Shown here: one piece after another, positions 1-64,000 of the stretch | Layout of the letters: each line of letters begins with the position of its first letter | How positions within the stretch are numbered: the stretch's first letter is position 1 | NCBI RefSeq assembly: GCF_002976435.1 | Contig: NZ_PUGF01000007.1 | Coordinates: forward strand, 1-64,000 | DNA from: Solimicrobium silvestre | GTDB lineage: Bacteria > Pseudomonadota > Gammaproteobacteria > Burkholderiales > Burkholderiaceae_D | Reading direction: 5' to 3' | Length of the DNA: 64,000 nucleotides | The notes under the pieces: model-generated | What the model was told of the DNA's origin: nothing | What the model saw: only the letters and a program-made list of their open reading frames with translations | The model's database searches: none | Made by a program: the position numbers and the translations under genes

Positions 1-77
1 AACGTAAGTCCATAGTATTGGCTGTATTCCAGGTCATAATGGCGGCTCCGATTGGACATCATTCTTGATGCCCAATA

Positions 78-115
78 GTGTTACCTATGTCCTGATACAG
101 GTGTTACCCATGTCT
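78..115. repeat. Imperfect 15-bp direct repeat, possible IS end
   Basis: Two copies of a GTGTTACC(T/C)ATGTC(C/T) motif lie 23 bp apart (78-92 and 101-115) with 13 of 15 bases identical. Short spaced repeats like this are typical of transposase-binding ends of IS elements, but no transposase gene is visible and the window edge cuts the context. The rest of 1-351 shows an imperfect hairpin around 145-175 and an imperfect palindrome at 283-302 (ATTCCCGC/GCGAGAAT arms), and no gene. Confidence 0.35.
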
Positions 116-282
116 CACGTCTATACAGCGACGCAAAAAAGGCAGGTAGCCGCCGGTCTACCACCGGCCTACAAGCCTAAAACCAACTCCAGCTAGTAAA
201 TCAAAGATAACGCGTGATCACAAAAACCTGCCCAATCAAATCGGCACAGAGTACTTTCGGCACTAACCGTGTTAACTCCTGG

Positions 283-302
283 ATTCCCGCCTGCGCGAGA
301 AT
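283..302. repeat. REP-like imperfect palindrome
   Basis: An 8-bp arm ATTCCCGC and its near-complement GCGAGAAT (one mismatch) flank a 4-base loop, about 50 bp downstream of the pgpA stop. The wording resembles short dispersed palindromic repeats common between betaproteobacterial genes. It has no clear T-tract, so it is not called a terminator. Confidence 0.3.
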
Positions 303-351
303 GACGATAGTAGAGGTGCGGCTTAAACTACGTATTGAGCTTAATTAAATA

Positions 352-873
352 TCAAATCAACCGCCAAACCGCAAACAACAACAACGTATAAAACGCCGCC
401 ACAATATCATCCCACATCACTCCAAACCCACCCTTGATATGCTGATCAAAATAAGCAATAGGCGGCGGCTTAGTCATATCAAAAACCCGGAACCAAAAGA
501 ACGCCCAGCATTGGGTACTAAAACTAGCCGGCATAATAAACAGCAACACCAACCACATAGCAATAATTTCATCCCAAACCATACTGCCATGATCGGACAC
601 TCCCATCGCACGACCAGTCCGGTCACAAACAACAATGCCAAGTAAAAAACCTAAGACGATAATCCAGGCCCAATGTGCTTCCGTAAACACAGTCGGCCAG
701 CGATGGCTTAATACATTAAATGCAATCCAGCCAAACAAAGTACCGGCCGTGCCAGGCATGATCGGAGATAAACCACTTCCAAAACCCTGCGCAATAAAAT
801 GGCTGGGATCCGACAACATAAAAACCGCAGTAGGCTTGATTTTTTGCGGTGGGTTAACTGAATCTTGGCTCAT
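352..873 (-). CDS. pgpA: Phosphatidylglycerophosphatase A
   Basis: PgpA removes the phosphate from phosphatidylglycerophosphate to give phosphatidylglycerol at the inner membrane. The 173-residue protein has the family pattern: GSGLSPIMPGTAGTLFG near residue 32, an acidic VWDEIIAMWL stretch near residue 100, and a C-terminal GGFGVMWDDIVAA segment. Several hydrophobic helices fit a small membrane enzyme of usual length. The ATG start overlaps the thiL stop by 4 bp (ATGA type), so the two are translationally coupled. ThiL-PgpA adjacency is common in proteobacteria and supports both calls. Confidence 0.95.
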   Translation of the reverse strand: MSQDSVNPPQKIKPTAVFMLSDPSHFIAQGFGSGLSPIMPGTAGTLFGWIAFNVLSHRWPTVFTEAHWAWIIVLGFLLGIVVCDRTGRAMGVSDHGSMVWDEIIAMWLVLLFIMPASFSTQCWAFFWFRVFDMTKPPPIAYFDQHIKGGFGVMWDDIVAAFYTLLLFAVWRLI

Positions 874-1832
874 GAGCTGAAATGATCAAAGGATTGATGC
901 GATAAAGAAAGCGGCTGGTTGTTTGCATCAACAATCCGCAAACCTGCTTCTGCTTCTATATAACCGATGCGAGTAACTACAGTATCCGCTTGTTTAGCTG
1001 CCGCCAATACCGCGCTACGCTGTGCGCTTGGCGCTGTAAAACACAATTCATAATCATCACCGCCAGCTAACGCGTATTCGCGGCATAACGCGGTATTTTG
1101 CTGCGCTAATATTGGACCAAAAGGCAAGGAATCGCACCACAACGTTGCGCCTAATTGCGAGCGTTTTAAAATATGCCCCAAGTCCCCAATTAATCCATCC
1201 GACACATCGATCGCCGCATGGGCAATACCGCGCAACGCTAAACCTAAGGTAATTCGCGGGCTGGGCTGATGCAGGCGCAATGCGGCTTGCTGATGATCGG
1301 CCTCGGATAATGCCTGCTGCTTTAAATAACCCGCCAATGCGAGTCTGGCGTCGCCTAAGGCACCTGACACCCAAATATCATCACCCGCTTGTGCGGCATC
1401 ACGGCGTAATGCCTGCCCGATAGGAACTTCACCGAACACAGTAATGCAGATGTTGAGTGGGCCTTTGGTGGTGTCACCGCCGATTAACTGGCAGTGATGC
1501 TGCTCGGCCAAGAAAAACATGCCTTCGGAAAAATCACGCAACCAGTCGGGCTGCACTTCAGGTAGCGCTAAGGCCAGCGTAAAGGCACGCGGTTCGGCGC
1601 CCATGGCGGCCAGGTCGGATAAATTAACGGCTAAGGATTTATGTCCCAACATGCGTGGATTGGCGTCGGCGAAGAAGTGTCGGCCAGCGACTAACATATC
1701 GGATGAAATGGCTAATTGCATGCCGACGCGTGCCGACATTAAAGCACAGTCGTCGCCGATACCTAAGGGAATATAGGATGGCGACGACTGGCGCTCGGTG
1801 AAATAGTGTTGGATAAGTTCAAATTCAGACAT
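870..1832 (-). CDS. thiL: Thiamine-monophosphate kinase
   Basis: ThiL phosphorylates thiamine monophosphate to thiamine pyrophosphate with ATP, the last step of cofactor synthesis. The 320-residue protein shows the AIRS/PurM-fold motifs: GIGDDCAL near residue 24, GGDTTKGP near 117, SDGLIGDLGHI near 210 and AGGDDYELCF near 256. Length is normal for the family. It is the upstream partner of pgpA, with a 4-bp overlap. The preceding yeiH-like gene ends only 9 bp upstream on the same strand, so all three may share a transcript. Confidence 0.97.
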   Translation of the reverse strand: MSEFELIQHYFTERQSSPSYIPLGIGDDCALMSARVGMQLAISSDMLVAGRHFFADANPRMLGHKSLAVNLSDLAAMGAEPRAFTLALALPEVQPDWLRDFSEGMFFLAEQHHCQLIGGDTTKGPLNICITVFGEVPIGQALRRDAAQAGDDIWVSGALGDARLALAGYLKQQALSEADHQQAALRLHQPSPRITLGLALRGIAHAAIDVSDGLIGDLGHILKRSQLGATLWCDSLPFGPILAQQNTALCREYALAGGDDYELCFTAPSAQRSAVLAAAKQADTVVTRIGYIEAEAGLRIVDANNQPLSLSHQSFDHFSS

Positions 1833-1841
1833 TCGGGCATT

Positions 1842-2921
1842 TTACAGCCAAAATACCAGTCTGCTAATCAATGCGCCGCCAATAATTAACCAGACAAATA
1901 AAATCAACGCTAACAATAATGGCTTGGCTCCGGCTTTACGTACAGCAGATAAATGAGTGGTTAAACCTAAGGCTGCCATCGCCATTGCCAACAATATCGT
2001 ATCAATCTGAACCAGAACATGTGTTAGCTGAGCGGGCAAGATATGGAGTGAGTTAACCACTGCCATACCGATGAATAAAAAGGCAAACCAAGGAATGGCT
2101 AATTTTGGCTTGCCAGGGGTATCAGCATCAGCAGAAGCTACGTTAGACGCACCATTAGCAGCAGATTTTCTAGCGAAATACAGCGACAACATCAACAAGA
2201 ACGGTGCCAACATCATCACACGTACCATTTTAGTAATTACCGCCACATCTTCCACTGCAGGATTAATGCTGCGCCCTGCTGCCACTACTTGCGCCACTTC
2301 ATGAATGGTAGAACCCGCATAAATACCGAAGGCATTCGCGCTGGTTGCCAGCCAATGCCAATCTAAATTCAGCTGATATAAATAAGGATACAAAAAAATC
2401 GCAATGCTACCGAACACCACGACAGTAGAAACCGCCACGCTTACTTGTTCCGGTTCGGCTTCCACTACGCCATCGGATGCCATAATTGCAGCAGCTCCGC
2501 AGATGGAACTACCGGCACCAATTAAAATCACGCTTTCAGGGTTTAATTTGAATAGTTTAATACCGATAAACAGTGCTAACAAAAATGTCGAACCAAGCAC
2601 CAATACATCACTCGCAATCCCTGCCACGCCGACACCGGCGATATCTTGCAAGGTCAATCGGAATCCGTACAAAATAATGCCGAAGCGGAGTAAATTATGC
2701 TTACTCAATCCAACACCAGCCATAAATGTAGGTTCAACTTTTTTGTACCAAGTATTACCCAGCACCATTCCCAAAATAATCGCGATGGTAAGTGCACTAA
2801 ATCCGTGACTTTGTAAAAAATCAATATCGCCCATAAAAGAAGCTAGGAAAGCAATTACTCCGCATAAAATCAGACCGGGTATCAATCCGGGATTCAAGCT
2901 TTTATAACGAGCTGGCAACAT
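1842..2921 (-). CDS. yeiH: YeiH-type putative sulfate/sulfite exporter (PSE family)
   Basis: The 359-residue inner-membrane protein has about ten hydrophobic helices and the family signature GAGSSICGAAAIMA near residues 135-148, which matches YeiH (PSE family, TC 2.A.98). The actual substrate in this family is not firmly established; YeiH is linked to sulfite stress because it is controlled by the LysR regulator YeiE. A LysR gene is divergently transcribed from 3044 with a 122-bp intergenic region, the classic yeiE/yeiH layout. A cytoplasmic loop near residues 248-268 (Ala/Asp-rich) is unremarkable. A second, divergent member of the family lies at 59163. Confidence 0.88.
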   Translation of the reverse strand: MLPARYKSLNPGLIPGLILCGVIAFLASFMGDIDFLQSHGFSALTIAIILGMVLGNTWYKKVEPTFMAGVGLSKHNLLRFGIILYGFRLTLQDIAGVGVAGIASDVLVLGSTFLLALFIGIKLFKLNPESVILIGAGSSICGAAAIMASDGVVEAEPEQVSVAVSTVVVFGSIAIFLYPYLYQLNLDWHWLATSANAFGIYAGSTIHEVAQVVAAGRSINPAVEDVAVITKMVRVMMLAPFLLMLSLYFARKSAANGASNVASADADTPGKPKLAIPWFAFLFIGMAVVNSLHILPAQLTHVLVQIDTILLAMAMAALGLTTHLSAVRKAGAKPLLLALILFVWLIIGGALISRLVFWL

Positions 2922-3043
2922 AATAATTCCAATTCATTGAATAGTATGTTGATAGTGTATGGCAACACAATCTGAAAATAAAATGACTTATTTTTGTATA
3001 ATTAAGTTACCAATCAACTTAATAAGCTCTTTTCAAGGCCCCC

Positions 3044-3946
3044 ATGCATCTCACCCTAAGACAACTACAAATCTTTATGGCGGTAGCCGAATCCGGTAGC
3101 ACGACGGCGGCAGCGGAGCTGGTTTGCTTGACCCAATCGGCATCCAGCGCAGCATTGCGCGAATTAGAAAACTTGCTGAGTTGCCATTTATTTGATCGGG
3201 TTGGGAAACGTTTGATACTCAATGACAATGGCCGTCAATTATTACCGCAAGCGCGGTTAATGTTAGATGCGGCGGCCAATATTGAACAGCAATTTCTACC
3301 CGGAACATCGGCAAATATCTCTGGTTTAAAAATCGGCTCCAGTACCACTATCGGCATTTATTTATTACCAAGTATTTTGGCCAAATACGATGCCGGGCTC
3401 CATGCCCAACCAACCAAAATTACCATCGCCAATACGCTGGACGTCGCCAACCTGGTCGCCAACTTTGAAGTCGATGCGGGCTTTATTGAAGGCCCTTGCC
3501 ATCAGACTGACTTGATTATTGAGCCTTGGTTAATGGATGAATTAATTATTGTCTGCTCACCACAACATCCAATTTTAGCGGGGCAAGGATCAAACAAAAT
3601 TGACTTGGTTACTTTACGCGAAGCTGGCTGGTTATTACGTGAGCGCGGTTCCGGCACCCGGGAAGCGGTTGAACAAGCTTTATTGCCGCAATTGCATTTT
3701 TTAAATCCGAGCATTGAATTCAGCAATTCTGAAGCGATTAAATATGCGGCAGCGGCTGGTTTAGGTTTGGCCTGTTTATCGCGTTTAGTGGTGCAGGATT
3801 TACTTCATAGCGGCCAATTGGTTGAGCTCTCTACCTCGCTACCCAAATTGCAGCGGCATTTTTATTTGCTGACAGCCAAGAAAAAAATAGTCTCGGCACG
3901 GCTCGCCGCGTTATTGGAATTTTGTCGGGGTTGGACGTCCGTGTAA
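3044..3946 (+). CDS. LysR-family regulator, YeiE/CysB-like
   Basis: A 300-residue LysR protein: N-terminal winged helix-turn-helix (residues 1-60, LRQLQIFMAVAESGSTTAAA) and a substrate-binding domain with the GSGTREAVEQ motif near residues 203-212 typical of the CysB/YeiE/CbbR group. It is divergent from the yeiH-like gene and probably controls it, with an operator in 2922-3043. YeiE in enteric bacteria is reported to sense sulfite; extending that here is inference. The ATG at 3044 has AAGG 8 bases upstream. Confidence 0.88.
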   Translation: MHLTLRQLQIFMAVAESGSTTAAAELVCLTQSASSAALRELENLLSCHLFDRVGKRLILNDNGRQLLPQARLMLDAAANIEQQFLPGTSANISGLKIGSSTTIGIYLLPSILAKYDAGLHAQPTKITIANTLDVANLVANFEVDAGFIEGPCHQTDLIIEPWLMDELIIVCSPQHPILAGQGSNKIDLVTLREAGWLLRERGSGTREAVEQALLPQLHFLNPSIEFSNSEAIKYAAAAGLGLACLSRLVVQDLLHSGQLVELSTSLPKLQRHFYLLTAKKKIVSARLAALLEFCRGWTSV

Positions 3947-4094
3947 GTTTTAATTGAATTGAGTAACATTTGCAGCTAAATTGAATTTTGCAATGAAGCA
4001 ATTAATTTTGTTGAAAAACTGAATTAATGCTGAACTACAGCTGAATTACTACTAACTCAATTCGATAAAAAACTCGCTCACCAATCTTGTTTTT

Positions 4095-5738
4095 ATGCGC
4101 CCAGACTTTATTAGTGTTCAATTAATCAATACCCAAGGGCCGCACCTCAAGCTAACGCTCACTAGCAAGTTGATGGCAGCGGTACTGCTGGCCTTTGCTA
4201 TGCTGTGCACAGGCGATTACCTGATCAGCTACCGAACACTGGAATCCACTGTTTTAAAAAATATCCTCACTACAGTAAGTCAAAGCTCACAACTGATTAA
4301 TGCAGCCGTCGCGTCGGCTGCAAATGGCCACGAAAATAAAAATGGTTTGCATACCCTGCAAACCTTCTTCTCTGAAATGCTGACGCCTAATGGCAACAGC
4401 GGCATTGTGTATATAGCCGTACTGCGTGCCGATGGCACGGTGATAATGAATACCAGCGCCACCCAAGTAAGCTTGCCAGCGCCAGATCTACCAGAAAACT
4501 ACGCTGCCGCCGCCAAGCGCGGGATGCTGCATGTGCGCGATAACGTATTACTAGAAAATAATGAGGTCGGCTTTCTGCAATACGGACTTGCTACCGGTGA
4601 CTTGATGGAAGCAATGGCGCAAAGCCAGCGTAATTCATTGATTTTAACCACCATTGTGATCTTGCTGAGTTTCGTCGCACTGAGTCTGTTTGGGTTGAAG
4701 ATCACGCGCCAGCTCTCTGCGCTCAAGCATGCGACGCAAGAGATAGCCGACGGCCACTATGAGCTCAAAATGCCGGAAATTGGCGATGATGAATTAGGCG
4801 AAGTGGCACACAACTTTAATCTGATGTCAGAGGCAATTGCTGCCAAGGTACGTGAAGTATCCACCTTAAATCATGAGCTGGAACAACGGGTCGATCAACG
4901 CACTTCGGATCTGCATTTAGCGAACCAGAAACTGGAAGAGAATATCAAGGAGCTGGAAAGTACCCGCGACAGCCTGGTGAAATCAGAAAAACTCGCTAGC
5001 TTGGGCGCGATCGTGGCTGGCGTTGCGCATGAAATCAATACGCCAATCGGCAATGCGCTAGTCACCGCCAGCACCATCAGGGAGATTGTGGACGGTTTTT
5101 CAGCGCAGGCAGCGACCGGAAAAATGACCCACAGCGCGCTCAATAACTTCCTCAACCAATGCAAGGAAGGCAGCCATTTGGTTGAACACTCGCTTGCCCG
5201 CGCCTCAGAACTGATCCAAAGTTTTAAACAGGTTGCCGTTGACCAGTCTTCCGAACGGCGCCGCAGCTTTAATCTGGCGGAAATGGTACGGGAAACGATC
5301 ACCACCTTGCGGCATATTTACAAAAACACCAACTTCACGCTGGAAAATGATATTCAAGCCAACATCGTCATGGATAGCTTTCCCGGCGCGTTAGGCCAGG
5401 TGATTACCAACCTGTTGAACAATGCGTTAATTCATGGCTTTGAAGGACGCGAACAAGGCAAAATGCTGATCAGCGCGGAGCGTCTGGTGAATAATTCAGT
5501 CCGAATCTGTTTTTCAGATAATGGCAACGGGATTGCGGTAAGTAACCTGAAACGTATCTTCGATCCGTTTTTTACCACCAAATTCGGTCAGGGCGGAAGC
5601 GGATTAGGGCTGAACGTGGTGGATAATATTGTGCACCGAATTCTCGGCGGCTCGGTGTACGTTGATTCACAAATCGGCTTTGGAACTATCTTTACGATTG
5701 AAATTCCATTGAATGCGCCGTTTGTTGAAGCAAGTTAA
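4095..5738 (+). CDS. Membrane sensor histidine kinase (HAMP, HisKA, HATPase)
   Basis: A 547-residue sensor kinase. Two transmembrane helices (about 25-45 and 185-205) bracket a periplasmic sensor region of about 140 residues. A HAMP linker (about 205-255), a coiled-coil stretch (about 255-300) and the kinase core follow. The phosphoacceptor His lies in GVAHEINTPIGN near residue 315. The ATP-binding domain has NLLNNALIHGF, DNGNGI and GSGLGLNVV boxes. No response regulator lies beside it, so it is an orphan kinase of unknown signal. The start lacks a strong Shine-Dalgarno sequence, so an internal start is possible, but the hydrophobic helix begins close behind this Met. Confidence 0.85.
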   Translation: MRPDFISVQLINTQGPHLKLTLTSKLMAAVLLAFAMLCTGDYLISYRTLESTVLKNILTTVSQSSQLINAAVASAANGHENKNGLHTLQTFFSEMLTPNGNSGIVYIAVLRADGTVIMNTSATQVSLPAPDLPENYAAAAKRGMLHVRDNVLLENNEVGFLQYGLATGDLMEAMAQSQRNSLILTTIVILLSFVALSLFGLKITRQLSALKHATQEIADGHYELKMPEIGDDELGEVAHNFNLMSEAIAAKVREVSTLNHELEQRVDQRTSDLHLANQKLEENIKELESTRDSLVKSEKLASLGAIVAGVAHEINTPIGNALVTASTIREIVDGFSAQAATGKMTHSALNNFLNQCKEGSHLVEHSLARASELIQSFKQVAVDQSSERRRSFNLAEMVRETITTLRHIYKNTNFTLENDIQANIVMDSFPGALGQVITNLLNNALIHGFEGREQGKMLISAERLVNNSVRICFSDNGNGIAVSNLKRIFDPFFTTKFGQGGSGLGLNVVDNIVHRILGGSVYVDSQIGFGTIFTIEIPLNAPFVEAS

Positions 5739-5810
5739 TTGGACTTAATTTATGAGCTAAATCGGAGATATTTAAATAAAATACCCCCGTATATAATTAT
5801 TAAAAAATTT

Positions 5811-6722
5811 TTAATCTGGAAATTCTTTCATCAAAAATGCTTCCAAACCAGCATTGTCCGCCGGACGCGCTGACAGCGGCACCACACGTCCCAAACGTTG
5901 CGACTCCCAATTAAAGTCACCGGTGTAATGCTCACGAATTAATTCGATCATTTTCCGGATAATAGCCAGCTTCACATCCCCACCAATCCCTGCATCCACC
6001 TCATAAGTTTGATGACTGCTTTGGCGCGGATCATTAGTCCAGCCACGGAACGAGAAGCTTCCGTTTTGTACACCTTTGCGCAAAATCTGGAATACGCCGT
6101 TAGTACCTTTACGGCTGTAATTAGCCGCTTGAATATTGGCTTTAATTCGCGCCATGGCAATGTCATTTTCAGACGGGCCGTTACTGGCAGCTTGCGCTTC
6201 ACTATTTTGTTCTGCTGCCTCAGCTTCGGAAGCTCGACGGCGTTCTCTGGCCGCTGCAATTTGGCTCATGGTATCCACAACGGGAGGAGCTGCCACCGGC
6301 GAATTGGTCGGTGGGCTAACTACGGCTTGCGGAGCGGCAGCAATGGCATTGGGATTACGCGGCTGTTTTTGTTGTTGCTTCTTTTCAGGCTGAGTTTTAG
6401 CAGGTTTAGGTTTTTGAGCGCCGTCCTTTTTACCCTGTAGATCAAAGAACACCAGTTGCCCAGCTTCTTCACCTTGCTTTAACGGCGGCTCAGTTTTGTT
6501 CAGCAATAAAAAATAGATGACAATCAAATGTACCAGTGCCATAAAAATAATGGCAAACAGGTTGCGGCTACGCTGATGCGGATACAACTCGTCTTCAAAA
6601 TCGCTGACTAACGGTTTTTTTGAAATCGTAAAACCAAATTCCAACGTGCCCCAGCTCATATTCAATAGAACAGTATCAATAGAAGCAGTTCGCTGTTTGG
6701 CAATGCTAAAACGTGGTAACAC
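5811..6722 (-). CDS. Conserved hypothetical TonB/TolA-like inner-membrane protein
   Basis: A 303-residue protein of unassigned function. A short cytoplasmic N-terminus precedes one transmembrane helix (about 58-75, IIFMALVHLIVIYFLLL). A Lys/Gln/Pro-rich linker (about 98-125) and a low-complexity Ala/Pro stretch follow, then a globular C-terminal domain from about residue 185 (KANIQAANYSRKG, GGDVKLAIIRKM, EHYTGDFNWESQRLG). The topology resembles TonB or TolA, but no TonB C-terminal fold is recognised. The ATG at 6722 has GGAG 8 bases upstream, which favours this start over the Met near residue 22. It stands alone, with 295 bp of gene-free sequence before the rubredoxin gene. Confidence 0.7.
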   Translation of the reverse strand: MLPRFSIAKQRTASIDTVLLNMSWGTLEFGFTISKKPLVSDFEDELYPHQRSRNLFAIIFMALVHLIVIYFLLLNKTEPPLKQGEEAGQLVFFDLQGKKDGAQKPKPAKTQPEKKQQQKQPRNPNAIAAAPQAVVSPPTNSPVAAPPVVDTMSQIAAARERRRASEAEAAEQNSEAQAASNGPSENDIAMARIKANIQAANYSRKGTNGVFQILRKGVQNGSFSFRGWTNDPRQSSHQTYEVDAGIGGDVKLAIIRKMIELIREHYTGDFNWESQRLGRVVPLSARPADNAGLEAFLMKEFPD

Positions 6723-6990
6723 TAAACACTCCTGCCAATGACTGGCTTAAACCGACTCATTTTGGTCCGATGAGATTTATCAAAAGTACAGCATACCGAA
6801 TTAGGTTGCGCATATGGAGCCAAGCTTTGCTTATCAATTAATCCAGCAAAGCCAAACAGGACAAAATTATCAACCAAAACCCAGCTAACTGGATAGTTAT
6901 TTAGCCCGTTTTACTGTATTTCGTTACAAAATAGAGGGAGTTTGGCAAGCTTGGATTGAAAAAATCATATCGTTTTATTGGCAGATGGTG

Positions 6991-7011
6991 AAAATCCGGT
7001 GGCACCGGACT
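6991..7011 (-). terminator. Rho-independent terminator of the rubredoxin gene
   Basis: TCCGGTGGCACCGGA (6995-7009) is a perfect inverted repeat. Read on the minus strand it is followed by TTTTC and lies 9 bases beyond the rubredoxin stop. The rest of 6723-6990 shows no gene. Confidence 0.65.
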
Positions 7012-7017
7012 AAACGC

Positions 7018-7212
7018 TTAGAGCGCATTAAAATCTTCTTTCCCACCATCACAATGCGGGCATTCCCAGTCTTCGGTTAAATCATCCCAACGCGTTCCGG
7101 CCTCGACTTTGCTTTCCAGACAACCCTTGGCTTCGTCATAAACATAACCGCAAATCGTGCAAATGTAGGATTTATACTCTTGTTTAGGTTTATGTTTAAA
7201 AGTAGGAAACAT
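7018..7212 (-). CDS. Rubredoxin
   Basis: A 64-residue one-iron electron carrier. Two CxxC pairs hold the Fe(SCys)4 site (YICTICGYVYDE near residue 18 and WECPHCDGG near residue 50), with the expected aromatic spacing between them. The ATG at 7212 is preferred over the upstream in-frame ATG at 7239 because GAGG lies 6 bases before it. The N-terminal ten residues (MFPTFKHKPK) are a small extension. Its redox partner cannot be told from the neighbours; maeB is divergent on the other side. Confidence 0.92.
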   Translation of the reverse strand: MFPTFKHKPKQEYKSYICTICGYVYDEAKGCLESKVEAGTRWDDLTEDWECPHCDGGKEDFNAL

Positions 7213-7523
7213 CGCTTGCCTCACTCTGAAATAAATCATTTTTAAAAAACTGCCCCAGCGCCATTACATCCTAATTAAATTCCTTTTGAGTTTCAATAAT
7301 TAAACAGACAAAAACAACAAGAAGAGTATTAACCATCTTCATTAATCGTCTTCAAAGTAATCAATCGGTAATTCAACTATGTTAATCATACATAACAAGT
7401 AGCAATTTAGAGGATTCTCTCTGATAGAATCATAGGTTCGAGACAATAATTATTTTAATGTAAAGAGTGGATGAAGAAAATAAGCATTCACCATGCGCTT
7501 CTAGAATAGAAAGATTAATACCA

Positions 7524-9824
7524 ATGGATACACATTCAGATAAAGCCGAGCAATTACGTTGCGCAGCACTGGAATACCACGAACACCCGATCCCCGGCAA
7601 AATCAGCGTCACCGCGACCAAGCAACTCACCAACCAACGCGATCTGGCTCTGGCTTATTCACCCGGTGTAGCAGCTCCCTGCGAAGAAATCGTTAAAGAC
7701 CCAGCCAATGTATTTAAATACACCGCACGCGGCAATTTAGTCGGCGTAATTACCAACGGCACTGCCGTGCTGGGCCTGGGTAATATCGGACCATTGGCCT
7801 CAAAACCGGTGATGGAAGGTAAAGGGGTATTATTTAAAAAGTTTGCCGGCATTGATGTGTTCGATATTGAAATCAACGAATCGGACCCCGACAAATTGTG
7901 CGACATTATCGCTTCGCTGGAACCGACTTTCGGCGGAATTAATCTAGAAGATATTAAAGCGCCGGAATGTTTTTATATCGAACGCAAACTGCGCGACCGA
8001 ATGAAAATTCCGGTATTCCATGATGACCAACATGGCACTGCCATCATCGTTGGCGCAGCAATTTTAAACGGCTTGAAAGTCGTTAATAAAGACATCAAAA
8101 AATGTAAATTAGTCGTCTCTGGCGCAGGCGCTGCGGCGTTGGCTTGCCTTGATTTAATCGTCGATTTAGGCTTCCCGATTGAAAACATTTTCGTCACCGA
8201 TTTAGCCGGCGTGGTCTACAAAGGCCGCACCGAATTAATGGATCCGGACAAGGCTCGCTTCGCACAAGATACTAGCGCGCGCACCTTGGCAGAAATCATT
8301 CCCGGTGCCGATGTGTTCCTCGGTTTATCTGCGGCTGGCGTGTTGAAAAAAGACATGGTCAAGCAAATGGGCGAACGTCCGTTAGTGATGGCATTAGCCA
8401 ATCCAACGCCGGAAATTTTGCCTGAAGAAGTGCGCGAAGTACGCAGCGACGCCATCATCGCAACTGGCCGTTCTGACTATCCCAATCAGGTCAATAACGT
8501 GCTTTGTTTCCCGTATATTTTCCGTGGTGCGTTAGATTGCGGTGCTACTACCATCACGCGAGAAATGGAAATTGCAGTAGTTCATGCGATTGCTGAATTA
8601 GCTCAGGCCGAACAATCCGATGTGGTCGCTACGGTGTACGGTTTTACCAATTTAAGCTTCGGTCCGGAATACTTAATTCCAAAACCGTTTGACCCGCGAC
8701 TGATGATGAAAATCGCGCCCGCAGTTGCTAAGGCGGCGTTTGAATCTGGCGTAGCAACCCGCCCTATCGCCGACTTGGAAGCCTATGCAGAAAAACTGCA
8801 GCAGTTTGTCTACCATAGCGGCACGTTCATGAAGCCGGCGTTCCAAATCGCCAAAAATGCGGCCGACACAAAAAAACGTATCGTATTCGCCGAAGGTGAA
8901 GATGAACGCGTATTGCGCGCTGTGCAAATTATTGTCGATGAACATTTAGCCAAACCGATTTTGGTTGGTCGTCCAAGCGTGTTGGATAAGCGCATTGAAA
9001 AATTCGGATTACGGATTAGAGCTGGCGTTGATTTTGAAGTCATCAACCCGGAGTTCGACGAACGCTATCGCGATTATTGGGAAACCTATTACGAGCTCAC
9101 TGCTCGCCAAGGCGTCACCCAGCAATATGCAAAACTAGAAATGCGTCGCCGCCACTCATTAATCGGCGCCATTATGATCAAAAAAGGTCACGCCGACGGG
9201 ATGATCTGCGGCACCTTTGGCACAACCCATTTGCATTTGAAATATATCGATCAGGTGCTAGGCAAACGCGAAGGCGTGAATGTCTACGCAGCGATGAATG
9301 CGCTCATCTTGCCAGACCGGCAGATAATTATGGTCGACACGCATGTCAATGAAAATCCCAACGCTGAACAGATGGCTGAAATCACCATTTTGGCAGCCGA
9401 AGAAATGCGTCGTTTTGGTATCACGCCACACGTAGCATTGCTGTCCCATTCTAATTTCGGTTCCAGCAATAGCGAATCAGCTCAAAAAATGCGCGACGCT
9501 TTAGCGATTATCCGCCGTGATGCACCCGACCTGGAAGTGGACGGAGAAATGCATGGCGACTCGGCATTAGATAGCGCTTACCGCAAAAAAAGCATGCCAA
9601 GCTCAACCTTAAAAAGCAATGCTAATTTATTAGTGCTGCCGAATATTGATGCAGCTAACATCTCTTACAACTTGATCAAAATCGCTGCCGGTAACGGAAT
9701 TGCCATCGGCCCGATTTTGTTAGGATGCGCCAAACCGGTACATATTTTGACACCGTCTGCTACGGTACGTCGGATTGTGAATATGACTGCTTTGTGTGTG
9801 GTGGATGCGGTAGCTCAACGCTGA
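7524..9824 (+). CDS. maeB: NADP-dependent malic enzyme with phosphotransacetylase-like C-terminus
   Basis: MaeB oxidatively decarboxylates malate to pyruvate, making NADPH. The ATG at 7524 gives 766 residues, close to E. coli MaeB (759); an upstream GTG-type start at 7467 is less likely because the conserved N-terminus ([13 protein letters not shown]) follows the 7524 start directly. The malic-enzyme half spans about 1-430, with [11 protein letters not shown] near residue 46, [14 protein letters not shown] near 165 and [12 protein letters not shown] near 200. The C-terminal half (about 435-766) is a phosphotransacetylase-like domain that lacks that activity in known MaeB proteins and is thought to serve allosteric control by acetyl-CoA. 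A strong terminator follows. Confidence 0.96.
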
Positions 9825-9860
9825 AGTAAGTAGTGAATAAGCTGTAAATCAGCTGAAAAT

Positions 9861-9896
9861 AAAAAAGCCGAATCACACCGTTGATTCGGCTTTTTT
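9861..9896 (+). terminator. Rho-independent terminator after maeB
   Basis: The 9-bp stem GCCGAATCA/TGATTCGGC (9867-9875 and 9882-9890) with a 6-base loop is flanked by A6 and T6, so it may work on both strands. Confidence 0.9.
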
Positions 9897-9997
9897 ACTT
9901 AATTCAATGGCATCAAGCCAATACTATTTCAAACCTATTGTAACGATGATTTTATTTTGAGCTATAATTTTGTAACTACATATTTGGAGTTATCACA

Positions 9998-10282
9998 TTG
10001 TTTTCATGAGATAAAGCAAAGAACGAGAGCAACATTCGTAAACATGACATCAGCTTTGACCTTGCCAAGCTCGTATTTAATGATCCCCTCCATGTCACGC
10101 GGCAAGATCGCGTTGAAAACGACGAATCACGATGGCAAACTGTCGGCATGGTTGGTGGTGTAGTGATGCTATTGGTAGCACACACTTGGCAAGTAGCAAA
10201 GGATGGAGCGGAACATATTCGCATCATATCGGCGCGCCAGACAACAAAACTAGAAAGGAAAATTTATGAACAAGATTCCTGA
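9998..10282 (+). pseudogene. brnT: BrnT-family toxin interrupted by an in-frame TGA at codon 4
   Basis: Read from the TTG at 9998 (GGAG 8 bases upstream), the frame gives Met-Phe-Ser-[TGA]-Asp-Lys-Ala-Lys and then a complete BrnT sequence to the stop at 10280-10282. It keeps NIRKHDISFD near residue 13, a VFNDPL segment and the C-terminal HIRIISARQTTKLERKIYE, the typical RNase-toxin core. BrnT proteins normally start with an F-x-W-D pattern, so the TGA at 10007-10009 sits exactly where TGG for Trp is expected. No ATG, GTG or TTG start follows until the middle of the domain. The gene overlaps brnA by 17 bp in the normal toxin-antitoxin order. It is either a freshly silenced toxin or depends on UGA read-through. 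Confidence 0.85.
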
Positions 10283-10535
10283 ATCCCTGCGCAAGGAGCT
10301 TGCCGCATTGGCGGCAAAGTCCGAGCATGAAATCGACTTCTCCGACATCCCCGCAACCAAGCAGGAAGAGTGGGACGGTGCTGTGCGTGGAAAATTTTAC
10401 CGCCCCATAAAGCAGCAATTAACAGTACGCATCGACTCGGACGTATTGGAATGGTTAAAGAGTCAGGGTAAAGGTTATCAAAGCCGTTTAAACGATATTC
10501 TGCGAACGGAAATGCTGAACAAACTACGGCGCTGA
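10266..10535 (+). CDS. brnA: BrnA-family antitoxin
   Basis: An 89-residue antitoxin that in the family neutralises BrnT and represses its own operon. The C-terminal half has the BrnA ribbon-helix-helix pattern (QLTVRIDSDVLEWLKSQG followed by GYQSRLNDILRTEM). The N-terminal half is charged, as usual for the toxin-binding part. The ATG at 10266 follows AGAAAGGA and overlaps the end of brnT. The antitoxin is intact while the toxin frame carries a stop, which is the non-lethal direction of decay. Confidence 0.9.
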   Translation: MNKIPESLRKELAALAAKSEHEIDFSDIPATKQEEWDGAVRGKFYRPIKQQLTVRIDSDVLEWLKSQGKGYQSRLNDILRTEMLNKLRR

Positions 10536-10660
10536 TGATACCTTTATCCGCTACACATTATGAGTAGTGCTGAACATAAAGCACACAAACTTCATGCCCC
10601 GCCCTGCTTTTTTAGCTCTGTTAGTGGTACAGTAATTCCCTTGATGATAGGAGGGACATA

Positions 10661-11140
10661 ATGGACGACCTGACTCAACTAGCCACTAAAGTTGGTGTGC
10701 TACTCACCGAAAAGAACATCTTGTTAGCCACCGCTGAGTCTTGTACCGGCGGCGGGGTAGCACAAGCCGTCACCGAGATTTCCGGCTCGTCGATCTGGTT
10801 TGAATGCGGCTTCATTACCTATTCCAATTCGTCCAAATCGGAGTTGCTCGACATCTCACCTGCCTTAATTGCCCAACACGGCTCGGTCAGTGAAGAAATT
10901 GCAGCGGCTATGGCTGAAGGCGCATTAGCTAATTGTGAGGCACATGTAGCCTTAGCGACTACCGGCATCGCTGGCCCACTTGGTGCAGTGCCCGGCAAAC
11001 CGGTCGGCACTATCTGCTTCGCCTGGAGTATGAATGGTAAAACCCACACCGAACGGCTACTGTTTAGCGGCGACCGTAAATCGGTACGCGAACAAACTGT
11101 GGTGCATGCATTGAAGGGATTGTTGCAGTTTTTGAGTTGA
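10661..11140 (+). CDS. pncC: Nicotinamide-nucleotide amidohydrolase (CinA C-terminal family)
   Basis: PncC deamidates nicotinamide mononucleotide to nicotinate mononucleotide in the pyridine nucleotide cycle. The 159-residue protein is a stand-alone CinA C-terminal domain: TAESCTGGGVAQAVTEI near residue 24, the YSNSSKSELL segment, and TTGIAGPLGAVPGKPVGT near 110. It lacks the N-terminal MoCF-like domain of full CinA, as in E. coli YgaD. A very strong ribosome-binding site (TAGGAGGGACATA) precedes the ATG. Confidence 0.93.
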   Translation: MDDLTQLATKVGVLLTEKNILLATAESCTGGGVAQAVTEISGSSIWFECGFITYSNSSKSELLDISPALIAQHGSVSEEIAAAMAEGALANCEAHVALATTGIAGPLGAVPGKPVGTICFAWSMNGKTHTERLLFSGDRKSVREQTVVHALKGLLQFLS

Positions 11141-11258
11141 GCATATTTAGTATTATTTTATAAATATCAGCTAATAGCTAATTATCTAATGGGATTAAAT
11201 AATACTCCCTAACAATATGCTTTCCCCTGCTCTAAAAGCCATTGAATGCGTTAAATAT

Positions 11259-11296
11259 TCAAAAAATAAAGGGAGTAGTTGAATACTCCCTTTATT
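11259..11296 (-). terminator. Hairpin terminator downstream of yaeQ
   Basis: A perfect 13-bp stem (AATAAAGGGAGTA at 11265-11277 and its complement at 11284-11296) with a 6-base loop. Read on the minus strand it is followed by a T-rich run and lies 26 bases past the yaeQ stop. Confidence 0.75.
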
Positions 11297-11321
11297 CCAT
11301 CAATATCCGCAAAATATCGAC

Positions 11322-11870
11322 TCAATAAGAAAACGGCTGCTTCAAACTCACCAAATCTACCTGCACAGTATTCGTGTCGTCGGTCAGCCAAAGCTGGCCG
11401 TCTTGTATCGTGCATTGCAACTGCATGTTCCGTTGCGCCATTTTTTCTAACGCTTGAGAAGTCGCCACCGGCACATTCCATACCGTTAAATTCTTGGCGC
11501 GCTCTAGACGATTGCCGAGGCCTTGCCACCAAATCGCACTATTGCTGGCGTAGCTGTACACCAAGACTTGCTCTGCGCGTCCGCAGGCTTTCAACAAGCG
11601 GCGTTCATCGGGCTGCCCTACTTCTATCCACTGTTGAATTGCGCCGGTGTAATCTTTATGCCAAATATCAGGCTCTTCAATGTCGGACAAACCTTTTGCA
11701 AACACTAGGTTTTCACTGGCATTTAAGGCAAATGCCAGCAAACGCACCATCATCCGCTCATCCGTTTCAGAAGGATGTCGTGCCAGAGTGAGCGAGTGCG
11801 CCGCGTAGTAGTTTCTATCCATATCGGATAGTTGTAATTCGACTTTATATACAGTTGATTTGAGTGCCAT
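11322..11870 (-). CDS. yaeQ: YaeQ family protein
   Basis: A 182-residue protein of the YaeQ family (E. coli YaeQ has 181). Structures of the family resemble PD-(D/E)xK nucleases, but the cellular role is not settled. The start MALKSTVYKVELQLSDMDR at 11870 matches the family N-terminus; the longer frame back to 11933 adds a non-conserved segment. The MVRLLAFALNASENLVF and GLSDIEEPDIWHKDYTG stretches are characteristic. It is monocistronic, with its own terminator. Confidence 0.9.
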   Translation of the reverse strand: MALKSTVYKVELQLSDMDRNYYAAHSLTLARHPSETDERMMVRLLAFALNASENLVFAKGLSDIEEPDIWHKDYTGAIQQWIEVGQPDERRLLKACGRAEQVLVYSYASNSAIWWQGLGNRLERAKNLTVWNVPVATSQALEKMAQRNMQLQCTIQDGQLWLTDDTNTVQVDLVSLKQPFSY

Positions 11871-12065
11871 TAAATAAGGTAAAAGGTGAAGTGAGTAATA
11901 AACAAAGCTCGGTATTGTCGCATAGGCTGACAATATCCCACTTATATTTCCTCAAGTTCATTCTATAATCCTAAAAGCAACTGAACTGCGTTGCCATCTA
12001 TTTACTTCAATATTTACCTCGACTTTCCCTTGCGAATTAACTACCAATTCTTCACAGGAGCAGCC

Positions 12066-12542
12066 ATGAGCGTCAAATCACCACCCGCCGGATTTCATAG
12101 CATTACCCCAGCTTTAGCCATCAAAGGCGCAGCACGTGCCATTGAATTCTATAAAGAAATATTTGGCGCCGTTGTCGTCAGCCGCTATGCCAGCCCGGAT
12201 GGAGTCGTTGGTCATGCTGAGTTAAAAATCGGCGACTCGCACATTATGGTCAGTGATGAATACCCCGATTTTGGATCAGTCAGTCCCTTGTCGCTTGGCG
12301 GCTCACCCGTCACCTTCATGCTCTATATGGATGACGTAGATAGCGTGGTGGAATGCGCAGTGGCAGCAGGCGCCACGTTGCAACGTCCGGTTGCCGATCA
12401 ATTTCACGGCGACAGGACCGGCACCATTACTGATCCATTTGGTCATAAATGGACTATTGCCAAACATATTGAAGACGTCAGCTCAACTGAACTATCCAAA
12501 CGCGCCCAAGAACTATTTGGCATGTCACTCACCAAAGATTAG
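12066..12542 (+). CDS. VOC-family (PhnB-like glyoxalase/bleomycin resistance) protein
   Basis: A 158-residue protein with two beta-alpha-beta-beta-beta repeats of the vicinal oxygen chelate fold: ITPALAIKGAARAIEFYKEIFG near residue 12, then GHAELKIGDSHIMVSDEY and, in the second half, DRTGTITDPFGHKWTIAKH near residue 117. This is the PhnB-like subgroup, whose substrates are usually unknown. The ATG at 12066 follows CAGGAGC, a better signal than the upstream in-frame start at 11991. Confidence 0.88.
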   Translation: MSVKSPPAGFHSITPALAIKGAARAIEFYKEIFGAVVVSRYASPDGVVGHAELKIGDSHIMVSDEYPDFGSVSPLSLGGSPVTFMLYMDDVDSVVECAVAAGATLQRPVADQFHGDRTGTITDPFGHKWTIAKHIEDVSSTELSKRAQELFGMSLTKD

Positions 12543-12651
12543 CCCAAACGATGTCATGCGGCCCGCCTAGTTGACGAGCCGCATAAGTTTTGCGTCAGCA
12601 TTAATTGTCAGCTTGTTCTATAATTTCAGTAATTACTGAAAATTGGAAAAT

Positions 12652-13233
12652 ATGATGAGCATCACACCACTAACACCGCTGTCACTACGTTTCATCTCAC
12701 ATTTCGGTGAAATGGGTAGCCGTTGGGGCATTAATCGCACCGTCGGACAAATTTATGCTTTGCTATATGTACAAGGTAAAGCATTAAATGCCGATGAAAT
12801 CGCCGAACATTTAACTTTTTCCCGATCCAACGTCAGCATGGGATTAAAAGAACTGCAATCGTGGCGACTAGTTAAATTGCTGCATAAACCCGGCGATAGA
12901 CGCGAATACTTTGAGCCACCTCAAGACATTTGGGATATTTTTAAAGCATTATTGGAAGAACGCCGTCGCCGCGAAATCGAACCCACTTTATCGATGTTAC
13001 GCGATGCCTTGTTAGAACAACCAACAAATGAGGCTGACCAAGTTGCGCAACAACGCATGCGCGAAATGTATGATTTGATTGAATTATCCAGCTCGTGGTT
13101 TGATGACGTGCAACGGCTTTCACCAGAAACCTTAACATCGCTCATGAAAATGGGATCAAAGGTTAAAAAATTGTTAGATGTACGTGAAAAATTTCGTTTT
13201 TCAGGGACCAGCAATGACACCGTTATCAAGTAA
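12652..13233 (+). CDS. GbsR/MarR-type winged-helix regulator, probable regulator of the cyd operon
   Basis: A 193-residue DNA-binding protein with a MarR-like winged helix (about 15-95): WGINRTVGQIYALLYVQGK, then ADEIAEHLTFSRSNVSMGLKEL as recognition helix, and the LLHKPGDRREYF wing. A helical C-terminal region (about 100-190) probably dimerises. Its 3' end overlaps the start of cydP by 20 bp and it reads into cydAB, so it most likely controls this operon; the ligand is unknown. ATG codons at 12652 and 12655 are both possible starts. Confidence 0.82.
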   Translation: MMSITPLTPLSLRFISHFGEMGSRWGINRTVGQIYALLYVQGKALNADEIAEHLTFSRSNVSMGLKELQSWRLVKLLHKPGDRREYFEPPQDIWDIFKALLEERRRREIEPTLSMLRDALLEQPTNEADQVAQQRMREMYDLIELSSSWFDDVQRLSPETLTSLMKMGSKVKKLLDVREKFRFSGTSNDTVIK

Positions 13234-13456
13234 AAACCTATTGCCGCACTGGTGTACGCATTGGCGCAACCATTCACTCAAATGGGAGATCACGATTGCC
13301 TTAATCGTAAAAATTTCCCTATTGTGGCTATTGTGGCAGTTCTTTTTCTCTGCACCGCAAGCCAAACATATGCACCTGCCTGAGCCGCAGGTCTCGCAAC
13401 ATTTATTGTCTGGCACTCCCCTCCCTTCTCCACAACCAGCGAGTACTCCAAAATGA
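13214..13456 (+). CDS. cydP: Putative small cytochrome oxidase subunit CydP
   Basis: An 80-residue protein with one transmembrane helix (about 27-43, IALIVKISLLWLLWQFFF) and a Pro-rich periplasmic tail ending in PLPSPQPASTPK. Its place directly before cydA and its composition fit CydP, the small protein found with betaproteobacterial cytochrome bd operons. The start overlaps the regulator gene, and the stop overlaps the cydA start (ATGA), so it is translationally coupled to cydA. Confidence 0.75.
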   Translation: MTPLSSKNLLPHWCTHWRNHSLKWEITIALIVKISLLWLLWQFFFSAPQAKHMHLPEPQVSQHLLSGTPLPSPQPASTPK

Positions 13457-15027
13457 TTGATGAAGTCGTTGCACTTTCGCGCTTGCAGTTTGCGGCCACC
13501 GCCATGTATCACTTTTTGTTTGTGCCACTCACCCTCGGTCTGTCATGGATTTTGGTGATTATGGAAGCAACCTACCTTATGACCGGTCGTGAAATTTATA
13601 GAGACATGACCAAATTTTGGGGCAAATTATTCGGCATTAACTTTGCCATGGGAGTCACCACGGGTATCACCCTGGAATTTCAGTTTGGTACCAATTGGGC
13701 TTATTACTCGCACTACGTTGGCGATATTTTTGGCGTGCCGTTAGCGGTAGAAGGAATGATGGCATTCTTTCTTGAGTCCACCTTCGTCGGGCTGTTCTTT
13801 TTCGGCTGGTCACGCTTATCCCGCGTGCAGCATTTTGGCGTGACCTGCCTAGTCGCTCTCGGTTCCAGCCTTTCTGCGTTATGGATTTTAATTGCCAATG
13901 GCTGGATGAATAATCCGGTCGGCGCTGAATTTAATTTCACCACCATGCGCATGGAACTAACCAGCATTCAAGAGGTTATTTTTAACCCGGTTGCCCAAGT
14001 TAAGTTTGTACACACTATTGCAGCAGGTTATGTCACGGCGTCGATGTTTGTACTAGGTATTTCCGCCTTCTATTTATTAAGAGCACGCGATACCGCTTTT
14101 GCTTTACGCTCGTTCGCCATCGCCGCCGGCTTCGGGCTAGCAGCTACGCTATCGGTTATCGTGTTAGGCGACGAATCCGGCTATACCGCTGGCGAAGTAA
14201 ACAAAGTCAAACTGGCAGCAATCGAAGCTGAATGGGAAACCCAACCAGCACCGGCCGGGATTACCTTGTTTGGCTGGCCGAATGACAAAACCGAACGCAC
14301 CGATTACGCGATAAAAATTCCCTACGTATTAGGACTAATCGCTACCCGTTCTGTCGACACGGAAGTCAAGGGAATTAAAGATCTCAAAAAAGAACATGAA
14401 GTACGAATTCAAAACGGCATGTTGGCGTATGGCGCTTTAGTAAGATTAAAAGCTGGCGATCTTTCCGCGCGTCCAGAATTTGAACAGACACAACATGATT
14501 TAGGTTATGGCTTGCTACTTAAAAAATACACCGACAACGTAGTCGATGCCACACCAGCACAAATTACTAAAGCGGTCAACGACACCATTCCCAAAGTTGC
14601 ACCGTTATTTTGGTCATTCCGCTTAATGGTTGCGCTGGGTTTTTTATTTCTGTTTATTTTTAGCTGCTCCTTTTACCTGCTGATCCGCAAAAAATTAGCA
14701 GAAAACCGCTGGTTATTAAAACTTGCCGTAGTGAGTATTCCATTACCTTGGATTGCCGCCGAACTGGGCTGGTTTACCGCCGAATATGGCCGCCAACCGT
14801 GGACTATTGCCGGAATTTTACCTACCCATTTATCCGTATCCAATCTGCCGGCTTCCAGCTTGTACGCTAGTCTGGCTGGCTTCATTGTGTTCTATACATT
14901 ACTGCTAATTATTGAACTATTCTTAATGCAGAAATATATACGCTTAGGCCCATCTAGCCTGCATACCGGCAAATACCATTTTGAAACAAAGGTTGCGACT
15001 AACCTTCCAACCAAGGATGCCCCATGA
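13453..15027 (+). CDS. cydA: Cytochrome bd ubiquinol oxidase subunit I
   Basis: CydA binds hemes b558, b595 and d and oxidises quinol while reducing O2 in the inner membrane. The 524-residue protein has the axial His in AMYHFLFVPLTLG near residue 17, a second His in VKFVHTIAAGYVTASMF near 180, and the hallmark GWFTAEYGRQPW near 440. The quinol-binding loop (about 240-390) is long, as in E. coli CydA (522 residues) and unlike the short-loop CioA type. It overlaps cydP upstream and cydB downstream by 4 bp each. Confidence 0.97.
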   Translation: MIDEVVALSRLQFAATAMYHFLFVPLTLGLSWILVIMEATYLMTGREIYRDMTKFWGKLFGINFAMGVTTGITLEFQFGTNWAYYSHYVGDIFGVPLAVEGMMAFFLESTFVGLFFFGWSRLSRVQHFGVTCLVALGSSLSALWILIANGWMNNPVGAEFNFTTMRMELTSIQEVIFNPVAQVKFVHTIAAGYVTASMFVLGISAFYLLRARDTAFALRSFAIAAGFGLAATLSVIVLGDESGYTAGEVNKVKLAAIEAEWETQPAPAGITLFGWPNDKTERTDYAIKIPYVLGLIATRSVDTEVKGIKDLKKEHEVRIQNGMLAYGALVRLKAGDLSARPEFEQTQHDLGYGLLLKKYTDNVVDATPAQITKAVNDTIPKVAPLFWSFRLMVALGFLFLFIFSCSFYLLIRKKLAENRWLLKLAVVSIPLPWIAAELGWFTAEYGRQPWTIAGILPTHLSVSNLPASSLYASLAGFIVFYTLLLIIELFLMQKYIRLGPSSLHTGKYHFETKVATNLPTKDAP

Positions 15028-16163
15028 TTTTCGATTATGAAACATTAAAGGTAATTTGGTGGGGGATTATCGGCGTCGTTATTATTGGTTTTGCTGTGAC
15101 TGGCGGCTTTGATTTGGGGGTAGGTATGTTGTTGCCGTGGGTAGGTAAAACCGATGATGAACGCAGGGTATTACTCAACTCGGTCGGCCCAACCTGGGAA
15201 GGCAATCAAACCTGGTTTATTACCGCTGGCGGAGCCACCTTTGCCGCTTGGCCATTAGTTTATAGTGCGGCTTTTTCTGGTTTATATACCGCACTGTTAT
15301 TACTTTTGTTTACGTTCATATTGCGACCAGTTGGCTTTGACTATCGCAGCAAACTAGCGGATCCACGCTGGCGCTCTTGCTGGGATTGGGGCTTATTTAT
15401 TGGGGGTCTGGTGCCAGCCTTAATCTTTGGTGTAGCTTTCGGAAATCTGTTAATCGGCCTGCCATTTGATTACGATATGTTTATGCGGGTAACGTATCAC
15501 GGTGGTTTGCTTGGCCTACTAAATCCCTTTGGTTTATTAGCCGGACTAATTTCAGTTGCCATGTTGCTGATGCACGGTGCTTCTTTTTTACACACCAAAA
15601 CCGAAGGAGCTATTGCCAACCGCTCCAAACATGTCGCCAGTGTCGCGGCCATCGTTAGTGCCGCGCTTTTCATTGCAGGTGGTTTTTGGGTCAGTCATCT
15701 CGATGGCATGCGTATTCTTACTATGCCTGATGCAAATAGCGCTTTCGTACCAGCAGCAAAAACCGTCGCACTTGCCACCGGCGCATGGTTAGATAATTAT
15801 GCCCGCTGGCCATTGTTATGGGCGCTGCCAACTACAACTATTCTGCTCATGTTGCTATGCGCGTTGGGGAATAAATTGAACTATGCACGTAGTGCGTTTA
15901 TCGCTAGTGGCTTGGCTGTGACTGGCATCATTCTTACCGCTGGCGCGTCACTGTTCCCGTTTATCATGCCATCCACCATGGCGCCCAATAACAGCCTCAC
16001 CGTTTGGGACGCAGTTTCATCGCACCGCACATTAAGCATCATGTTTTGGGTCACACTCGTTATGGTGCCCATCATTGTTACTTACACTAGTTGGGTATAT
16101 CGGATTATGCGCGGCAAAGTAACCGTGGAGCATATCCAGGAAAATCAACATTCGTCATATTAA
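15024..16163 (+). CDS. cydB: Cytochrome bd ubiquinol oxidase subunit II
   Basis: A 379-residue, multi-helix partner of CydA. The conserved N-terminal part reads VTGGFDLGVGMLLPWVG and then GPTWEGNQTWFI near residue 55, and the C-terminal part has the TLSIMFWVTLVMVPIIVTYTSW helix. Length equals E. coli CydB (379). The start is coupled to cydA by a 4-bp overlap, and cydX follows 35 bp downstream. Confidence 0.97.
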   Translation: MIFDYETLKVIWWGIIGVVIIGFAVTGGFDLGVGMLLPWVGKTDDERRVLLNSVGPTWEGNQTWFITAGGATFAAWPLVYSAAFSGLYTALLLLLFTFILRPVGFDYRSKLADPRWRSCWDWGLFIGGLVPALIFGVAFGNLLIGLPFDYDMFMRVTYHGGLLGLLNPFGLLAGLISVAMLLMHGASFLHTKTEGAIANRSKHVASVAAIVSAALFIAGGFWVSHLDGMRILTMPDANSAFVPAAKTVALATGAWLDNYARWPLLWALPTTTILLMLLCALGNKLNYARSAFIASGLAVTGIILTAGASLFPFIMPSTMAPNNSLTVWDAVSSHRTLSIMFWVTLVMVPIIVTYTSWVYRIMRGKVTVEHIQENQHSSY

Positions 16164-16198
16164 TGACTAAGTTCAATTAACCTTAATTAAGGAAAACT

Positions 16199-16363
16199 AT
16201 GTGGTATTTCTCTTGGATTTTAGGACTAGGTCTGGCCGTTGCATTCGGGATTATTAATGTCATGTGGCTAGAAGCCGATTACGCTTTTGGTGCTCGTGAC
16301 GAAGACACAACACGGGAACGTTTTGAGGCGGCTCAACAGCAGGCTACGCTTAAAAATGATTGA
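16199..16363 (+). CDS. cydX: Cytochrome bd small subunit CydX
   Basis: A 54-residue single-span protein beginning MWYFSWILGLGLAVAFGIIN and continuing VMWLEADYAFGARDE. This is the CydX/YbgT pattern (N-terminal MWYFsWiLG, then WLE), needed for stability of the CydAB complex. It follows cydB with a GGAAAAC ribosome-binding site and closes the operon before a clear terminator. Confidence 0.93.
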   Translation: MWYFSWILGLGLAVAFGIINVMWLEADYAFGARDEDTTRERFEAAQQQATLKND

Positions 16364-16410
16364 TAAGTAATTAAAAAACAGTAATTCACCGCAACTCATA
16401 TTCAACGCAC

Positions 16411-16440
16411 AACGCCACTATGTAACAGTGGCGTTTTTTT
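16411..16440 (+). terminator. Rho-independent terminator of the cyd operon
   Basis: A 9-bp stem AACGCCACT/AGTGGCGTT (16411-16419, 16427-16435) with a 7-base loop and a T7 run. Confidence 0.92.
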
Positions 16441-16509
16441 ACTTGACTGGACTGCCTTCACTTACTTACACTCTCACATCCACAGTTGATTGACAAAAGG
16501 GTTACACCT

Positions 16510-18018
16510 ATGCCGCCATTTCGCTTAAAGCCCCTTTTTTTGACCACGCTCATGTCACTGTCAGGCCTTAGTTATGCTGAACCTGTTCTCGTCGCAAGCA
16601 ATACAGTCACTAAAGAAATAAGCATTCCTGAAGCCATTCCGGCCGCAACGAATCTTCATTCACTTGCATTTAAACCTGATGATTCCCCAGAAATCCAAGA
16701 AGCAGATTTATGGAATCGAATTCGTCAAGGTTACGGCATTCCGAATCTAGATAATTCTTTGGTCACTAGCCAACTGAATTGGTATAGCGCCCGCACAGAC
16801 TACATTCTTCGCACCACCGAACGTGCCTCACGTTATCTGTATCATGTAGTGGAAGAGTTAGAGAAACGTGGCATGCCGACTGAACTAGCGTTGTTACCGT
16901 TCATTGAATCAGCATTTAATCCGCAAGCCATGTCCACTGCCAAAGCCTCTGGCATGTGGCAATTTATCCCATCTACCGGCCGCGATTTCAATTTAAAACA
17001 AAACATGTTTAAGGATGAGCGACGTGGAGTGCTAGATTCCACCGACGCGGCTTTAAATTATCTACAAAAACTATATGACATGTTTGGCGATTGGCAGTTA
17101 GCATTAGCAGCGTATAACTGGGGCGAAGGTTCGGTACAGCGCGCAATTAAAAAACAACAGGCGGCAGGTTTGCCAATTGATTTTGACAGCATGTCTTACT
17201 TAATGCCGAAAGAAACGCAAAATTACGTACCGAAGCTGCAGGCAGTTAAAAACATCATCAGCAATCCTGAGTTCTTTAACATTGCATTGCCAAAAGTAGA
17301 TAACCAGCCGTATTTTGCCAGTGTCGATAAAACCCGCGATATCGACGTTCGTGTTGCCGCCCAATTAGCCGAATTAACCGTTGCTGAGTTCAAACAACTC
17401 AATCCCCAATTTAACCGCCCAGTAATTACTGGTAACGCAGATACTAAAATATTACTCCCCGCCGACAACGTAGAAATCTATAAATACAATTTAAGTAAAT
17501 GGGAAGGTCCGCTTTCAAGCTGGACTGCTTACACAGTCGGTAAAAATGAACGCATTGAAAGCATTGCGCGACGCGTTGGGGCGCAAGCTAGCGTACTCAA
17601 AGATGTCAATCAAGTGCCAAGCAACATGATGGTCAAAGCAGGTTCTACCCTGTTAATTCCTAAATCCTCACAATCAGCAGATAACGATATTTCACAACGT
17701 GTGGTTGATAATGCCAGTCTGACCATGACGCATGACAACACCAGAAAAATCAATGTCACTGCATCCAAAAAAGATTCGTTGACAGCGCTTGCCAAGCGTT
17801 ACAAGGTTTCTACCGCTCAAATTAAAGAGTGGAATAATTTGAAGTCAGATACGCTTAAGACTGGTCAAAAATTGCAAATTGAAGTCGCTGCTGCACCATC
17901 CAGACGTAAAAACACCCGTGTTGCTGCAATTTCCACACCTAAAAAAGCAATTGCTGTGAATAAGCAAACTAAAAAAATTACTGTCGCACAAAATAAAACA
18001 CACAAGCAACCGGGTTAA
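16510..18018 (+). CDS. mltD: Membrane-bound lytic murein transglycosylase D with LysM repeats
   Basis: MltD cleaves the glycan strand of peptidoglycan in the periplasm. The ATG at 16510 gives 502 residues with a signal peptide (MPPFRLKPLFLTTLMSLSGL...SYA); the TTG at 16486 would only add eight residues. The SLT domain (about 110-240) has the catalytic Glu in LLPFIESAFNP, followed by ASGMWQFIPSTGR and AAYNWGEGSVQRAI. Two LysM-type repeats follow (about 345-390 and 415-460: YTVGKNERIESIARRVG and VTASKKDSLTALAKRYK). The basic Lys-rich C-terminal tail probably touches cell wall or membrane. Confidence 0.93.
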   Translation: MPPFRLKPLFLTTLMSLSGLSYAEPVLVASNTVTKEISIPEAIPAATNLHSLAFKPDDSPEIQEADLWNRIRQGYGIPNLDNSLVTSQLNWYSARTDYILRTTERASRYLYHVVEELEKRGMPTELALLPFIESAFNPQAMSTAKASGMWQFIPSTGRDFNLKQNMFKDERRGVLDSTDAALNYLQKLYDMFGDWQLALAAYNWGEGSVQRAIKKQQAAGLPIDFDSMSYLMPKETQNYVPKLQAVKNIISNPEFFNIALPKVDNQPYFASVDKTRDIDVRVAAQLAELTVAEFKQLNPQFNRPVITGNADTKILLPADNVEIYKYNLSKWEGPLSSWTAYTVGKNERIESIARRVGAQASVLKDVNQVPSNMMVKAGSTLLIPKSSQSADNDISQRVVDNASLTMTHDNTRKINVTASKKDSLTALAKRYKVSTAQIKEWNNLKSDTLKTGQKLQIEVAAAPSRRKNTRVAAISTPKKAIAVNKQTKKITVAQNKTHKQPG

Positions 18019-18042
18019 TTAACTAGATTAATTGTGTGCACA

Positions 18043-18071
18043 TAAAAAAAGCAGCCTAGGCTGCTTTTTTT
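18043..18071. terminator. Bidirectional terminator between mltD and a convergent TPR gene
   Basis: The palindrome GCAGCCTAGGCTGC (18051-18064) is flanked by A7 and T7, placed between the convergent mltD and TPR genes, so it can serve both strands. Confidence 0.88.
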
Positions 18072-18089
18072 ATGTTGGCAATAATGTAC

Positions 18090-19367
18090 TTATTTAGCTA
18101 ACGGGTGATTGATTTGCATCACCCAGTAACGCGCCAAGTCAGCAGTTCCATCTGCGCCCTGCACAGTGCTCAGCTGTTTAATGGCCTCATCTTTTTTACC
18201 TGCCCAGTAATACACAATACCAAGGTGCAATTTAGCATCTTCAAGGTTCGTTAAGCCGCCTTTACTAATACCTTGTTCAATCAGGCTAATGGCTTTATCA
18301 AACTGACCGGCGGTTGCATATGCCATACCCAGATTAACTAAACCAGCGCCACCTTTGTTTTTATTGGCACTCGCTTCACCTTGCTGCATAGTTTTCAAGT
18401 CATCTTCTGCATGTTTGTTGGCAGTCGCTAATAAGCTCGCGTGCTTTTTAGCATCAGGGCCTTTATCCAGCAAGCCAGCAGCAAAACCTTCATCTAAAGC
18501 TTTTTTAGCTTCAGCAGGCAAACCAGCGCGCGTCGCAAGTTCCGACATGTCAGTATAGTCTGCTGCCACGCTCATTAACGCTAATTCTTGCTTTAAACGG
18601 TAGACATCCAACGCCAAACGGTCAGAGTAACCAGGCTTGCTATGAAGCTGGGACACTAAATATAGCCAGTTTTTAGAATTAGGGTAGTAACTGTTTAATT
18701 GTTCCAGTGCTTTTAATGTGCCCTCTTTATCATTCAACAGCCCCATACAGCTTAATAATAATTTGAGATTTTGCTCACTAGGAACATGACCAGCGGCTAT
18801 ATCGTCTTGAACTTCAGCGGAAATACCTTTAAATGCAATGGCATAATCTTTATTTAAATAACGAGCCTGGTTCAAAACTATTTTAGATCTTGGATCGGTA
18901 CCACCCTCAGCCAAATAACGCTCCATCCATGAAATGGTCAAAGGATAGTTAGATAACTGAAAATAAAGCTGGCTGATTGCTTGAATCATGTTCAATTGAT
19001 CAGCGCGCACCAAATAGTGAGCACCAACCACCGCTTCAAATGCTTGTGCAGCTTTAGTTTTATCGCCGGATGCCATCAGGTAATTACCACGGCTACGCTC
19101 TACGGCATAAGTTTCATATGACGTTTTGTTAGCAATAGCATCTGTTTCAGCTAATTTGGCTAACGCATCAGGATAATTTTTAGCTTCAAATAAGACTTGC
19201 GCGGCAGCTAAAGATTTAGAAATTTCAGGGCGCAGTGTTTCTGCCGGTGTTGCTGCCGAAGCTGCTGGGGTTTCAGCATACGCGCTGGATAATAGCAAAG
19301 TTGAAGCGGCGGAAAGCCCTAATACAACTGCAATTGCGCTAAGACGGGCATTACGAAATTTTGTCAT
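18090..19367 (-). CDS. Secreted TPR-repeat protein of the TonB cluster (copy 2)
   Basis: A 425-residue periplasmic protein with a signal peptide (hydrophobic core about 10-28, cleavage after SAYA). Helix pairs of TPR type follow along its length, for example ALEQLNSYYPNSKNW, LALDVYRLKQELALMSVAADY and GLVNLGMAYATAGQFDKAISLIEQGI near residue 345. It is a diverged tandem copy of the 414-residue protein upstream (19472-20716), with the same N-terminal MTKFR and matching repeat order. It is the last gene of the tonB-exbB-exbD-exbD-TPR-TPR set, so it probably helps TonB-linked uptake; the exact role is unknown. Confidence 0.82.
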   Translation of the reverse strand: MTKFRNARLSAIAVVLGLSAASTLLLSSAYAETPAASAATPAETLRPEISKSLAAAQVLFEAKNYPDALAKLAETDAIANKTSYETYAVERSRGNYLMASGDKTKAAQAFEAVVGAHYLVRADQLNMIQAISQLYFQLSNYPLTISWMERYLAEGGTDPRSKIVLNQARYLNKDYAIAFKGISAEVQDDIAAGHVPSEQNLKLLLSCMGLLNDKEGTLKALEQLNSYYPNSKNWLYLVSQLHSKPGYSDRLALDVYRLKQELALMSVAADYTDMSELATRAGLPAEAKKALDEGFAAGLLDKGPDAKKHASLLATANKHAEDDLKTMQQGEASANKNKGGAGLVNLGMAYATAGQFDKAISLIEQGISKGGLTNLEDAKLHLGIVYYWAGKKDEAIKQLSTVQGADGTADLARYWVMQINHPLAK

Positions 19368-19393
19368 TTTTCACTCTTTTTGAATTGGATACA

Positions 19394-19421
19394 AAAATCG
19401 GTAGGAAAGCCTACCGATTTT
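19394..19421. terminator. Hairpin between the two TPR genes
   Basis: A 12-bp stem AAAATCGGTAGG/CCTACCGATTTT with loop AAAG, bordered by A and T runs on both strands. It lies 26 bases before the start of the second TPR gene and can act as terminator of the first or as a leader element. A sister hairpin stands before the first TPR gene. Confidence 0.75.
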
Positions 19422-19471
19422 CACTATGCGATTTAATCACTAGCTTACGCAATGATTACGTCGATAAACAT

Positions 19472-20716
19472 TTATTTCAATGGGCGATTAGCTTGAATCA
19501 TCCAATAGCGTGCTAAATCAGCGGTACCGTCTTTGCCTTCAACTGTTTTAAACATTTTGACAGCATCCGCTTTTTTACCAGCCCATAAATAGGCTATACC
19601 TAAATGCAATTTAGCGTCGTCAGGACGGCTCAAGCCATCTTTCGCAATACCTTGCTCCATTAAAGCGATCCCTTTAGGGTATTGACCTGAGACTACGTAA
19701 GCAAAGCCCAAGTTAACTAAGCCAGTACCTTCTTTGGCAGCATTTGCATCTGCCTCAGCTTGTGGCAATGCCTTTAAATCTGCTGCTGCGTTTTTTGCAG
19801 CCAAATCTTTCAGACGTTGATGACGCGCAGCTTCAGGACCTACACCAAAAACACCGGCTTTATAGCCTTGATCAATAATTTTTTGCGCTTCAGCTGGCAA
19901 ACCAGCTTGCAATGACAATTGCGACATTTCCATGTAATCATTTACGGAAGCAAGTTGACCGAGATCTTGTTTCAAACGATACACGTCAAGCAATAAGCGC
20001 TCTGAATAACCAGGTCTGGCTGGCAGACGGTTCAACAGGTCTTTCCAATATTCTTTTTTAGGATAGTAAGTAGTCAATTTCTCCATGGCGCCGACATAAC
20101 CTGCTTTGTCATTCTTCATGCAGTTTGCCAACATTTGCAAATCGCCTTCGGCTGGAGTACGACCCGCTTTTTCTTCCGCACGAACATTCGCTGAAATTTC
20201 TTTAGATACTTTTGAGCAATCGCCATTTTGGAAAGAAATTTGCGTCATCATGGCGCGGATTTTTGGATCATCTCCGCCTTCTGATAAATACCGTCCATAC
20301 CAAACCGATGCTTTAGGCAGATTATTCATGCTGTAGTAACTGCCGCCTAACGATTCATACATCGCCAGTTTTTGCGGGCCACTCAAGCGTCCGGAACTTA
20401 CTACGGCTTCATAGGCTTTCACCGCAGTTTCTTTGTCGCCTGCCGCCATTGCGTAAGAACCGCGAGTACTTTCAATTACATAGCTTTCATACGCCGTTTT
20501 TCCAGGAACAGCATCAGCATCGCGAACTTTACCCAATGCCTCTTTATATTTTTTGGCCTTTGCCAACTCGCTCGCTTCATGCAAAGCAGTACCAATTGCA
20601 GGTTTGACTGTTTCAGCTGCCTGTGCAAACGCAGCGGTTGGAACCATGCTTGAAACTGCGGACAAACCTAAAGCAGCAATGAGCACTCCAAAACGGGCAT
20701 ATCGAAATTTGGTCAT
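19472..20716 (-). CDS. Secreted TPR-repeat protein of the TonB cluster (copy 1)
   Basis: A 414-residue periplasmic protein with signal peptide (MTKFRYARFG..., cleavage after AAFAQA) and TPR-like helices throughout, such as ALGKVRDADAVPGKTAYESY near residue 60 and GTGLVNLGFAYVVSGQYPKGIALMEQG near 335. It is paralogous to the next gene downstream. Residues shared by both copies include SRGNY/TRGSY, the PGYS(D/E)RL(A/L)LDVYRLKQ stretch and the C-terminal GKDGTADLARYW block. It lies 222 bp downstream of the second exbD. Probable accessory of the TonB system; binding partner unknown. Confidence 0.82.
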   Translation of the reverse strand: MTKFRYARFGVLIAALGLSAVSSMVPTAAFAQAAETVKPAIGTALHEASELAKAKKYKEALGKVRDADAVPGKTAYESYVIESTRGSYAMAAGDKETAVKAYEAVVSSGRLSGPQKLAMYESLGGSYYSMNNLPKASVWYGRYLSEGGDDPKIRAMMTQISFQNGDCSKVSKEISANVRAEEKAGRTPAEGDLQMLANCMKNDKAGYVGAMEKLTTYYPKKEYWKDLLNRLPARPGYSERLLLDVYRLKQDLGQLASVNDYMEMSQLSLQAGLPAEAQKIIDQGYKAGVFGVGPEAARHQRLKDLAAKNAAADLKALPQAEADANAAKEGTGLVNLGFAYVVSGQYPKGIALMEQGIAKDGLSRPDDAKLHLGIAYLWAGKKADAVKMFKTVEGKDGTADLARYWMIQANRPLK

Positions 20717-20750
20717 TACTTTTACTCTTTATAAGAAGTTTAAATGTGAA

Positions 20751-20779
20751 AAAATCGGCAGGATAATCCTGCCGATTTT
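20751..20779. terminator. Hairpin between exbD and the first TPR gene
   Basis: A 13-bp stem AAAATCGGCAGGA/TCCTGCCGATTTT with loop TAA, 35 bases before the TPR start. It matches the hairpin at 19394-19421 except for a compensated T-A to C-G pair and one added A-T pair. Confidence 0.75.
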
Positions 20780-20937
20780 CATTTATTAGTGACACAGCAA
20801 GTCTCAGCGATTGTATAAGCCATATCAGAAAAACTCAACAAGCTTTTACACTGTTACTTGACTGGAAACGGCAGTATTGAATCAATTTGTAAGTCGCTTA
20901 ATGAGCAACTCATTTAACAACTTATTTAACAAACTAA

Positions 20938-21402
20938 TTAATCCACAAACTGTTCATTCCCAACCATACCAATCTTAGTCACACCAAGACGTTGCGCTGC
21001 TGCCATCACGCTAGCCACCGTTTTATAGGCCACCAACTTGTTTGGACGCAAATGCATTTCCGGCTGATCTGGTATCGCCGCCACTGCACGCATATGCTCT
21101 TCTAATGATGCGTGATCAGGTATAACGTTACCGTCCCATAAAATCGTGCCATCAAAATCAATGTCAATGTTGACCACAGTCGGCGGTGCTACTTGCGGCG
21201 GCGGTGTGCCATTCGGCATATTCAAATTCACAGCGTGATTTTGAATCGGGATAGTAATAATTAGCATAATAATCAACACCAACATCACGTCGATTAACGG
21301 CGTCATGTTCATTTCAATCATTACATCGGGTTCAGACGAACTACCCGAGCTTATGTTCATTCCCATCTTTTCTCCTCGAACTTTCTTTTCCTTTTTACTC
21401 AC
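20938..21402 (-). CDS. exbD: ExbD/TolR-family biopolymer transport protein (second copy)
   Basis: A 154-residue proton-channel subunit. The single transmembrane helix (about 33-54) begins with MTPLIDVMLVLIIMLIITIP and carries the Asp (D37) that transfers protons in ExbD/TolR. A periplasmic domain follows (PEMHLRPNKLVAYKTVASVM). A charged, Gly/Ser-rich cytoplasmic leader of about 30 residues is longer than in the neighbouring copy. It is the second of two tandem exbD genes, 41 bp after the first; such pairs suggest a mixed ExbD complex or separate substrates. Confidence 0.92.
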   Translation of the reverse strand: MSKKEKKVRGEKMGMNISSGSSSEPDVMIEMNMTPLIDVMLVLIIMLIITIPIQNHAVNLNMPNGTPPPQVAPPTVVNIDIDFDGTILWDGNVIPDHASLEEHMRAVAAIPDQPEMHLRPNKLVAYKTVASVMAAAQRLGVTKIGMVGNEQFVD

Positions 21403-21443
21403 TAGCCTCGCTCCTTGGCAAAACTAGTGAGGGGCACCTGTAG

Positions 21444-21875
21444 TTAGTGTCTTGCTGGGGGTTCCAGCACAAAACCAACCTTGGCGATCCCGGCACGCTG
21501 CGCTGTTAAAATTACTTTACCCACAAATTCGTAACGCGCATTTTGATCGCCACGAATATGTACTTCCGGTTGCGGTACTAAGACCGAGACCTTCTTGAGC
21601 TTTTCCAGTAATTCATTGTTATCAGCGAGTTGTTTCTGACCCCAGAATATTTCGCCGTCTTTATTTACCGACAGATCGATGTCTTCAATATGGGTCTTAA
21701 ACAGTTGGTTCCGTTCACTTGGCAACTTCACCGGAATGGTGTGGGTTACCACTGGAACCGTGATCAGGAAAATGATCAGTAACACGAGCATAACGTCAAC
21801 AAGTGGCGTTGTGTTGATGGTACTGTTTACCTCATCTTCACCATCCCCATCTGGGGAACCGATTGCCATTGCCAT
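21444..21875 (-). CDS. exbD: ExbD/TolR-family biopolymer transport protein (first copy)
   Basis: A 143-residue ExbD with NTTPLVDVMLVLLIIFLITVPV as transmembrane helix (about 21-42) including the functional Asp (D28), and a periplasmic domain with VPQPEVHIRGDQNARYEFVG. It begins 3 bp after exbB and energises TonB with it. It differs markedly from the second copy, especially in the periplasmic part. Confidence 0.92.
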   Translation of the reverse strand: MAMAIGSPDGDGEDEVNSTINTTPLVDVMLVLLIIFLITVPVVTHTIPVKLPSERNQLFKTHIEDIDLSVNKDGEIFWGQKQLADNNELLEKLKKVSVLVPQPEVHIRGDQNARYEFVGKVILTAQRAGIAKVGFVLEPPARH

Positions 21876-21878
21876 AAT

Positions 21879-22802
21879 TTAACCTGCTTTTTTCATGTTT
21901 GTGCGACCAACTTCTGATGTGCTCATCGCACCGCTGATCAACACTAAATGTAAGTCTGCGCTGAAGGCACGAACTTCTTCCATCGCTGATTTATTGCGAC
22001 GTACCAGGAAGTTGTAACCCAACACAGCTGGAACAGCAACGAACAAACCGAACGCGGTCATGATCAACGCTTCACCAACTGGACCCGCTACTTTATCGAT
22101 CGATGCTTGACCGGCGATACCGATTTTGATCAACGCATTGTAAATACCCCAAACGGTACCGAACAAACCAACGAACGGTGCTGTAGAACCAACTGTCGCC
22201 AAAAATGCCAAGCCATCTTGCAAACGGCTTTGTACTTTTTCAACTGCGCGTTGAATTGACATGGTGACCCATTCGTTCAAGTCGATTTTTTCTAACAACG
22301 AACCTTCGTGGTGCTCAGAAGCTTTTGAGCCGATTTCAGCGATAAAGCGGAATGGGCTGCTTTCTTTCAAGCTAGTGATACCTGCTGGTACTGAAGCGGC
22401 TTTCCAGAATGATTTTTTTGCGTCCGATGCTTGGCCGCTCATTTTGTATTGGTCGATCATTTTAGTGATCAGAATGTACCAGCTACCCATCGACATGATC
22501 GACAGAATGATCAACGTACCGCGAGAAATAAAATCGCCGCCCTTCCATAACGCTTCTAAGCCGTATGGATTGTCAACAGATTCATTGGTCGCTTCTGGTG
22601 TTGCTGCGGCTGCAGCTGGTGCTGCGGCGTCTGGTGCTGGTGTAGCTACTGCTGGTGTTGCGGCAGCTGGGGCTGCAGCGGCTGGTGTATCGGCTGGCGC
22701 TGCTGCTGCAGCTGGTGTATCGGCGGCAAAACTAACGGCACTGGCGGACAATGCGATCGCCGCGATAAGTGCTGAGAGGGATAAAGAGACGCGGTTTTTC
22801 AT
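21879..22802 (-). CDS. exbB: ExbB/MotA/TolQ-family proton channel with long N-terminal extension
   Basis: A 307-residue ExbB. A cleavable-looking signal sequence (ALIAAIALSASAVSFA) and an Ala/Pro-rich low-complexity stretch (about 30-70) precede the first membrane helix (about 93-112, RGTLIILSIMSMGSWYILI). The MotA_TolQ_ExbB core has LATVGSTAPFVGLFGTVWGIYNAL near residue 205 and AFGLFVAVPAVLGYNFLVRR near 255. E. coli ExbB lacks the extension, but periplasmic N-terminal extensions occur in other ExbB proteins. It lies between tonB and the exbD pair. Confidence 0.93.
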   Translation of the reverse strand: MKNRVSLSLSALIAAIALSASAVSFAADTPAAAAAPADTPAAAAPAAATPAVATPAPDAAAPAAAAATPEATNESVDNPYGLEALWKGGDFISRGTLIILSIMSMGSWYILITKMIDQYKMSGQASDAKKSFWKAASVPAGITSLKESSPFRFIAEIGSKASEHHEGSLLEKIDLNEWVTMSIQRAVEKVQSRLQDGLAFLATVGSTAPFVGLFGTVWGIYNALIKIGIAGQASIDKVAGPVGEALIMTAFGLFVAVPAVLGYNFLVRRNKSAMEEVRAFSADLHLVLISGAMSTSEVGRTNMKKAG

Positions 22803-22891
22803 AAAAATACTTCCTTAAAAAATTAAATTCAAATCAAATAGGTGTAAAGGTAACTAAGTACAAACATTACGGGCAGTTTTCGTCGTTTGAC

Positions 22892-23548
22892 TTACTCCGG
22901 CAATGTCCATACATAATCCACGGCAGTCCATGTTTGCTGCGGTTTTCCATCAACAGTGCCAGGTTTAAACTTACACAAACTCAGCCCATTTTTTGCAGCG
23001 GCATCCAACGCTCTGAAGCCTGACGACTTCTCGATTTTTGAATCAGCTACACGACCATCTAAACCAATCAGGAACGCAATACGCACTGTGCCGTGTTCTT
23101 CATTGCGGACAGAATTACGCGGATAGTCCGGCTTGTCACAGGTACTGAAATCAACCACAGCTGCTACAACGGACGGGCCGCTTGCTTTGGCTACTACCGG
23201 TGGTGCTGCAACTGCTTTGGTAAAGTCCTGACGCGGTGGCTGTACATTCGATACGGCTGAAATCGTATTCACCACTGGCTGTTGTGCAACTTGCACTTCT
23301 GGCGGTGGAATAAACGGCGGTGGTGGCGCTGCCAGTTTTGGCGGTGGCGGCGGTGCATCTGGCGGTGGTGGCGGTGGCTTCACCTCTTCAATGACTTTAG
23401 TTTCTATCGGTATGTCTTTAATGACCGCAATGATTTGCTTACCTAAGCCGTTTAACAGCGCGTAGATAACTATCACGTGAATCAATACTACAACAGAAAT
23501 TCCAACCAATTTCTTGGTGGGGTCCTGCCCGTGCTCTGAAAAATCCAT
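22892..23548 (-). CDS. tonB: TonB energy-transducing protein
   Basis: A 218-residue TonB: cytoplasmic N-terminus, one transmembrane helix (about 14-33, LVGISVVVLIHVIVIYALLN), a Pro-rich periplasmic spacer (about 55-85 with PPPPPPDAPPPPPK) and the C-terminal TonB fold (about 135-218) with PDYPRNSVRNEEHGTVRIAF and the closing TAVDYVWTLPE. It carries force from the ExbBD channel to outer-membrane receptors, which here could include those at 25273 and 36506. First gene of the tonB-exbB-exbD-exbD operon. Confidence 0.94.
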   Translation of the reverse strand: MDFSEHGQDPTKKLVGISVVVLIHVIVIYALLNGLGKQIIAVIKDIPIETKVIEEVKPPPPPPDAPPPPPKLAAPPPPFIPPPEVQVAQQPVVNTISAVSNVQPPRQDFTKAVAAPPVVAKASGPSVVAAVVDFSTCDKPDYPRNSVRNEEHGTVRIAFLIGLDGRVADSKIEKSSGFRALDAAAKNGLSLCKFKPGTVDGKPQQTWTAVDYVWTLPE

Positions 23549-23719
23549 ACAAACCCTCCATTACTAACTACATAATATTTACTACCGAACCGTGTTTTGT
23601 CTCCGGATTGGCAGCACTTTATACTATTTTTAGGCAATTACGTCTATTAATTGCTGTAAATCAATTTTCCTAAACCAATATTACCTTGGAACTGATTAAA
23701 ACTGATAGAAGCATTTGAT

Positions 23720-25153
23720 TTAAACATTTTCTAATTTTGAATTACGCATGCTGTAAGAAAAATAAAATATCAGCGCAAACGATAACCATACGGCAAATAA
23801 AGTGAAGGTATGCGTTGGTAAATCAGCAATCAGATAAATACAAAACAGAACACTTAAAATAGGAAATAACGGATAAAACGGCACTTTAAAGCCACGTGGT
23901 AAATCTGGGCGCGTTCGACGCAAAATAATAACGCCAGTCGATACAATCGCAAAAGCCACCAAGGTACCCATACTCGTTAAATCTGCCAGCACATCTAAAG
24001 GTAATAAGGCCGCTGCTATCGCCACCAAGGTGCCCACAATCACGGTATTTTTCCGAGGGGTTTTAGTATGCGCATCCACCTTGGCAAAAATTTTCGGCAG
24101 CATGCCATCGCGTGCCATCGCGTACAAAATCCGCGTTTGCCCATATAACGTCACTAAGGTAATGCTAAAGATGGAAATAACTGCCCCCATCGCCAGAATC
24201 ACACCCGGCCAAGTAGCGCCAGTAATGCGACGTAAAATTTGTACCAGCCCAGCTTCATTACCATTAAATTCGGTATACGGTTGCGAACCGACGCCAACAA
24301 TCGCGACCAATACATACACCGCCGTTACAATCGCCAATGAAAATAAAATGGCTAATGGCAGCGTACGTTTGGGATTTTTTACTTCATCGCTCGCCGTGGC
24401 AATGGTATCTAAACCGATATAAGAGAAGAAAATACTGGAAGCCGCTGCACCAACGCCGCTCATGCCCATCGGCATAAAAGGATGCAGGTTAGACGAATGA
24501 AACGCCGTCAAACCAATCAAAATAAACATAATTAAAACGGCAATTTTAACTACCACCATAATCGCGTTGACTCGGGCGGATTCTTTCGTCCCTCGCAATA
24601 ATAAAACGCAGCACATAAAAACCAGCACCACGGCGGGTAGATTAAAAATACCGCCATTCACCCCGGGCGGATTAGCAATCGCGGCGGGCATACGCATACC
24701 TAACAAATCGAACGATAATTCATTCAGATACTGGCCCCAGCCGACCGCAATCGCCGAGGTTGAAATGCCATATTCCAGCAGCAAACACCAGCCGACCAAG
24801 TAAGCGACCATTTCGCCCATGGTGGCGTAAGTATAGGAATAGGAAGAACCGGTGGAGGGAATCGAGGAAGCTAATTCTGCATAACACAGCGCTGTCAGAG
24901 CGGCAGTAATACCGGCAATGATAAAAGATAAAATAACACCCGGGCCCGCTTTAGGAACAGCATCGCCCAGAATCACAAAAATACCGGAGCCAATAGTGGC
25001 TCCGACGCCGAACATGGTCAGTTGAAACAAACCGATAGTACGATGCAGGCCGCCCGTAGCCTCTTCTCCGTGCGTTGGCATGGCGTCAATCGGTTTGGTG
25101 CGCAGCATCCTTTCAAACAGCGAAGGCGTGCTTAATTTGGTAGAAATACTCAT
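23720..25153 (-). CDS. APC-family amino acid permease
   Basis: A 477-residue inner-membrane transporter of the amino acid-polyamine-organocation superfamily, cationic amino acid subgroup (YfnA-like). Twelve or so helices are visible. GATIGSGIFVILGDAVPKAGPG near residue 48 is the substrate-binding unwound segment, and FSYIGLDTIATASDEVKNPKR near 240 is the second signature. Substrate cannot be told from sequence. The ATG at 25153 with GGGA upstream is favoured over a GTG at 25177. It lies downstream of a TonB-dependent receptor on the same strand. Confidence 0.88.
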   Translation of the reverse strand: MSISTKLSTPSLFERMLRTKPIDAMPTHGEEATGGLHRTIGLFQLTMFGVGATIGSGIFVILGDAVPKAGPGVILSFIIAGITAALTALCYAELASSIPSTGSSYSYTYATMGEMVAYLVGWCLLLEYGISTSAIAVGWGQYLNELSFDLLGMRMPAAIANPPGVNGGIFNLPAVVLVFMCCVLLLRGTKESARVNAIMVVVKIAVLIMFILIGLTAFHSSNLHPFMPMGMSGVGAAASSIFFSYIGLDTIATASDEVKNPKRTLPLAILFSLAIVTAVYVLVAIVGVGSQPYTEFNGNEAGLVQILRRITGATWPGVILAMGAVISIFSITLVTLYGQTRILYAMARDGMLPKIFAKVDAHTKTPRKNTVIVGTLVAIAAALLPLDVLADLTSMGTLVAFAIVSTGVIILRRTRPDLPRGFKVPFYPLFPILSVLFCIYLIADLPTHTFTLFAVWLSFALIFYFSYSMRNSKLENV

Positions 25154-25272
25154 TCGATTTTGTCCCGGAAATCTCACCTAATTCTAGTTTTCTAGTTTTA
25201 TTTAGGCTACAACACAAAAGGAGGGGAAGTCAGCGACTTCCCCTAAGCTTACTAAACGAAAAACGGCTAATT

Positions 25273-27717
25273 TTACAGCTTACCGGTCAAAGTTACACCA
25301 ATTGTTCGTGGTGACATGCGATAAGCTTCATCTGCCGTGCCTTGTACTTGTGGGCGTTGAATGATTTTTTGGCTATTCGCTATATTTCTGACATATAACG
25401 ACACGTCCCATTTTTCAAAACTAACACCGGTGCTGGCATCTACGTTGGCATACGCCGGACGTTGGTAGTCAGGATTGCTTGGCGCTAATGTGCCGTTGGA
25501 AGTACCTGTCCAGTGCGCCGCCGTGCGAACGAAACCCATTACATCGTCATTGATAGCGAAGTTATATTGCCCGGTTAATGCCAGGTTAAATTTAGGTACA
25601 CCAGGAACATCAGCGCCCTTCACCGCACCAACGACACCAGCATTAAGACCAGCATCATCTGACAGCGTTGCGTGGGTATAACCGCCAGCCAAATCAAGAA
25701 CCACGCTAGAAATTGGTTTATATTTCACTTCAATTTCGCCGCCATAGCTAGTAGCACTACCTACATTGGTGTTATAGGCATAGCCGCAATTAGCTAAGGT
25801 GATTTGCTGTTGCAGATTCTTCCAGTCGATATAAAACAGATCGGCATTCACGGACAAGGTATTGTCTAAGAAGCGTGATTTATCACCGACTTCATAACTC
25901 CAGAGCGTATCTGCACCGAAGCTGAGCGGATTCGGCGTAGTCATTCCACAATAGCCCATTGGTAACGGGAAGTTAGAGCCACCAACCCGGAAACCTTCTG
26001 CTGCTGTGGCATACAAGGTGTCGGTTTTATCGACTTCCCAAGTAATCGCAAACTTAGGAGTAGCCTTGCTTCCACTGCTGTCTTGGACGTTATAGGCATT
26101 ACCGTCATTAGTACCGTCGTTAGCAAAATATAGTCCGGCAGCACGGCTAAAGGTTTCTTTGGCTTCTAAAAAGCGCAGGCCAGCAGTCGCGTGAACGGTA
26201 GGAATAAAGTAGTAGTTTGCTTCACCAAAAACGGCTTGCTGTGTATCGTGGTAAGCACGATGCGCAAAGTAGGAATTATCATTTGGGAAACCTGCCGTCA
26301 CTGTTCCAGCCAGATCAGCTGGATTGCTTGGATTCATACCAGCGGCATTAAAAGCAGCATTGATCCCATACACCGGTTCATTATCAGTAATATTGGTATT
26401 CATGTTGGAGACATAAGCGCCAGCAACCCACGTGAATGGCGAAACGCTTTGGTCATACGGCTTTGAAGCGATGCGTACCTCTTGCGAAAACTGGGTCACT
26501 TCGTTATTCAAGAAAACAGCAGAAGGCAACGCTCCAACGACGGAAGCCAGCGCAGGATCATTCTGCACTTGCGATCCCAGATAAACGCTGTTCACCGTTG
26601 TACCATCTTGAGTACGGTTAAAGTTACGTTTGAAGTAGCTGGTGACTGAAGTGATATCACCCACATCCATACTGTAGTTAATTGTCAGGCTCGGCACCAC
26701 CATGGTGTCTTTACCAGGCTCACGCACCAGCTTGGCAGTTTCATTTTTAGGTATAGGTGTTCCATTCAATAGGGTGAGATATGAAACATCAATATCGCCT
26801 GTATTTACCTGCTGATAAAACACGGAAGGCGTAATGGATAAATCTTTAGTCGGCATCCATTTCATCGCTATCCGCGCAACCCGATCATCTTCCCAGTTAA
26901 TACCGTTCGCAATCACTGCCGCAGTAGTCGGGTTGACTTGATTAATGAAGCCGCTTTTATGTGCGGATTCAACACCAATGCGCAAGGCCAATTCATTGGG
27001 GATCAGCACCGCATTGAAAACACCAGTCTCGGTATTATTCGTACCGCCACCCGCGGTGGAAGAAACATCGGCAGAGATATTGGTTTCTTGTATTTTTAAG
27101 TTGGGTTGATTACTAATGAATTTAACCGTGCCACCCATTGAACTTGCGCCGTACAGCGTCCCTTGTGGGCCGCGTAATACTTCAATATGGTCTAAATCGA
27201 AAAATTTTGGCTCAGCACTTCCCATGCTGTACAGATTACCGACCGTCATTGACACATCATCTAAATAAATGCCAACCGTGGCAGAACCTGCTTCAGAACT
27301 AATCCCGCGCATTTCCACATTCGACAAGCCAGGGCCATTACCCGCATTACCGCCACCGCCACCGCCCGAGAATGAAATATTAGGGATTGAACGGGTAGCA
27401 GAAGCAAAGTCTTCAATGTGTTGCGCGGCTAATTCATCACCACCAATCACCGAAATACTGAGCGGCACCTTGCTGGCGTCTTCTTTACGCTTATTCGCGG
27501 TAATGATGACGGTTTGAATCTGGTTTGAATTTTTGACTGAAGTTGGTGCGGGGGTGGCAGTTGAATCCGGTGTTTCGGTTGATGCTGGTGCAGATGCGGC
27601 TGGCGCTGCGGTGGTTTGTGCTACTTCTTGTGCCCAGGTTGGTGCACAAATAAAAGTTGAGGCGAAGGTTGATGCGACTGCTGCGGCACAGATGAAATTA
27701 AACTGTCGGTTCGCCAT
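25273..27717 (-). CDS. TonB-dependent outer-membrane receptor
   Basis: An 814-residue receptor. The signal peptide ends near residue 29 (APTWAQE). A TonB box-like IQTVIITANKRKEDASKVP lies near residue 67, then the plug domain with VEVLRGPQGTLYGASSMGGTVKF near 180, and the 22-strand barrel ending in a C-terminal aromatic-type YRMSPRTIGVTLTGKL. The group resembles the broad FyuA-like/Sphingomonad-type receptors, which take up diverse siderophores or organics. Its ligand is unknown; the neighbours are an amino-acid permease and a GntP permease. Confidence 0.9.
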   Translation of the reverse strand: MANRQFNFICAAAVASTFASTFICAPTWAQEVAQTTAAPAASAPASTETPDSTATPAPTSVKNSNQIQTVIITANKRKEDASKVPLSISVIGGDELAAQHIEDFASATRSIPNISFSGGGGGGNAGNGPGLSNVEMRGISSEAGSATVGIYLDDVSMTVGNLYSMGSAEPKFFDLDHIEVLRGPQGTLYGASSMGGTVKFISNQPNLKIQETNISADVSSTAGGGTNNTETGVFNAVLIPNELALRIGVESAHKSGFINQVNPTTAAVIANGINWEDDRVARIAMKWMPTKDLSITPSVFYQQVNTGDIDVSYLTLLNGTPIPKNETAKLVREPGKDTMVVPSLTINYSMDVGDITSVTSYFKRNFNRTQDGTTVNSVYLGSQVQNDPALASVVGALPSAVFLNNEVTQFSQEVRIASKPYDQSVSPFTWVAGAYVSNMNTNITDNEPVYGINAAFNAAGMNPSNPADLAGTVTAGFPNDNSYFAHRAYHDTQQAVFGEANYYFIPTVHATAGLRFLEAKETFSRAAGLYFANDGTNDGNAYNVQDSSGSKATPKFAITWEVDKTDTLYATAAEGFRVGGSNFPLPMGYCGMTTPNPLSFGADTLWSYEVGDKSRFLDNTLSVNADLFYIDWKNLQQQITLANCGYAYNTNVGSATSYGGEIEVKYKPISSVVLDLAGGYTHATLSDDAGLNAGVVGAVKGADVPGVPKFNLALTGQYNFAINDDVMGFVRTAAHWTGTSNGTLAPSNPDYQRPAYANVDASTGVSFEKWDVSLYVRNIANSQKIIQRPQVQGTADEAYRMSPRTIGVTLTGKL

Positions 27718-28381
27718 AATTCATTATCTCCAAGTGATATTTATTTATTGAATTCTATTTAGCTCAACTTTGTTTATTGCGTTGACGCTCACATCGACTA
27801 AGCAATATGTGCGCCATGTTTGTCATGCTTTATCTTTCTTTTTTAAAAATTAATTCATCCGTATTTACCGCTATAACTTCCTAAGTCGCAACTATTTATT
27901 TAGTTGAAACAGTTATGGCGCGGAGTTGTACGGTTTTGACGCAGCTCTATGTAAATGCTCCTTTCGAACTTTTATTTCGTTTATCACTAAAAAATCAGAG
28001 TTTATTTGTTAAATTAACCTTAGCCTTCCGTTCGCACGAAATATGTATAGATAACTTACTTTATTTCTGAAAAATAAGTATATACATGGCAAAGCAAGTT
28101 CAACAAAAAAATATTACTGTATGTGGTTTTTTTAACGTATCGAATTGGCTGTTGCAAAGAACGGGTAACGTTGTTTGGCAAGCTTTTGATATTCAGAAAT
28201 CGTGCTAAGTGGATCGCACTTAGTGAATGGAGTTGATTCTACTTAGCAACTAAAACAAACTCTTTTCAATCTGCGACATGAATTTACATAAAGTTGACGG
28301 GCGATGTGGTCGAGATTAAAAGTCGCAAATTAAAATTGAATGTGGCGTGGGCACGTTTTTGTACCCACGCTACGTCACAGC
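27718..28381. other. 664-bp region without a firm gene
   Basis: This AT-rich stretch upstream of the TonB receptor probably holds its promoter and leader. A 40-codon frame at 28086-28208 (+) starts MAKQVQQKN; it resembles the start of another small frame upstream of the second TonB receptor (near 39808), and may be a transposase stub or chance. A GCGTGGG/CCCACGC hairpin (28345-28370) lies just past the GntP stop and could end that transcript. Confidence 0.4.
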
Positions 28382-29773
28382 TTAATAAATACCGGTTGCG
28401 TAATACACCGCAATCACAAAAAACACGGCCATGGTTTTAATGCAGGTCACCGCAAAAATATCGCCATAAGAAACCCGATGCGTTAAGCCGGTTACTGCCA
28501 GCAAGGTAATCACCGCACCATTATGGGGCAAAGTATCCATCCCGCCGCTCGCCATCGAAGCAATCCGGTGCATTACTTCCAATGGTATGTGCGCTGCATT
28601 CGCCGCTTGAATAAAGGTATCGGACATCGCTGCCAATGCAATACTCAAACCACCTGAAGCGGAACCGGTAATCCCTGCCAGAGCAGTGACAGTAATAGCC
28701 TCATTGACGAGTGGATTCGGGATCGACTTCAACGCATCAGCCACAATCAAAAAGCCCGGCAAACTAGCGATCACCGCACCGAAACCATATTCGGTTGCGG
28801 TATTAGTGGCCGCTAACAAGGCCCCTGCTATCGCCGCCTTCGAGCCATCGGCAAATTGTTTTTTGATCGGTTTAAAGGCCAAGACCAACACAGTCAAAAT
28901 ACCAACCAATAAGGCAGCTTCAACTGCCCAAATCGCCGCCACTTTAGAGATTTCCGTCACAACTGGCTTAGCATTTCCTGCTAGTTGCAAGTTGTAGGAT
29001 TGACCGTAAAGTTGAGGTATGAGGCCAGTAAATACTTTATTTAATACTGCCACCAACACCAAGGGCAACAACGCAATTAGTGGGTTAGGCAATTTTTCAT
29101 GGGTAAACGCTTCGGGCTCATTCAAATGATTCTCTCCGTAGCCCTCACCTTTTGCTAATGCGGCTTTACGACGCCATTCCAGATACAGCATGCCCATTAA
29201 CAAAATAAACATGCCGCCAATAACACCTAACCAAGGCGCTGCCCAAGTAGTGGTTTTAAAAAAAGTGCTCGGAATAATGTTTTGAATTTGCGGCGTACCG
29301 GGTAACGAATCCATCGTAAAACTAAATGCGCCCAAGGCAATTGTGCCGGGAATTAAACGCTTGGGAATATTCCCTTGTTTGAACATCTCCGCAGCAAATG
29401 GATACACCGCGAACACCACAACAAATAAAGAAACGCCGCCGTAGGTGAGTACCGCACACACCAACACAATCGACAAGATGGCGCGTTGCGATCCGACCAC
29501 CTGAATAATGCTGGATACAATGGCTTTGGAAAATCCAGATAATTCAATTACTTTACCGAACAATGCGCCCAGCAAAAATACCGGGAAATACAGCTTAAGA
29601 AAGCCCACCATTTTTTCCATAAACACACTGGTGAACATTGGAGCTACCATGCCTGGATCGGTCAAGAACACCGCGGCCAGGGCAATTATCGGCGCAAACA
29701 GAATGACGCTAAAGCCGCGGTACGCGACAAACATCAGTAAGAACAAGGCAGCCAAGACGACGAGAAGTGCCAT
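28382..29773 (-). CDS. GntP-family permease
   Basis: A 463-residue inner-membrane proton symporter with about 12 helices of the GntP family (gluconate, hydroxybutyrate and related hydroxy acids). Characteristic stretches are GALFGKVIELSGFSKAIV near residue 70, SFTMDSLPGTPQIQNIIP near 153, TATEYGFGAVIASLPGF near 328 and GGMDTLPHNGAVITLLA near 415. The LPGTPQIQN and LPHNGAV motifs point to the branch that includes hydroxybutyrate/hydroxy acid permeases rather than the gluconate GntT branch. No catabolic genes lie beside it. Confidence 0.87.
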   Translation of the reverse strand: MALLVVLAALFLLMFVAYRGFSVILFAPIIALAAVFLTDPGMVAPMFTSVFMEKMVGFLKLYFPVFLLGALFGKVIELSGFSKAIVSSIIQVVGSQRAILSIVLVCAVLTYGGVSLFVVVFAVYPFAAEMFKQGNIPKRLIPGTIALGAFSFTMDSLPGTPQIQNIIPSTFFKTTTWAAPWLGVIGGMFILLMGMLYLEWRRKAALAKGEGYGENHLNEPEAFTHEKLPNPLIALLPLVLVAVLNKVFTGLIPQLYGQSYNLQLAGNAKPVVTEISKVAAIWAVEAALLVGILTVLVLAFKPIKKQFADGSKAAIAGALLAATNTATEYGFGAVIASLPGFLIVADALKSIPNPLVNEAITVTALAGITGSASGGLSIALAAMSDTFIQAANAAHIPLEVMHRIASMASGGMDTLPHNGAVITLLAVTGLTHRVSYGDIFAVTCIKTMAVFFVIAVYYATGIY

Positions 29774-29867
29774 ACATATCCTTAGAAAATAAGTTGATCA
29801 AGGTGAAACCAAATGGTTTTATTAATTGTGCAAATACTCATCAAACAAAAAACCTACAGCGGCATAG

Positions 29868-31967
29868 TCACTCTACTAAATCAGTAGCGCCACTAGAGCC
29901 AAACAATTGCAATTTCAACTGCGCCAACTGATCCCGCACTTGCGCTGCTTTTTCAAACTCCAGATTCTTGGCATGATCCAGCATGGATTTTTCCAACCGT
30001 TTAATTTCTTTACTAACCTGCTTTTCGCTCATCACCTCATAACGTGCATGCTCTTGCGCCGCATCCAACTCTGCTCTGGCCGCTTGCGGGTTGTATACAC
30101 CGTCGATCAAATCACGGATATGTTTCACCACACCAGTTGGGGTAATGTTGTTGGCTTTATTAAAGGCGATTTGCTTATTACGACGGCGCTCGGTTTCCTC
30201 CATGGCGCGACTCATTGAATTGGTGATTTTGTCACCGTATAAAATCGCCATCCCGTTTAAATTACGCGCGGCACGGCCGATAGTTTGAATCAGGCTGCGC
30301 TCAGAACGCAAGAAACCTTCTTTATCCGCATCTAAAATAGCCACCAGAGATACCTCAGGAATATCCAAACCTTCTCGCAACAGGTTAATCCCGACCAGTA
30401 CATCAAAAGTGCCGAGGCGTAAATCACGCAAAATCTCTACCCGCTCTACCGTATCAATATCGCTGTGCAAATAACGTACTTTAATACCGTGCTCACCCAA
30501 GAAATCGGTCAACTGCTCTGCCATGCGCTTGGTTAAGGTCGTGACTAAGATGCGCTCATTCTTCTTGACCCGCATATGAATTTGCGTCATCAAATCATCA
30601 ACTTGCGTACTGGCTGGCAGCACGATGATCATTGGATCAACCAGCCCCGTCGGGCGCACCACCTGCTCCACTACTTGATTGGTATGTTCGGCTTCATATG
30701 CAGCCGGGGTCGCGGACACAAACACCGTTTGGCGCATTTTTGACTCGAACTCATCAAACCTTAACGGGCGGTTATCTAGTGCTGATGGCAGACGAAAACC
30801 GTAATCCACCAAATTGGTTTTGCGCGCCCTATCGCCGTTATACATACCGGTAAATTGTCCGATCAGCACATGCGACTCATCCAAAAACATGAGCGCATCT
30901 TTCGGCAAATAATCAACCAACGTCGGTGGCGGCTCACCCGGAAGTGCGCCACTTAAATGCCGTGAATAATTTTCAATCCCTTTGGTAAAGCCAATTTCAC
31001 TCATCATTTCCAAATCAAAGCGTGTGCGCTGTTCTATGCGCTGCTCTTCAATGAGTTTATTTTCTTTTCTAAAGAAAACCAAACGTTCACCCAACTCGGC
31101 TTTAATCGTTTCAATCGCTCGCAACACCGTGGCGCGAGGTGTAACGTAATGCGAACCGGGATACACGGTGAAGCGCACAATTTTTTGCTTAATGCGACCA
31201 GTCAGTGGATCAAATAACTGCAGGTTTTCAATCTCATCGTCAAACATTTCCACGCGCACGGCCAATTCTGCATGTTCGGCAGGGAAAATATCAATCGTGT
31301 CACCACGCACCCGAAACGTACCGCGCCCAAAATCAACTTCATTGCGGGTGTATTGCATTTGAATTAAACGGGCGATGATGTCACGCTGACTCACCCGGTC
31401 TTTGGCGCGCAACGTAAGAATCATTTGATGGTATTCGTTCGGGTTCCCAATACCGTAAATCGCCGAAACGGTTGCAACAATAATCACGTCGCGCCGCTCC
31501 ATCAGCGACTTGGTGCATGACAGGCGCATTTGCTCGATGTGCTCATTAATCGCGGAATCTTTTTCAATGAAAAGATCGCGCTGCGGCACATAGGCTTCAG
31601 GCTGGTAATAATCGTAGTAACTGACGAAGTATTCCACCGCATTGTGTGGAAAAAATTCACGGAATTCACTATATAACTGCGCTGCCAGAGTTTTATTCGG
31701 CGCAAACACAATCGCTGGACGGCCAGTACGCGCAATCACATTCGCCATCGTGTAGGTTTTACCGGAACCAGTCACTCCCAATAGAGTTTGATATGCCAGA
31801 CCGTCGTTAATACCCTCAACTAATTGATCAATTGCTACCGGTTGATCACCTGCTGGCGCAAATGGTTGAAATAATTGATAAGGTGAATTTGGAAAACGCA
31901 CAGTTTGCCCTTCAGGCACTGCGTTTTTCTGTGGGTCAGTTATTGAAATCCCTGCTAAATCCGCCAT
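29868..31967 (-). CDS. uvrB: UvrABC excision nuclease subunit B
   Basis: UvrB is the damage-verifying helicase-like subunit of nucleotide excision repair. The 699-residue protein has Walker [14 protein letters not shown] near residue 65, the beta-hairpin [12 protein letters not shown] near 118 that clamps DNA, helicase motif [13 protein letters not shown] near 363, QTIGRAARN near 570, and the C-terminal UVR motif ([19 protein letters not shown] near 668) that contacts UvrC. The N-terminus is about 25 residues longer than in E. coli. An AAAGG site precedes the ATG. Confidence 0.97.
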
Positions 31968-32108
31968 GGGCGTAACCTTTGTTATAGAATACTGATTGAT
32001 TATTTATAGCCTTGCATTTTACTCATTTAGTTTGAATCTAGTCTGAATTTCGTCTAATTATTGCCGAATTTACTCAGAATTTTCTCTTCTTTTTTATTTA
32101 AAGCCACA

Positions 32109-33323
32109 ATGACTTCCACCTCTACCCCTTCGCTGTTTACCGCCATCGAATTGGCACCTCGCGACCCTATTTTAGGGATCACTGAAGCCTACAACGCCGA
32201 TACCAACCCTAAAAAAGTGAATCTGGGCGTAGGCGTTTATTACGATGACAACGGCAAAGTCCCCTTGCTGGAATGCGTACAACGTGCCGAAGCGCTGCTA
32301 ATCGCCACAGTAACGCCACGCACCTATTTGCCGATTGACGGTTTGGCAACCTACGACAAAGCGGTTCAGGAATTAGTGTTTGGCGCAGAGAGTAAAGTGA
32401 TTGCAGAAAAGCGTGTAATTACCGCTCAAGCTATCGGTGGAACTGGCGCATTAAAACTTGGCGCCGACTTCTTAAAACGTTTCGCACCAGACGCGCAAGT
32501 GTGGATTAGTGACCCAAGCTGGGAAAACCACCGCGCCCTGTTTGAATCGGCCGGTTTTGTCGTCAACAATTACCCTTACTACGACGCAGCAACTCACGGC
32601 GTTGACTTTGAAAGCATGTTAGCCAGCTTCAAAACTATGCCGGCTGGCTCTATCGTCTTGTTGCACGCTTGCTGCCACAATCCAACCGGCGCAGATTTAA
32701 ACGCCGACCAGTGGAGCAAAATCATTGAAGTCGTCACCAGCCGTGGCTTGGTTCCCTTCCTCGACATGGCGTATCAAGGCTTTGGCGAAGGCATTGAAAC
32801 AGACGGCCAGGTAGTACGCCGCTTTGCCGCAGCGGGCGGACCGTTGTTTGTATCTAACTCATTTTCAAAATCATTCTCGCTATACGGCGAACGGGTCGGC
32901 GCATTAAGCATTGTTGCCACCGACAGCGCAGAGGCTGCCCGAGTATTGTCGCAATTAAAACGCATCATCCGAACCAACTACTCGAACCCGCCAACTCATG
33001 GTGGAAAAGTCGTGGCAACCGTATTGTCCAATCCAGAATTACGCGCTTTATGGGAAACAGAATTAGCCGCCATGCGCGTACGAATCCGCGCCAATCGTGA
33101 ATTATTAGTTGATTTACTCAAGCAAAAAGCACCAAGCCATGACTTTGCTTTTGTTAAACAACAATGCGGCATGTTCTCTTATTCAGGACTCAGTAAAGAA
33201 CAGGTAGACCAATTACGCAACAATAATGCTATCTACGCCGTCGACACTGGCCGTATCTGCGTTGCCGCCTTAAATTCCAGCAACATCAATTACGTGGTGG
33301 ATGCAATCTGCCAAGTTTTGTAA
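32109..33323 (+). CDS. tyrB: Aromatic amino acid / aspartate aminotransferase
   Basis: A 404-residue class I PLP aminotransferase that swaps amino groups between aromatic or acidic amino acids and 2-oxoglutarate. The ATG at 32109 begins just before the conserved AIELAPRDPILGITEAYN. Motifs are CCHNPTGADL near residue 190 and the PLP lysine in SNSFSKSFSLYGERVGAL near 250. The C-terminal Arg that binds the alpha-carboxylate is in GRICVAALN. TyrB and AspC cannot be separated with certainty by eye. It is divergent from uvrB across 141 bp. Confidence 0.92.
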   Translation: MTSTSTPSLFTAIELAPRDPILGITEAYNADTNPKKVNLGVGVYYDDNGKVPLLECVQRAEALLIATVTPRTYLPIDGLATYDKAVQELVFGAESKVIAEKRVITAQAIGGTGALKLGADFLKRFAPDAQVWISDPSWENHRALFESAGFVVNNYPYYDAATHGVDFESMLASFKTMPAGSIVLLHACCHNPTGADLNADQWSKIIEVVTSRGLVPFLDMAYQGFGEGIETDGQVVRRFAAAGGPLFVSNSFSKSFSLYGERVGALSIVATDSAEAARVLSQLKRIIRTNYSNPPTHGGKVVATVLSNPELRALWETELAAMRVRIRANRELLVDLLKQKAPSHDFAFVKQQCGMFSYSGLSKEQVDQLRNNNAIYAVDTGRICVAALNSSNINYVVDAICQVL

Positions 33324-33343
33324 TAAATAATAGGGGAAATTGC

Positions 33344-33372
33344 TTGACGAGTTAAACAACTCCCCCTATAAT
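33344..33372 (+). promoter_or_regulatory. Sigma-70 promoter of tRNA-Asn
   Basis: TTGACG at 33344-33349 and TATAAT at 33367-33372 are spaced by exactly 17 bp and lie 11 bases before the mature tRNA 5' end. Confidence 0.85.
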
Positions 33373-33383
33373 CTCGCTTCTGT

Positions 33384-33459
33384 TCCCTGATAGCTCAGTT
33401 GGTAGAGCGACGGACTGTTAATCCGCAGGTCCCTGGTTCGAGTCCAGGTCGGGGAGCCA
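33384..33459 (+). tRNA. tRNA-Asn (GTT anticodon)
   Basis: A 76-nt cloverleaf with encoded CCA. The acceptor stem is TCCCTGA/TCGGGGA with one G-T wobble; the D-arm has AGCTCAGTTGGTAGAGCG; the anticodon loop reads CTGTTAA with anticodon GTT; the T-arm carries GGTTCGAGTCC. Its 3' 47 bases are part of a 53-bp repeat found again at 57968-58020, so this gene is the integration site of a genomic island. The full tRNA is kept intact at the left end. Confidence 0.97.
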
Positions 33460-33465
33460 CAGAAT
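33413..33465 (+). repeat. Left island attachment repeat (att) within tRNA-Asn
   Basis: A 53-bp sequence identical to 57968-58020. It starts in the anticodon stem (GACTGTTAATCC) and ends six bases beyond the CCA (CAGAAT). Identity stops sharply on both sides. Confidence 0.93.
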
Positions 33466-33467
33466 AT

Positions 33468-33497
33468 AAAGGGCCGCAAGCAATTGCGGCCCTTTTT
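33468..33497. terminator. Hairpin terminator after tRNA-Asn
   Basis: A 9-bp stem GGGCCGCAA/TTGCGGCCC (33471-33479, 33484-33492) with a 4-base loop, A-run before and T5 after. It lies inside the island and can end both the tRNA transcript and the convergent integrase remnant. Confidence 0.9.
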
Positions 33498-33743
33498 CTA
33501 TTTCTGCTTTTGTGACGTATTTGTGCCGTAAAGTAAAGATCCCACCACATCCGCATGCTTCGCCATCTGTGCTGGGGCAAGGTGCGCATACCGCCTCACC
33601 ATCTCTGCAGGCTTCCATCCACCCATTTCCTGCAAGTCATACATCGGAGTGCCATTTTGCACTAACCAGCTTGCCCAAGTATGTCGAAGGTCTAGATCGA
33701 CATGATGGATAGCTGGCTCATGCTTCCCACATTCCCCCCACAA
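33498..33743 (-). pseudogene. Tyrosine recombinase (phage-type integrase), C-terminal remnant
   Basis: Only the last 81 residues remain. They contain the His-x-x-Arg-like box ([15 protein letters not shown] near residue 18), the [12 protein letters not shown] segment, and the catalytic Tyr in [18 protein letters not shown] near residue 51. The arm-binding domain, the core-binding domain and the first catalytic Arg are missing, and sequence beyond 33743 shows no continuation. Position and direction, with the 3' end toward tRNA-Asn, are what is expected for the integrase that inserted the island. The remnant cannot be active. Confidence 0.88.
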
Positions 33744-33897
33744 GGTTGGCGAGATATTCTTCGCGCGATGCTCAGGTCATGTTGGTTGCCGGATTAATTG
33801 ATTCCGGTCTGAATTGGCGAAGCGTACCGAGGCAAATCTCTGCCTCGGTATCGCCTCTCGTGGAACTTGACTTAATTCGGCGCAAACGCCTTTTCGC

Positions 33898-35730
33898 TCA
33901 AATCGATGACGTCACCGTCATGCTGGTCACGGCATAGTTCGGATCGCCTGCATACAGCCAGATTCCGCGATTATCGGCATTGCAGCCATATGTCTCTGTA
34001 GTGGGGTCATAGATGAGGTTGAATGTATCCGTACGCGACGTACCATTTTTAAAGGTACTGAAGACATTGCAGTGATAACCAGCCGCTGTACGAAAACGTG
34101 GAATCCAATACACACCGCCGTTGGGCTGCAAAGACGGATCCGTGTTGAAAGCCAACATGGTGGACACCAGTCCTTGGGTGCCGACTGCCGTTTGAGAGAT
34201 CGTCAAACTAAAGGTCAACGCAGCGTTATGGATGGGTATGTTGCTGACCTGGACGTAGTTACCTGAACTAAATGACGAAGGAAGATTGGCAAGCGTAGTC
34301 AAATTGTTGTTCGGTGCATCAAAATCAACGCCGAGCACTTTGGTAATAGTATCGGAAATCAGCGCAAAACCAACTTCAGGGTAGGTCGACGTTCCGCCTT
34401 GAACTTGCCATGCGGCCAGCCTTGTTAGCCATTTCCATGCAGTATCAGGCATATTCGCATTGTAAAAAGCTGTCGGCAAATACGTGTGCGATTCGACACC
34501 CGGCGATTGCAGGCTATTTCCAGCAGCGACAAAAGCGGCTTCGGCGTTACTATCAACATAGGTGGCCTGATTGGCCAACGCAGTTGGATCGGTAATGATG
34601 CCCTTATAGAGCGGAAACAGATTGGGCTCTTGAGCGTAGTGATCATAATAGGTCAGGCTTGCGTAATTGGCGCTGGAATAAGTCGTGCCAGTCACCCCAG
34701 TCAATGCGACGGAAAAATGCCCGGCTCCGCCAAGATACCAATGCGAATTGAAGTTCGATGACAGCGTATTGAATTGCCCAGCCATATTGGTTGTATCGCC
34801 AGAGGCTTGCATTGCCGGGTATTGCGATACGCCGCGATAGTAAGCGATCTCACTTGCCGCCATATCACCGCCGAGCACAATGCTGGTGGTAGGTGGGACG
34901 CCTGCGTTGGAGACGAATTCGTTGTAAGTCGCCGCTTCACCGTCCTCCAGCCTTGCCATCCGGAAGCCATCGGCATTGATGTATTGGTTATTATTGATAT
35001 TGGAAAAATTGTTGTTAATGTTATTGATATATGCGCTAAACGCAGAACCAAGATACCTACTGTCGGCGGTCAGTCGATACATATTTGCGATGTTTTGACC
35101 GATCTCAAATGGCGCCGGTGATTCGTCGTTTTGTTCATATTCATTTCCGTTTGCCCCAATTGCCCAATATGGAGCTAGTGCGCCGGAATTGTTATGGAGA
35201 ATCGTCGCGAAATGGTATGCCATCTGATAGTTTTGTTCATACATTCCGAGATAATAGGCACCGGTTGCCTGATGTACATAGTCTCTTGAATAGTAAGCGC
35301 ATCGATTTTGAATGCCCGCCAGATAGCCGGTTACCATCGTTGATTCTGCGCATCGGGAATCGGTTGTAGGCCATCCCAGACTCAGTAGAAACGGGTAATT
35401 CGCATCGGTGAAATTCAACAACCGCGCCTCCGTTACCGCCTGATTGAAGCCGCTTTGTAGTCCAGCGTCGCTTGAGGTTGCCGTAAGTTCCGTACTCGAT
35501 GCCGCCGCCAATTGTCGTGCTTCGGTCTTGCCGACAGCAGCAGCGCTGCTATCAGCAGGGCTATTACCTCCACCGCAGCCATATAATATTGCGCTGCCGG
35601 TTAGCATTGCCAACAGACTCCGCTTCCTAAATATTGAATTCAATTGCGGTCGCGTAGCACGTAATTCATCCGCGCGATCATGCATCCCGGCAGTATATTT
35701 TTTTCCGAACTTCTGTGAGCTTTTGTTCAT
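33898..35730 (-). CDS. Secreted lipoprotein of unknown function, possible glycosidase
   Basis: A 610-residue protein from the ATG at 35730 (GGAGAC 8 bases upstream). A long N-region of about 34 residues leads to a lipoprotein signal with the lipobox-like ILYGCGGGNS (lipidated Cys near residue 52). The mature part is rich in aromatic and Asn residues and has alpha-helical blocks such as YQMAYHFATILHNNSG, EQNDESPAPFEIGQNIANMYRLTADSRYLG and WKWLTRLAAWQVQGG. A beta-rich C-terminal domain follows (about 480-610). The helical, acid-containing pattern is reminiscent of six-hairpin (alpha/alpha) carbohydrate enzymes, but I recognise no family. Neighbours (TonB receptor, glycosidases) suggest polysaccharide or oligosaccharide processing at the outer membrane. 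Confidence 0.7.
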   Translation of the reverse strand: MNKSSQKFGKKYTAGMHDRADELRATRPQLNSIFRKRSLLAMLTGSAILYGCGGGNSPADSSAAAVGKTEARQLAAASSTELTATSSDAGLQSGFNQAVTEARLLNFTDANYPFLLSLGWPTTDSRCAESTMVTGYLAGIQNRCAYYSRDYVHQATGAYYLGMYEQNYQMAYHFATILHNNSGALAPYWAIGANGNEYEQNDESPAPFEIGQNIANMYRLTADSRYLGSAFSAYINNINNNFSNINNNQYINADGFRMARLEDGEAATYNEFVSNAGVPPTTSIVLGGDMAASEIAYYRGVSQYPAMQASGDTTNMAGQFNTLSSNFNSHWYLGGAGHFSVALTGVTGTTYSSANYASLTYYDHYAQEPNLFPLYKGIITDPTALANQATYVDSNAEAAFVAAGNSLQSPGVESHTYLPTAFYNANMPDTAWKWLTRLAAWQVQGGTSTYPEVGFALISDTITKVLGVDFDAPNNNLTTLANLPSSFSSGNYVQVSNIPIHNAALTFSLTISQTAVGTQGLVSTMLAFNTDPSLQPNGGVYWIPRFRTAAGYHCNVFSTFKNGTSRTDTFNLIYDPTTETYGCNADNRGIWLYAGDPNYAVTSMTVTSSI

Positions 35731-36009
35731 TATTCTGTCTCCTATTGTGAATGGGAAAAACTTAAATATGAGAATGAAGCACAACTAAAACAGTGGATTT
35801 TTTGCTGCAAAATACAGTTACTGAAGCTGCCACTTGCCATCCGGCCTAATCCACATTGATCGAGATGACAATCTTGCCCGGTTGATCCTTGTCGCTCGCG
35901 CGACCGCCAAGAAAGGCGCAGTCAAATTCCCTAGTTGGCGCTGCCACATGAACGCCTCACGCTCAAGGGCACTATGTCTTTCACACACATATGCTCTATC
36001 GGCTCCCCT

Positions 36010-36180
36010 GCAACCAGCTAGCAAAATTTTAACGCTGCATGCACACAGCAAAGTATGACTTAATTGAACACTGGTATATGAAAAAGGAATACCTGAACTG
36101 GTCAGGCTCAGGCTGACGTCTCTAAAAGTCGCATTGCGCCTGAAGCAGATCCGCTGGCAGGCGAACCGTCCGATAGCCGT
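36010..36180 (-). pseudogene. Remnant of a LysR-gene 3' end
   Basis: This stretch is clearly related in sequence to the 3' end and downstream flank of the LysR gene at 43294. Both contain a GCAAAATT, then ACTTAA(T/C)TGA and a TGGTATATGAAAA(A/T)GGAAT run. On the minus strand, ASGAMRLLETSA corresponds to ASQAMRLMESPA near that regulator's C-terminus. The rest of the gene is absent. The remainder of 35731-36505 holds only frames with no recognisable family, and a TGATCATTCTATCGAT-type AT-rich run near 36470. Confidence 0.55.
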
Positions 36181-36505
36181 CGAAAATGCCGGTGTCGGGA
36201 TCCCGAGTTGGATGGGCTGAAGCTGTGCTTGTCGCCAACTCGCCTGGTATTTATTAAGCGCGCCCGAAAAAAATCTTCCATCAGCAAGCTCTCAAGGTCC
36301 GACGTCTTGGCACACGCCTTTTTATGTCGGCGAGAAACACGCACCCTACGCTCCACATCATCGTGATCGCGTCGAGATCGAGCTTCCACTGCCGCTCCTT
36401 TTTTGCTGCCTTTGATGACGCCAATGCCTACATAAATATGTATCGACAATAGAATGATCAAATAATCTTGATCATTCTATCGATCAGCCCACCGCTGACA
36501 CGCGA

Positions 36506-39394
36506 TTAATAAAACTTATAATCCACACTCAAACGCAGCATTCTTCCTTCCGCATCTTGCAGACTCGACGGAATAATTCCACCGACTCCAAATGCGCGCA
36601 AATCGGCCGGAGCTCTTTGCTGAAACATATTCAGGAGATTCATTTTCAACACTAAATTTTTGAATCCCGAATACGACAGCGCATAGTCAGTAGTACGCGC
36701 CGACGCAACGCGGCACTGTGAGGCGGAAAAGCCATTAGTTGCGCAACCCTTCAAGCTCCATGTTGTATCGTTTTGTCCATACTGCAAATCGTACCCCCCA
36801 GTGTAGTTGTACCGTAATGAATTGGAAAAACCTTTGTAATCCCAACCCAAGGTGAAGTTGGCGACCATTTGCGGCATATCATATTGACCGGTCAAATTTT
36901 CATTTGCGGTTGACACCGAGGTATCGTAGTAGGTCATATTGTAGGTACCGTCCAATATCTCCAACAACTTACCCCAACTACCCAAATTTTGATTACCTTT
37001 AAAGGCAATATCGATACCGCTCGTGCTTTGCTGGAAGATATTTTCCATCTGTAGAGTCATATTCTGCAACGGTCCGGTAGTGACACCGTACTGAGTTAGC
37101 TCTGTCGCACTGAAGGTCTGATCCCCTCCTGAGTTGAACGGAACCCGATTAATCTGGACGCCTGCTGGCAAAGGCCCTCCATTCAGCAGCTGTGATGTTG
37201 ATGGTGTGCCTATGGTATTTCTGCGATCAATATGCCAGTAATCCAGTGACGTGCTGTATCCCTTAACTGGCTCATACACCGCTCCAAAAGAAAAACTTTT
37301 GGAACTTTCTGGCTGTAGATTCGGGTTATTCCTAACTTCAGAAGCCAAACCAAAACTGCACTCCTGCGCCCATACCGATTCGGCGCGGGCATTCAGCACT
37401 GCAGCCTGCGGATCGTTTGCAGGTAACGCCGCTGCCTGTGCATATAAGGAATTCGATAAGGCCGATGCCTGCGGACATCGCTGCGGATCCGCGGTGCCGT
37501 TGGCATAGGCAAATTTCACGGAATTGGCACTTTCAATCAGGTTCGGAGCCCGAAAACCATTCTCATAGGTTCCACGCAACAGCAGGGAATCCGTCACTGC
37601 ATAGCGCAATGCCAGTTTTGGCGAAAAATGGGTAGCCAGGTTGGGATATTTATCGGCACGTAATGCGGCCTGCATTTCCAGATCTTTAGCAAGCGGAATA
37701 CTCAATTCACTGTATGCCGACTCGATGTTTCTGGATGAATCGGCCGCACTGATTCCATAGCCGACAATATCGCCATCTAGTAAATTGGAGGTTGGTTGGA
37801 TACTCATGCTTTCATGCCGGATCTCGCCACCAGCCGCAAAATTGATCATCCCTGCAGGTACCTTAAACAGCGGACCGGTTATTTTGGCATCGGCAAACTC
37901 GGCTTTGGTATCGCCCGTATTGCCGTACACAGGGAACAGCGTATTTAATACTGCCGGACTATTTACCTGCCCTGGATGATATCCACCAGGTTGAGCAAAA
38001 AAATTTGGATCAGACGCTGTATAAGCCAAATTGACGTTGGGATTGTTATTAAGCCGAAAATTATTGTAGTTACCTATTTCCTGTATAAATCCAGCACTGC
38101 TGAAGGTGCCCTGCGAAGACTGAACTGCTTTGGAGCCCATCACGCCAAGCGCGGATTCCCATTCATATTGATTGATATTGCCACGCAATCCACCCAATAC
38201 GCGAAACTGAGTCGCCGTCACATCCTGGTAGTCGGGCGCATCGGTAAATCGATATCTAAAACCAACGCCATCGTCTCCTGTAGGATTTAACGGACTATTG
38301 GCGGCCAAACCAAGTTCATTGAAAACCAAAGATTTTCCGGTAGAAGGATTGCCCCACTGAGTCGGCGCAAGTCCATCTCCATAGTATGGAAATGCTCCCA
38401 GATATTTTGTGGTATTTCTCGAAAAACTAATTTCGGAAAACGCCTCGATTCCGCCTTCCAATTTAAATGTGCCAGTGCTAAAAAAATTGGCACGTTCTGA
38501 TTCGGGCACTGCCTGAAACCGTTGATATCGATTGTATTTGCAAAGACCACCAATAATCAGACTGGGCGCACATCCGGCCACCGGCTGTGTATTGGGACCG
38601 TCTATGATATTTCCTGGCGTCGAATAGCTTGAGAAAGTACCAAAGCCTGGGGACGTTTTGGTCAGATCTGGGTTGGTGTATTGCTCCAAATTGGTCCACA
38701 TCACGTTGTCACGCTTCAGAAAATCGGCGTTGAGCAAAATGTTGTAGCCATCTTTATTCATATCGCCGAAGCCGGTGGTAATAGATGCCTTATTGGTTCC
38801 AAATGTATGGCTCTGCAGAGACTTGACAGCATCAGCATTGACTTCGAGTCCTTGGAAATTGGTACGGGTAATAATATTGATGACGCCGGCGACAGCGTCC
38901 GATCCGTAAATCGCAGACGCACCACTTTTTAAAATTTCAACACGCTCAACTGCATCAAGCGGAATGGCATCCACATTGCTGAACACGTTGGTATAGTCGG
39001 CGAATCCATAAGAAGAGATTCGTCGTCCATTCACCAAAACCAAGGTTGATTGCGGTCCCAGATTTCGTAATGATACGTTCGATGCTCCGGGCGCGAATGA
39101 GTTAGAACCGCCCAAATCAGACAGTCCACCTGTCGATCCAGAGATATTTCCGATCAGATCTGCTACTGTAGATACGCCCTGACGGGTGATGTCTGCACGG
39201 GTAATAACCTGAACTGGAGAGGCAGTTTCAGTATCAACTGTCTTAATATTTGATCCGGTAATAATAACTTTCGTTACCTTATCATCGGGATCAGACTGAG
39301 TTGGATCAGCATGCGCAACCACACAAGCACTTCCTACCAAAATAGATACCGCGAATTTAATCGGTGTAATCCTTAATTTATTTTTGAATTCCAT
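36506..39394 (-). CDS. TonB-dependent receptor, probably for oligosaccharides
   Basis: A 962-residue outer-membrane receptor of the large carbohydrate-type class. The signal peptide ends after VAHA near residue 30. TonB box KVIITGSNIK is near residue 44. The plug has NVSLRNLGPQSTLVLVNGRRIS near 107 and the Ala/Gly-rich SGASAIYGSDAVAGVINIITR near 158, followed by a long barrel ending in GRMLRLSVDYKFY. The VLVNGRR and FRAPNLIES motifs are typical of proteobacterial receptors found beside glycosidase genes. The ATG at 39394 (GGAG 5 bases upstream) is preferred over a GTG at 39400. It probably brings galactosides into the periplasm for the enzymes downstream. Confidence 0.9.
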   Translation of the reverse strand: MEFKNKLRITPIKFAVSILVGSACVVAHADPTQSDPDDKVTKVIITGSNIKTVDTETASPVQVITRADITRQGVSTVADLIGNISGSTGGLSDLGGSNSFAPGASNVSLRNLGPQSTLVLVNGRRISSYGFADYTNVFSNVDAIPLDAVERVEILKSGASAIYGSDAVAGVINIITRTNFQGLEVNADAVKSLQSHTFGTNKASITTGFGDMNKDGYNILLNADFLKRDNVMWTNLEQYTNPDLTKTSPGFGTFSSYSTPGNIIDGPNTQPVAGCAPSLIIGGLCKYNRYQRFQAVPESERANFFSTGTFKLEGGIEAFSEISFSRNTTKYLGAFPYYGDGLAPTQWGNPSTGKSLVFNELGLAANSPLNPTGDDGVGFRYRFTDAPDYQDVTATQFRVLGGLRGNINQYEWESALGVMGSKAVQSSQGTFSSAGFIQEIGNYNNFRLNNNPNVNLAYTASDPNFFAQPGGYHPGQVNSPAVLNTLFPVYGNTGDTKAEFADAKITGPLFKVPAGMINFAAGGEIRHESMSIQPTSNLLDGDIVGYGISAADSSRNIESAYSELSIPLAKDLEMQAALRADKYPNLATHFSPKLALRYAVTDSLLLRGTYENGFRAPNLIESANSVKFAYANGTADPQRCPQASALSNSLYAQAAALPANDPQAAVLNARAESVWAQECSFGLASEVRNNPNLQPESSKSFSFGAVYEPVKGYSTSLDYWHIDRRNTIGTPSTSQLLNGGPLPAGVQINRVPFNSGGDQTFSATELTQYGVTTGPLQNMTLQMENIFQQSTSGIDIAFKGNQNLGSWGKLLEILDGTYNMTYYDTSVSTANENLTGQYDMPQMVANFTLGWDYKGFSNSLRYNYTGGYDLQYGQNDTTWSLKGCATNGFSASQCRVASARTTDYALSYSGFKNLVLKMNLLNMFQQRAPADLRAFGVGGIIPSSLQDAEGRMLRLSVDYKFY

Positions 39395-39932
39395 GTCCAC
39401 TCCAATTTGATTTTTTATTCGAATTTGAATTTGATTTATTCACCACTCAACGAACTAAACAAAAAAAACAATCGTTACTATTTGGCGCTGCGACTTTTTT
39501 TACTAACGGAAATTCCAGATAGTTCAATTTAATGACGTCGCAGCTGCTTAACCGGACAGACTGTCATGTCAGCATCGCGCCAGCAAACTCCTCCCTGTGT
39601 ATCAACACGGAATATTTTTTGCTGAGCGGATTTTAGCGCTGCGACTTGATTTCACAATATGATTTAAATGCATATAGCTATCTGATTTTGGAATGCGTAA
39701 AAAACGACAAATGAAACGTTCAGCGCATTAATCGAGACTAGTGGTGATCCGTAGAAGGGGGACATGTCCGTGTCCAGTTTTTGAAAAATGGAGGCGACAG
39801 TTCGATGGTGGCAAAACAGGTAAAAAAACAGCCGGTTTTTTTAATGTATCAGAAGACAATACGAACCGACTGCAATGAGGAAATCGTTGTAATTCAGATG
39901 CATGTTCGAACGACCAGATCGCGGTGGCAAAC
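39395..39932. other. 538-bp region with repeats and a possible small frame, no firm gene
   Basis: The stretch upstream of the TonB receptor has a 12-bp direct repeat GCGCTGCGACTT at 39485-39496 and 39636-39647, 151 bp apart, plus a GCAGCTGC palindrome near 39541. These could be operator sites. A GGACATGTCC palindrome near 39761 precedes a plus-strand frame (39808 onward, VAKQVKKQPVF) that looks like an IS-type stub. No protein family is recognised. Confidence 0.4.
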
Positions 39933-41969
39933 CTATTCAGGCAAGATCACATTTATCATTGCATGGCCATCCCAATCTCGGTCCACAATCAATTTCCCAT
40001 GCAACCTGACCTGCACATGCTGACGTTGTTGCTTGATGCGAGTAGTGGAAATATCCAGACCCGATTCGCTTACCTGGCCATCTACGAATCCGGCGCCGAA
40101 TGCACGGATATTGGTGAGCGCCATATGCGGCCACGCTTTGGGCAGTCTTGGCGCAATGTTAAAACTGCGCAGTCCGACCGGTTCAATGCCAAACAGTCCT
40201 TCAACGATAACTCTGGCGTATAAGGCGCTTTCAGCTGAAAGCTGACGTTGGTTGCCTTCCGGCCACGCTTCGATCGCATAAGGAACATGTTCGCCTGTCA
40301 GGCGCATACCGGAGTAATAACGAAAATACGGCATCACCTGTTCGAGCTCGCCGACTTTCATCAGGCCACGAAAACCATACAACGTGGCGCGGTCCCAATA
40401 GGTGTTCGATTCTGCTTCGCTGAGCACGCCATTGAGCGACCACAATTGTGGCGACAGCAGCGCCGCAACGGTGCCGGCCTTGCGTTCTTCCATGCCGAAT
40501 ACCAGCGGCAAAGCGATCCAGGCACGCAGTTTGGTATTGCCGTCATAGTAGCGATAGGTATCGAATCCGCCCACGTTGGCGGCAAAGTATCGGTTGATGG
40601 CACTGCGCTGCAGCTGCGCTTCTTCGTTCAACGCGCTTCGCTCCTGCGGGTCTTGGCTCAGGCGGGCGGCGCCAATCAGGCTGGCATAGGCCAGCACGTT
40701 GGTGCTCAAATTCGCTTTGCCCGATTCAAACCGCCCTTCCAGTTCATCACTATCAGAATGCACGATACCCGCCGCGTCGCGCTGCCGACGCGTATATTCC
40801 AGACACCAGTTAATCAGGGGGTGAACTTGTTCTGCAAGCGCCGCATCGCCTTGCGCCAGTGCGAACTGCCCGGCGCCGTAGGCAATCATCGCGCAATCAC
40901 CGCGGTCGCCGGCACCATTCCAAAACCCCCGTCCCTCGGCAATGATGGATGAAGGTATCGGCTGATAGGTCGGATTCATGTAACCGGCGAACAACCTAAA
41001 GCTGTTCAATGCCGCTTCCACGCCGCTGGCATCGCCGAGATAGGGAAAAAATGGATTGGCATATTCAGCCTGATCATTAGCCCAGATGGCGGCATAGTAC
41101 CTCCCCCCGCCCGGCGCGTGCAGCAGACCACCGCGCGTAGCGAAAATACTTTCTGCGGCGCGGATTTTGGCAAATTCGAACATTTGATTCAAGACAGGTT
41201 CGGGCGTATCCAGCACCAATCTGGAACGCCAGGACTGCAATTTTTGCCGACGTGCTGCAAGCTGTTCATTGACATCAACGTACACCATTTCATTAACCAG
41301 TTGGGCTTGGTACAGGACATCGACATGCATGCTCTGACCCGACTTGAGCGAACCACTGCTGGCGCGTGAAAATGCTCTGATCAGATACGAGCCGTGCGTG
41401 CCGGCCTGCGCTGGCGTGGTCTCGGTTTTATTCAATGCATCAAAACGGTAAGCAATGACAGTGTCGGTATGATTGGTCAGGGTGAGACGCTCTATCAGTG
41501 CCGGTTCATCCGTCGCGGGAGAAAGCAGTCTGGTCAGACTCAGACCGCGCATGAGCTCCGAATCGAGGGTGAGCTGGCCGTCATAACGAATCTTGCGTAA
41601 CGTTTCCTTTGGAGCTACATGCCCATCTATTTCGATGGACGGACTGTCGGCCAATTCAAATTTCCGTATCAGGCTAGCATGGGTATCGTCCGGAATAGTG
41701 CGCAGCATAGGCCACACCAGAGTGCGACGCAAATTCAGGCTGCCGTTGACATCTCGCCCATAATCGATGATGGTAGAAACCTGGCGTCCACTCATTTCCA
41801 GTTGATCAGTGTGCTGGTCCGTCGCGCTGGTTTGTATACCATTTTGTTGTATGGTCCAGCGCGGGTGTAGTGTTGGTATGATTTCTGCGTTGACCACTGC
41901 CGGCCCCAACAGATTGAACGCAATCAGGAAACCATACGCCATTATTTTTTTTAGCCGTGATGCAATCAT
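39933..41969 (-). CDS. Secreted six-hairpin-type glycosidase, family unassigned
   Basis: A 678-residue protein with a signal peptide (IMAYGFLIAFNLLGPAVVNAE). A beta-sandwich-like N-terminal region (about 30-235) precedes an (alpha/alpha)-barrel-like region (about 240-620). Telling segments are YYAAIWANDQAEYANPFFPY near residue 301, GFWNGAGDRGDCAMIAYGAG near 354, and VHSDSDELEGRFESGKANL near 402, which gives acidic residues that could be catalytic. This is the general look of GH15/GH63/GH78-type six-hairpin enzymes, but the exact family is not recognisable by eye. It overlaps the downstream end of the upstream alpha-galactosidase gene by 4 bp, so the two are coupled and probably act on the same glycan. 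Confidence 0.75.
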   Translation of the reverse strand: MIASRLKKIMAYGFLIAFNLLGPAVVNAEIIPTLHPRWTIQQNGIQTSATDQHTDQLEMSGRQVSTIIDYGRDVNGSLNLRRTLVWPMLRTIPDDTHASLIRKFELADSPSIEIDGHVAPKETLRKIRYDGQLTLDSELMRGLSLTRLLSPATDEPALIERLTLTNHTDTVIAYRFDALNKTETTPAQAGTHGSYLIRAFSRASSGSLKSGQSMHVDVLYQAQLVNEMVYVDVNEQLAARRQKLQSWRSRLVLDTPEPVLNQMFEFAKIRAAESIFATRGGLLHAPGGGRYYAAIWANDQAEYANPFFPYLGDASGVEAALNSFRLFAGYMNPTYQPIPSSIIAEGRGFWNGAGDRGDCAMIAYGAGQFALAQGDAALAEQVHPLINWCLEYTRRQRDAAGIVHSDSDELEGRFESGKANLSTNVLAYASLIGAARLSQDPQERSALNEEAQLQRSAINRYFAANVGGFDTYRYYDGNTKLRAWIALPLVFGMEERKAGTVAALLSPQLWSLNGVLSEAESNTYWDRATLYGFRGLMKVGELEQVMPYFRYYSGMRLTGEHVPYAIEAWPEGNQRQLSAESALYARVIVEGLFGIEPVGLRSFNIAPRLPKAWPHMALTNIRAFGAGFVDGQVSESGLDISTTRIKQQRQHVQVRLHGKLIVDRDWDGHAMINVILPE

Positions 41970-43195
41970 TTCTCCGCACCCTGCATTGGCCGATAATCAA
42001 GCCTCAGCATTACGACACCATGCGACGGCACCATCGCCGTGTAAGATGATCTGGCGGCGGGCAAATTTTTGGCCAACCAAACATCGCGTAACTGCATATC
42101 CAACTGGTCCGGCAAATTCAGCATGTCCCAACTTACTGTCACTGAGTGCGCCGTTTCGCTGCGATTAAGCAATACCACGGCGCGCCCACCGCCCTGCAAC
42201 GGCCGAGCCCAAACTTCATCTCCAACGTGTTTGGCTACCCGTTTGGCTTGAATTCCCAGCGCGTCCTGATCGATGGCAATCACTTCGCGGTTGGTCAAAA
42301 TCGCCCTGGTCTGCTCAGTCATCGCCGACAGATCGTTACCGGCCATCAGCGGCGCGGCCAGTATGGCCCACAGACTGAAGTGCGAGCGGTATTCTTCATT
42401 ACTCATCTTGCCGTTGCCGACTTCCAGCATGTCCGGATCATTCCAATGACCGGGACCGGAAAAACTTTCCAGTCCGACCTGCAGATCAAGTATGTCCATG
42501 ACCCCATGCTCAAAGGTTTTTTTTCCTTCCCAGTGATCATAAATGTCGTCGGTGGTACGCCACAGATTGCCGATATTCGTTCCCCACTGCCACGGCTTAT
42601 TCAAGCCCCATTCACAAATACTCAGGACGATGGGGCGACCAGTGGCGCGAAGTGCATCACTCATGGTTTCATAAGACGATTTGGCGTTTTGATCGTAGGT
42701 GGAACACCAATCGTATTTCAGATAATCGACACCCCACTCGGCGTATTTTTGCGCATCTTGATATTCATGCCCCAGACTACCGGGTCGCTTGCCGCAGGTC
42801 AGACTGCCGGCATCGGAATAGATGCCGAATTTCAGTCCCCTGGAATGTATGTAATCGCCCAACGCCTTCATCCCTGAAGGAAAGCGCGCCGGATCTGCGT
42901 AGATATTGCCAGCCTTGTCGCGACCCTGCTGCCAGCAATCATCGATCACGATGTATTCATATCCGGCATCGCGCATGCCAGACGTCACCATCGCATCGGC
43001 GGCCTGGCGCAGAAGCGCCTCACTGACGTTGCACGCAAATTTATTCCAGGTATTCCACCCCATAGGCGGCGTCAGTGCTAAATTATTCCCGACACGCTCA
43101 GGACGCGGTGGAGCGGCTTCGGCACGGGCATACTGGATGACCAACAGTTGGCTAACTATCAGAATCAGCAGGATCAGAATTCGAAATGGTTTCAT
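41966..43195 (-). CDS. Secreted alpha-galactosidase, GH27 family
   Basis: A 409-residue enzyme that releases terminal alpha-linked galactose. The signal peptide (about 1-26) ends at ARAEA. The GH27 signature LALTPPMGWNTWNKF begins near residue 39. The nucleophile Asp is D162 in DYLKYDWC, and the acid/base Asp is D217 in LWRTTDDIYDHW, aligned with the human alpha-galactosidase A sites. A C-terminal beta-domain completes the protein. It probably works in the periplasm beside the six-hairpin enzyme and feeds galactose to the ABC importer and galactonate pathway on the same island. Confidence 0.93.
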   Translation of the reverse strand: MKPFRILILLILIVSQLLVIQYARAEAAPPRPERVGNNLALTPPMGWNTWNKFACNVSEALLRQAADAMVTSGMRDAGYEYIVIDDCWQQGRDKAGNIYADPARFPSGMKALGDYIHSRGLKFGIYSDAGSLTCGKRPGSLGHEYQDAQKYAEWGVDYLKYDWCSTYDQNAKSSYETMSDALRATGRPIVLSICEWGLNKPWQWGTNIGNLWRTTDDIYDHWEGKKTFEHGVMDILDLQVGLESFSGPGHWNDPDMLEVGNGKMSNEEYRSHFSLWAILAAPLMAGNDLSAMTEQTRAILTNREVIAIDQDALGIQAKRVAKHVGDEVWARPLQGGGRAVVLLNRSETAHSVTVSWDMLNLPDQLDMQLRDVWLAKNLPAARSSYTAMVPSHGVVMLRLDYRPMQGAEK

Positions 43196-43293
43196 AGTCT
43201 CCCTGACATGGATTTATTTTTTTAGATCGATACCGGTTGGTACGGCCCAGGACAGCAAAATTCTACCGCTGCGCGCACGCGTCAATGCATAAC

Positions 43294-44292
43294 TTAACTG
43301 ATGGTTGGTATATGAAAATGGAATGTCGGGGCCAGTCCGGTTCTGGCTGGCGATTCCATCAACCGCATGGCTTGACTTGCGCGCAATGCATCCAGCATCA
43401 GTTCGGCGCTCAGTGACAGTCGGCACCGACTACGCATCATGAATCCATATGCCTCCAAGCCTATTCCGAGTTGAAATGGCAATTCGTCCAGTAATCCTGC
43501 GTCCAGATAAACCCGCATCGCTTCTCTTGGCAGTGCGACGATCATATTACTGTCGGCCAGTAGAACGGAAATCAGCGAGATGTCCTCAGTTTCCACCGTG
43601 CCACTCGGACAGTCCAGGCCCTGCGCAAGGAACAGATTCGTCAGCCGGGCACGCAAGATGCTGCCGGGCGATGGCAGTATCCAGCTTCCCTCCAATAGTG
43701 ATTTCAGGGATAAATCCGTATGGGTCAGCCAAGGATGTCCGGCACGTACAAATAAACTGTGCGGCTCATCCCGGATCGCTTCGAACGTGAATTCTTCGTC
43801 CGGATTTAATTGATGCCCTATCACCAGATCGAGTTCGGCGGATCGTAATTTTTGCAATAACTGAACGCTGGTATCGACGGTAACGCTGACGTTGATACGG
43901 GCATAGCGTTGCTTGAGAATCTGGATAGCACGCGGTACCACACTGATCGATGGCGCCAGCACCGTACCGAGAGCCACGCGGCCGCACAGTCCGGATCTGC
44001 GCTCATCAATTTCTTGTTGCGCTACTGTCATTTCATTGAGCGCGGCTTCCGCACGGCGTATCATAACTTCACCGTATCTGGTGGGAAAAATACCGCGCGG
44101 TTGACGTTCGAACAGAGTCACATTCAAGGCATACTCAATTTCGGCGAGAAGTTTCGACACTGCAGATTGGGTCATGTGCACAGACTGCGCGGCGCGTGAA
44201 ATTGAACCGTGCCGTCCCAGCTCCACCATCAGCACCAGATGTTTAATCTTTAAATAATGTCTGACAAACTTTTCAGAAGCGCTATTGCGCAT
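43294..44292 (-). CDS. LysR-family regulator, GbpR-like (copy A)
   Basis: A 332-residue LysR regulator with an N-terminal DNA-binding domain (FVRHYLKIKHLVLMVELGRHG near residue 8) and an effector domain with GRVALGTVLAPSISVVP near 105 and EPHSLFVRAGHPW near 185. It is paralogous to the regulator at 54078. The pair resemble GbpR, which controls a galactose/arabinose-binding protein gene in Agrobacterium. It lies downstream of galM on the same strand and directly before the glycosidase genes, so it likely controls galactoside use. Confidence 0.88.
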   Translation of the reverse strand: MRNSASEKFVRHYLKIKHLVLMVELGRHGSISRAAQSVHMTQSAVSKLLAEIEYALNVTLFERQPRGIFPTRYGEVMIRRAEAALNEMTVAQQEIDERRSGLCGRVALGTVLAPSISVVPRAIQILKQRYARINVSVTVDTSVQLLQKLRSAELDLVIGHQLNPDEEFTFEAIRDEPHSLFVRAGHPWLTHTDLSLKSLLEGSWILPSPGSILRARLTNLFLAQGLDCPSGTVETEDISLISVLLADSNMIVALPREAMRVYLDAGLLDELPFQLGIGLEAYGFMMRSRCRLSLSAELMLDALRASQAMRLMESPARTGLAPTFHFHIPTIS

Positions 44293-44600
44293 GGGGCTAC
44301 CTTATCGATCAAGCTGCATAGGCTGTCGCAACGCTGATACGGATAGATCCGTTTTGAATGGCGATGGCGATAATTTGATGACTGTACAGAAATATTGCAG
44401 TCTGATCTATGCGGAATTCGTCATTTCTGAATAATATATCCGCATAGTCACTAGTAGGTCTCGACGTCATTTTCTGATACGCGTACACCGGAGTGTACGT
44501 AATAAATAACTGGCATAGGCATAGTGTTACCATCAACATTTTCGTCACGCACTTTGCCATTTCTTTGTAATTAATGACGAAATCTGCACAGGTCAAACAA
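44293..44600. other. 308-bp spacer between the LysR gene and galM
   Basis: No convincing gene. The frames here lack family features. The stretch probably contains the LysR promoter, autoregulatory site and the end of the galM transcript. Confidence 0.4.
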
Positions 44601-45647
44601 TTACACCCAAACCCGATATATAGTTGTTTGCCGATAGATTTGTCCGGGACGCAGTACCACCGCATCAGCCCACGGGCTGTTAATTTGATTGGGATAAGCC
44701 TGTGCTTCCAGACAAAATCCGGCATACCGTTCATAAACTGAATTGCCACGACCCGACACTCCGGTCAGAAAATTACCACTATAAAACTGCAAGCCGGCCT
44801 GATCGGTGCAGACCGATAAATTTCGACCTGAAGCAGGATCGAAAACGGCAGCAACCTGGCGTAATTTCCCCGACCGTCCGTCGCGTTCCGGCTGAACGCA
44901 ATAGCAATGATCAAAGATGCTCTGCACCGGTGGCTGGGCATCCAGCCAGGACAATCTTGGCCCGATAGCAGCTGGCTGCCGAAAATCGAAGGCGCTACCG
45001 GAAACGTCGGCGCACTGAATCGGAATGTGATCGGCGTCGGTCTGGAGATAATAACTAGCGTTGATAGTCAGGAGATGTTCGCCGATATCAGTGAGACCGC
45101 CGTTTAAATTGAAGTAGGGATGAGAAGTCAGATTCACAGGCGTAGCTCGGTCGGTGTGAGCTTCATAGACTATGCTCAACTGACCCAGCTCATCCAGACG
45201 ATAGCGCAGCACGATGCGCAAGTTGCCCGGAAATCCGCCGCTGCCGTCTGGGTCCAGGTACTGCAAAATAAGTTCGTTCTGACTCTGAGTGACTTGCCAG
45301 AACACCCGATGCAAACCGGCATACCCGCCATGCAGATGGTGTATGCCGTCATTGCTGTCGACATGGTATTGAACACCGTCAAGTGTAAAGTGTGCGGTAG
45401 AAATCCGGTTGGCCCAACGTCCAACTATGGCTCCGAAATAATCGAAATTATTGACGTAGTCAGTAGCGTTGCGGTAGCCGAGCAGCACGTCGGCCAGTTG
45501 ACCGTCACGATCAGGCGCGAGCCATGACACCAGGCTGGCGCCATGCGGGCTGACGGTTACGGTCATGCCAGAAGCATTGCGTAACGTGTACAAATTTTGA
45601 TATTGAGATGAAGAGATGGTAATCATCAATTTATTTAATGTTGACAT
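44601..45647 (-). CDS. galM: Aldose 1-epimerase (mutarotase)
   Basis: GalM interconverts alpha and beta anomers of galactose, making the beta form used by galactose dehydrogenase. The ATG at 45647 gives 348 residues. Motifs are [12 protein letters not shown] near residue 75, [17 protein letters not shown] near 100 with the active-site His, [12 protein letters not shown] near 175 with the second His, and the catalytic Glu in [14 protein letters not shown] near 310. The in-frame ATG at 45626 lacks a ribosome-binding site. It is divergent from dgoD, sharing a 163-bp control region. Confidence 0.92.
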
Positions 45648-45810
45648 ATTCCGACAGCGACTCCGGTCAGGAATGGTAACAGATGCCGATGCCGAATTCG
45701 GCACTGTGCATGTATTCCATTTTCATATGGGTATCCACGAATTATTCATATTTGCCGTTCAATTGATCCGACTACACTCGTGCTGGTCACTTGAACACCT
45801 TACTGCATCT

Positions 45811-46959
45811 ATGAAAATAACCAAATTAACTACCTACCGCATTGCCCCACGTTGGATGCTATTGAAAATCGACACCGACGCCGGCATAGTCGGCTGGGGT
45901 GAGCCTATCATCGAAGGACGCGCACGCACCGTTGAAATGGCAGTACAGGAAATGCAACCCTATTTGATCGGACAGGATCCTGCGCGTATCAATGATCTGT
46001 GGCATGCCATGTATCGCGGCGGATTTTACCGCGGCGGATCGATCTTGATGAGTGCCATCGCAGGCATTGATCAGGCCTTATGGGATATCAAAGGCAAAGT
46101 ACATGGCGTTCCGGTCTATCAGCTTTTGGGAGGCCTGGTACGCGACCGCATGAAAACCTATAGCTGGGTTGGCGGCGACCGTCCGTCGGACGTGATTGCA
46201 GGCATAACTTCATTGCGTAATGCCGGATTTGATACGTTTAAACTGAACGGCACGGAAGAACTCGGCATGATCGACAGCGCGATGGCTATCGATGCTGCGG
46301 TAGAGCGCATAGCTGAAATTCGCGCCGCATTTGGCTCGACGATTGAATTCGGCATCGATTTTCATGGTCGGGTTTCTGCGCCGATGGCCAAGGTGTTGCT
46401 GCGCGAACTGGAGCCGTACCGGCCGCTGTTTGTCGAGGAGCCAGTTCTGGCTGAACAGGCCGAATATTATCCACGTTTGGCCAACAGCACCTCGATTCCG
46501 TTGGCCGCCGGCGAACGCATGTATTCACGCTTCGATTTCAAAAACGTGTTTCATCAGGGCGGCCTGTCTATCGTTCAGCCCGACCTGTCGCATGCTGGCG
46601 GCATTACCGAATGCTGCAAGATTGCAGCTATGGCCGAGGCCTATGAAATCGCACTGGCCCCGCATTGCCCGCTGGGACCGATAGCATTGGCGGCATGTCT
46701 ACAGGTGGACTTCGTCTCGCACAACGCGGTATTGCAGGAACAAAGCATCGGCATCCATTACAACCAGGGCGCCGAATTGCTGGACTACGTCATCAATCGG
46801 GAGGACTTTAAGATCACGAACGGCTATATCGCGCCTTTCCCAAAACCCGGCCTGGGAGTGGAAATCGACGAGGAACGGGTTATCGCCGCTAGCCTCAATC
46901 CGCCCGACTGGCGCAATCCACTATGGCGCCATGCCGATGGCAGCGTGGCCGAATGGTGA
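45811..46959 (+). CDS. dgoD: D-galactonate dehydratase
   Basis: DgoD removes water from D-galactonate to give 2-dehydro-3-deoxygalactonate. The ATG at 45811 gives 382 residues, the same as E. coli DgoD. It is an enolase-superfamily enzyme of the mandelate racemase group. Metal ligands and the general acid appear in GIDFHGRVS near residue 183, [11 protein letters not shown] near 208 and [12 protein letters not shown] near 232; the second catalytic His is in [14 protein letters not shown] near 285. An extended frame back to 45616 is not conserved. First gene of a nine-gene plus-strand run to 55079. Confidence 0.96.
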
Positions 46960-47918
46960 CCAGCCAGCCTTCATTAATCGGCATCGACTGGGGCAGCACC
47001 AGCCTGCGCGCCTACCTATTTGACGCAGATGGCGCCGTGCTTGAAACCCGCGCAACGACGCAAGGGGCTTCTGGCATGGCTGATGCCGACAGTTATCTGA
47101 ATACGCTGTACCAATTAACCGGCGACTGGATGCAAACCGGCGGCAGGAAAAATAATCTATCCGTGCTGGCCTGTGGAATGGTGGGCTCTGCGCATGGCTG
47201 GCAGGAAGTGCCGTATGTGGAATGCGTCGCCGACATCAACAAAGTAGCCGCCAATCTGGTAAAAATACATCACCAGCCGGTACACATTATTCCCGGCCTG
47301 ATTTGCAGCCCCGACAATTTACCGCCTGACGTCATGCGTGGCGAGGAGACACAATTGATCGGTGCGCTGCGAAATTTGCCGAATCTGACCAGCGAAGCAT
47401 GTATCGTTTTACCGGGCACCCATTCCAAATGGGCGCGAACCAGCCACGGCACAATTTGTGCGTTCGCCACCCATATGACCGGTGAACTATTTTTCGTACT
47501 GCGCCAACATTCTGTACTTGGCCGTCTGCTTCCCGAATCCGGAATCACCAGGGACGATGCTGCTTTTTTGAATGGCGTGCGCGCCTCACGCGATCAGGGC
47601 TATCTGGGTTTAAGCCACCAGCTGTTTTCCGTGCGCAGCCTGGGATTGACGAAGAATATGAATGGAATGGAATTAACTGAATATCTGTCTGGTCTGTTGA
47701 TAGGCCACGAAGTACAGGCCGGGCTGAACTGGCGAAAACTGGCTGGGCTGGAATCGGCGCCGCTGGTGCTGGCGGGTGATCCAGAACTATGCCGACGCTA
47801 TGTACATGCCATGAGCAGTTACGACGTCACCGATGCTGTTGTGCTCTCTGACACCGCCCCGGCTGGTCTGTGGAGCGTGGCATTGGCATCAGGCATTACC
47901 AGACAGTCGTTAAACTGA
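46953..47918 (+). CDS. dgoK: 2-dehydro-3-deoxygalactonokinase
   Basis: DgoK phosphorylates 2-dehydro-3-deoxygalactonate at C6 with ATP. The 321-residue protein starts at 46953, overlapping dgoD by 7 bp. It has the ASKHA-like [15 protein letters not shown] near residue 8 for phosphate binding, [11 protein letters not shown] near 130, and [15 protein letters not shown] near 152, which is typical of the DgoK family. It is followed by dgoA, 51 bp downstream, in pathway order. Confidence 0.95.
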
Positions 47919-47969
47919 ATTGAACATCATCCAATATTAAATCGTGTTTACTATTTTCAGGCACCTACA

Positions 47970-48623
47970 GTGAGCAATTATACTTCCCGCTTTACCGCCG
48001 CCTTTTCGGCACTCCCACTGGTGGCGATTCTACGTGGCATCCATCCGTCGGAAGTGGAAGCCGTCGCGGCTGCGCTGTACGCAGAGGGATTCAGACTGAT
48101 TGAAGTGCCGCTGAATTCACCGCAGGCGCTCGATTCAATCAAACTGCTCAGACGCTGTCTTCCGGATGATGCGCTCGTCGGTGCCGGAACCGTATTAACA
48201 ACTAACGCTGTTGTTCAGGTGCAGGATGCGGGCGGAACATTGATTGTCATGCCCCACGCCGACCTGGTCGTCATCGCAGCAAGCAAACAGGCCGGCATGG
48301 CTTGCGTGCCGGGCGTGACAACGTTGACGGAAGCATTTTCTGCTTATTTTTCCGGTGCCGATGCGCTGAAATTATTTCCTGCCGAATTAATCCCTCCGGT
48401 TGCATTAAAAGCGATGCGCGCCGTTTTGCCTCCGGCTCTGCCCGTTATGCCCGTCGGCGGAATCACTACCAGCAATATGGCTGAATACCGGCAGGCTGGT
48501 GCGCAGGGCTTTGGCCTGGGATCAGCGTTGTTTTCCAGCGGCATGGTGGCAACAGATGTGGCCAAACGGGGGCGCCTTTTCGCCGACAAATGGCAGCAGA
48601 TAAGCAATACCGAAATCTCATAA
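47970..48623 (+). CDS. dgoA: 2-dehydro-3-deoxy-6-phosphogalactonate aldolase
   Basis: DgoA splits KDPGal into pyruvate and glyceraldehyde 3-phosphate. The 217-residue class I aldolase of the KDPG/KDPGal family has PLVAILRGIHPSEVEAVAAAL near residue 12, LIEVPLNSPQALDSIK near 38 with the conserved Glu, GAGTVLTTNAV near 67, and the Schiff-base lysine in GADALKLFPAE near 127. It starts at GTG 47970. Unlike E. coli, where dgoA and dgoD were once confused as a fusion, here they are separate genes. Confidence 0.94.
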   Translation: MSNYTSRFTAAFSALPLVAILRGIHPSEVEAVAAALYAEGFRLIEVPLNSPQALDSIKLLRRCLPDDALVGAGTVLTTNAVVQVQDAGGTLIVMPHADLVVIAASKQAGMACVPGVTTLTEAFSAYFSGADALKLFPAELIPPVALKAMRAVLPPALPVMPVGGITTSNMAEYRQAGAQGFGLGSALFSSGMVATDVAKRGRLFADKWQQISNTEIS

Positions 48624-48657
48624 TGATCATGCAAATAACCATTTATTTTCAAAGGTA

Positions 48658-49632
48658 ATGTCCATGTTCGCGCAATCTTCCTTAACGCCGGAATTGACCA
48701 TGTCGGTGGTGCACGCGCAAAAAAATATCCTCGGTGAAGGCCTGCTATGGCATCCGGCTGATCAGCGCTGGTGGTGGACCGATATTGAATCAGCCACGAT
48801 TCATGCCTGGTCGGGTGAAACCGGCTTGCGCTGCGATTTCCAACCGGGTGGTCGGGTCGGTTCGATGGCGCACAGCAGATCCGGGCGGATTTTGCTCGGC
48901 ATGGCGAAGTGGGTGTGCACGGCCGAGCTACCCGATCTGGCGGCGGTGCCGCTGGTTGCCGTGGATCCGGCAGAGCCGCGCACCCGCATCAACGACGGGC
49001 GCACCGACCGCAGCGGCAATTTTGTATTCGGCACGATGAACGAAGCGACAGATAAGCGGGCCATCGCCAGCTTCTATCACTATTCGCATCTACACGGATT
49101 ACGACGCCTGGCGCTGCCTGCGGTAGCTGTCGCCAACAGTATTTGCTTTAGCCCGGATGGCAAAACCATGTATTTTTGCGACACGCCCACGCGCTGCATT
49201 ATGCAATGTGACTACGACAGCGACAGCGCACAGGTGAATAATATTCGCCTCTTTTCGAAGGTGGCCGACGCCGATGGCGTGGCCGCATTTCCCGACGGAT
49301 CGGTCATTGATCGTCATGGATGCCTGTGGAATGCCCAATGGGGTGCATCGCAAATCGCGCAATACGCGCCGGATGGTCGCTTGATACGCCGCATTGCCGT
49401 ACCGGTCAAAAATCCGACCTGCCCTGCCTTTGGTGGCTCCAATCTGGACATGTTGATGGTCACCAGTTCAACCCAGGAAATGAGTAACGCAGAATTGATC
49501 CACATGCCGGATGCAGGCAGCCTGTTTGGCATCACATTGCCGGAGCCGATCGGGATAGCAGAGACCTTGTTTGACGATATGCCAGATGTTTCTGTTGCAG
49601 TTGAAATCAGAATGAATACTAAACAATCATAA
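48658..49632 (+). CDS. SMP-30/gluconolactonase family lactonase, probable galactonolactonase
   Basis: A 324-residue six-bladed beta-propeller lactonase. The metal and catalytic residues show in NILGEGLLWHPADQRWWWTD near residue 23 (Glu), TRINDGRTDRSGNFVFG near 110 (Asn/Asp), NSICFSPDGKTMYFCDTP near 160 and DGVAAFPDGSVIDRHGCLWNA near 205. In this operon it would open D-galactono-lactone, the product of galactose dehydrogenase, to galactonate. A second ATG at 48664 is an equally possible start. Confidence 0.88.
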   Translation: MSMFAQSSLTPELTMSVVHAQKNILGEGLLWHPADQRWWWTDIESATIHAWSGETGLRCDFQPGGRVGSMAHSRSGRILLGMAKWVCTAELPDLAAVPLVAVDPAEPRTRINDGRTDRSGNFVFGTMNEATDKRAIASFYHYSHLHGLRRLALPAVAVANSICFSPDGKTMYFCDTPTRCIMQCDYDSDSAQVNNIRLFSKVADADGVAAFPDGSVIDRHGCLWNAQWGASQIAQYAPDGRLIRRIAVPVKNPTCPAFGGSNLDMLMVTSSTQEMSNAELIHMPDAGSLFGITLPEPIGIAETLFDDMPDVSVAVEIRMNTKQS

Positions 49633-49647
49633 TCAGGGAGAGAATAA

Positions 49648-50658
49648 ATGAATACACAATTGACGTCGCTGCTCAGATCCTTGCCGCTCCTGGCTGCCTT
49701 TATTTCCAGCAATCTGGTTGAAGCCGCTGAACCACAAAAACCTGGTGAACCGATCAAAATCGGATTCCTGGTCAAACAGGCAGAAGAGCCGTGGTTCCAG
49801 GATGAATGGCGATTTGCCGAACAGGCGGCACGCGAAAAAGGATTTACGCTGATTAAGATCGGCACGCCGAACGGCGAAAAGATGATGGCTGCCATCGATA
49901 ATCTGGCCGCGCAAAAAGCGCAAGGCTTCGTGATTTGCGCGCCTGATGTCAAACTGGGCGTCGCCATCGAGCGGGCTGCCATGCGCAACAGCCTGAAAGT
50001 GATGGCGGTCGATGACCAGCTCATCGATGCCAGCGGCAAACCTGTGACGAGCATACCGTACATGGGCATCTCCGGCGGCGACATCGGCAGGCAGGTCGGT
50101 CAGGGATTGATATCTGCCATGAAGGAGCGTGGCTGGCAACCGTCGGAGGTCGGCGCATTACGTATGGCGTTTGACCAACTGCCGACCGCTCGCGAGCGCA
50201 CCATGGGTGCGGCCGAGGTTTTGAAGGCCGCCGGCGTTCCAAGCGCCAACATTATCGACGCATCTCAGGGAAAATCCGACACCGAGAGCGCCTTTAACGC
50301 AGCCAATATCGCTTTCACCAAACAGGCTCATTTCAAACACTGGCTAGTATTCGGCATGAATGATGAAGCGGTTCTGGGTGCCGTGCGCGCAGCGGAAAGC
50401 CATGGATTGAAAAGCGATTCGTTGATCGGCATCGGCATCGGCGGCAGCAAAACCGCTCAAAATGAATTTGCCAAACCGATGATCACCGGTTTTTACGGGA
50501 CGGTACTGATCAGCCCGAAGCGTCATGGCTATGAAACGGCACTCAATATGTACAAATGGATAGTAGACAATCAGCAACCGGTAGCCGTTACGCTCACCGC
50601 CGGCACCTTGATGACCCGAGTCAACCAGGCAGCAGTTCGCGCCGCGAACGGGCTGTGA
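49648..50658 (+). CDS. Periplasmic sugar-binding protein, AraF-like
   Basis: A 336-residue ABC binding protein with signal peptide (about 1-29, cleavage after VEAAE). It is strikingly like E. coli Ara[19 protein letters not shown] near residue 37, [20 protein letters not shown] near 65, and [18 protein letters not shown] near 231. AraF-type proteins bind L-arabinose and also D-galactose; with a galactonate operon around it, galactose is the likely physiological ligand. A GGGAGAG ribosome-binding site precedes the ATG. Confidence 0.92.
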
Positions 50659-50663
50659 AATCG

Positions 50664-52154
50664 ATGACGGCCTATCTGCAATTCGATCAGGTTTCAAAAC
50701 ATTTTTCTGGGGTTCGGGCGCTGGCTGGCGTGAGCTTCGATGCGCACGCCGGAACAGTGCATGGCCTGTTGGGTGAAAACGGTGCGGGTAAATCTACCCT
50801 CTTGAAAATTCTGGGTGGTCAATACCGGCCCGACGGCGGTCGTTTGCTGGTCAACTCGGTGCCATGCCAGTTCAATTCAGCCGCCGATGCCATCCGCGCC
50901 GGCATCGCCGTAATTCATCAGGAACTGCAGTATGTGCCGGAACTGACGGTGACCGAAAATATATTGATGGGGCGTTTTCCGGCACGCTTCGGGCTGATTG
51001 ATCGAAATAAGGCCAGACGTATGGTCTTGCAGCGACTGAGTGAAATCGGTGTTGATCTGGACCCCGATGCACGCCTCTCGCATCTGTCCATAGCACAACG
51101 TCAGATGGTGGAAATCTGCAAGGCAGTAATGCAGAATGCCCAGATCATCGCGTTCGATGAACCGACCAGCAGCCTTTCCTATACCGAGAGTGAGATTCTG
51201 TTTCGACTGGTGCGCGAATTGCGCAGCACCGGACACACGCTGATTTACATTTCGCACCGGCTCGAAGAGCTGTATAGCTTGTGCGACGCCTGCACGATTT
51301 TTCGCGATGGGCGCAAAATCGTTACCCATCCGGTCATGGCGCAGGTACCGCGTGAGACGCTGATCCACGACATGGTCGGGCGCGAACTGTCCGACATTTA
51401 CGGCTATCGCCCCAGACCGCTCGGCGCACAGCGTCTGCAGGTGCGTGGACTGAGAGGCAAGAATGACCCCACCGGATGCAACTTCAGCGTGCGCGGCGCG
51501 GAAATCGTCGGCTTCTTCGGCCTGGTTGGCGCTGGTCGTAGCGAACTGATGAGGCTGCTGTACGGTGCCGACCGGCGCCTTGCCGGTAGCGTGTTACTGG
51601 ACGGTGTGCCGGTACCGGCTAACAGCCCGCCTGCGGCAATTGAAGCAGGAATTTTGCTGTGTCCGGAAGACCGCAAAGAACAAGGCATTCTGGCGCAGGC
51701 CTCGGTTGCGGAAAATATAAATATCAGCTGCCGCCGCCATGATTTACGCGTCGGTTTCTTTCTGCGTCGAAACAAGGAAGCGGCCCGGGCCGATTTTTTC
51801 ATTGATCGATTGCGCATCAAAACGCCGAATCGTGACCAGGAGATACGGTTCCTGTCCGGCGGCAATCAACAAAAAGTGATACTGGCGCGCTGGCTAGCCG
51901 AATCGACGATGAAGGTATTGATACTGGACGAACCCACGCGCGGCATCGACGTCGGCGCAAAAAATGAAATCTACCGCATTATTCAGGAGGTGGCCGAACA
52001 GGGCTGCTGCGTAATTGTGGTGTCATCGGAATTGCCCGAAGTGCTGGGCATCGCCGACCGCGTGCTCGTGATGCGCAATAAGGAAATCAGCGGTGTGTTG
52101 GATCGTTCCGAAGCAACCGAGACAGCTGTACTGAACCTGGCATTGGCTGCCTGA
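50664..52154 (+). CDS. Sugar ABC transporter ATPase, AraG-like
   Basis: A 496-residue duplicated ATPase of the AraG/MglA/RbsA class. The first domain has Walker [16 protein letters not shown] near residue 33, signature [13 protein letters not shown] near 140 and Walker [13 protein letters not shown] near 160. The second has the usual degenerate Walker A ([11 protein letters not shown] near 285), signature [15 protein letters not shown] near 395 and Walker [19 protein letters not shown] near 418. The ATG at 50664 lies 5 bp after the binding-protein stop; the longer frame back to 50556 is within that gene. Confidence 0.93.
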
Positions 52155-52188
52155 TAACGATGAACCACCCAAATTTTGAGACCAAACA

Positions 52189-53244
52189 ATGCTAAAACAA
52201 TTCCAGACACTAGCTGTTCAAACGATGAATTCCTCCCACTCCTCCGATCCAAATCCGGAGCACGACATGCGTGTGCATTCCAGTGAGCAGCCATTTGTAC
52301 CCGCCGACAAACAACGCCGCTGGTTAGTCGAATACAGCATGCCGATAGGTTACGCGGTCCTGTTCATCCTTTTGTCGTTCACAGTCGAGAACTTTTTCTC
52401 GACCACCAACATCATCGGTTTGATGTTATCCGTAGCACAGATCGGTATGGTGGCCTGCACCATGATGCTGTGCCTGGCCTCGCGCGATTTTGATTTATCT
52501 GTCGGATCCACCATCGCCTTTGCCGGCGTCCTCGGCGCTATCATCCTGGAACAGACGCACAGTGTAGCGCTGACTGTCATAGGCGGCCTGCTGGCCGGCG
52601 CACTAATCGGAGCGGGTAACGGCGTGCTGATCGCCTATTTACGGGTCAACGCCTTGATCGCCACACTGGCCACCATGCTGATGGTGCGCGGTCTGGCTTT
52701 CATCGTCTCGCACGGACAGGCAGTCGGCATCGCAAACGAAGACTTCATCAGCTTTGGCGATACCCGCCTGCTCGGTCTGCCTCTACCGATACTGGTAACC
52801 GCGGCCTGCTTTGTGGTATTCGGCGTCCTGCTCAATCACACCGTGTTTGGCCGCAATACTCTGGCTATTGGAGGTAATCCGGAAGCAGCGCGATTGGCAG
52901 GTGTCAAGGTGGAACGATTACGAGTCTGGATTTTTTTATTGCAGGGGCTGATCACGGCCATGGCCGGATTAATTCTGGCCTCACGCATTACCAGCGGCCA
53001 ACCGAATGCAGCCCAGGGGTTTGAGCTGGACGTAATATCGGCCTGCGTGCTGGGCGGGGTCTCCCTACAGGGCGGCAAAGCCAGAATTTTCGGGGTGCTG
53101 ATCGGCGTGCTTATCATGGGCACGCTGGAAAATGTCATGAATTTGATGGATGTTGACGCGTTTTATCAGTACCTGATGCGTGGCCTGATTTTACTCATCG
53201 CCGTATTGTTGGACCAGTTGAAAACAACTGCCCATCGCATCTGA
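52189..53244 (+). CDS. Sugar ABC transporter permease, AraH-like
   Basis: A 351-residue inner-membrane permease with eight to ten helices of the BPD_transp_2 family (AraH/RbsC/MglC). A hydrophilic N-terminal tail of about 45 residues precedes the first helix. MMLCLASRDFDLSVGSTIAFAGV near residue 92, NALIATLATMLMVRGLAFI near 152, GGNPEAARLAGVKVERLR near 223 and DVISACVLGGVSLQGGKARI near 280 are family landmarks, the last including the EAA-like loop that meets the ATPase. Confidence 0.92.
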   Translation: MLKQFQTLAVQTMNSSHSSDPNPEHDMRVHSSEQPFVPADKQRRWLVEYSMPIGYAVLFILLSFTVENFFSTTNIIGLMLSVAQIGMVACTMMLCLASRDFDLSVGSTIAFAGVLGAIILEQTHSVALTVIGGLLAGALIGAGNGVLIAYLRVNALIATLATMLMVRGLAFIVSHGQAVGIANEDFISFGDTRLLGLPLPILVTAACFVVFGVLLNHTVFGRNTLAIGGNPEAARLAGVKVERLRVWIFLLQGLITAMAGLILASRITSGQPNAAQGFELDVISACVLGGVSLQGGKARIFGVLIGVLIMGTLENVMNLMDVDAFYQYLMRGLILLIAVLLDQLKTTAHRI

Positions 53245-53277
53245 TCCGAACAACCTTTAACAATCAGGATCATTATC

Positions 53278-54051
53278 ATGACTCAACGACTTGCCGGCAA
53301 GGTTGCCATCGTCACTGGCTCAACACTCGGAATCGGCCGCGCCATTGCCAGACTGTTCGTGGATCAGGGCGCCAGCGTGGTGTTTAACAGCCATCGCTAC
53401 GACGATGCGGCCGCGCAGATGTGTGATGAATTAGGCAAAGAACATGCCCTATTTGTGCAGGCCGATGTGGCCGATACCTATGCCATGCAGCAGCTGGCAT
53501 CGACGTCGGTGGCGCGCTTTGGCAAAGTCGATGTGCTTATCAACAACGCCGGCATGGACGTGTTCTCGGATCCGTTGGCGATGACGCCCGACCAGTGGCA
53601 ACGCTGTTTTTCTGTCGACCTGGAAGGCGCGTGGAATGCGTCGCGTTCGGTGCTGCCATCGATGTTGGAACAAGGATCAGGCAGCATCGTCAACATCGCC
53701 TCGGTGCACGGCCACAAAATTATTCCCGGCTGCTTCCCCTATCCAATAGCCAAGCATGCATTGATTGGACTTACACGCTCGCTGGGTATTGAATATGCGG
53801 CACGCGGCATCCGAGTCAATTCAATTTCGCCGGGACTGATCATGACGGACAATGTCAAAACATGGCTGGCAAACTGCCCGGATCCGGAAGCAGAGCAGGC
53901 GCGCCAGGCAGCGTTGTTGCCGTGCAAGCGAATCGGCACGCCAGAGGAAGTAGCCTACACCGCGCTTTTTTTAGCCAGCGATGAAGCACGCTTCATCAAT
54001 GCCACCGACATACTGATCGATGGCGGCAGATCCCAGCTTTATCATGAATAA
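53278..54051 (+). CDS. SDR-family dehydrogenase, probable D-galactose 1-dehydrogenase
   Basis: A 257-residue classical short-chain dehydrogenase. Cofactor motif TGSTLGIGRAIAR is near residue 14 and NNAGMDVFSDPL near 90; the catalytic set is Ser in NIASVHGHKI near 143 and YPIAKHALIG near 158. The pathway needs an enzyme to oxidise beta-D-galactose to galactonolactone, and no other candidate is present, so this assignment rests on context. Some SDRs of this type also take L-arabinose. It lies in the same run as the ABC genes, 33 bp after the permease. Confidence 0.82.
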   Translation: MTQRLAGKVAIVTGSTLGIGRAIARLFVDQGASVVFNSHRYDDAAAQMCDELGKEHALFVQADVADTYAMQQLASTSVARFGKVDVLINNAGMDVFSDPLAMTPDQWQRCFSVDLEGAWNASRSVLPSMLEQGSGSIVNIASVHGHKIIPGCFPYPIAKHALIGLTRSLGIEYAARGIRVNSISPGLIMTDNVKTWLANCPDPEAEQARQAALLPCKRIGTPEEVAYTALFLASDEARFINATDILIDGGRSQLYHE

Positions 54052-54077
54052 CACTACTCACTACCCTAAAGGCCGGT

Positions 54078-55079
54078 ATGTCTGATACACGTGTTGACCG
54101 CTTTGTACGCTCACACCTCAAAACCAGACATCTGGTGTTGCTGGTAGAACTAGGTCGCAATGGATCTATCCTGCATGCTGCCCAGGCAGCCAACCTAACC
54201 CAACCTGCCGCATCCAAGTTACTCAGCGAACTGGAACATGCGCTCAGCGTCCCGTTATTTGACCGCCTGCCGCGCGGTGTGGTACCGACCTGTTATGGCG
54301 AAGTGCTGATCCGGCGTGCTGGTGCGGCGCTGGCAGAAATGGATGCGGCCCATCAGGAAATCATGGAGCTGCTTTCCGGCCTCTCCGGCCGGGTGGCGAT
54401 CGGAACGGTAATGACGCCGTCGATCAGCCTGCTGCCGCAAACGGTGCGATTACTTAAACTGCGCTTTCCACGCGTGCAGGTGTCAATCTGCGTTGATTCC
54501 AGCAAAACGCTGGTCGCGCGCCTGCGCAAAGGTGAACTTGATATGGTGATAGGACGCATTCTGGATTCCGAGTCGGCTAACGAACTTAACTTTGAACCGC
54601 TCTCCGACGAACCGCATAGTCTGATCGTGCGCGCTGATCACCCGCTGGCAAAGACCTCGGATCTGCATCTCGAGAAATTGATTGAAGAAGGCTGGATCAT
54701 GCCGCCGGCTGGCAGCATATTACGCGACCGGCTGACTGCGTTGTTTTTAGCACGCGGACTGGATCAACCGGGAATCACGGTGGAAACCACCGCGTTGCCC
54801 ATGATCACCAACCTGCTCATTGGCAGTGACATGATTGCTGCGCTGCCGGAAGAGTTGGTACGTCCCTATTTGGATATCGGACTGCTGACAGTGCTACCTT
54901 ATGATCTCGGTCTGCGCATGGATTGTTACGGCATTGTAACGCGTAGAAAATATAAGCTGTCCCCGGGAGCGCAAGCTATGTTGACCATATTGCGTGAAGT
55001 TGCAGCGAATCTGCAAAATCAGTTAAAACTGGATGGCATGTCAACATTCAGCGCGGCGGTAGAAGCGGGACAAAAATAA
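54078..55079 (+). CDS. LysR-family regulator, GbpR-like (copy B)
   Basis: A 333-residue LysR regulator paralogous to copy A at 43294: RFVRSHLKTRHLVLLVELGRNG near residue 8, SGRVAIGTVMTPSISLLPQ near 107, and EPHSLIVRADHPLAK near 185. It ends the plus-strand dgo run and is likely autoregulated with it. Similarity to Agrobacterium GbpR suggests a sugar such as galactose or arabinose as effector, though this is inference. The C-terminal 25 residues extend beyond the copy A pattern. Confidence 0.88.
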   Translation: MSDTRVDRFVRSHLKTRHLVLLVELGRNGSILHAAQAANLTQPAASKLLSELEHALSVPLFDRLPRGVVPTCYGEVLIRRAGAALAEMDAAHQEIMELLSGLSGRVAIGTVMTPSISLLPQTVRLLKLRFPRVQVSICVDSSKTLVARLRKGELDMVIGRILDSESANELNFEPLSDEPHSLIVRADHPLAKTSDLHLEKLIEEGWIMPPAGSILRDRLTALFLARGLDQPGITVETTALPMITNLLIGSDMIAALPEELVRPYLDIGLLTVLPYDLGLRMDCYGIVTRRKYKLSPGAQAMLTILREVAANLQNQLKLDGMSTFSAAVEAGQK

Positions 55080-55240
55080 AAAAATATTCCCAACACCACG
55101 GCGCTGGGCTAATAGCAGCTTGGCGATAGTTTGAGCATTTTGGATCAGCCATTTTAGATTCACCAATTCCCTTCCAACCACCAATCATTTGTTGGTGCGA
55201 TTGCACAATGCGATCAATCATTTCCTGACTCAATAGCGCA

Positions 55241-55432
55241 TCTGAAAACGCTGCATACCACAGGGTACCGGTGGACTATTTCCATGTCGTCTTTACGTTA
55301 CGCACCATCGCTGCCAACCCGACACATCTCGGTGCACGTATTGGCGCAACGTTGATATTACATACCTGGAAATCGGCGTTGAAACATCATCCGCATGTGC
55401 ATGGCATTGTTCCGGGCGGTGATATACATCGG
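55241..55432 (+). pseudogene. IS91-family transposase remnant with internal deletion
   Basis: The frame reads YHRVPVDYFHVVFTL, then jumps to NPTHLGARIGATLILHTWKSALKHHPHVHGIVPGG. Both parts match conserved neighbouring blocks of Y2-type IS91 transposases, but about 40 residues that normally separate them are lost and neither end is complete. The element is dead. It sits between the sugar operon and the leader-peptide gene, marking a rearrangement point. The rest of 55080-55634 holds no gene I can name. Confidence 0.75.
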
Positions 55433-55634
55433 TATGCTAATTTCGTCACCTTTAACTATCATAACGATCAAGGTCTGGTTGTTTGAATTGTGTATTCTGT
55501 GTAGTGCACGATGGAAGAAAAAGACTAACTGACATTCTGTAATTAATTCAATTTTACATCGGGCGCATTATCAATATTGTGATCAGCTCATTATTGACTT
55601 AATGAAGTATCTAACTATGAAAAGGAATTTGCAT

Positions 55635-55814
55635 ATGAACCAAACAAACAATGTAGGTTTTCGCGTTCTTGCTCGTGATATTGCAGAAGAGCTCACTGCG
55701 GAAGAACTAATGGACGTTAGTGGCGGCGGATGAACGGTGTCCGGTACGCTGACCAACCCTCCACAAGGAAGTAATCAACCAGATTGGGTAGTCATCGTTT
55801 CTTGCCCCCTTTAA
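55635..55814 (+). pseudogene. Double-glycine-leader peptide gene with in-frame TGA at the cleavage site (RiPP-like)
   Basis: The ATG at 55635 (AAGGAA 7 bases upstream) begins a 32-residue leader, whose second half AEELTAEELMDVSGGG is the classical double-glycine type of bacteriocin and RiPP precursors. Codon 33 is TGA (55731-55733). The same frame then continues for 26 codons as TVSGTLTNPPQGSNQPDWVV... to TAA at 55812, with one Cys near the end. If the TGA were TGG, the product would be a 59-residue precursor with core Trp-Thr-Val-Ser... So either a nonsense mutation stops the gene at the leader/core border, or UGA is read through (it is followed by A, a leaky context). No C39 peptidase or modifying enzyme lies nearby. 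Confidence 0.7.
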
Positions 55815-55850
55815 CAAAATCGCTTTGATTTTGTACGACAAAGTACTGAT

Positions 55851-56003
55851 ATGCCAATCCCCCAACGCATCATAGAGGATTTGCGTCAACTTACCGAAGT
55901 TAATACAAATTGCATAAAAAAATGCATGGCCCTATTCAGCGGTATTTTATTCCATGAGAATAAGTACCGCCCGATCAAAACCCAATCCGCGGGAGACTTT
56001 TAA
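55851..56003 (+). CDS. Possible 50-residue small protein before the S53 peptidase
   Basis: The frame starts MPIPQRIIEDLRQLTEV, has two Cys four residues apart (NCIKKCMA), and stops with TAA directly adjacent to the peptidase ATG at 56004. This tight junction would suit translational coupling. But no ribosome-binding site precedes the ATG and no family is recognised, so it may be chance. Confidence 0.25.
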   Translation: MPIPQRIIEDLRQLTEVNTNCIKKCMALFSGILFHENKYRPIKTQSAGDF

Positions 56004-57887
56004 ATGAAACTCAAAACCAAGCCGTTAGCTGCTGCAGTATCTGGCCTATTCATTGGAGCACTATGTTTGCCAGGTAGCGCATTTGCTGCCAAATCACTTA
56101 CAACCGCGCAGGACACAGGCGCAATCTCACCGACCCAGACCCAGACCGTTTCTATTGTGCTGCAGTTGCGCAATGCTAATGAGCTCAATAAATACATTAA
56201 CGACACTGTCGATCCTAACAGCCCGAATTACCATCATTTTTTATCGGTGGATGAATTCGCGCACCGTTATGCTCCCACAGATGCAGACGTTAATCGCGTT
56301 AAAGCAGACTTAGGCAAATTAGGGATACAGGTTAGCGAAGTTTACCGCAGCCACATGGTCATACGCGCAACCGGTAGCACTGCGCAATTTAACAAATATC
56401 TTGCCACTGAAGTGCATAGTTACAAGGAGAACGGGTTAAGTTATATCAAACCAAGTGTTGCCCTTACTATTCCTTCCAGCGTGTCTGATGTGGTCATGGC
56501 AGTAATCGGTCTGAATACCAAACCTAAATTACATTCGCTGTCGCATAATCTTGCCAAGGATTCTGGCGGCACGATGAAGATGGTTCCAGGCACCAAAGGA
56601 ATAAAATTGGCTAATGGCGTAACAACGACCAACTCACCTGGCTCGTTTACGGTAACCGATGTCGCTGAACTGTATAACATCAACCCGCTGTACCAACAAG
56701 GCATTCTGGGGCAAAACCATAATATTGGTATAGCAACGTTTGCCACCTTCACCGCCAGCGATGCTTATACTTATTGGCAAACCATCGGCCTGCACGTGGC
56801 ATCCGATAGAATCACAGAGATTCCGGTTGATGGCGGAACCGGAACAAATGGATCTGGTGAAACTACACTAGACGTAGAACAATCTGGCGGTGTCGCACCG
56901 GCAGCCAAAGTCTATGTTTATGAAGCGCCGAATACTGATCAGGGATTTGCCGACGTATTTTTAAAAGCGGCCGCTGACAACACAGTCGACACGCTTTCAA
57001 TGAGCTGGGGCGGCACCGAATTTGGTCAAGACACGGGCGTTATGCCAGCAGTCCATCAGGCCTTGATGGAATTGGCAGCGCAAGGTATTTCCGTGCTCAC
57101 TTCGTCCGGTGATGAAGGCGCGTACGACATCAACAATAATCAAGGCTATTACTATTATCCCGGCTGTACAGCAACGCTGAGTGTCGAGTACCCCGCCAGC
57201 GATTCGATGATTCTTGCCGCCGGCGGGATAACCTTGGCCGGAACCCAAACCTTTTACAATAGCAATAACGTTGTAGTTGGCAGTGTTACTGTGCCCAAAG
57301 ACAGGGCCTGGGCCTGGGATTATCTACAAAACTTCTTCATCACCAATTTTGGCGATAACTCCTATTACGAACACTTATTTCCAGTCGGTGGCGGCGGTGG
57401 CGTGAGCGTGGAATTTGACCTGCCGTACTACCAGCAAAATTTGCACGGCACACAAGTCACAGCAGCTAACCAAGCTCTAATTTGCCAGACATCTACTGGC
57501 CCGGTAGATCTGATCGATTTGCCAGATGGTTATGCAGGGCGCAATGTGCCGGACATCTCGTTGAATGCAGATCCTGATACCGGCTATGCCGAATACGTGG
57601 GCGGCCAATGGGCGTACTACTGGGGTGGCACCAGCTTTGTCGCTCCTCAGTTAAACGGTATGGCCATTCTCGTTTCCCAAGTCAGCGGAACACGCCTGGG
57701 ATTTTTGAATCCGCAGTTGTATTCAAGATTCAATCAATTTGGCTATGGTAGCAATTCGCCATTCAGAGCCGTTACTGCTGGTGACAATGAGTACTATCAA
57801 TCAACCTATGGCTACAGCCCGGCAACAGGAATTGGCGCTATCGACGTAACGAAATTAGCCAAATCTTTTTCTAGAGGGGGTTACTAG
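56004..57887 (+). CDS. Secreted S53-family (sedolisin/kumamolisin-type) serine-carboxyl peptidase
   Basis: A 627-residue secreted protease, usually active at acid pH. The signal peptide ends near residue 29 (GSAFAAK). A pro-kumamolisin activation domain follows (about 45-180; YHHFLSVDEFAHRYAPTDAD). The catalytic Glu and Asp are E286 and D290 in GSGETTLDVEQ; the oxyanion Asp is D370 in TSSGDEGAYD; the nucleophile is Ser544 in GGTSFVAPQ. All key residues are present, so it should be active after self-cleavage. GGGAG precedes the start. Its closest upstream gene is the interrupted leader-peptide, which raises the possibility of a functional link. It is the last island gene before the right attachment repeat. 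Confidence 0.93.
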   Translation: MKLKTKPLAAAVSGLFIGALCLPGSAFAAKSLTTAQDTGAISPTQTQTVSIVLQLRNANELNKYINDTVDPNSPNYHHFLSVDEFAHRYAPTDADVNRVKADLGKLGIQVSEVYRSHMVIRATGSTAQFNKYLATEVHSYKENGLSYIKPSVALTIPSSVSDVVMAVIGLNTKPKLHSLSHNLAKDSGGTMKMVPGTKGIKLANGVTTTNSPGSFTVTDVAELYNINPLYQQGILGQNHNIGIATFATFTASDAYTYWQTIGLHVASDRITEIPVDGGTGTNGSGETTLDVEQSGGVAPAAKVYVYEAPNTDQGFADVFLKAAADNTVDTLSMSWGGTEFGQDTGVMPAVHQALMELAAQGISVLTSSGDEGAYDINNNQGYYYYPGCTATLSVEYPASDSMILAAGGITLAGTQTFYNSNNVVVGSVTVPKDRAWAWDYLQNFFITNFGDNSYYEHLFPVGGGGGVSVEFDLPYYQQNLHGTQVTAANQALICQTSTGPVDLIDLPDGYAGRNVPDISLNADPDTGYAEYVGGQWAYYWGGTSFVAPQLNGMAILVSQVSGTRLGFLNPQLYSRFNQFGYGSNSPFRAVTAGDNEYYQSTYGYSPATGIGAIDVTKLAKSFSRGGY

Positions 57888-57918
57888 GTTTTGATTTGGG
57901 TTTACGTAGCTAAACCTA

Positions 57919-57953
57919 GAGGGCGGTTTTTTTAACCGCCCTCCTCCGTTTTT
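57919..57953 (+). terminator. Rho-independent terminator after the S53 peptidase gene
   Basis: A 10-bp stem GAGGGCGGTT/AACCGCCCTC (57919-57928, 57934-57943) with a T5 loop, followed by CTCCG and T5. Confidence 0.82.
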
Positions 57954-57967
57954 AAAATAAAACTACC

Positions 57968-58020
57968 GACTGTTAATCCGCAGGTCCCTGGTTCGAGTCC
58001 AGGTCGGGGAGCCACAGAAT
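57968..58020 (+). repeat. Right island attachment repeat (att), tRNA-Asn 3' fragment
   Basis: Identical over 53 bp to 33413-33465. It begins in the anticodon stem and includes the CCA end plus CAGAAT, but the 5' 29 bases of the tRNA are missing, so no functional tRNA is made here. Confidence 0.93.
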
Positions 58021-58038
58021 TAGGTAGTTGTAAATCAA

Positions 58039-58068
58039 GCCTTTACGAGAAATCGTCGAGGCTTTTTT
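58039..58068 (+). terminator. Displaced original tRNA-Asn terminator
   Basis: Arms GCCTTTACGA and TCGTCGAGGC (two internal mismatches) close a GAAA loop and lead into T6. It stands 19 bases past the right att, the position the native tRNA-Asn terminator would have had before island insertion. Confidence 0.65.
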
Positions 58069-58164
58069 CGTCTGCATACTTCTAAATTTCACTCAAAAAC
58101 TGGCCTTTGCCAGAAATCTGCCGATCTGCATTGCTTATTTGCGAACGTAGCACTGATTAATTGT

Positions 58165-59058
58165 CTATTCCATTATTACTTGTAGTCGGACTACTTCTTC
58201 AAACGCCAGGCTTGCTTTTGTCTTGTACCGCGCTTTGTGTGTCAGTGAATAAAATTCGCGATGTGGCAATGCGATGTTAACTATTCGTAATAACCCCGCC
58301 TTGATGTGGGCATCAACCACAAACTTAGAAACCAACGTTGCAAACTGCCCCGAAATGACAGCGGATCGTACAGCTTCATTTGACGGTAATGTCAGTGCGA
58401 CATTCAAATTTGAAATCTCGACGCCGACCAATGCCAGAATATTTTCCAGAACAGCCCTCGTTCCTGAACCCGGCTCGCGCATAATCCAGTCGGCCTTAAC
58501 GAGCTCTGTCGGATTTATCAGCGCGCCGTTCCCCCAGGGGTGTTCTGGAGCGACTACGACGACTACCTGGTCTTCATACACTGTGCATACGTTTAACAGA
58601 GTGTCATCGACTCGGCCCTCAACGTATCCAAGATCGGCTGTGCCATCGTGCACTGATTGGGCAACTTGTTGAGTATTGCCGACAATGAGATTAATACTAA
58701 TTTGTGGGTGTTTTTGATGAAATCGAACCAAAATAGGTGGCAGCCAATAGCTCGCAATTGTCTGGCTTGCATGAATGTTTAGCGTACCTCTCTTCATGCT
58801 CCCTAATTCTTTTAATGTCAGTTCTGCTGCCCTGGCGCTATTGAGGGTAGATTTGGCTTCAGTTAGAAAAATTCTTCCTGCCTCAGTTAGCTCAATTCGC
58901 CGGCCAACCCGATTAAAGAGCACGGTTCCGTACTGATTCTCCAATGATTTAATGGATGAACTTACCGCTGACGGGGTCAGCGCCAAAACATCTGCTGCCT
59001 GAGTCAGATGTTCACGCTCTGCGACCTGGATAAATATGCGTAGTTGATCTAATGTCAT
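58165..59058 (-). CDS. LysR-family regulator, CysB/YeiE-like, divergent to a PSE transporter
   Basis: A 297-residue LysR protein: DNA-binding part TLDQLRIFIQVAEREHLTQAA at the N-terminus and effector domain with REPGSGTRAVLENILA near residue 195, the same GSGTR signature as the regulator at 3044. It is divergent from a YeiH-like transporter across 104 bp, repeating the layout seen at 1842-3946. It probably controls the transporter and perhaps the following genes. Effector unknown; sulfite or an organic acid is a guess from family context. Confidence 0.87.
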   Translation of the reverse strand: MTLDQLRIFIQVAEREHLTQAADVLALTPSAVSSSIKSLENQYGTVLFNRVGRRIELTEAGRIFLTEAKSTLNSARAAELTLKELGSMKRGTLNIHASQTIASYWLPPILVRFHQKHPQISINLIVGNTQQVAQSVHDGTADLGYVEGRVDDTLLNVCTVYEDQVVVVVAPEHPWGNGALINPTELVKADWIMREPGSGTRAVLENILALVGVEISNLNVALTLPSNEAVRSAVISGQFATLVSKFVVDAHIKAGLLRIVNIALPHREFYSLTHKARYKTKASLAFEEVVRLQVIME

Positions 59059-59162
59059 GACTATCGTTCGATATAATTGAATGAATCATTATATATTGAT
59101 AGATAGACCTAACAATTGATTACTCAGATAATTTCTCATCGAAACCTAACTGAGATATAAAA

Positions 59163-60167
59163 ATGAAGGCTAAAGCAAAAAAATTGGTGCCAGGTTTGAT
59201 TCTATGCACACTGGTAACACTGTCCGCGTACTACATCGAATATCTCGAGGCCTCCTTCTTTCAACGCGCCTGGCTTGAGAGTCTGGTTATTGCAATATTA
59301 CTTGGCAGCTTTATTCGAAGCGTTTATCAATTAGATCATCAGTTCGATGCTGGCATCAATTTTAGCGCCAAGATGCTGCTGGAAATTGCAGTCGTTCTAT
59401 TGGGTGTATCCGTTAGTGCATCGTCAATACTTGAAAATGGTCCCAATCTGATTCTTGGTATTGCCGCTACAGTAGCTATTGCAATCGCTGCAAGTTACAC
59501 GATTGGCAGATTAGTTGGCCTACCAAAAAAAATGGCGATATTGATTGCATGCGGCAACTCCATTTGCGGTAACTCAGCGATTGCGGCTGTTGCCCCAGTT
59601 ATTGAAGCCGATAGCAACGATGTCGCGTCATCAATTGCATTTACGGCTGTTTTAGGTGTTGTCGTGGTGTTGATATTACCTTTGATGATTCCGCTACTCT
59701 CATTATCGCAACTTCAATATGGTATTTTCGCAGGGTTAACCGTTTATGCCGTACCGCAAGTCCTCGCGGCAACTAGCTCAGTCTCGTTGATTAGCAGTCA
59801 CATAGGGACTTTGGTCAAATTGGTTCGGGTTTTAATGTTAGGGCCTGTTGTATTGATTCTATCGTTAATCGGCAAGAAAGAAGACGGGACTCGTCCAGCC
59901 CTGTCACAAATGGTTCCCTGGTTTATCGTCGGTTTCCTGGCATTGATGATGTTCCGTTCATTCGGATTGGTGCCTGAGGCCCTAATCAATCCAGCACATA
60001 CCACGGGCAATTTTTTCACAATCATGTCAATGGCGGCTCTTGGACTTGGAGTTGATATACGTTCAGTTGCGCGGGCAGGATCAAGAGTGGCCAGCGTGGT
60101 AGTTTTGTCTCTTCTCATTCTATTTGTGATTAGTTTTATTTTGATTCGATTACTAGGAATTTACTGA
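59163..60167 (+). CDS. PSE (YeiH)-family putative sulfate/sulfite exporter, second copy
   Basis: A 334-residue membrane protein with about ten helices and the family core IACGNSICGNSAIAAVAPVIEA near residue 136, the counterpart of GAGSSICGAAAIMA in the first copy. The PQVLAATSSVS segment near 198 corresponds to the STIHEVAQV region. Sequence outside the core differs strongly from the yeiH-like gene at 1842, so this is a separate branch and not a recent duplicate. TauZ-like members of the family accompany organosulfonate degradation genes. Confidence 0.85.
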   Translation: MKAKAKKLVPGLILCTLVTLSAYYIEYLEASFFQRAWLESLVIAILLGSFIRSVYQLDHQFDAGINFSAKMLLEIAVVLLGVSVSASSILENGPNLILGIAATVAIAIAASYTIGRLVGLPKKMAILIACGNSICGNSAIAAVAPVIEADSNDVASSIAFTAVLGVVVVLILPLMIPLLSLSQLQYGIFAGLTVYAVPQVLAATSSVSLISSHIGTLVKLVRVLMLGPVVLILSLIGKKEDGTRPALSQMVPWFIVGFLALMMFRSFGLVPEALINPAHTTGNFFTIMSMAALGLGVDIRSVARAGSRVASVVVLSLLILFVISFILIRLLGIY

Positions 60168-60263
60168 TTTTTTATTCTCAATTTGGTCTGGGTCTGCATA
60201 AATTAGTGCAGCTAAAGAGTAAATTTTTTACGACGAAAAGCGAACTTTAACGGAGCAATCAAT

Positions 60264-61262
60264 ATGCTTAACATTAAATACGTAACAACAATTTTATTTA
60301 GTTTCGGTATCGCCGTGGCGAACATCCAGACCTCCGCTAACGCGGCAGATCAAAAATGGACTTTTGACGGCGCTATCCACAATAACTCGTTAGCTGTAAG
60401 CCCCGATGAAACGATGGCTGTTGCCTCTTACAGTGAGCGTCAGGAAATCGTTGTCTATGATCTAAAATCAAAAAGTGTTCGCAAGATTTTGCGCGGGTAC
60501 ATTACACCTAGAAATAGTGTCTTTGATCCGTCAGGTAAAGCATTTTATGTTTCTGATAGTAGTTTGGGTGTGATCAAAAAGATTGACGCAACTTCGCTTG
60601 AAGAAATTGGGCAATTTGCTGCTGGCCCGGGTGTTTTCGGCACAACCATTTCGGCCGATGGGAAAACGCTATATGCCAATAATGAAGCTGCCAATACTGT
60701 AACGAGCTTTAATCTAAATACGAATCAGCCAACTGCAGTTATTCCCGGATTTAGCCAACCAAGGCAAGGAGTCCGTCTTAACCCAAATGGGGATACCCTT
60801 TTTGTGACGAATTTTCTTGGCGATAAAATCACTTTGGTCAATACCAAGACAAATCAAATTGACGGTGAAATTGCAGGATTCAATAAAATTAGAGCCATCT
60901 CCATTTCGCACGACGGTAAAACCTTGTATGCGGCAAATAGCGGATCAAACATGATTGCAGTCGTAAATATCGCTGATCGCAAAATCACTTCGATGATTCC
61001 AGTCGGGAAAGATCCGTACGGCGCAGCATTAACTCCAGATGGAAAATTCCTCTACTCAGGCAATTTGGCCGACAACAGCTTGACAGTCATTTCGCTTCCT
61101 TCAGAACACGTCGTCGCATCGGTTGATGGATTGAAGCAACCAAGACAAGCCATCGTCTTTTCTCACAATAGCAAATTAGCTTATGTGCTGAATGAGGATT
61201 TAAGCGTTGCTATTATCAATCTGGACAACAACAAAATTGCAGAAGTTATTCTGCCGCATTAG
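60264..61262 (+). CDS. Secreted YncE-like seven-bladed beta-propeller
   Basis: A 332-residue exported protein with signal peptide (about 1-27, ending SANAADQ). Repeats of about 40 residues have the YVTN/NHL-like pattern of YncE proteins: FDPSGKAFYVSDSSLGVIKKID, SADGKTLYANNEAANTVTSFN, SHDGKTLYAANSGSNMIAVVN and TPDGKFLYSGNLADNSLTVIS. No catalytic site is seen; such proteins often bind ligands or act as periplasmic scaffolds. It lies between the transporter and malate-dehydrogenase-family genes on the same strand, so a role in the same process is likely. Confidence 0.85.
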   Translation: MLNIKYVTTILFSFGIAVANIQTSANAADQKWTFDGAIHNNSLAVSPDETMAVASYSERQEIVVYDLKSKSVRKILRGYITPRNSVFDPSGKAFYVSDSSLGVIKKIDATSLEEIGQFAAGPGVFGTTISADGKTLYANNEAANTVTSFNLNTNQPTAVIPGFSQPRQGVRLNPNGDTLFVTNFLGDKITLVNTKTNQIDGEIAGFNKIRAISISHDGKTLYAANSGSNMIAVVNIADRKITSMIPVGKDPYGAALTPDGKFLYSGNLADNSLTVISLPSEHVVASVDGLKQPRQAIVFSHNSKLAYVLNEDLSVAIINLDNNKIAEVILPH

Positions 61263-61315
61263 TTGGATCATTTGATTTTATCCGCTAACTTCAACTAATC
61301 TAAAGGGAAATTAAA

Positions 61316-62296
61316 ATGGAAAAGAAACCAATTCGAATTGCAGTGACAGGTGCGGCTGGGCAGATTGGCTATGCGCTTTTGTTTAGAATCGCAAAGGGAG
61401 ATATTACTGGAACAAATCAGCCCATTATTTTGCAGCTATTGGAAATCCCATCGTCGCAACAGGCGCTGAAAGGCGTGGTAATGGAGCTGGAAGACTGTGC
61501 TTTCCCCTTGCTGTCAGACATTATTGTAACGGACGATCCTTCTGTTGCATTTCAAGACGCGAATATGGTCATCATGGTAGGTGCACGGCCTCGTAGCAAG
61601 GGGATGGAGCGAAAAGATCTATTGCTGGCGAATGCCGAGATTTTTAAAATTCAAGGCAGTGCATTGAATCAGTGCGTGGCGCGGGATGCAAAAATACTGG
61701 TGGTCGGAAATCCAGCCAACACCAACGCTTTAATTGCGATGACAAGCGCGCCTGATTTGGATAGGAATAATTTTTCTGCAATGATTCGACTTGATCACAA
61801 TCGCGCGCTTTCGATACTGGCAAAAAAAATAGGAAGCCCAATTTCGCAAATTTCTCAACTAATTGTCTGGGGAAACCATTCACCAACGATGTATGCCGAT
61901 TATCGATTTGCTTTAAATAGCGACCAACCACTTGCCTACAATTTGCAAGATGAAAATTGGAACACCGAAGTATTCATTCCAACCGTTGCTCAACGAGGCA
62001 CCGCGATAATTGAGGCGCGAGGTGTTTCTTCTGCAGCATCGGCCGCAAATGCCATCATCGACCATATGCGGGACTGGGTGATGGGCAGCAATGGGAGATG
62101 GGTCTCAATGGCATTGCCATCCGATGGCTCATATGGCGTTCCAGAAGGTATATTTTTTGGCGTGCCAGCCATTTGCGAAAACGGTGTGATTAAACGTGTA
62201 GCCAATCTAGAAATTAACGAATTTTCAAAACGCAAATTGCAAAGCTCTGTTGACGAATTGATGGGCGAGAGAAAATTAATTTTGTCAATGTTGTGA
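61316..62296 (+). CDS. Malate dehydrogenase family enzyme
   Basis: A 326-residue NAD-dependent dehydrogenase of the proteobacterial MDH type. The Rossmann motif is [17 protein letters not shown] near residue 9. Substrate-binding arginines lie in [15 protein letters not shown] near 91, and the catalytic pair in [10 protein letters not shown] near 158 and [12 protein letters not shown] near 187. The usual MTRLDHNRA has Ile for Thr here, and GARPRGPGMERK has Ser-Lys for Gly-Pro, so specificity may be shifted. [12 protein letters not shown] near 264 is standard. A transporter-clustered extra copy suggests a catabolic role, not the TCA cycle one; the product acid is unproven. Confidence 0.88.
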
Positions 62297-62971
62297 GCAC
62301 TAAGAAATTGGTAAACTGCTGGTTGGTTAGTTGTAGCAACTAACCAAGTTCAGCTCTCCTTAATCGCACTCTGGAACATGCCACGAAGCTGGATTTCCTT
62401 GCGATTTTTTCAATCCGCCTCTACTTGTTGCCTGCACTATTCGTGGGTGCCGCATTGCCTGCACGATCGATATTTTCACTCTATCTGACCCAATGACGAA
62501 GATGGCCGCTCGTGAATCCGAATCCGAAGGGTGCACGGCAAATTGCGGCCAACGTTCATTAATCTGAATATTGCCCACGTTCGCGATCATTACCTGTGCG
62601 ATGGCCTTAATTTCGCCCTGCCTTCGGAAAAACCTTTATCGGATTTTTCGCCTCATCTGTCACAATAGTTAGCGTAATTGATACTGCTGATGCATCGGTG
62701 CTTCCGTTTCTGTTGTCATGCTCAAAAGTGCCCAACGCGAGATTAAATATATGGAATACTATATCAATACATCTTGCCTTATCAGTGATATTTTTATCAA
62801 CAACAGTTCTGATGCCGTTCAGCGTGGTGTACACACTACGGCTTCTTCGTGCCATGCACGCTGGAGTCTCAGAAGACTTTAGTCATGCGGACAACCTTGG
62901 TGGTTACTAATTTCATTGAGAACATTTAACGCCCAACTCCCAAAGGGAACCCGTAAAGGAACTTAAATATC
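62297..62971. other. 675-bp region, possible frameshifted minus-strand gene
   Basis: No firm gene. Two minus-strand frames follow one another: 62855-62607 and 62590-62360. The second could extend upstream into the first through a single frameshift near 62620-62630. Neither half matches a family I know. The stretch upstream of 62972 should hold the promoter of the TDT transporter gene. Confidence 0.3.
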
Positions 62972-64000
62972 ATGAAACCACCATTAAGCAAATTGGGACA
63001 CCGTCGTGAGCTCATCCGTCAATTCACGCCAAATTGGTTCACCATGACAATGGGAACTGGCATTGTGGCATTGGCCCTTGGAAGAACATCTGAATTACTG
63101 CCAATCCTGTGGAACCTTGGTGCAACCCTTTGGGTAATTAATATCGCTCTCTTCCTCCTGTTTGTGTCGATGTACTGCGCACGGTGGATATTTTTTTTCG
63201 ATGGTGCCAAACGGATTTTCCATCACAGCGTCATGTGCATGTTTTTCGGGGCGATCCCGATGGGACTTGCAACAATAATAAATGGATTCTTGGTATTTGG
63301 TATTCCACTAATTGGCGAACGGGCAATAAGCATCGCCTTCAGTTTATGGTGGTTGGATGCAGCCATGGCGCTAATTTGTGGACTGCTAATTCCATTTTTC
63401 ATGTTTACACGCCACGACCATAGTCTGCAAAGTATGACCGCGGTCTGGCTGCTACCCATTGTCGCGGCAGAGGTGACAGCGGCGTCGGGAGGACTGCTGA
63501 TTTCTCATATGAACGCTGGAAGTAGTGCAACGCAAATTCTATTTATCAGCTACTCACTATGGGGCTTTTCGGTATTGCCGGCATTGGCGGTTCTGGTGAT
63601 CTTGTTTTTGCGGATGGTACTTCATAAATTGCCTGGACGAGATATGGCAGCATCAAGCTGGTTATCAATTGGCCCAATCGGAACGGGCGCACTGGGATTA
63701 CTGCTGTTAGGTACACAGGCACAACGGATTCTCATTTCTCCTGATTTGATCAGTGTTGGCATCGTCGCGCATGGATTTGGCATTCTTGGTGCGACCATAT
63801 TATTAGGATACGGCTTCTGGTGGTTGGTAATCGCGATTCTCACTACGTTGCGTTATTTGCGTGATGGCCTGCCTTTTAATATGGGCTGGTGGGCCTTTAC
63901 ATTCCCAATTGGCGTCTACTCTCTGGCCACACTTTCGCTGGCTGACAGCACGGGAATCCAATGGTTGTATTACTTTGGATATGCATTCGTATCAATGCTG
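62972..64000 (+). CDS. TDT-family transporter (TehA/SLAC1-like), cut by window end
   Basis: At least 343 residues, still open at the window edge. It begins MKPPLSKLGHRRELIRQFTP, and NWFTMTMGTGIVALAL near residue 20 is the TDT family hallmark. About nine helices are visible, with DHSLQSMTAVWLLPIVAAEV near 150 and WWAFTFPIGVYSLATLSLA near 305. The family includes C4-dicarboxylate carriers, the yeast sulfite pump Ssu1 and tellurite-resistance TehA. Following a malate-dehydrogenase-type gene it could carry malate or a related acid; beside a PSE exporter it could also handle sulfite. Confidence 0.88.
   Translation, partial: MKPPLSKLGHRRELIRQFTPNWFTMTMGTGIVALALGRTSELLPILWNLGATLWVINIALFLLFVSMYCARWIFFFDGAKRIFHHSVMCMFFGAIPMGLATIINGFLVFGIPLIGERAISIAFSLWWLDAAMALICGLLIPFFMFTRHDHSLQSMTAVWLLPIVAAEVTAASGGLLISHMNAGSSATQILFISYSLWGFSVLPALAVLVILFLRMVLHKLPGRDMAASSWLSIGPIGTGALGLLLLGTQAQRILISPDLISVGIVAHGFGILGATILLGYGFWWLVIAILTTLRYLRDGLPFNMGWWAFTFPIGVYSLATLSLADSTGIQWLYYFGYAFVSML

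Follow-up and report, generated by a model that had tools for sequence, protein, structure and literature searches.

The interrupted frame and its surroundings

The window, i.e. the whole 64,000-nucleotide stretch of the Solimicrobium silvestre genome that we analysed, contains a short frame that begins like a double-glycine precursor and is closed by a TGA codon. The features of the region are the following.

55265..55426, + strand: IS91-family transposase relic that spans residues 91-171 of the 396 and lacks 27 internal residues
55622..55626, + strand: likely ribosome-binding site AAGGA, read from the sequence, 8 nt 5' of the ATG
55635..55730, + strand: double-glycine leader of 32 codons, MNQTNNVGFRVLARDIAEELTAEELMDVSGGG, ending in V-S-G-G-G
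55731..55733, + strand: TGA stop, second codon past the canonical GG (from sequence and leader alignment)
55734..55814, + strand: 26 open codons and TAA, putative former core, read from the sequence
56004..57887, + strand: downstream neighbour, pro-kumamolisin-type (S53-like) peptidase; full-length frame, no link found

The layout given by the initial annotation is confirmed by the sequence: 32 codons lead to V-S-G-G-G, followed by the TGA at 55731-55733, 26 sense codons and a TAA at 55812-55814. The leader ATG lies at 55635, and an alternative in-frame ATG is possible at 55602. The RiPP-like nature of the leader was also upheld. Indeed, the search for a double-glycine pattern combined with a start codon gave a single match in the window and no match in 300 first-order Markov windows of equal composition, the pattern having been composed after the leader was already seen, and the NCBIfam model TIGR03949 matches the leader with an E value of 3.9e-4 and 20.1 bits, slightly short of its cut-off of 21.5. 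Moreover, the codon use of the leader is gene-like (+0.28 bits per codon), and the leader is short with an end of the E-L-x-x-E-x-L-x-x-V-S-G-G type, as in the double-glycine leader peptides that are C39 substrates. A RiPP-type double-glycine leader at 55635..55730 is well supported, and judging from its sequence it is very likely genuine.

Cleavage of double-glycine leaders falls behind the second G of the motif, and the aligned leaders read VSGG followed by W, VSGG followed by V and VAGG followed by Q. The cut is therefore expected behind the second G, which makes the TGA the second codon of the core; the stop was initially placed exactly at the processing site, and this position has to be shifted by one codon. 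TGA is an ordinary stop in the window, where it terminates 11 of the 34 genes counted.

Reading of the window's list of open reading frames of at least 90 aa revealed neither an enzyme nor a transporter of RiPP pathways. In the assembly, the completeness of which is 98.97%, the best match to TIGR04187 (MvdC/MvdD-like) reached 15.5 bits, as against 154.7-197.8 bits at the loci L076, L077, L144 and L161 of other genomes; an ATP-grasp maturase, as expected of graspetide precursors, was thus found neither among the window frames nor by the TIGR04187 search of the genome. Three C39 matches are present in this genome (L073, L074 and L075), none of them recognised within the window, and the last is a short frame with no leader nearby. 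L073 (C1:79000-98000) is a microcin-like cluster with a precursor reading MRELSFVDVEKVNGG up to the boundary, a C39 transporter and an HlyD protein. L074 (C10:88000-107000) is a radical-SAM RiPP cluster. Its precursor ends in SGG followed by LKSVNNSCTNSGC, and with it stand a radical SAM protein, a C39 transporter and another large ABC transporter; HlyD-like and TolC-like genes were recognised by reading. Processing in trans by the transporters of L073 and L074 is conceivable, a point against the reading as a decayed gene favoured below.

When the spacer DNA was compared with the family genomes, matches were confined to the transposase relic; apart from the genome itself, 8 of the 294 gave such a match. 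A link between the leader and the S53-like peptidase was considered and rejected: this genome has eight pro-kumamolisin matches, including the one at 56004-57887, and no such leader was found around the other seven copies or around six relatives (L027-L032). The window spacer and the 500 bases upstream of the C32 paralogue have nothing in common beyond matches of 8-11 bases. As an aside, the pattern scan of named genomes returned relatives of the window's peptidase copy from one Oxalobacteraceae MAG and five Alicyclobacillus species.

The frame behind the stop

We then asked whether the 26 codons behind the TGA are a core that has stayed open, as had been proposed. Our results do not bear this out: a frame this open has to be expected in 28% of cases, no relative was found in the sets searched and folding does not exceed that of shuffled sequences. 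Of 9628 stretches of 26 codons in the hand-listed intergenic DNA of the window, 2679 are open. In codon score (-0.07 bits per codon) the post-stop frame takes the 4th percentile among gene stretches and the 55th among open intergenic ones, and hence looks intergenic. The score was controlled with two precursors of the same genome: the core of the microcin-like one scores +0.18, and the 13-codon core of the radical-SAM one scores -0.24 bits per codon. As a true core can score -0.24, the test has little power for cores.

No relative of the post-stop frame was found in two sets of family genomes (294 and 392), among the named genomes, or in plasmids, phages and viral contigs; the scan of the named collection used short peptide patterns, so that its reach is close relatives only. 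At E <= 5 the frame matched in 111 of the 392 family genomes, its own included. Besides the window's own, 29 loci were returned, of which 20 were inspected, none with a double-glycine leader ahead of the match, and we judge these inspected matches to be due to chance. In the family, named, plasmid, phage and viral sets, no homologue had this frame as its core. In the searches run, no homologue aligned at the TGA codon, so that the proposed loss of a Trp gained no support. The PHROGs collection had no match for the leader and none for the post-stop frame, and comparison of the latter with ten small open reading frames at plasmid ATP-grasp loci gave p values of 0.08-0.98.

It is possible, although we consider it somewhat unlikely, that the leader is real, that its true core was lost by rearrangement and that the 26 open codons are there by chance. 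This would agree with the 28% of equally open intergenic stretches, with the intergenic-looking codon use, with the lack of any relative in the sets searched and with the IS91 relic, whose internal gap shows that the spacer has been rearranged. Against it, the GC content of the 26 codons (53%) exceeds that of the flanks (40-42%). A five-residue match to the core at L144, TLTNP, would also speak against a chance frame; it reached p 0.035 in one of 8 comparisons, which is not significant, and was rejected because 149 of 9129 window translations score equally well.

Folding of four stretches around and behind the TGA does not exceed that of shuffled sequences (z -0.56 to 0.71), and the promoter and terminator scan was close to the shuffled expectation. 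Decoding of the TGA as selenocysteine or another residue by recoding is barely credible: the in-frame TGA alone suggests it, no Rfam match lies near the TGA at gathering thresholds, and the folding around the codon does not rise above the shuffles. More generally, neither the conserved post-stop frame nor the recoding signal of a recoded gene was found, the frame having no relatives in the sets searched and the folds being those of shuffled sequences.

Relatives of the leader

At E <= 5 the leader matched in 76 of the 294 family genomes, many of the matches being about 20 residues long within frames of about 900 aa or more; 5 of the 12 places inspected are double-glycine precursors. In the four other genomes of the genus nothing similar to the leader was found at E <= 5. 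An order-wide search with a four-leader profile matched 99 of 399 genomes at E <= 0.5, and 29 loci and 17 further stretches were inspected. This profile leans to graspetides, because two of its leaders are graspetide leaders. A weak match in genome G004 was discarded, there being no double-glycine frame at that place.

When 26 double-glycine leaders were compared, the five closest to the window leader scored 56-60. Three of these five (L076, L077 and L144) sit directly upstream of an ATP-grasp RiPP maturase of the MvdC/MvdD type, and the ATP-grasp proteins match TIGR04184, TIGR04185 and TIGR04187 at 143-198 bits, all below the curated cut-offs of these models. The top-scoring leader belongs to the remaining pair, L164/L079, near which no ATP-grasp protein was recognised among the open reading frames listed for the stretches examined; in G154, the genome of L164, one lies on another contig, at L077. 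At L076 (4569-10104) and L173 the genes stand in the order precursor, ATP-grasp and DUF6624-like protein, as graspetide-type clusters, the third being a weak Pfam match in L076 and annotated in L173. L076 further has, upstream, a C39 transporter and what reads as an HlyD-like gene.

The reverse approach, which started from the enzyme in plasmids, is less biased than a search that starts from the leader. Three ATP-grasp queries matched 50, 33 and 57 records, with overlap between the sets, and nine records drawn from the sets of 50 and 33 were inspected. The leader motif precedes the ATP-grasp gene in two of the nine, from Bradyrhizobium sp. CB82 (one precursor) and Legionella adelaidensis (three precursors), with p 0.001-0.003, and is absent in the other seven. 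On the Legionella plasmid (L169:636-2409) the three small precursors stand in tandem before one ATP-grasp maturase; they have R-V-L/M-A-Y-Q-L-A-K leaders and differ in their cores. By BLASTP the window leader matches the Bradyrhizobium precursor with E 8e-6, a pairwise value.

Other observations bear on graspetide membership. The NCBIfam models of ATP-grasp targets did not match the window leader, the best models of which are bacteriocin ones; one of these target models, TIGR04497, gave a weak match (E 0.0019) to the L077 precursor. The similarity of leaders is that expected of graspetide precursors, and two of the five leaders and seven of the nine records do not support it. A core with several Thr/Ser and Asp/Glu/Lys, another mark of such precursors, is not encoded, as the stop falls at core codon 2. 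For a graspetide core, acidic residues are scarce in the post-stop frame, with one Asp and no Glu, and Lys is absent; the scarcity of acidic residues counts against the graspetide reading.

Probable decay of a precursor and known counterparts

Altogether, we think it probable that 55635-55814 is what remains of an orphaned and decayed RiPP precursor gene, the graspetides being its most likely kind. The gene is truncated by a stop and stands alone, with no processing enzymes recognised in the window; therefore a decayed remnant, rather than a new route of peptide making, is the most likely explanation. The evidence for this explanation is the leader motif, found in none of 300 Markov windows, the gene-like codon use of the leader, its likeness to leaders beside ATP-grasp maturases, the IS91 relic upstream, the lack of a recognised ATP-grasp maturase in the assembly and the lack of a similar leader in the four other genomes of the genus at E <= 5. 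According to this scenario, the leader of the ancestral precursor would have been recognised by an MvdC/MvdD-like ATP-grasp enzyme, and a C39 peptidase-transporter is predicted to have cut behind the GG. The graspetide ancestry of the leader is suggested by its sequence relationships, and the TGA may be a mutation within a former core. The leader and its likely ribosome-binding site would have persisted. With the TGA closing the frame at core codon 2, translation should yield the leader stub alone. The gene was presumably orphaned, as no such ATP-grasp enzyme was found in the assembly and a decayed insertion sequence adjoins it. Probably nothing useful is made from 55635-55814.

The TGA could in principle be a sequencing or assembly error in an intact precursor, which we consider improbable. 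A single assembly is available and the frame is open past the stop, yet even an intact precursor would be without an ATP-grasp enzyme in the genome and without any recognised enzyme nearby.

A stop at the leader/core boundary is not described in the titles and abstract openings of the literature surveyed. We found a second case in a genome of the same order, G675, where a bacteriocin-like precursor on the minus strand (L146:3889) has a TAG exactly after the GG, followed by 60 open codons. Its frame behind the TAG resembles a stop-free precursor of the same genome, L147, with 57% over 35 residues and an E value of 0.17 after composition correction. Because the stop lies directly behind the GG in G675, decay of this sort has a precedent. 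Among 26 double-glycine frames, this is the one with a stop directly after the GG, 24 show 13-85 open codons and one leaves its contig; core length was limited in some source scans, hence the set is no fair census. Stops between leader and core exist; to read selection into them, a proper census is needed first.

The initial annotation had offered a recent mutation, read here as decay, or read-through as explanations. Decay is favoured by the lack of a recognised maturase and by the insertion-sequence relic, and read-through gained no positive evidence. A programmed read-through, in which the stop permits a small, controlled amount of precursor, is decidedly improbable: the closeness of the stop to the boundary, the open frame behind it and the case in G675 would be in line with it, and against it speak the absence of a conserved post-stop frame in the sets searched and of folding beyond the shuffles, the ordinary use of TGA as a stop (11 of 34 genes) and the failure to find a maturase. 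We give very little credence to the further idea that boundary stops are selected and recur in unrelated double-glycine precursors (at core codon 2 in the window and codon 1 in G675), so that mainly free leader is made, which would occupy the maturase or the C39 transporter, and a trace of product would arise by occasional read-through. If boundary stops did exceed the expectation from decay, this would be new biology.

Taken alone, a decayed gene carries little weight. Our results nevertheless suggest that a double-glycine precursor can survive as a stub consisting of the leader alone where the maturase is absent, and that the R-V-L-A-x-x-x-A leader motif is tied to MvdC/MvdD-like ATP-grasp clusters in several proteobacteria. 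The motif may thus aid the finding of orphan graspetide precursors.

Three known arrangements can be set beside the decayed precursor of the window. The first is L146 in G675, which likewise has a double-glycine leader, a stop at the boundary and an open frame behind it; there the post-stop frame resembles an intact precursor of its own genome, whereas that of the window is without a known relative. The second comprises the graspetide-type precursors of L076, L077, L144, the Bradyrhizobium sp. CB82 plasmid (P0001) and the Legionella adelaidensis plasmid (L169). Their leaders are of similar size and share with that of the window the pattern R-V/I-L/M-A-x-x-x-A ... I/V-S/A-G-G, but these loci have an uninterrupted core and an adjoining ATP-grasp gene, whereas the window copy is interrupted by a stop and the search of its genome gave no such enzyme. 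The third is the class II bacteriocin and microcin precursors (TIGR03949 and relatives), with which the window leader shares the end E-L-x-x-E-E-L-x-x-V-S-G-G, although it stays below the TIGR03949 cut-off. In its N-terminal half, the window leader is closer to the graspetide leaders than to the short bacteriocin leaders.
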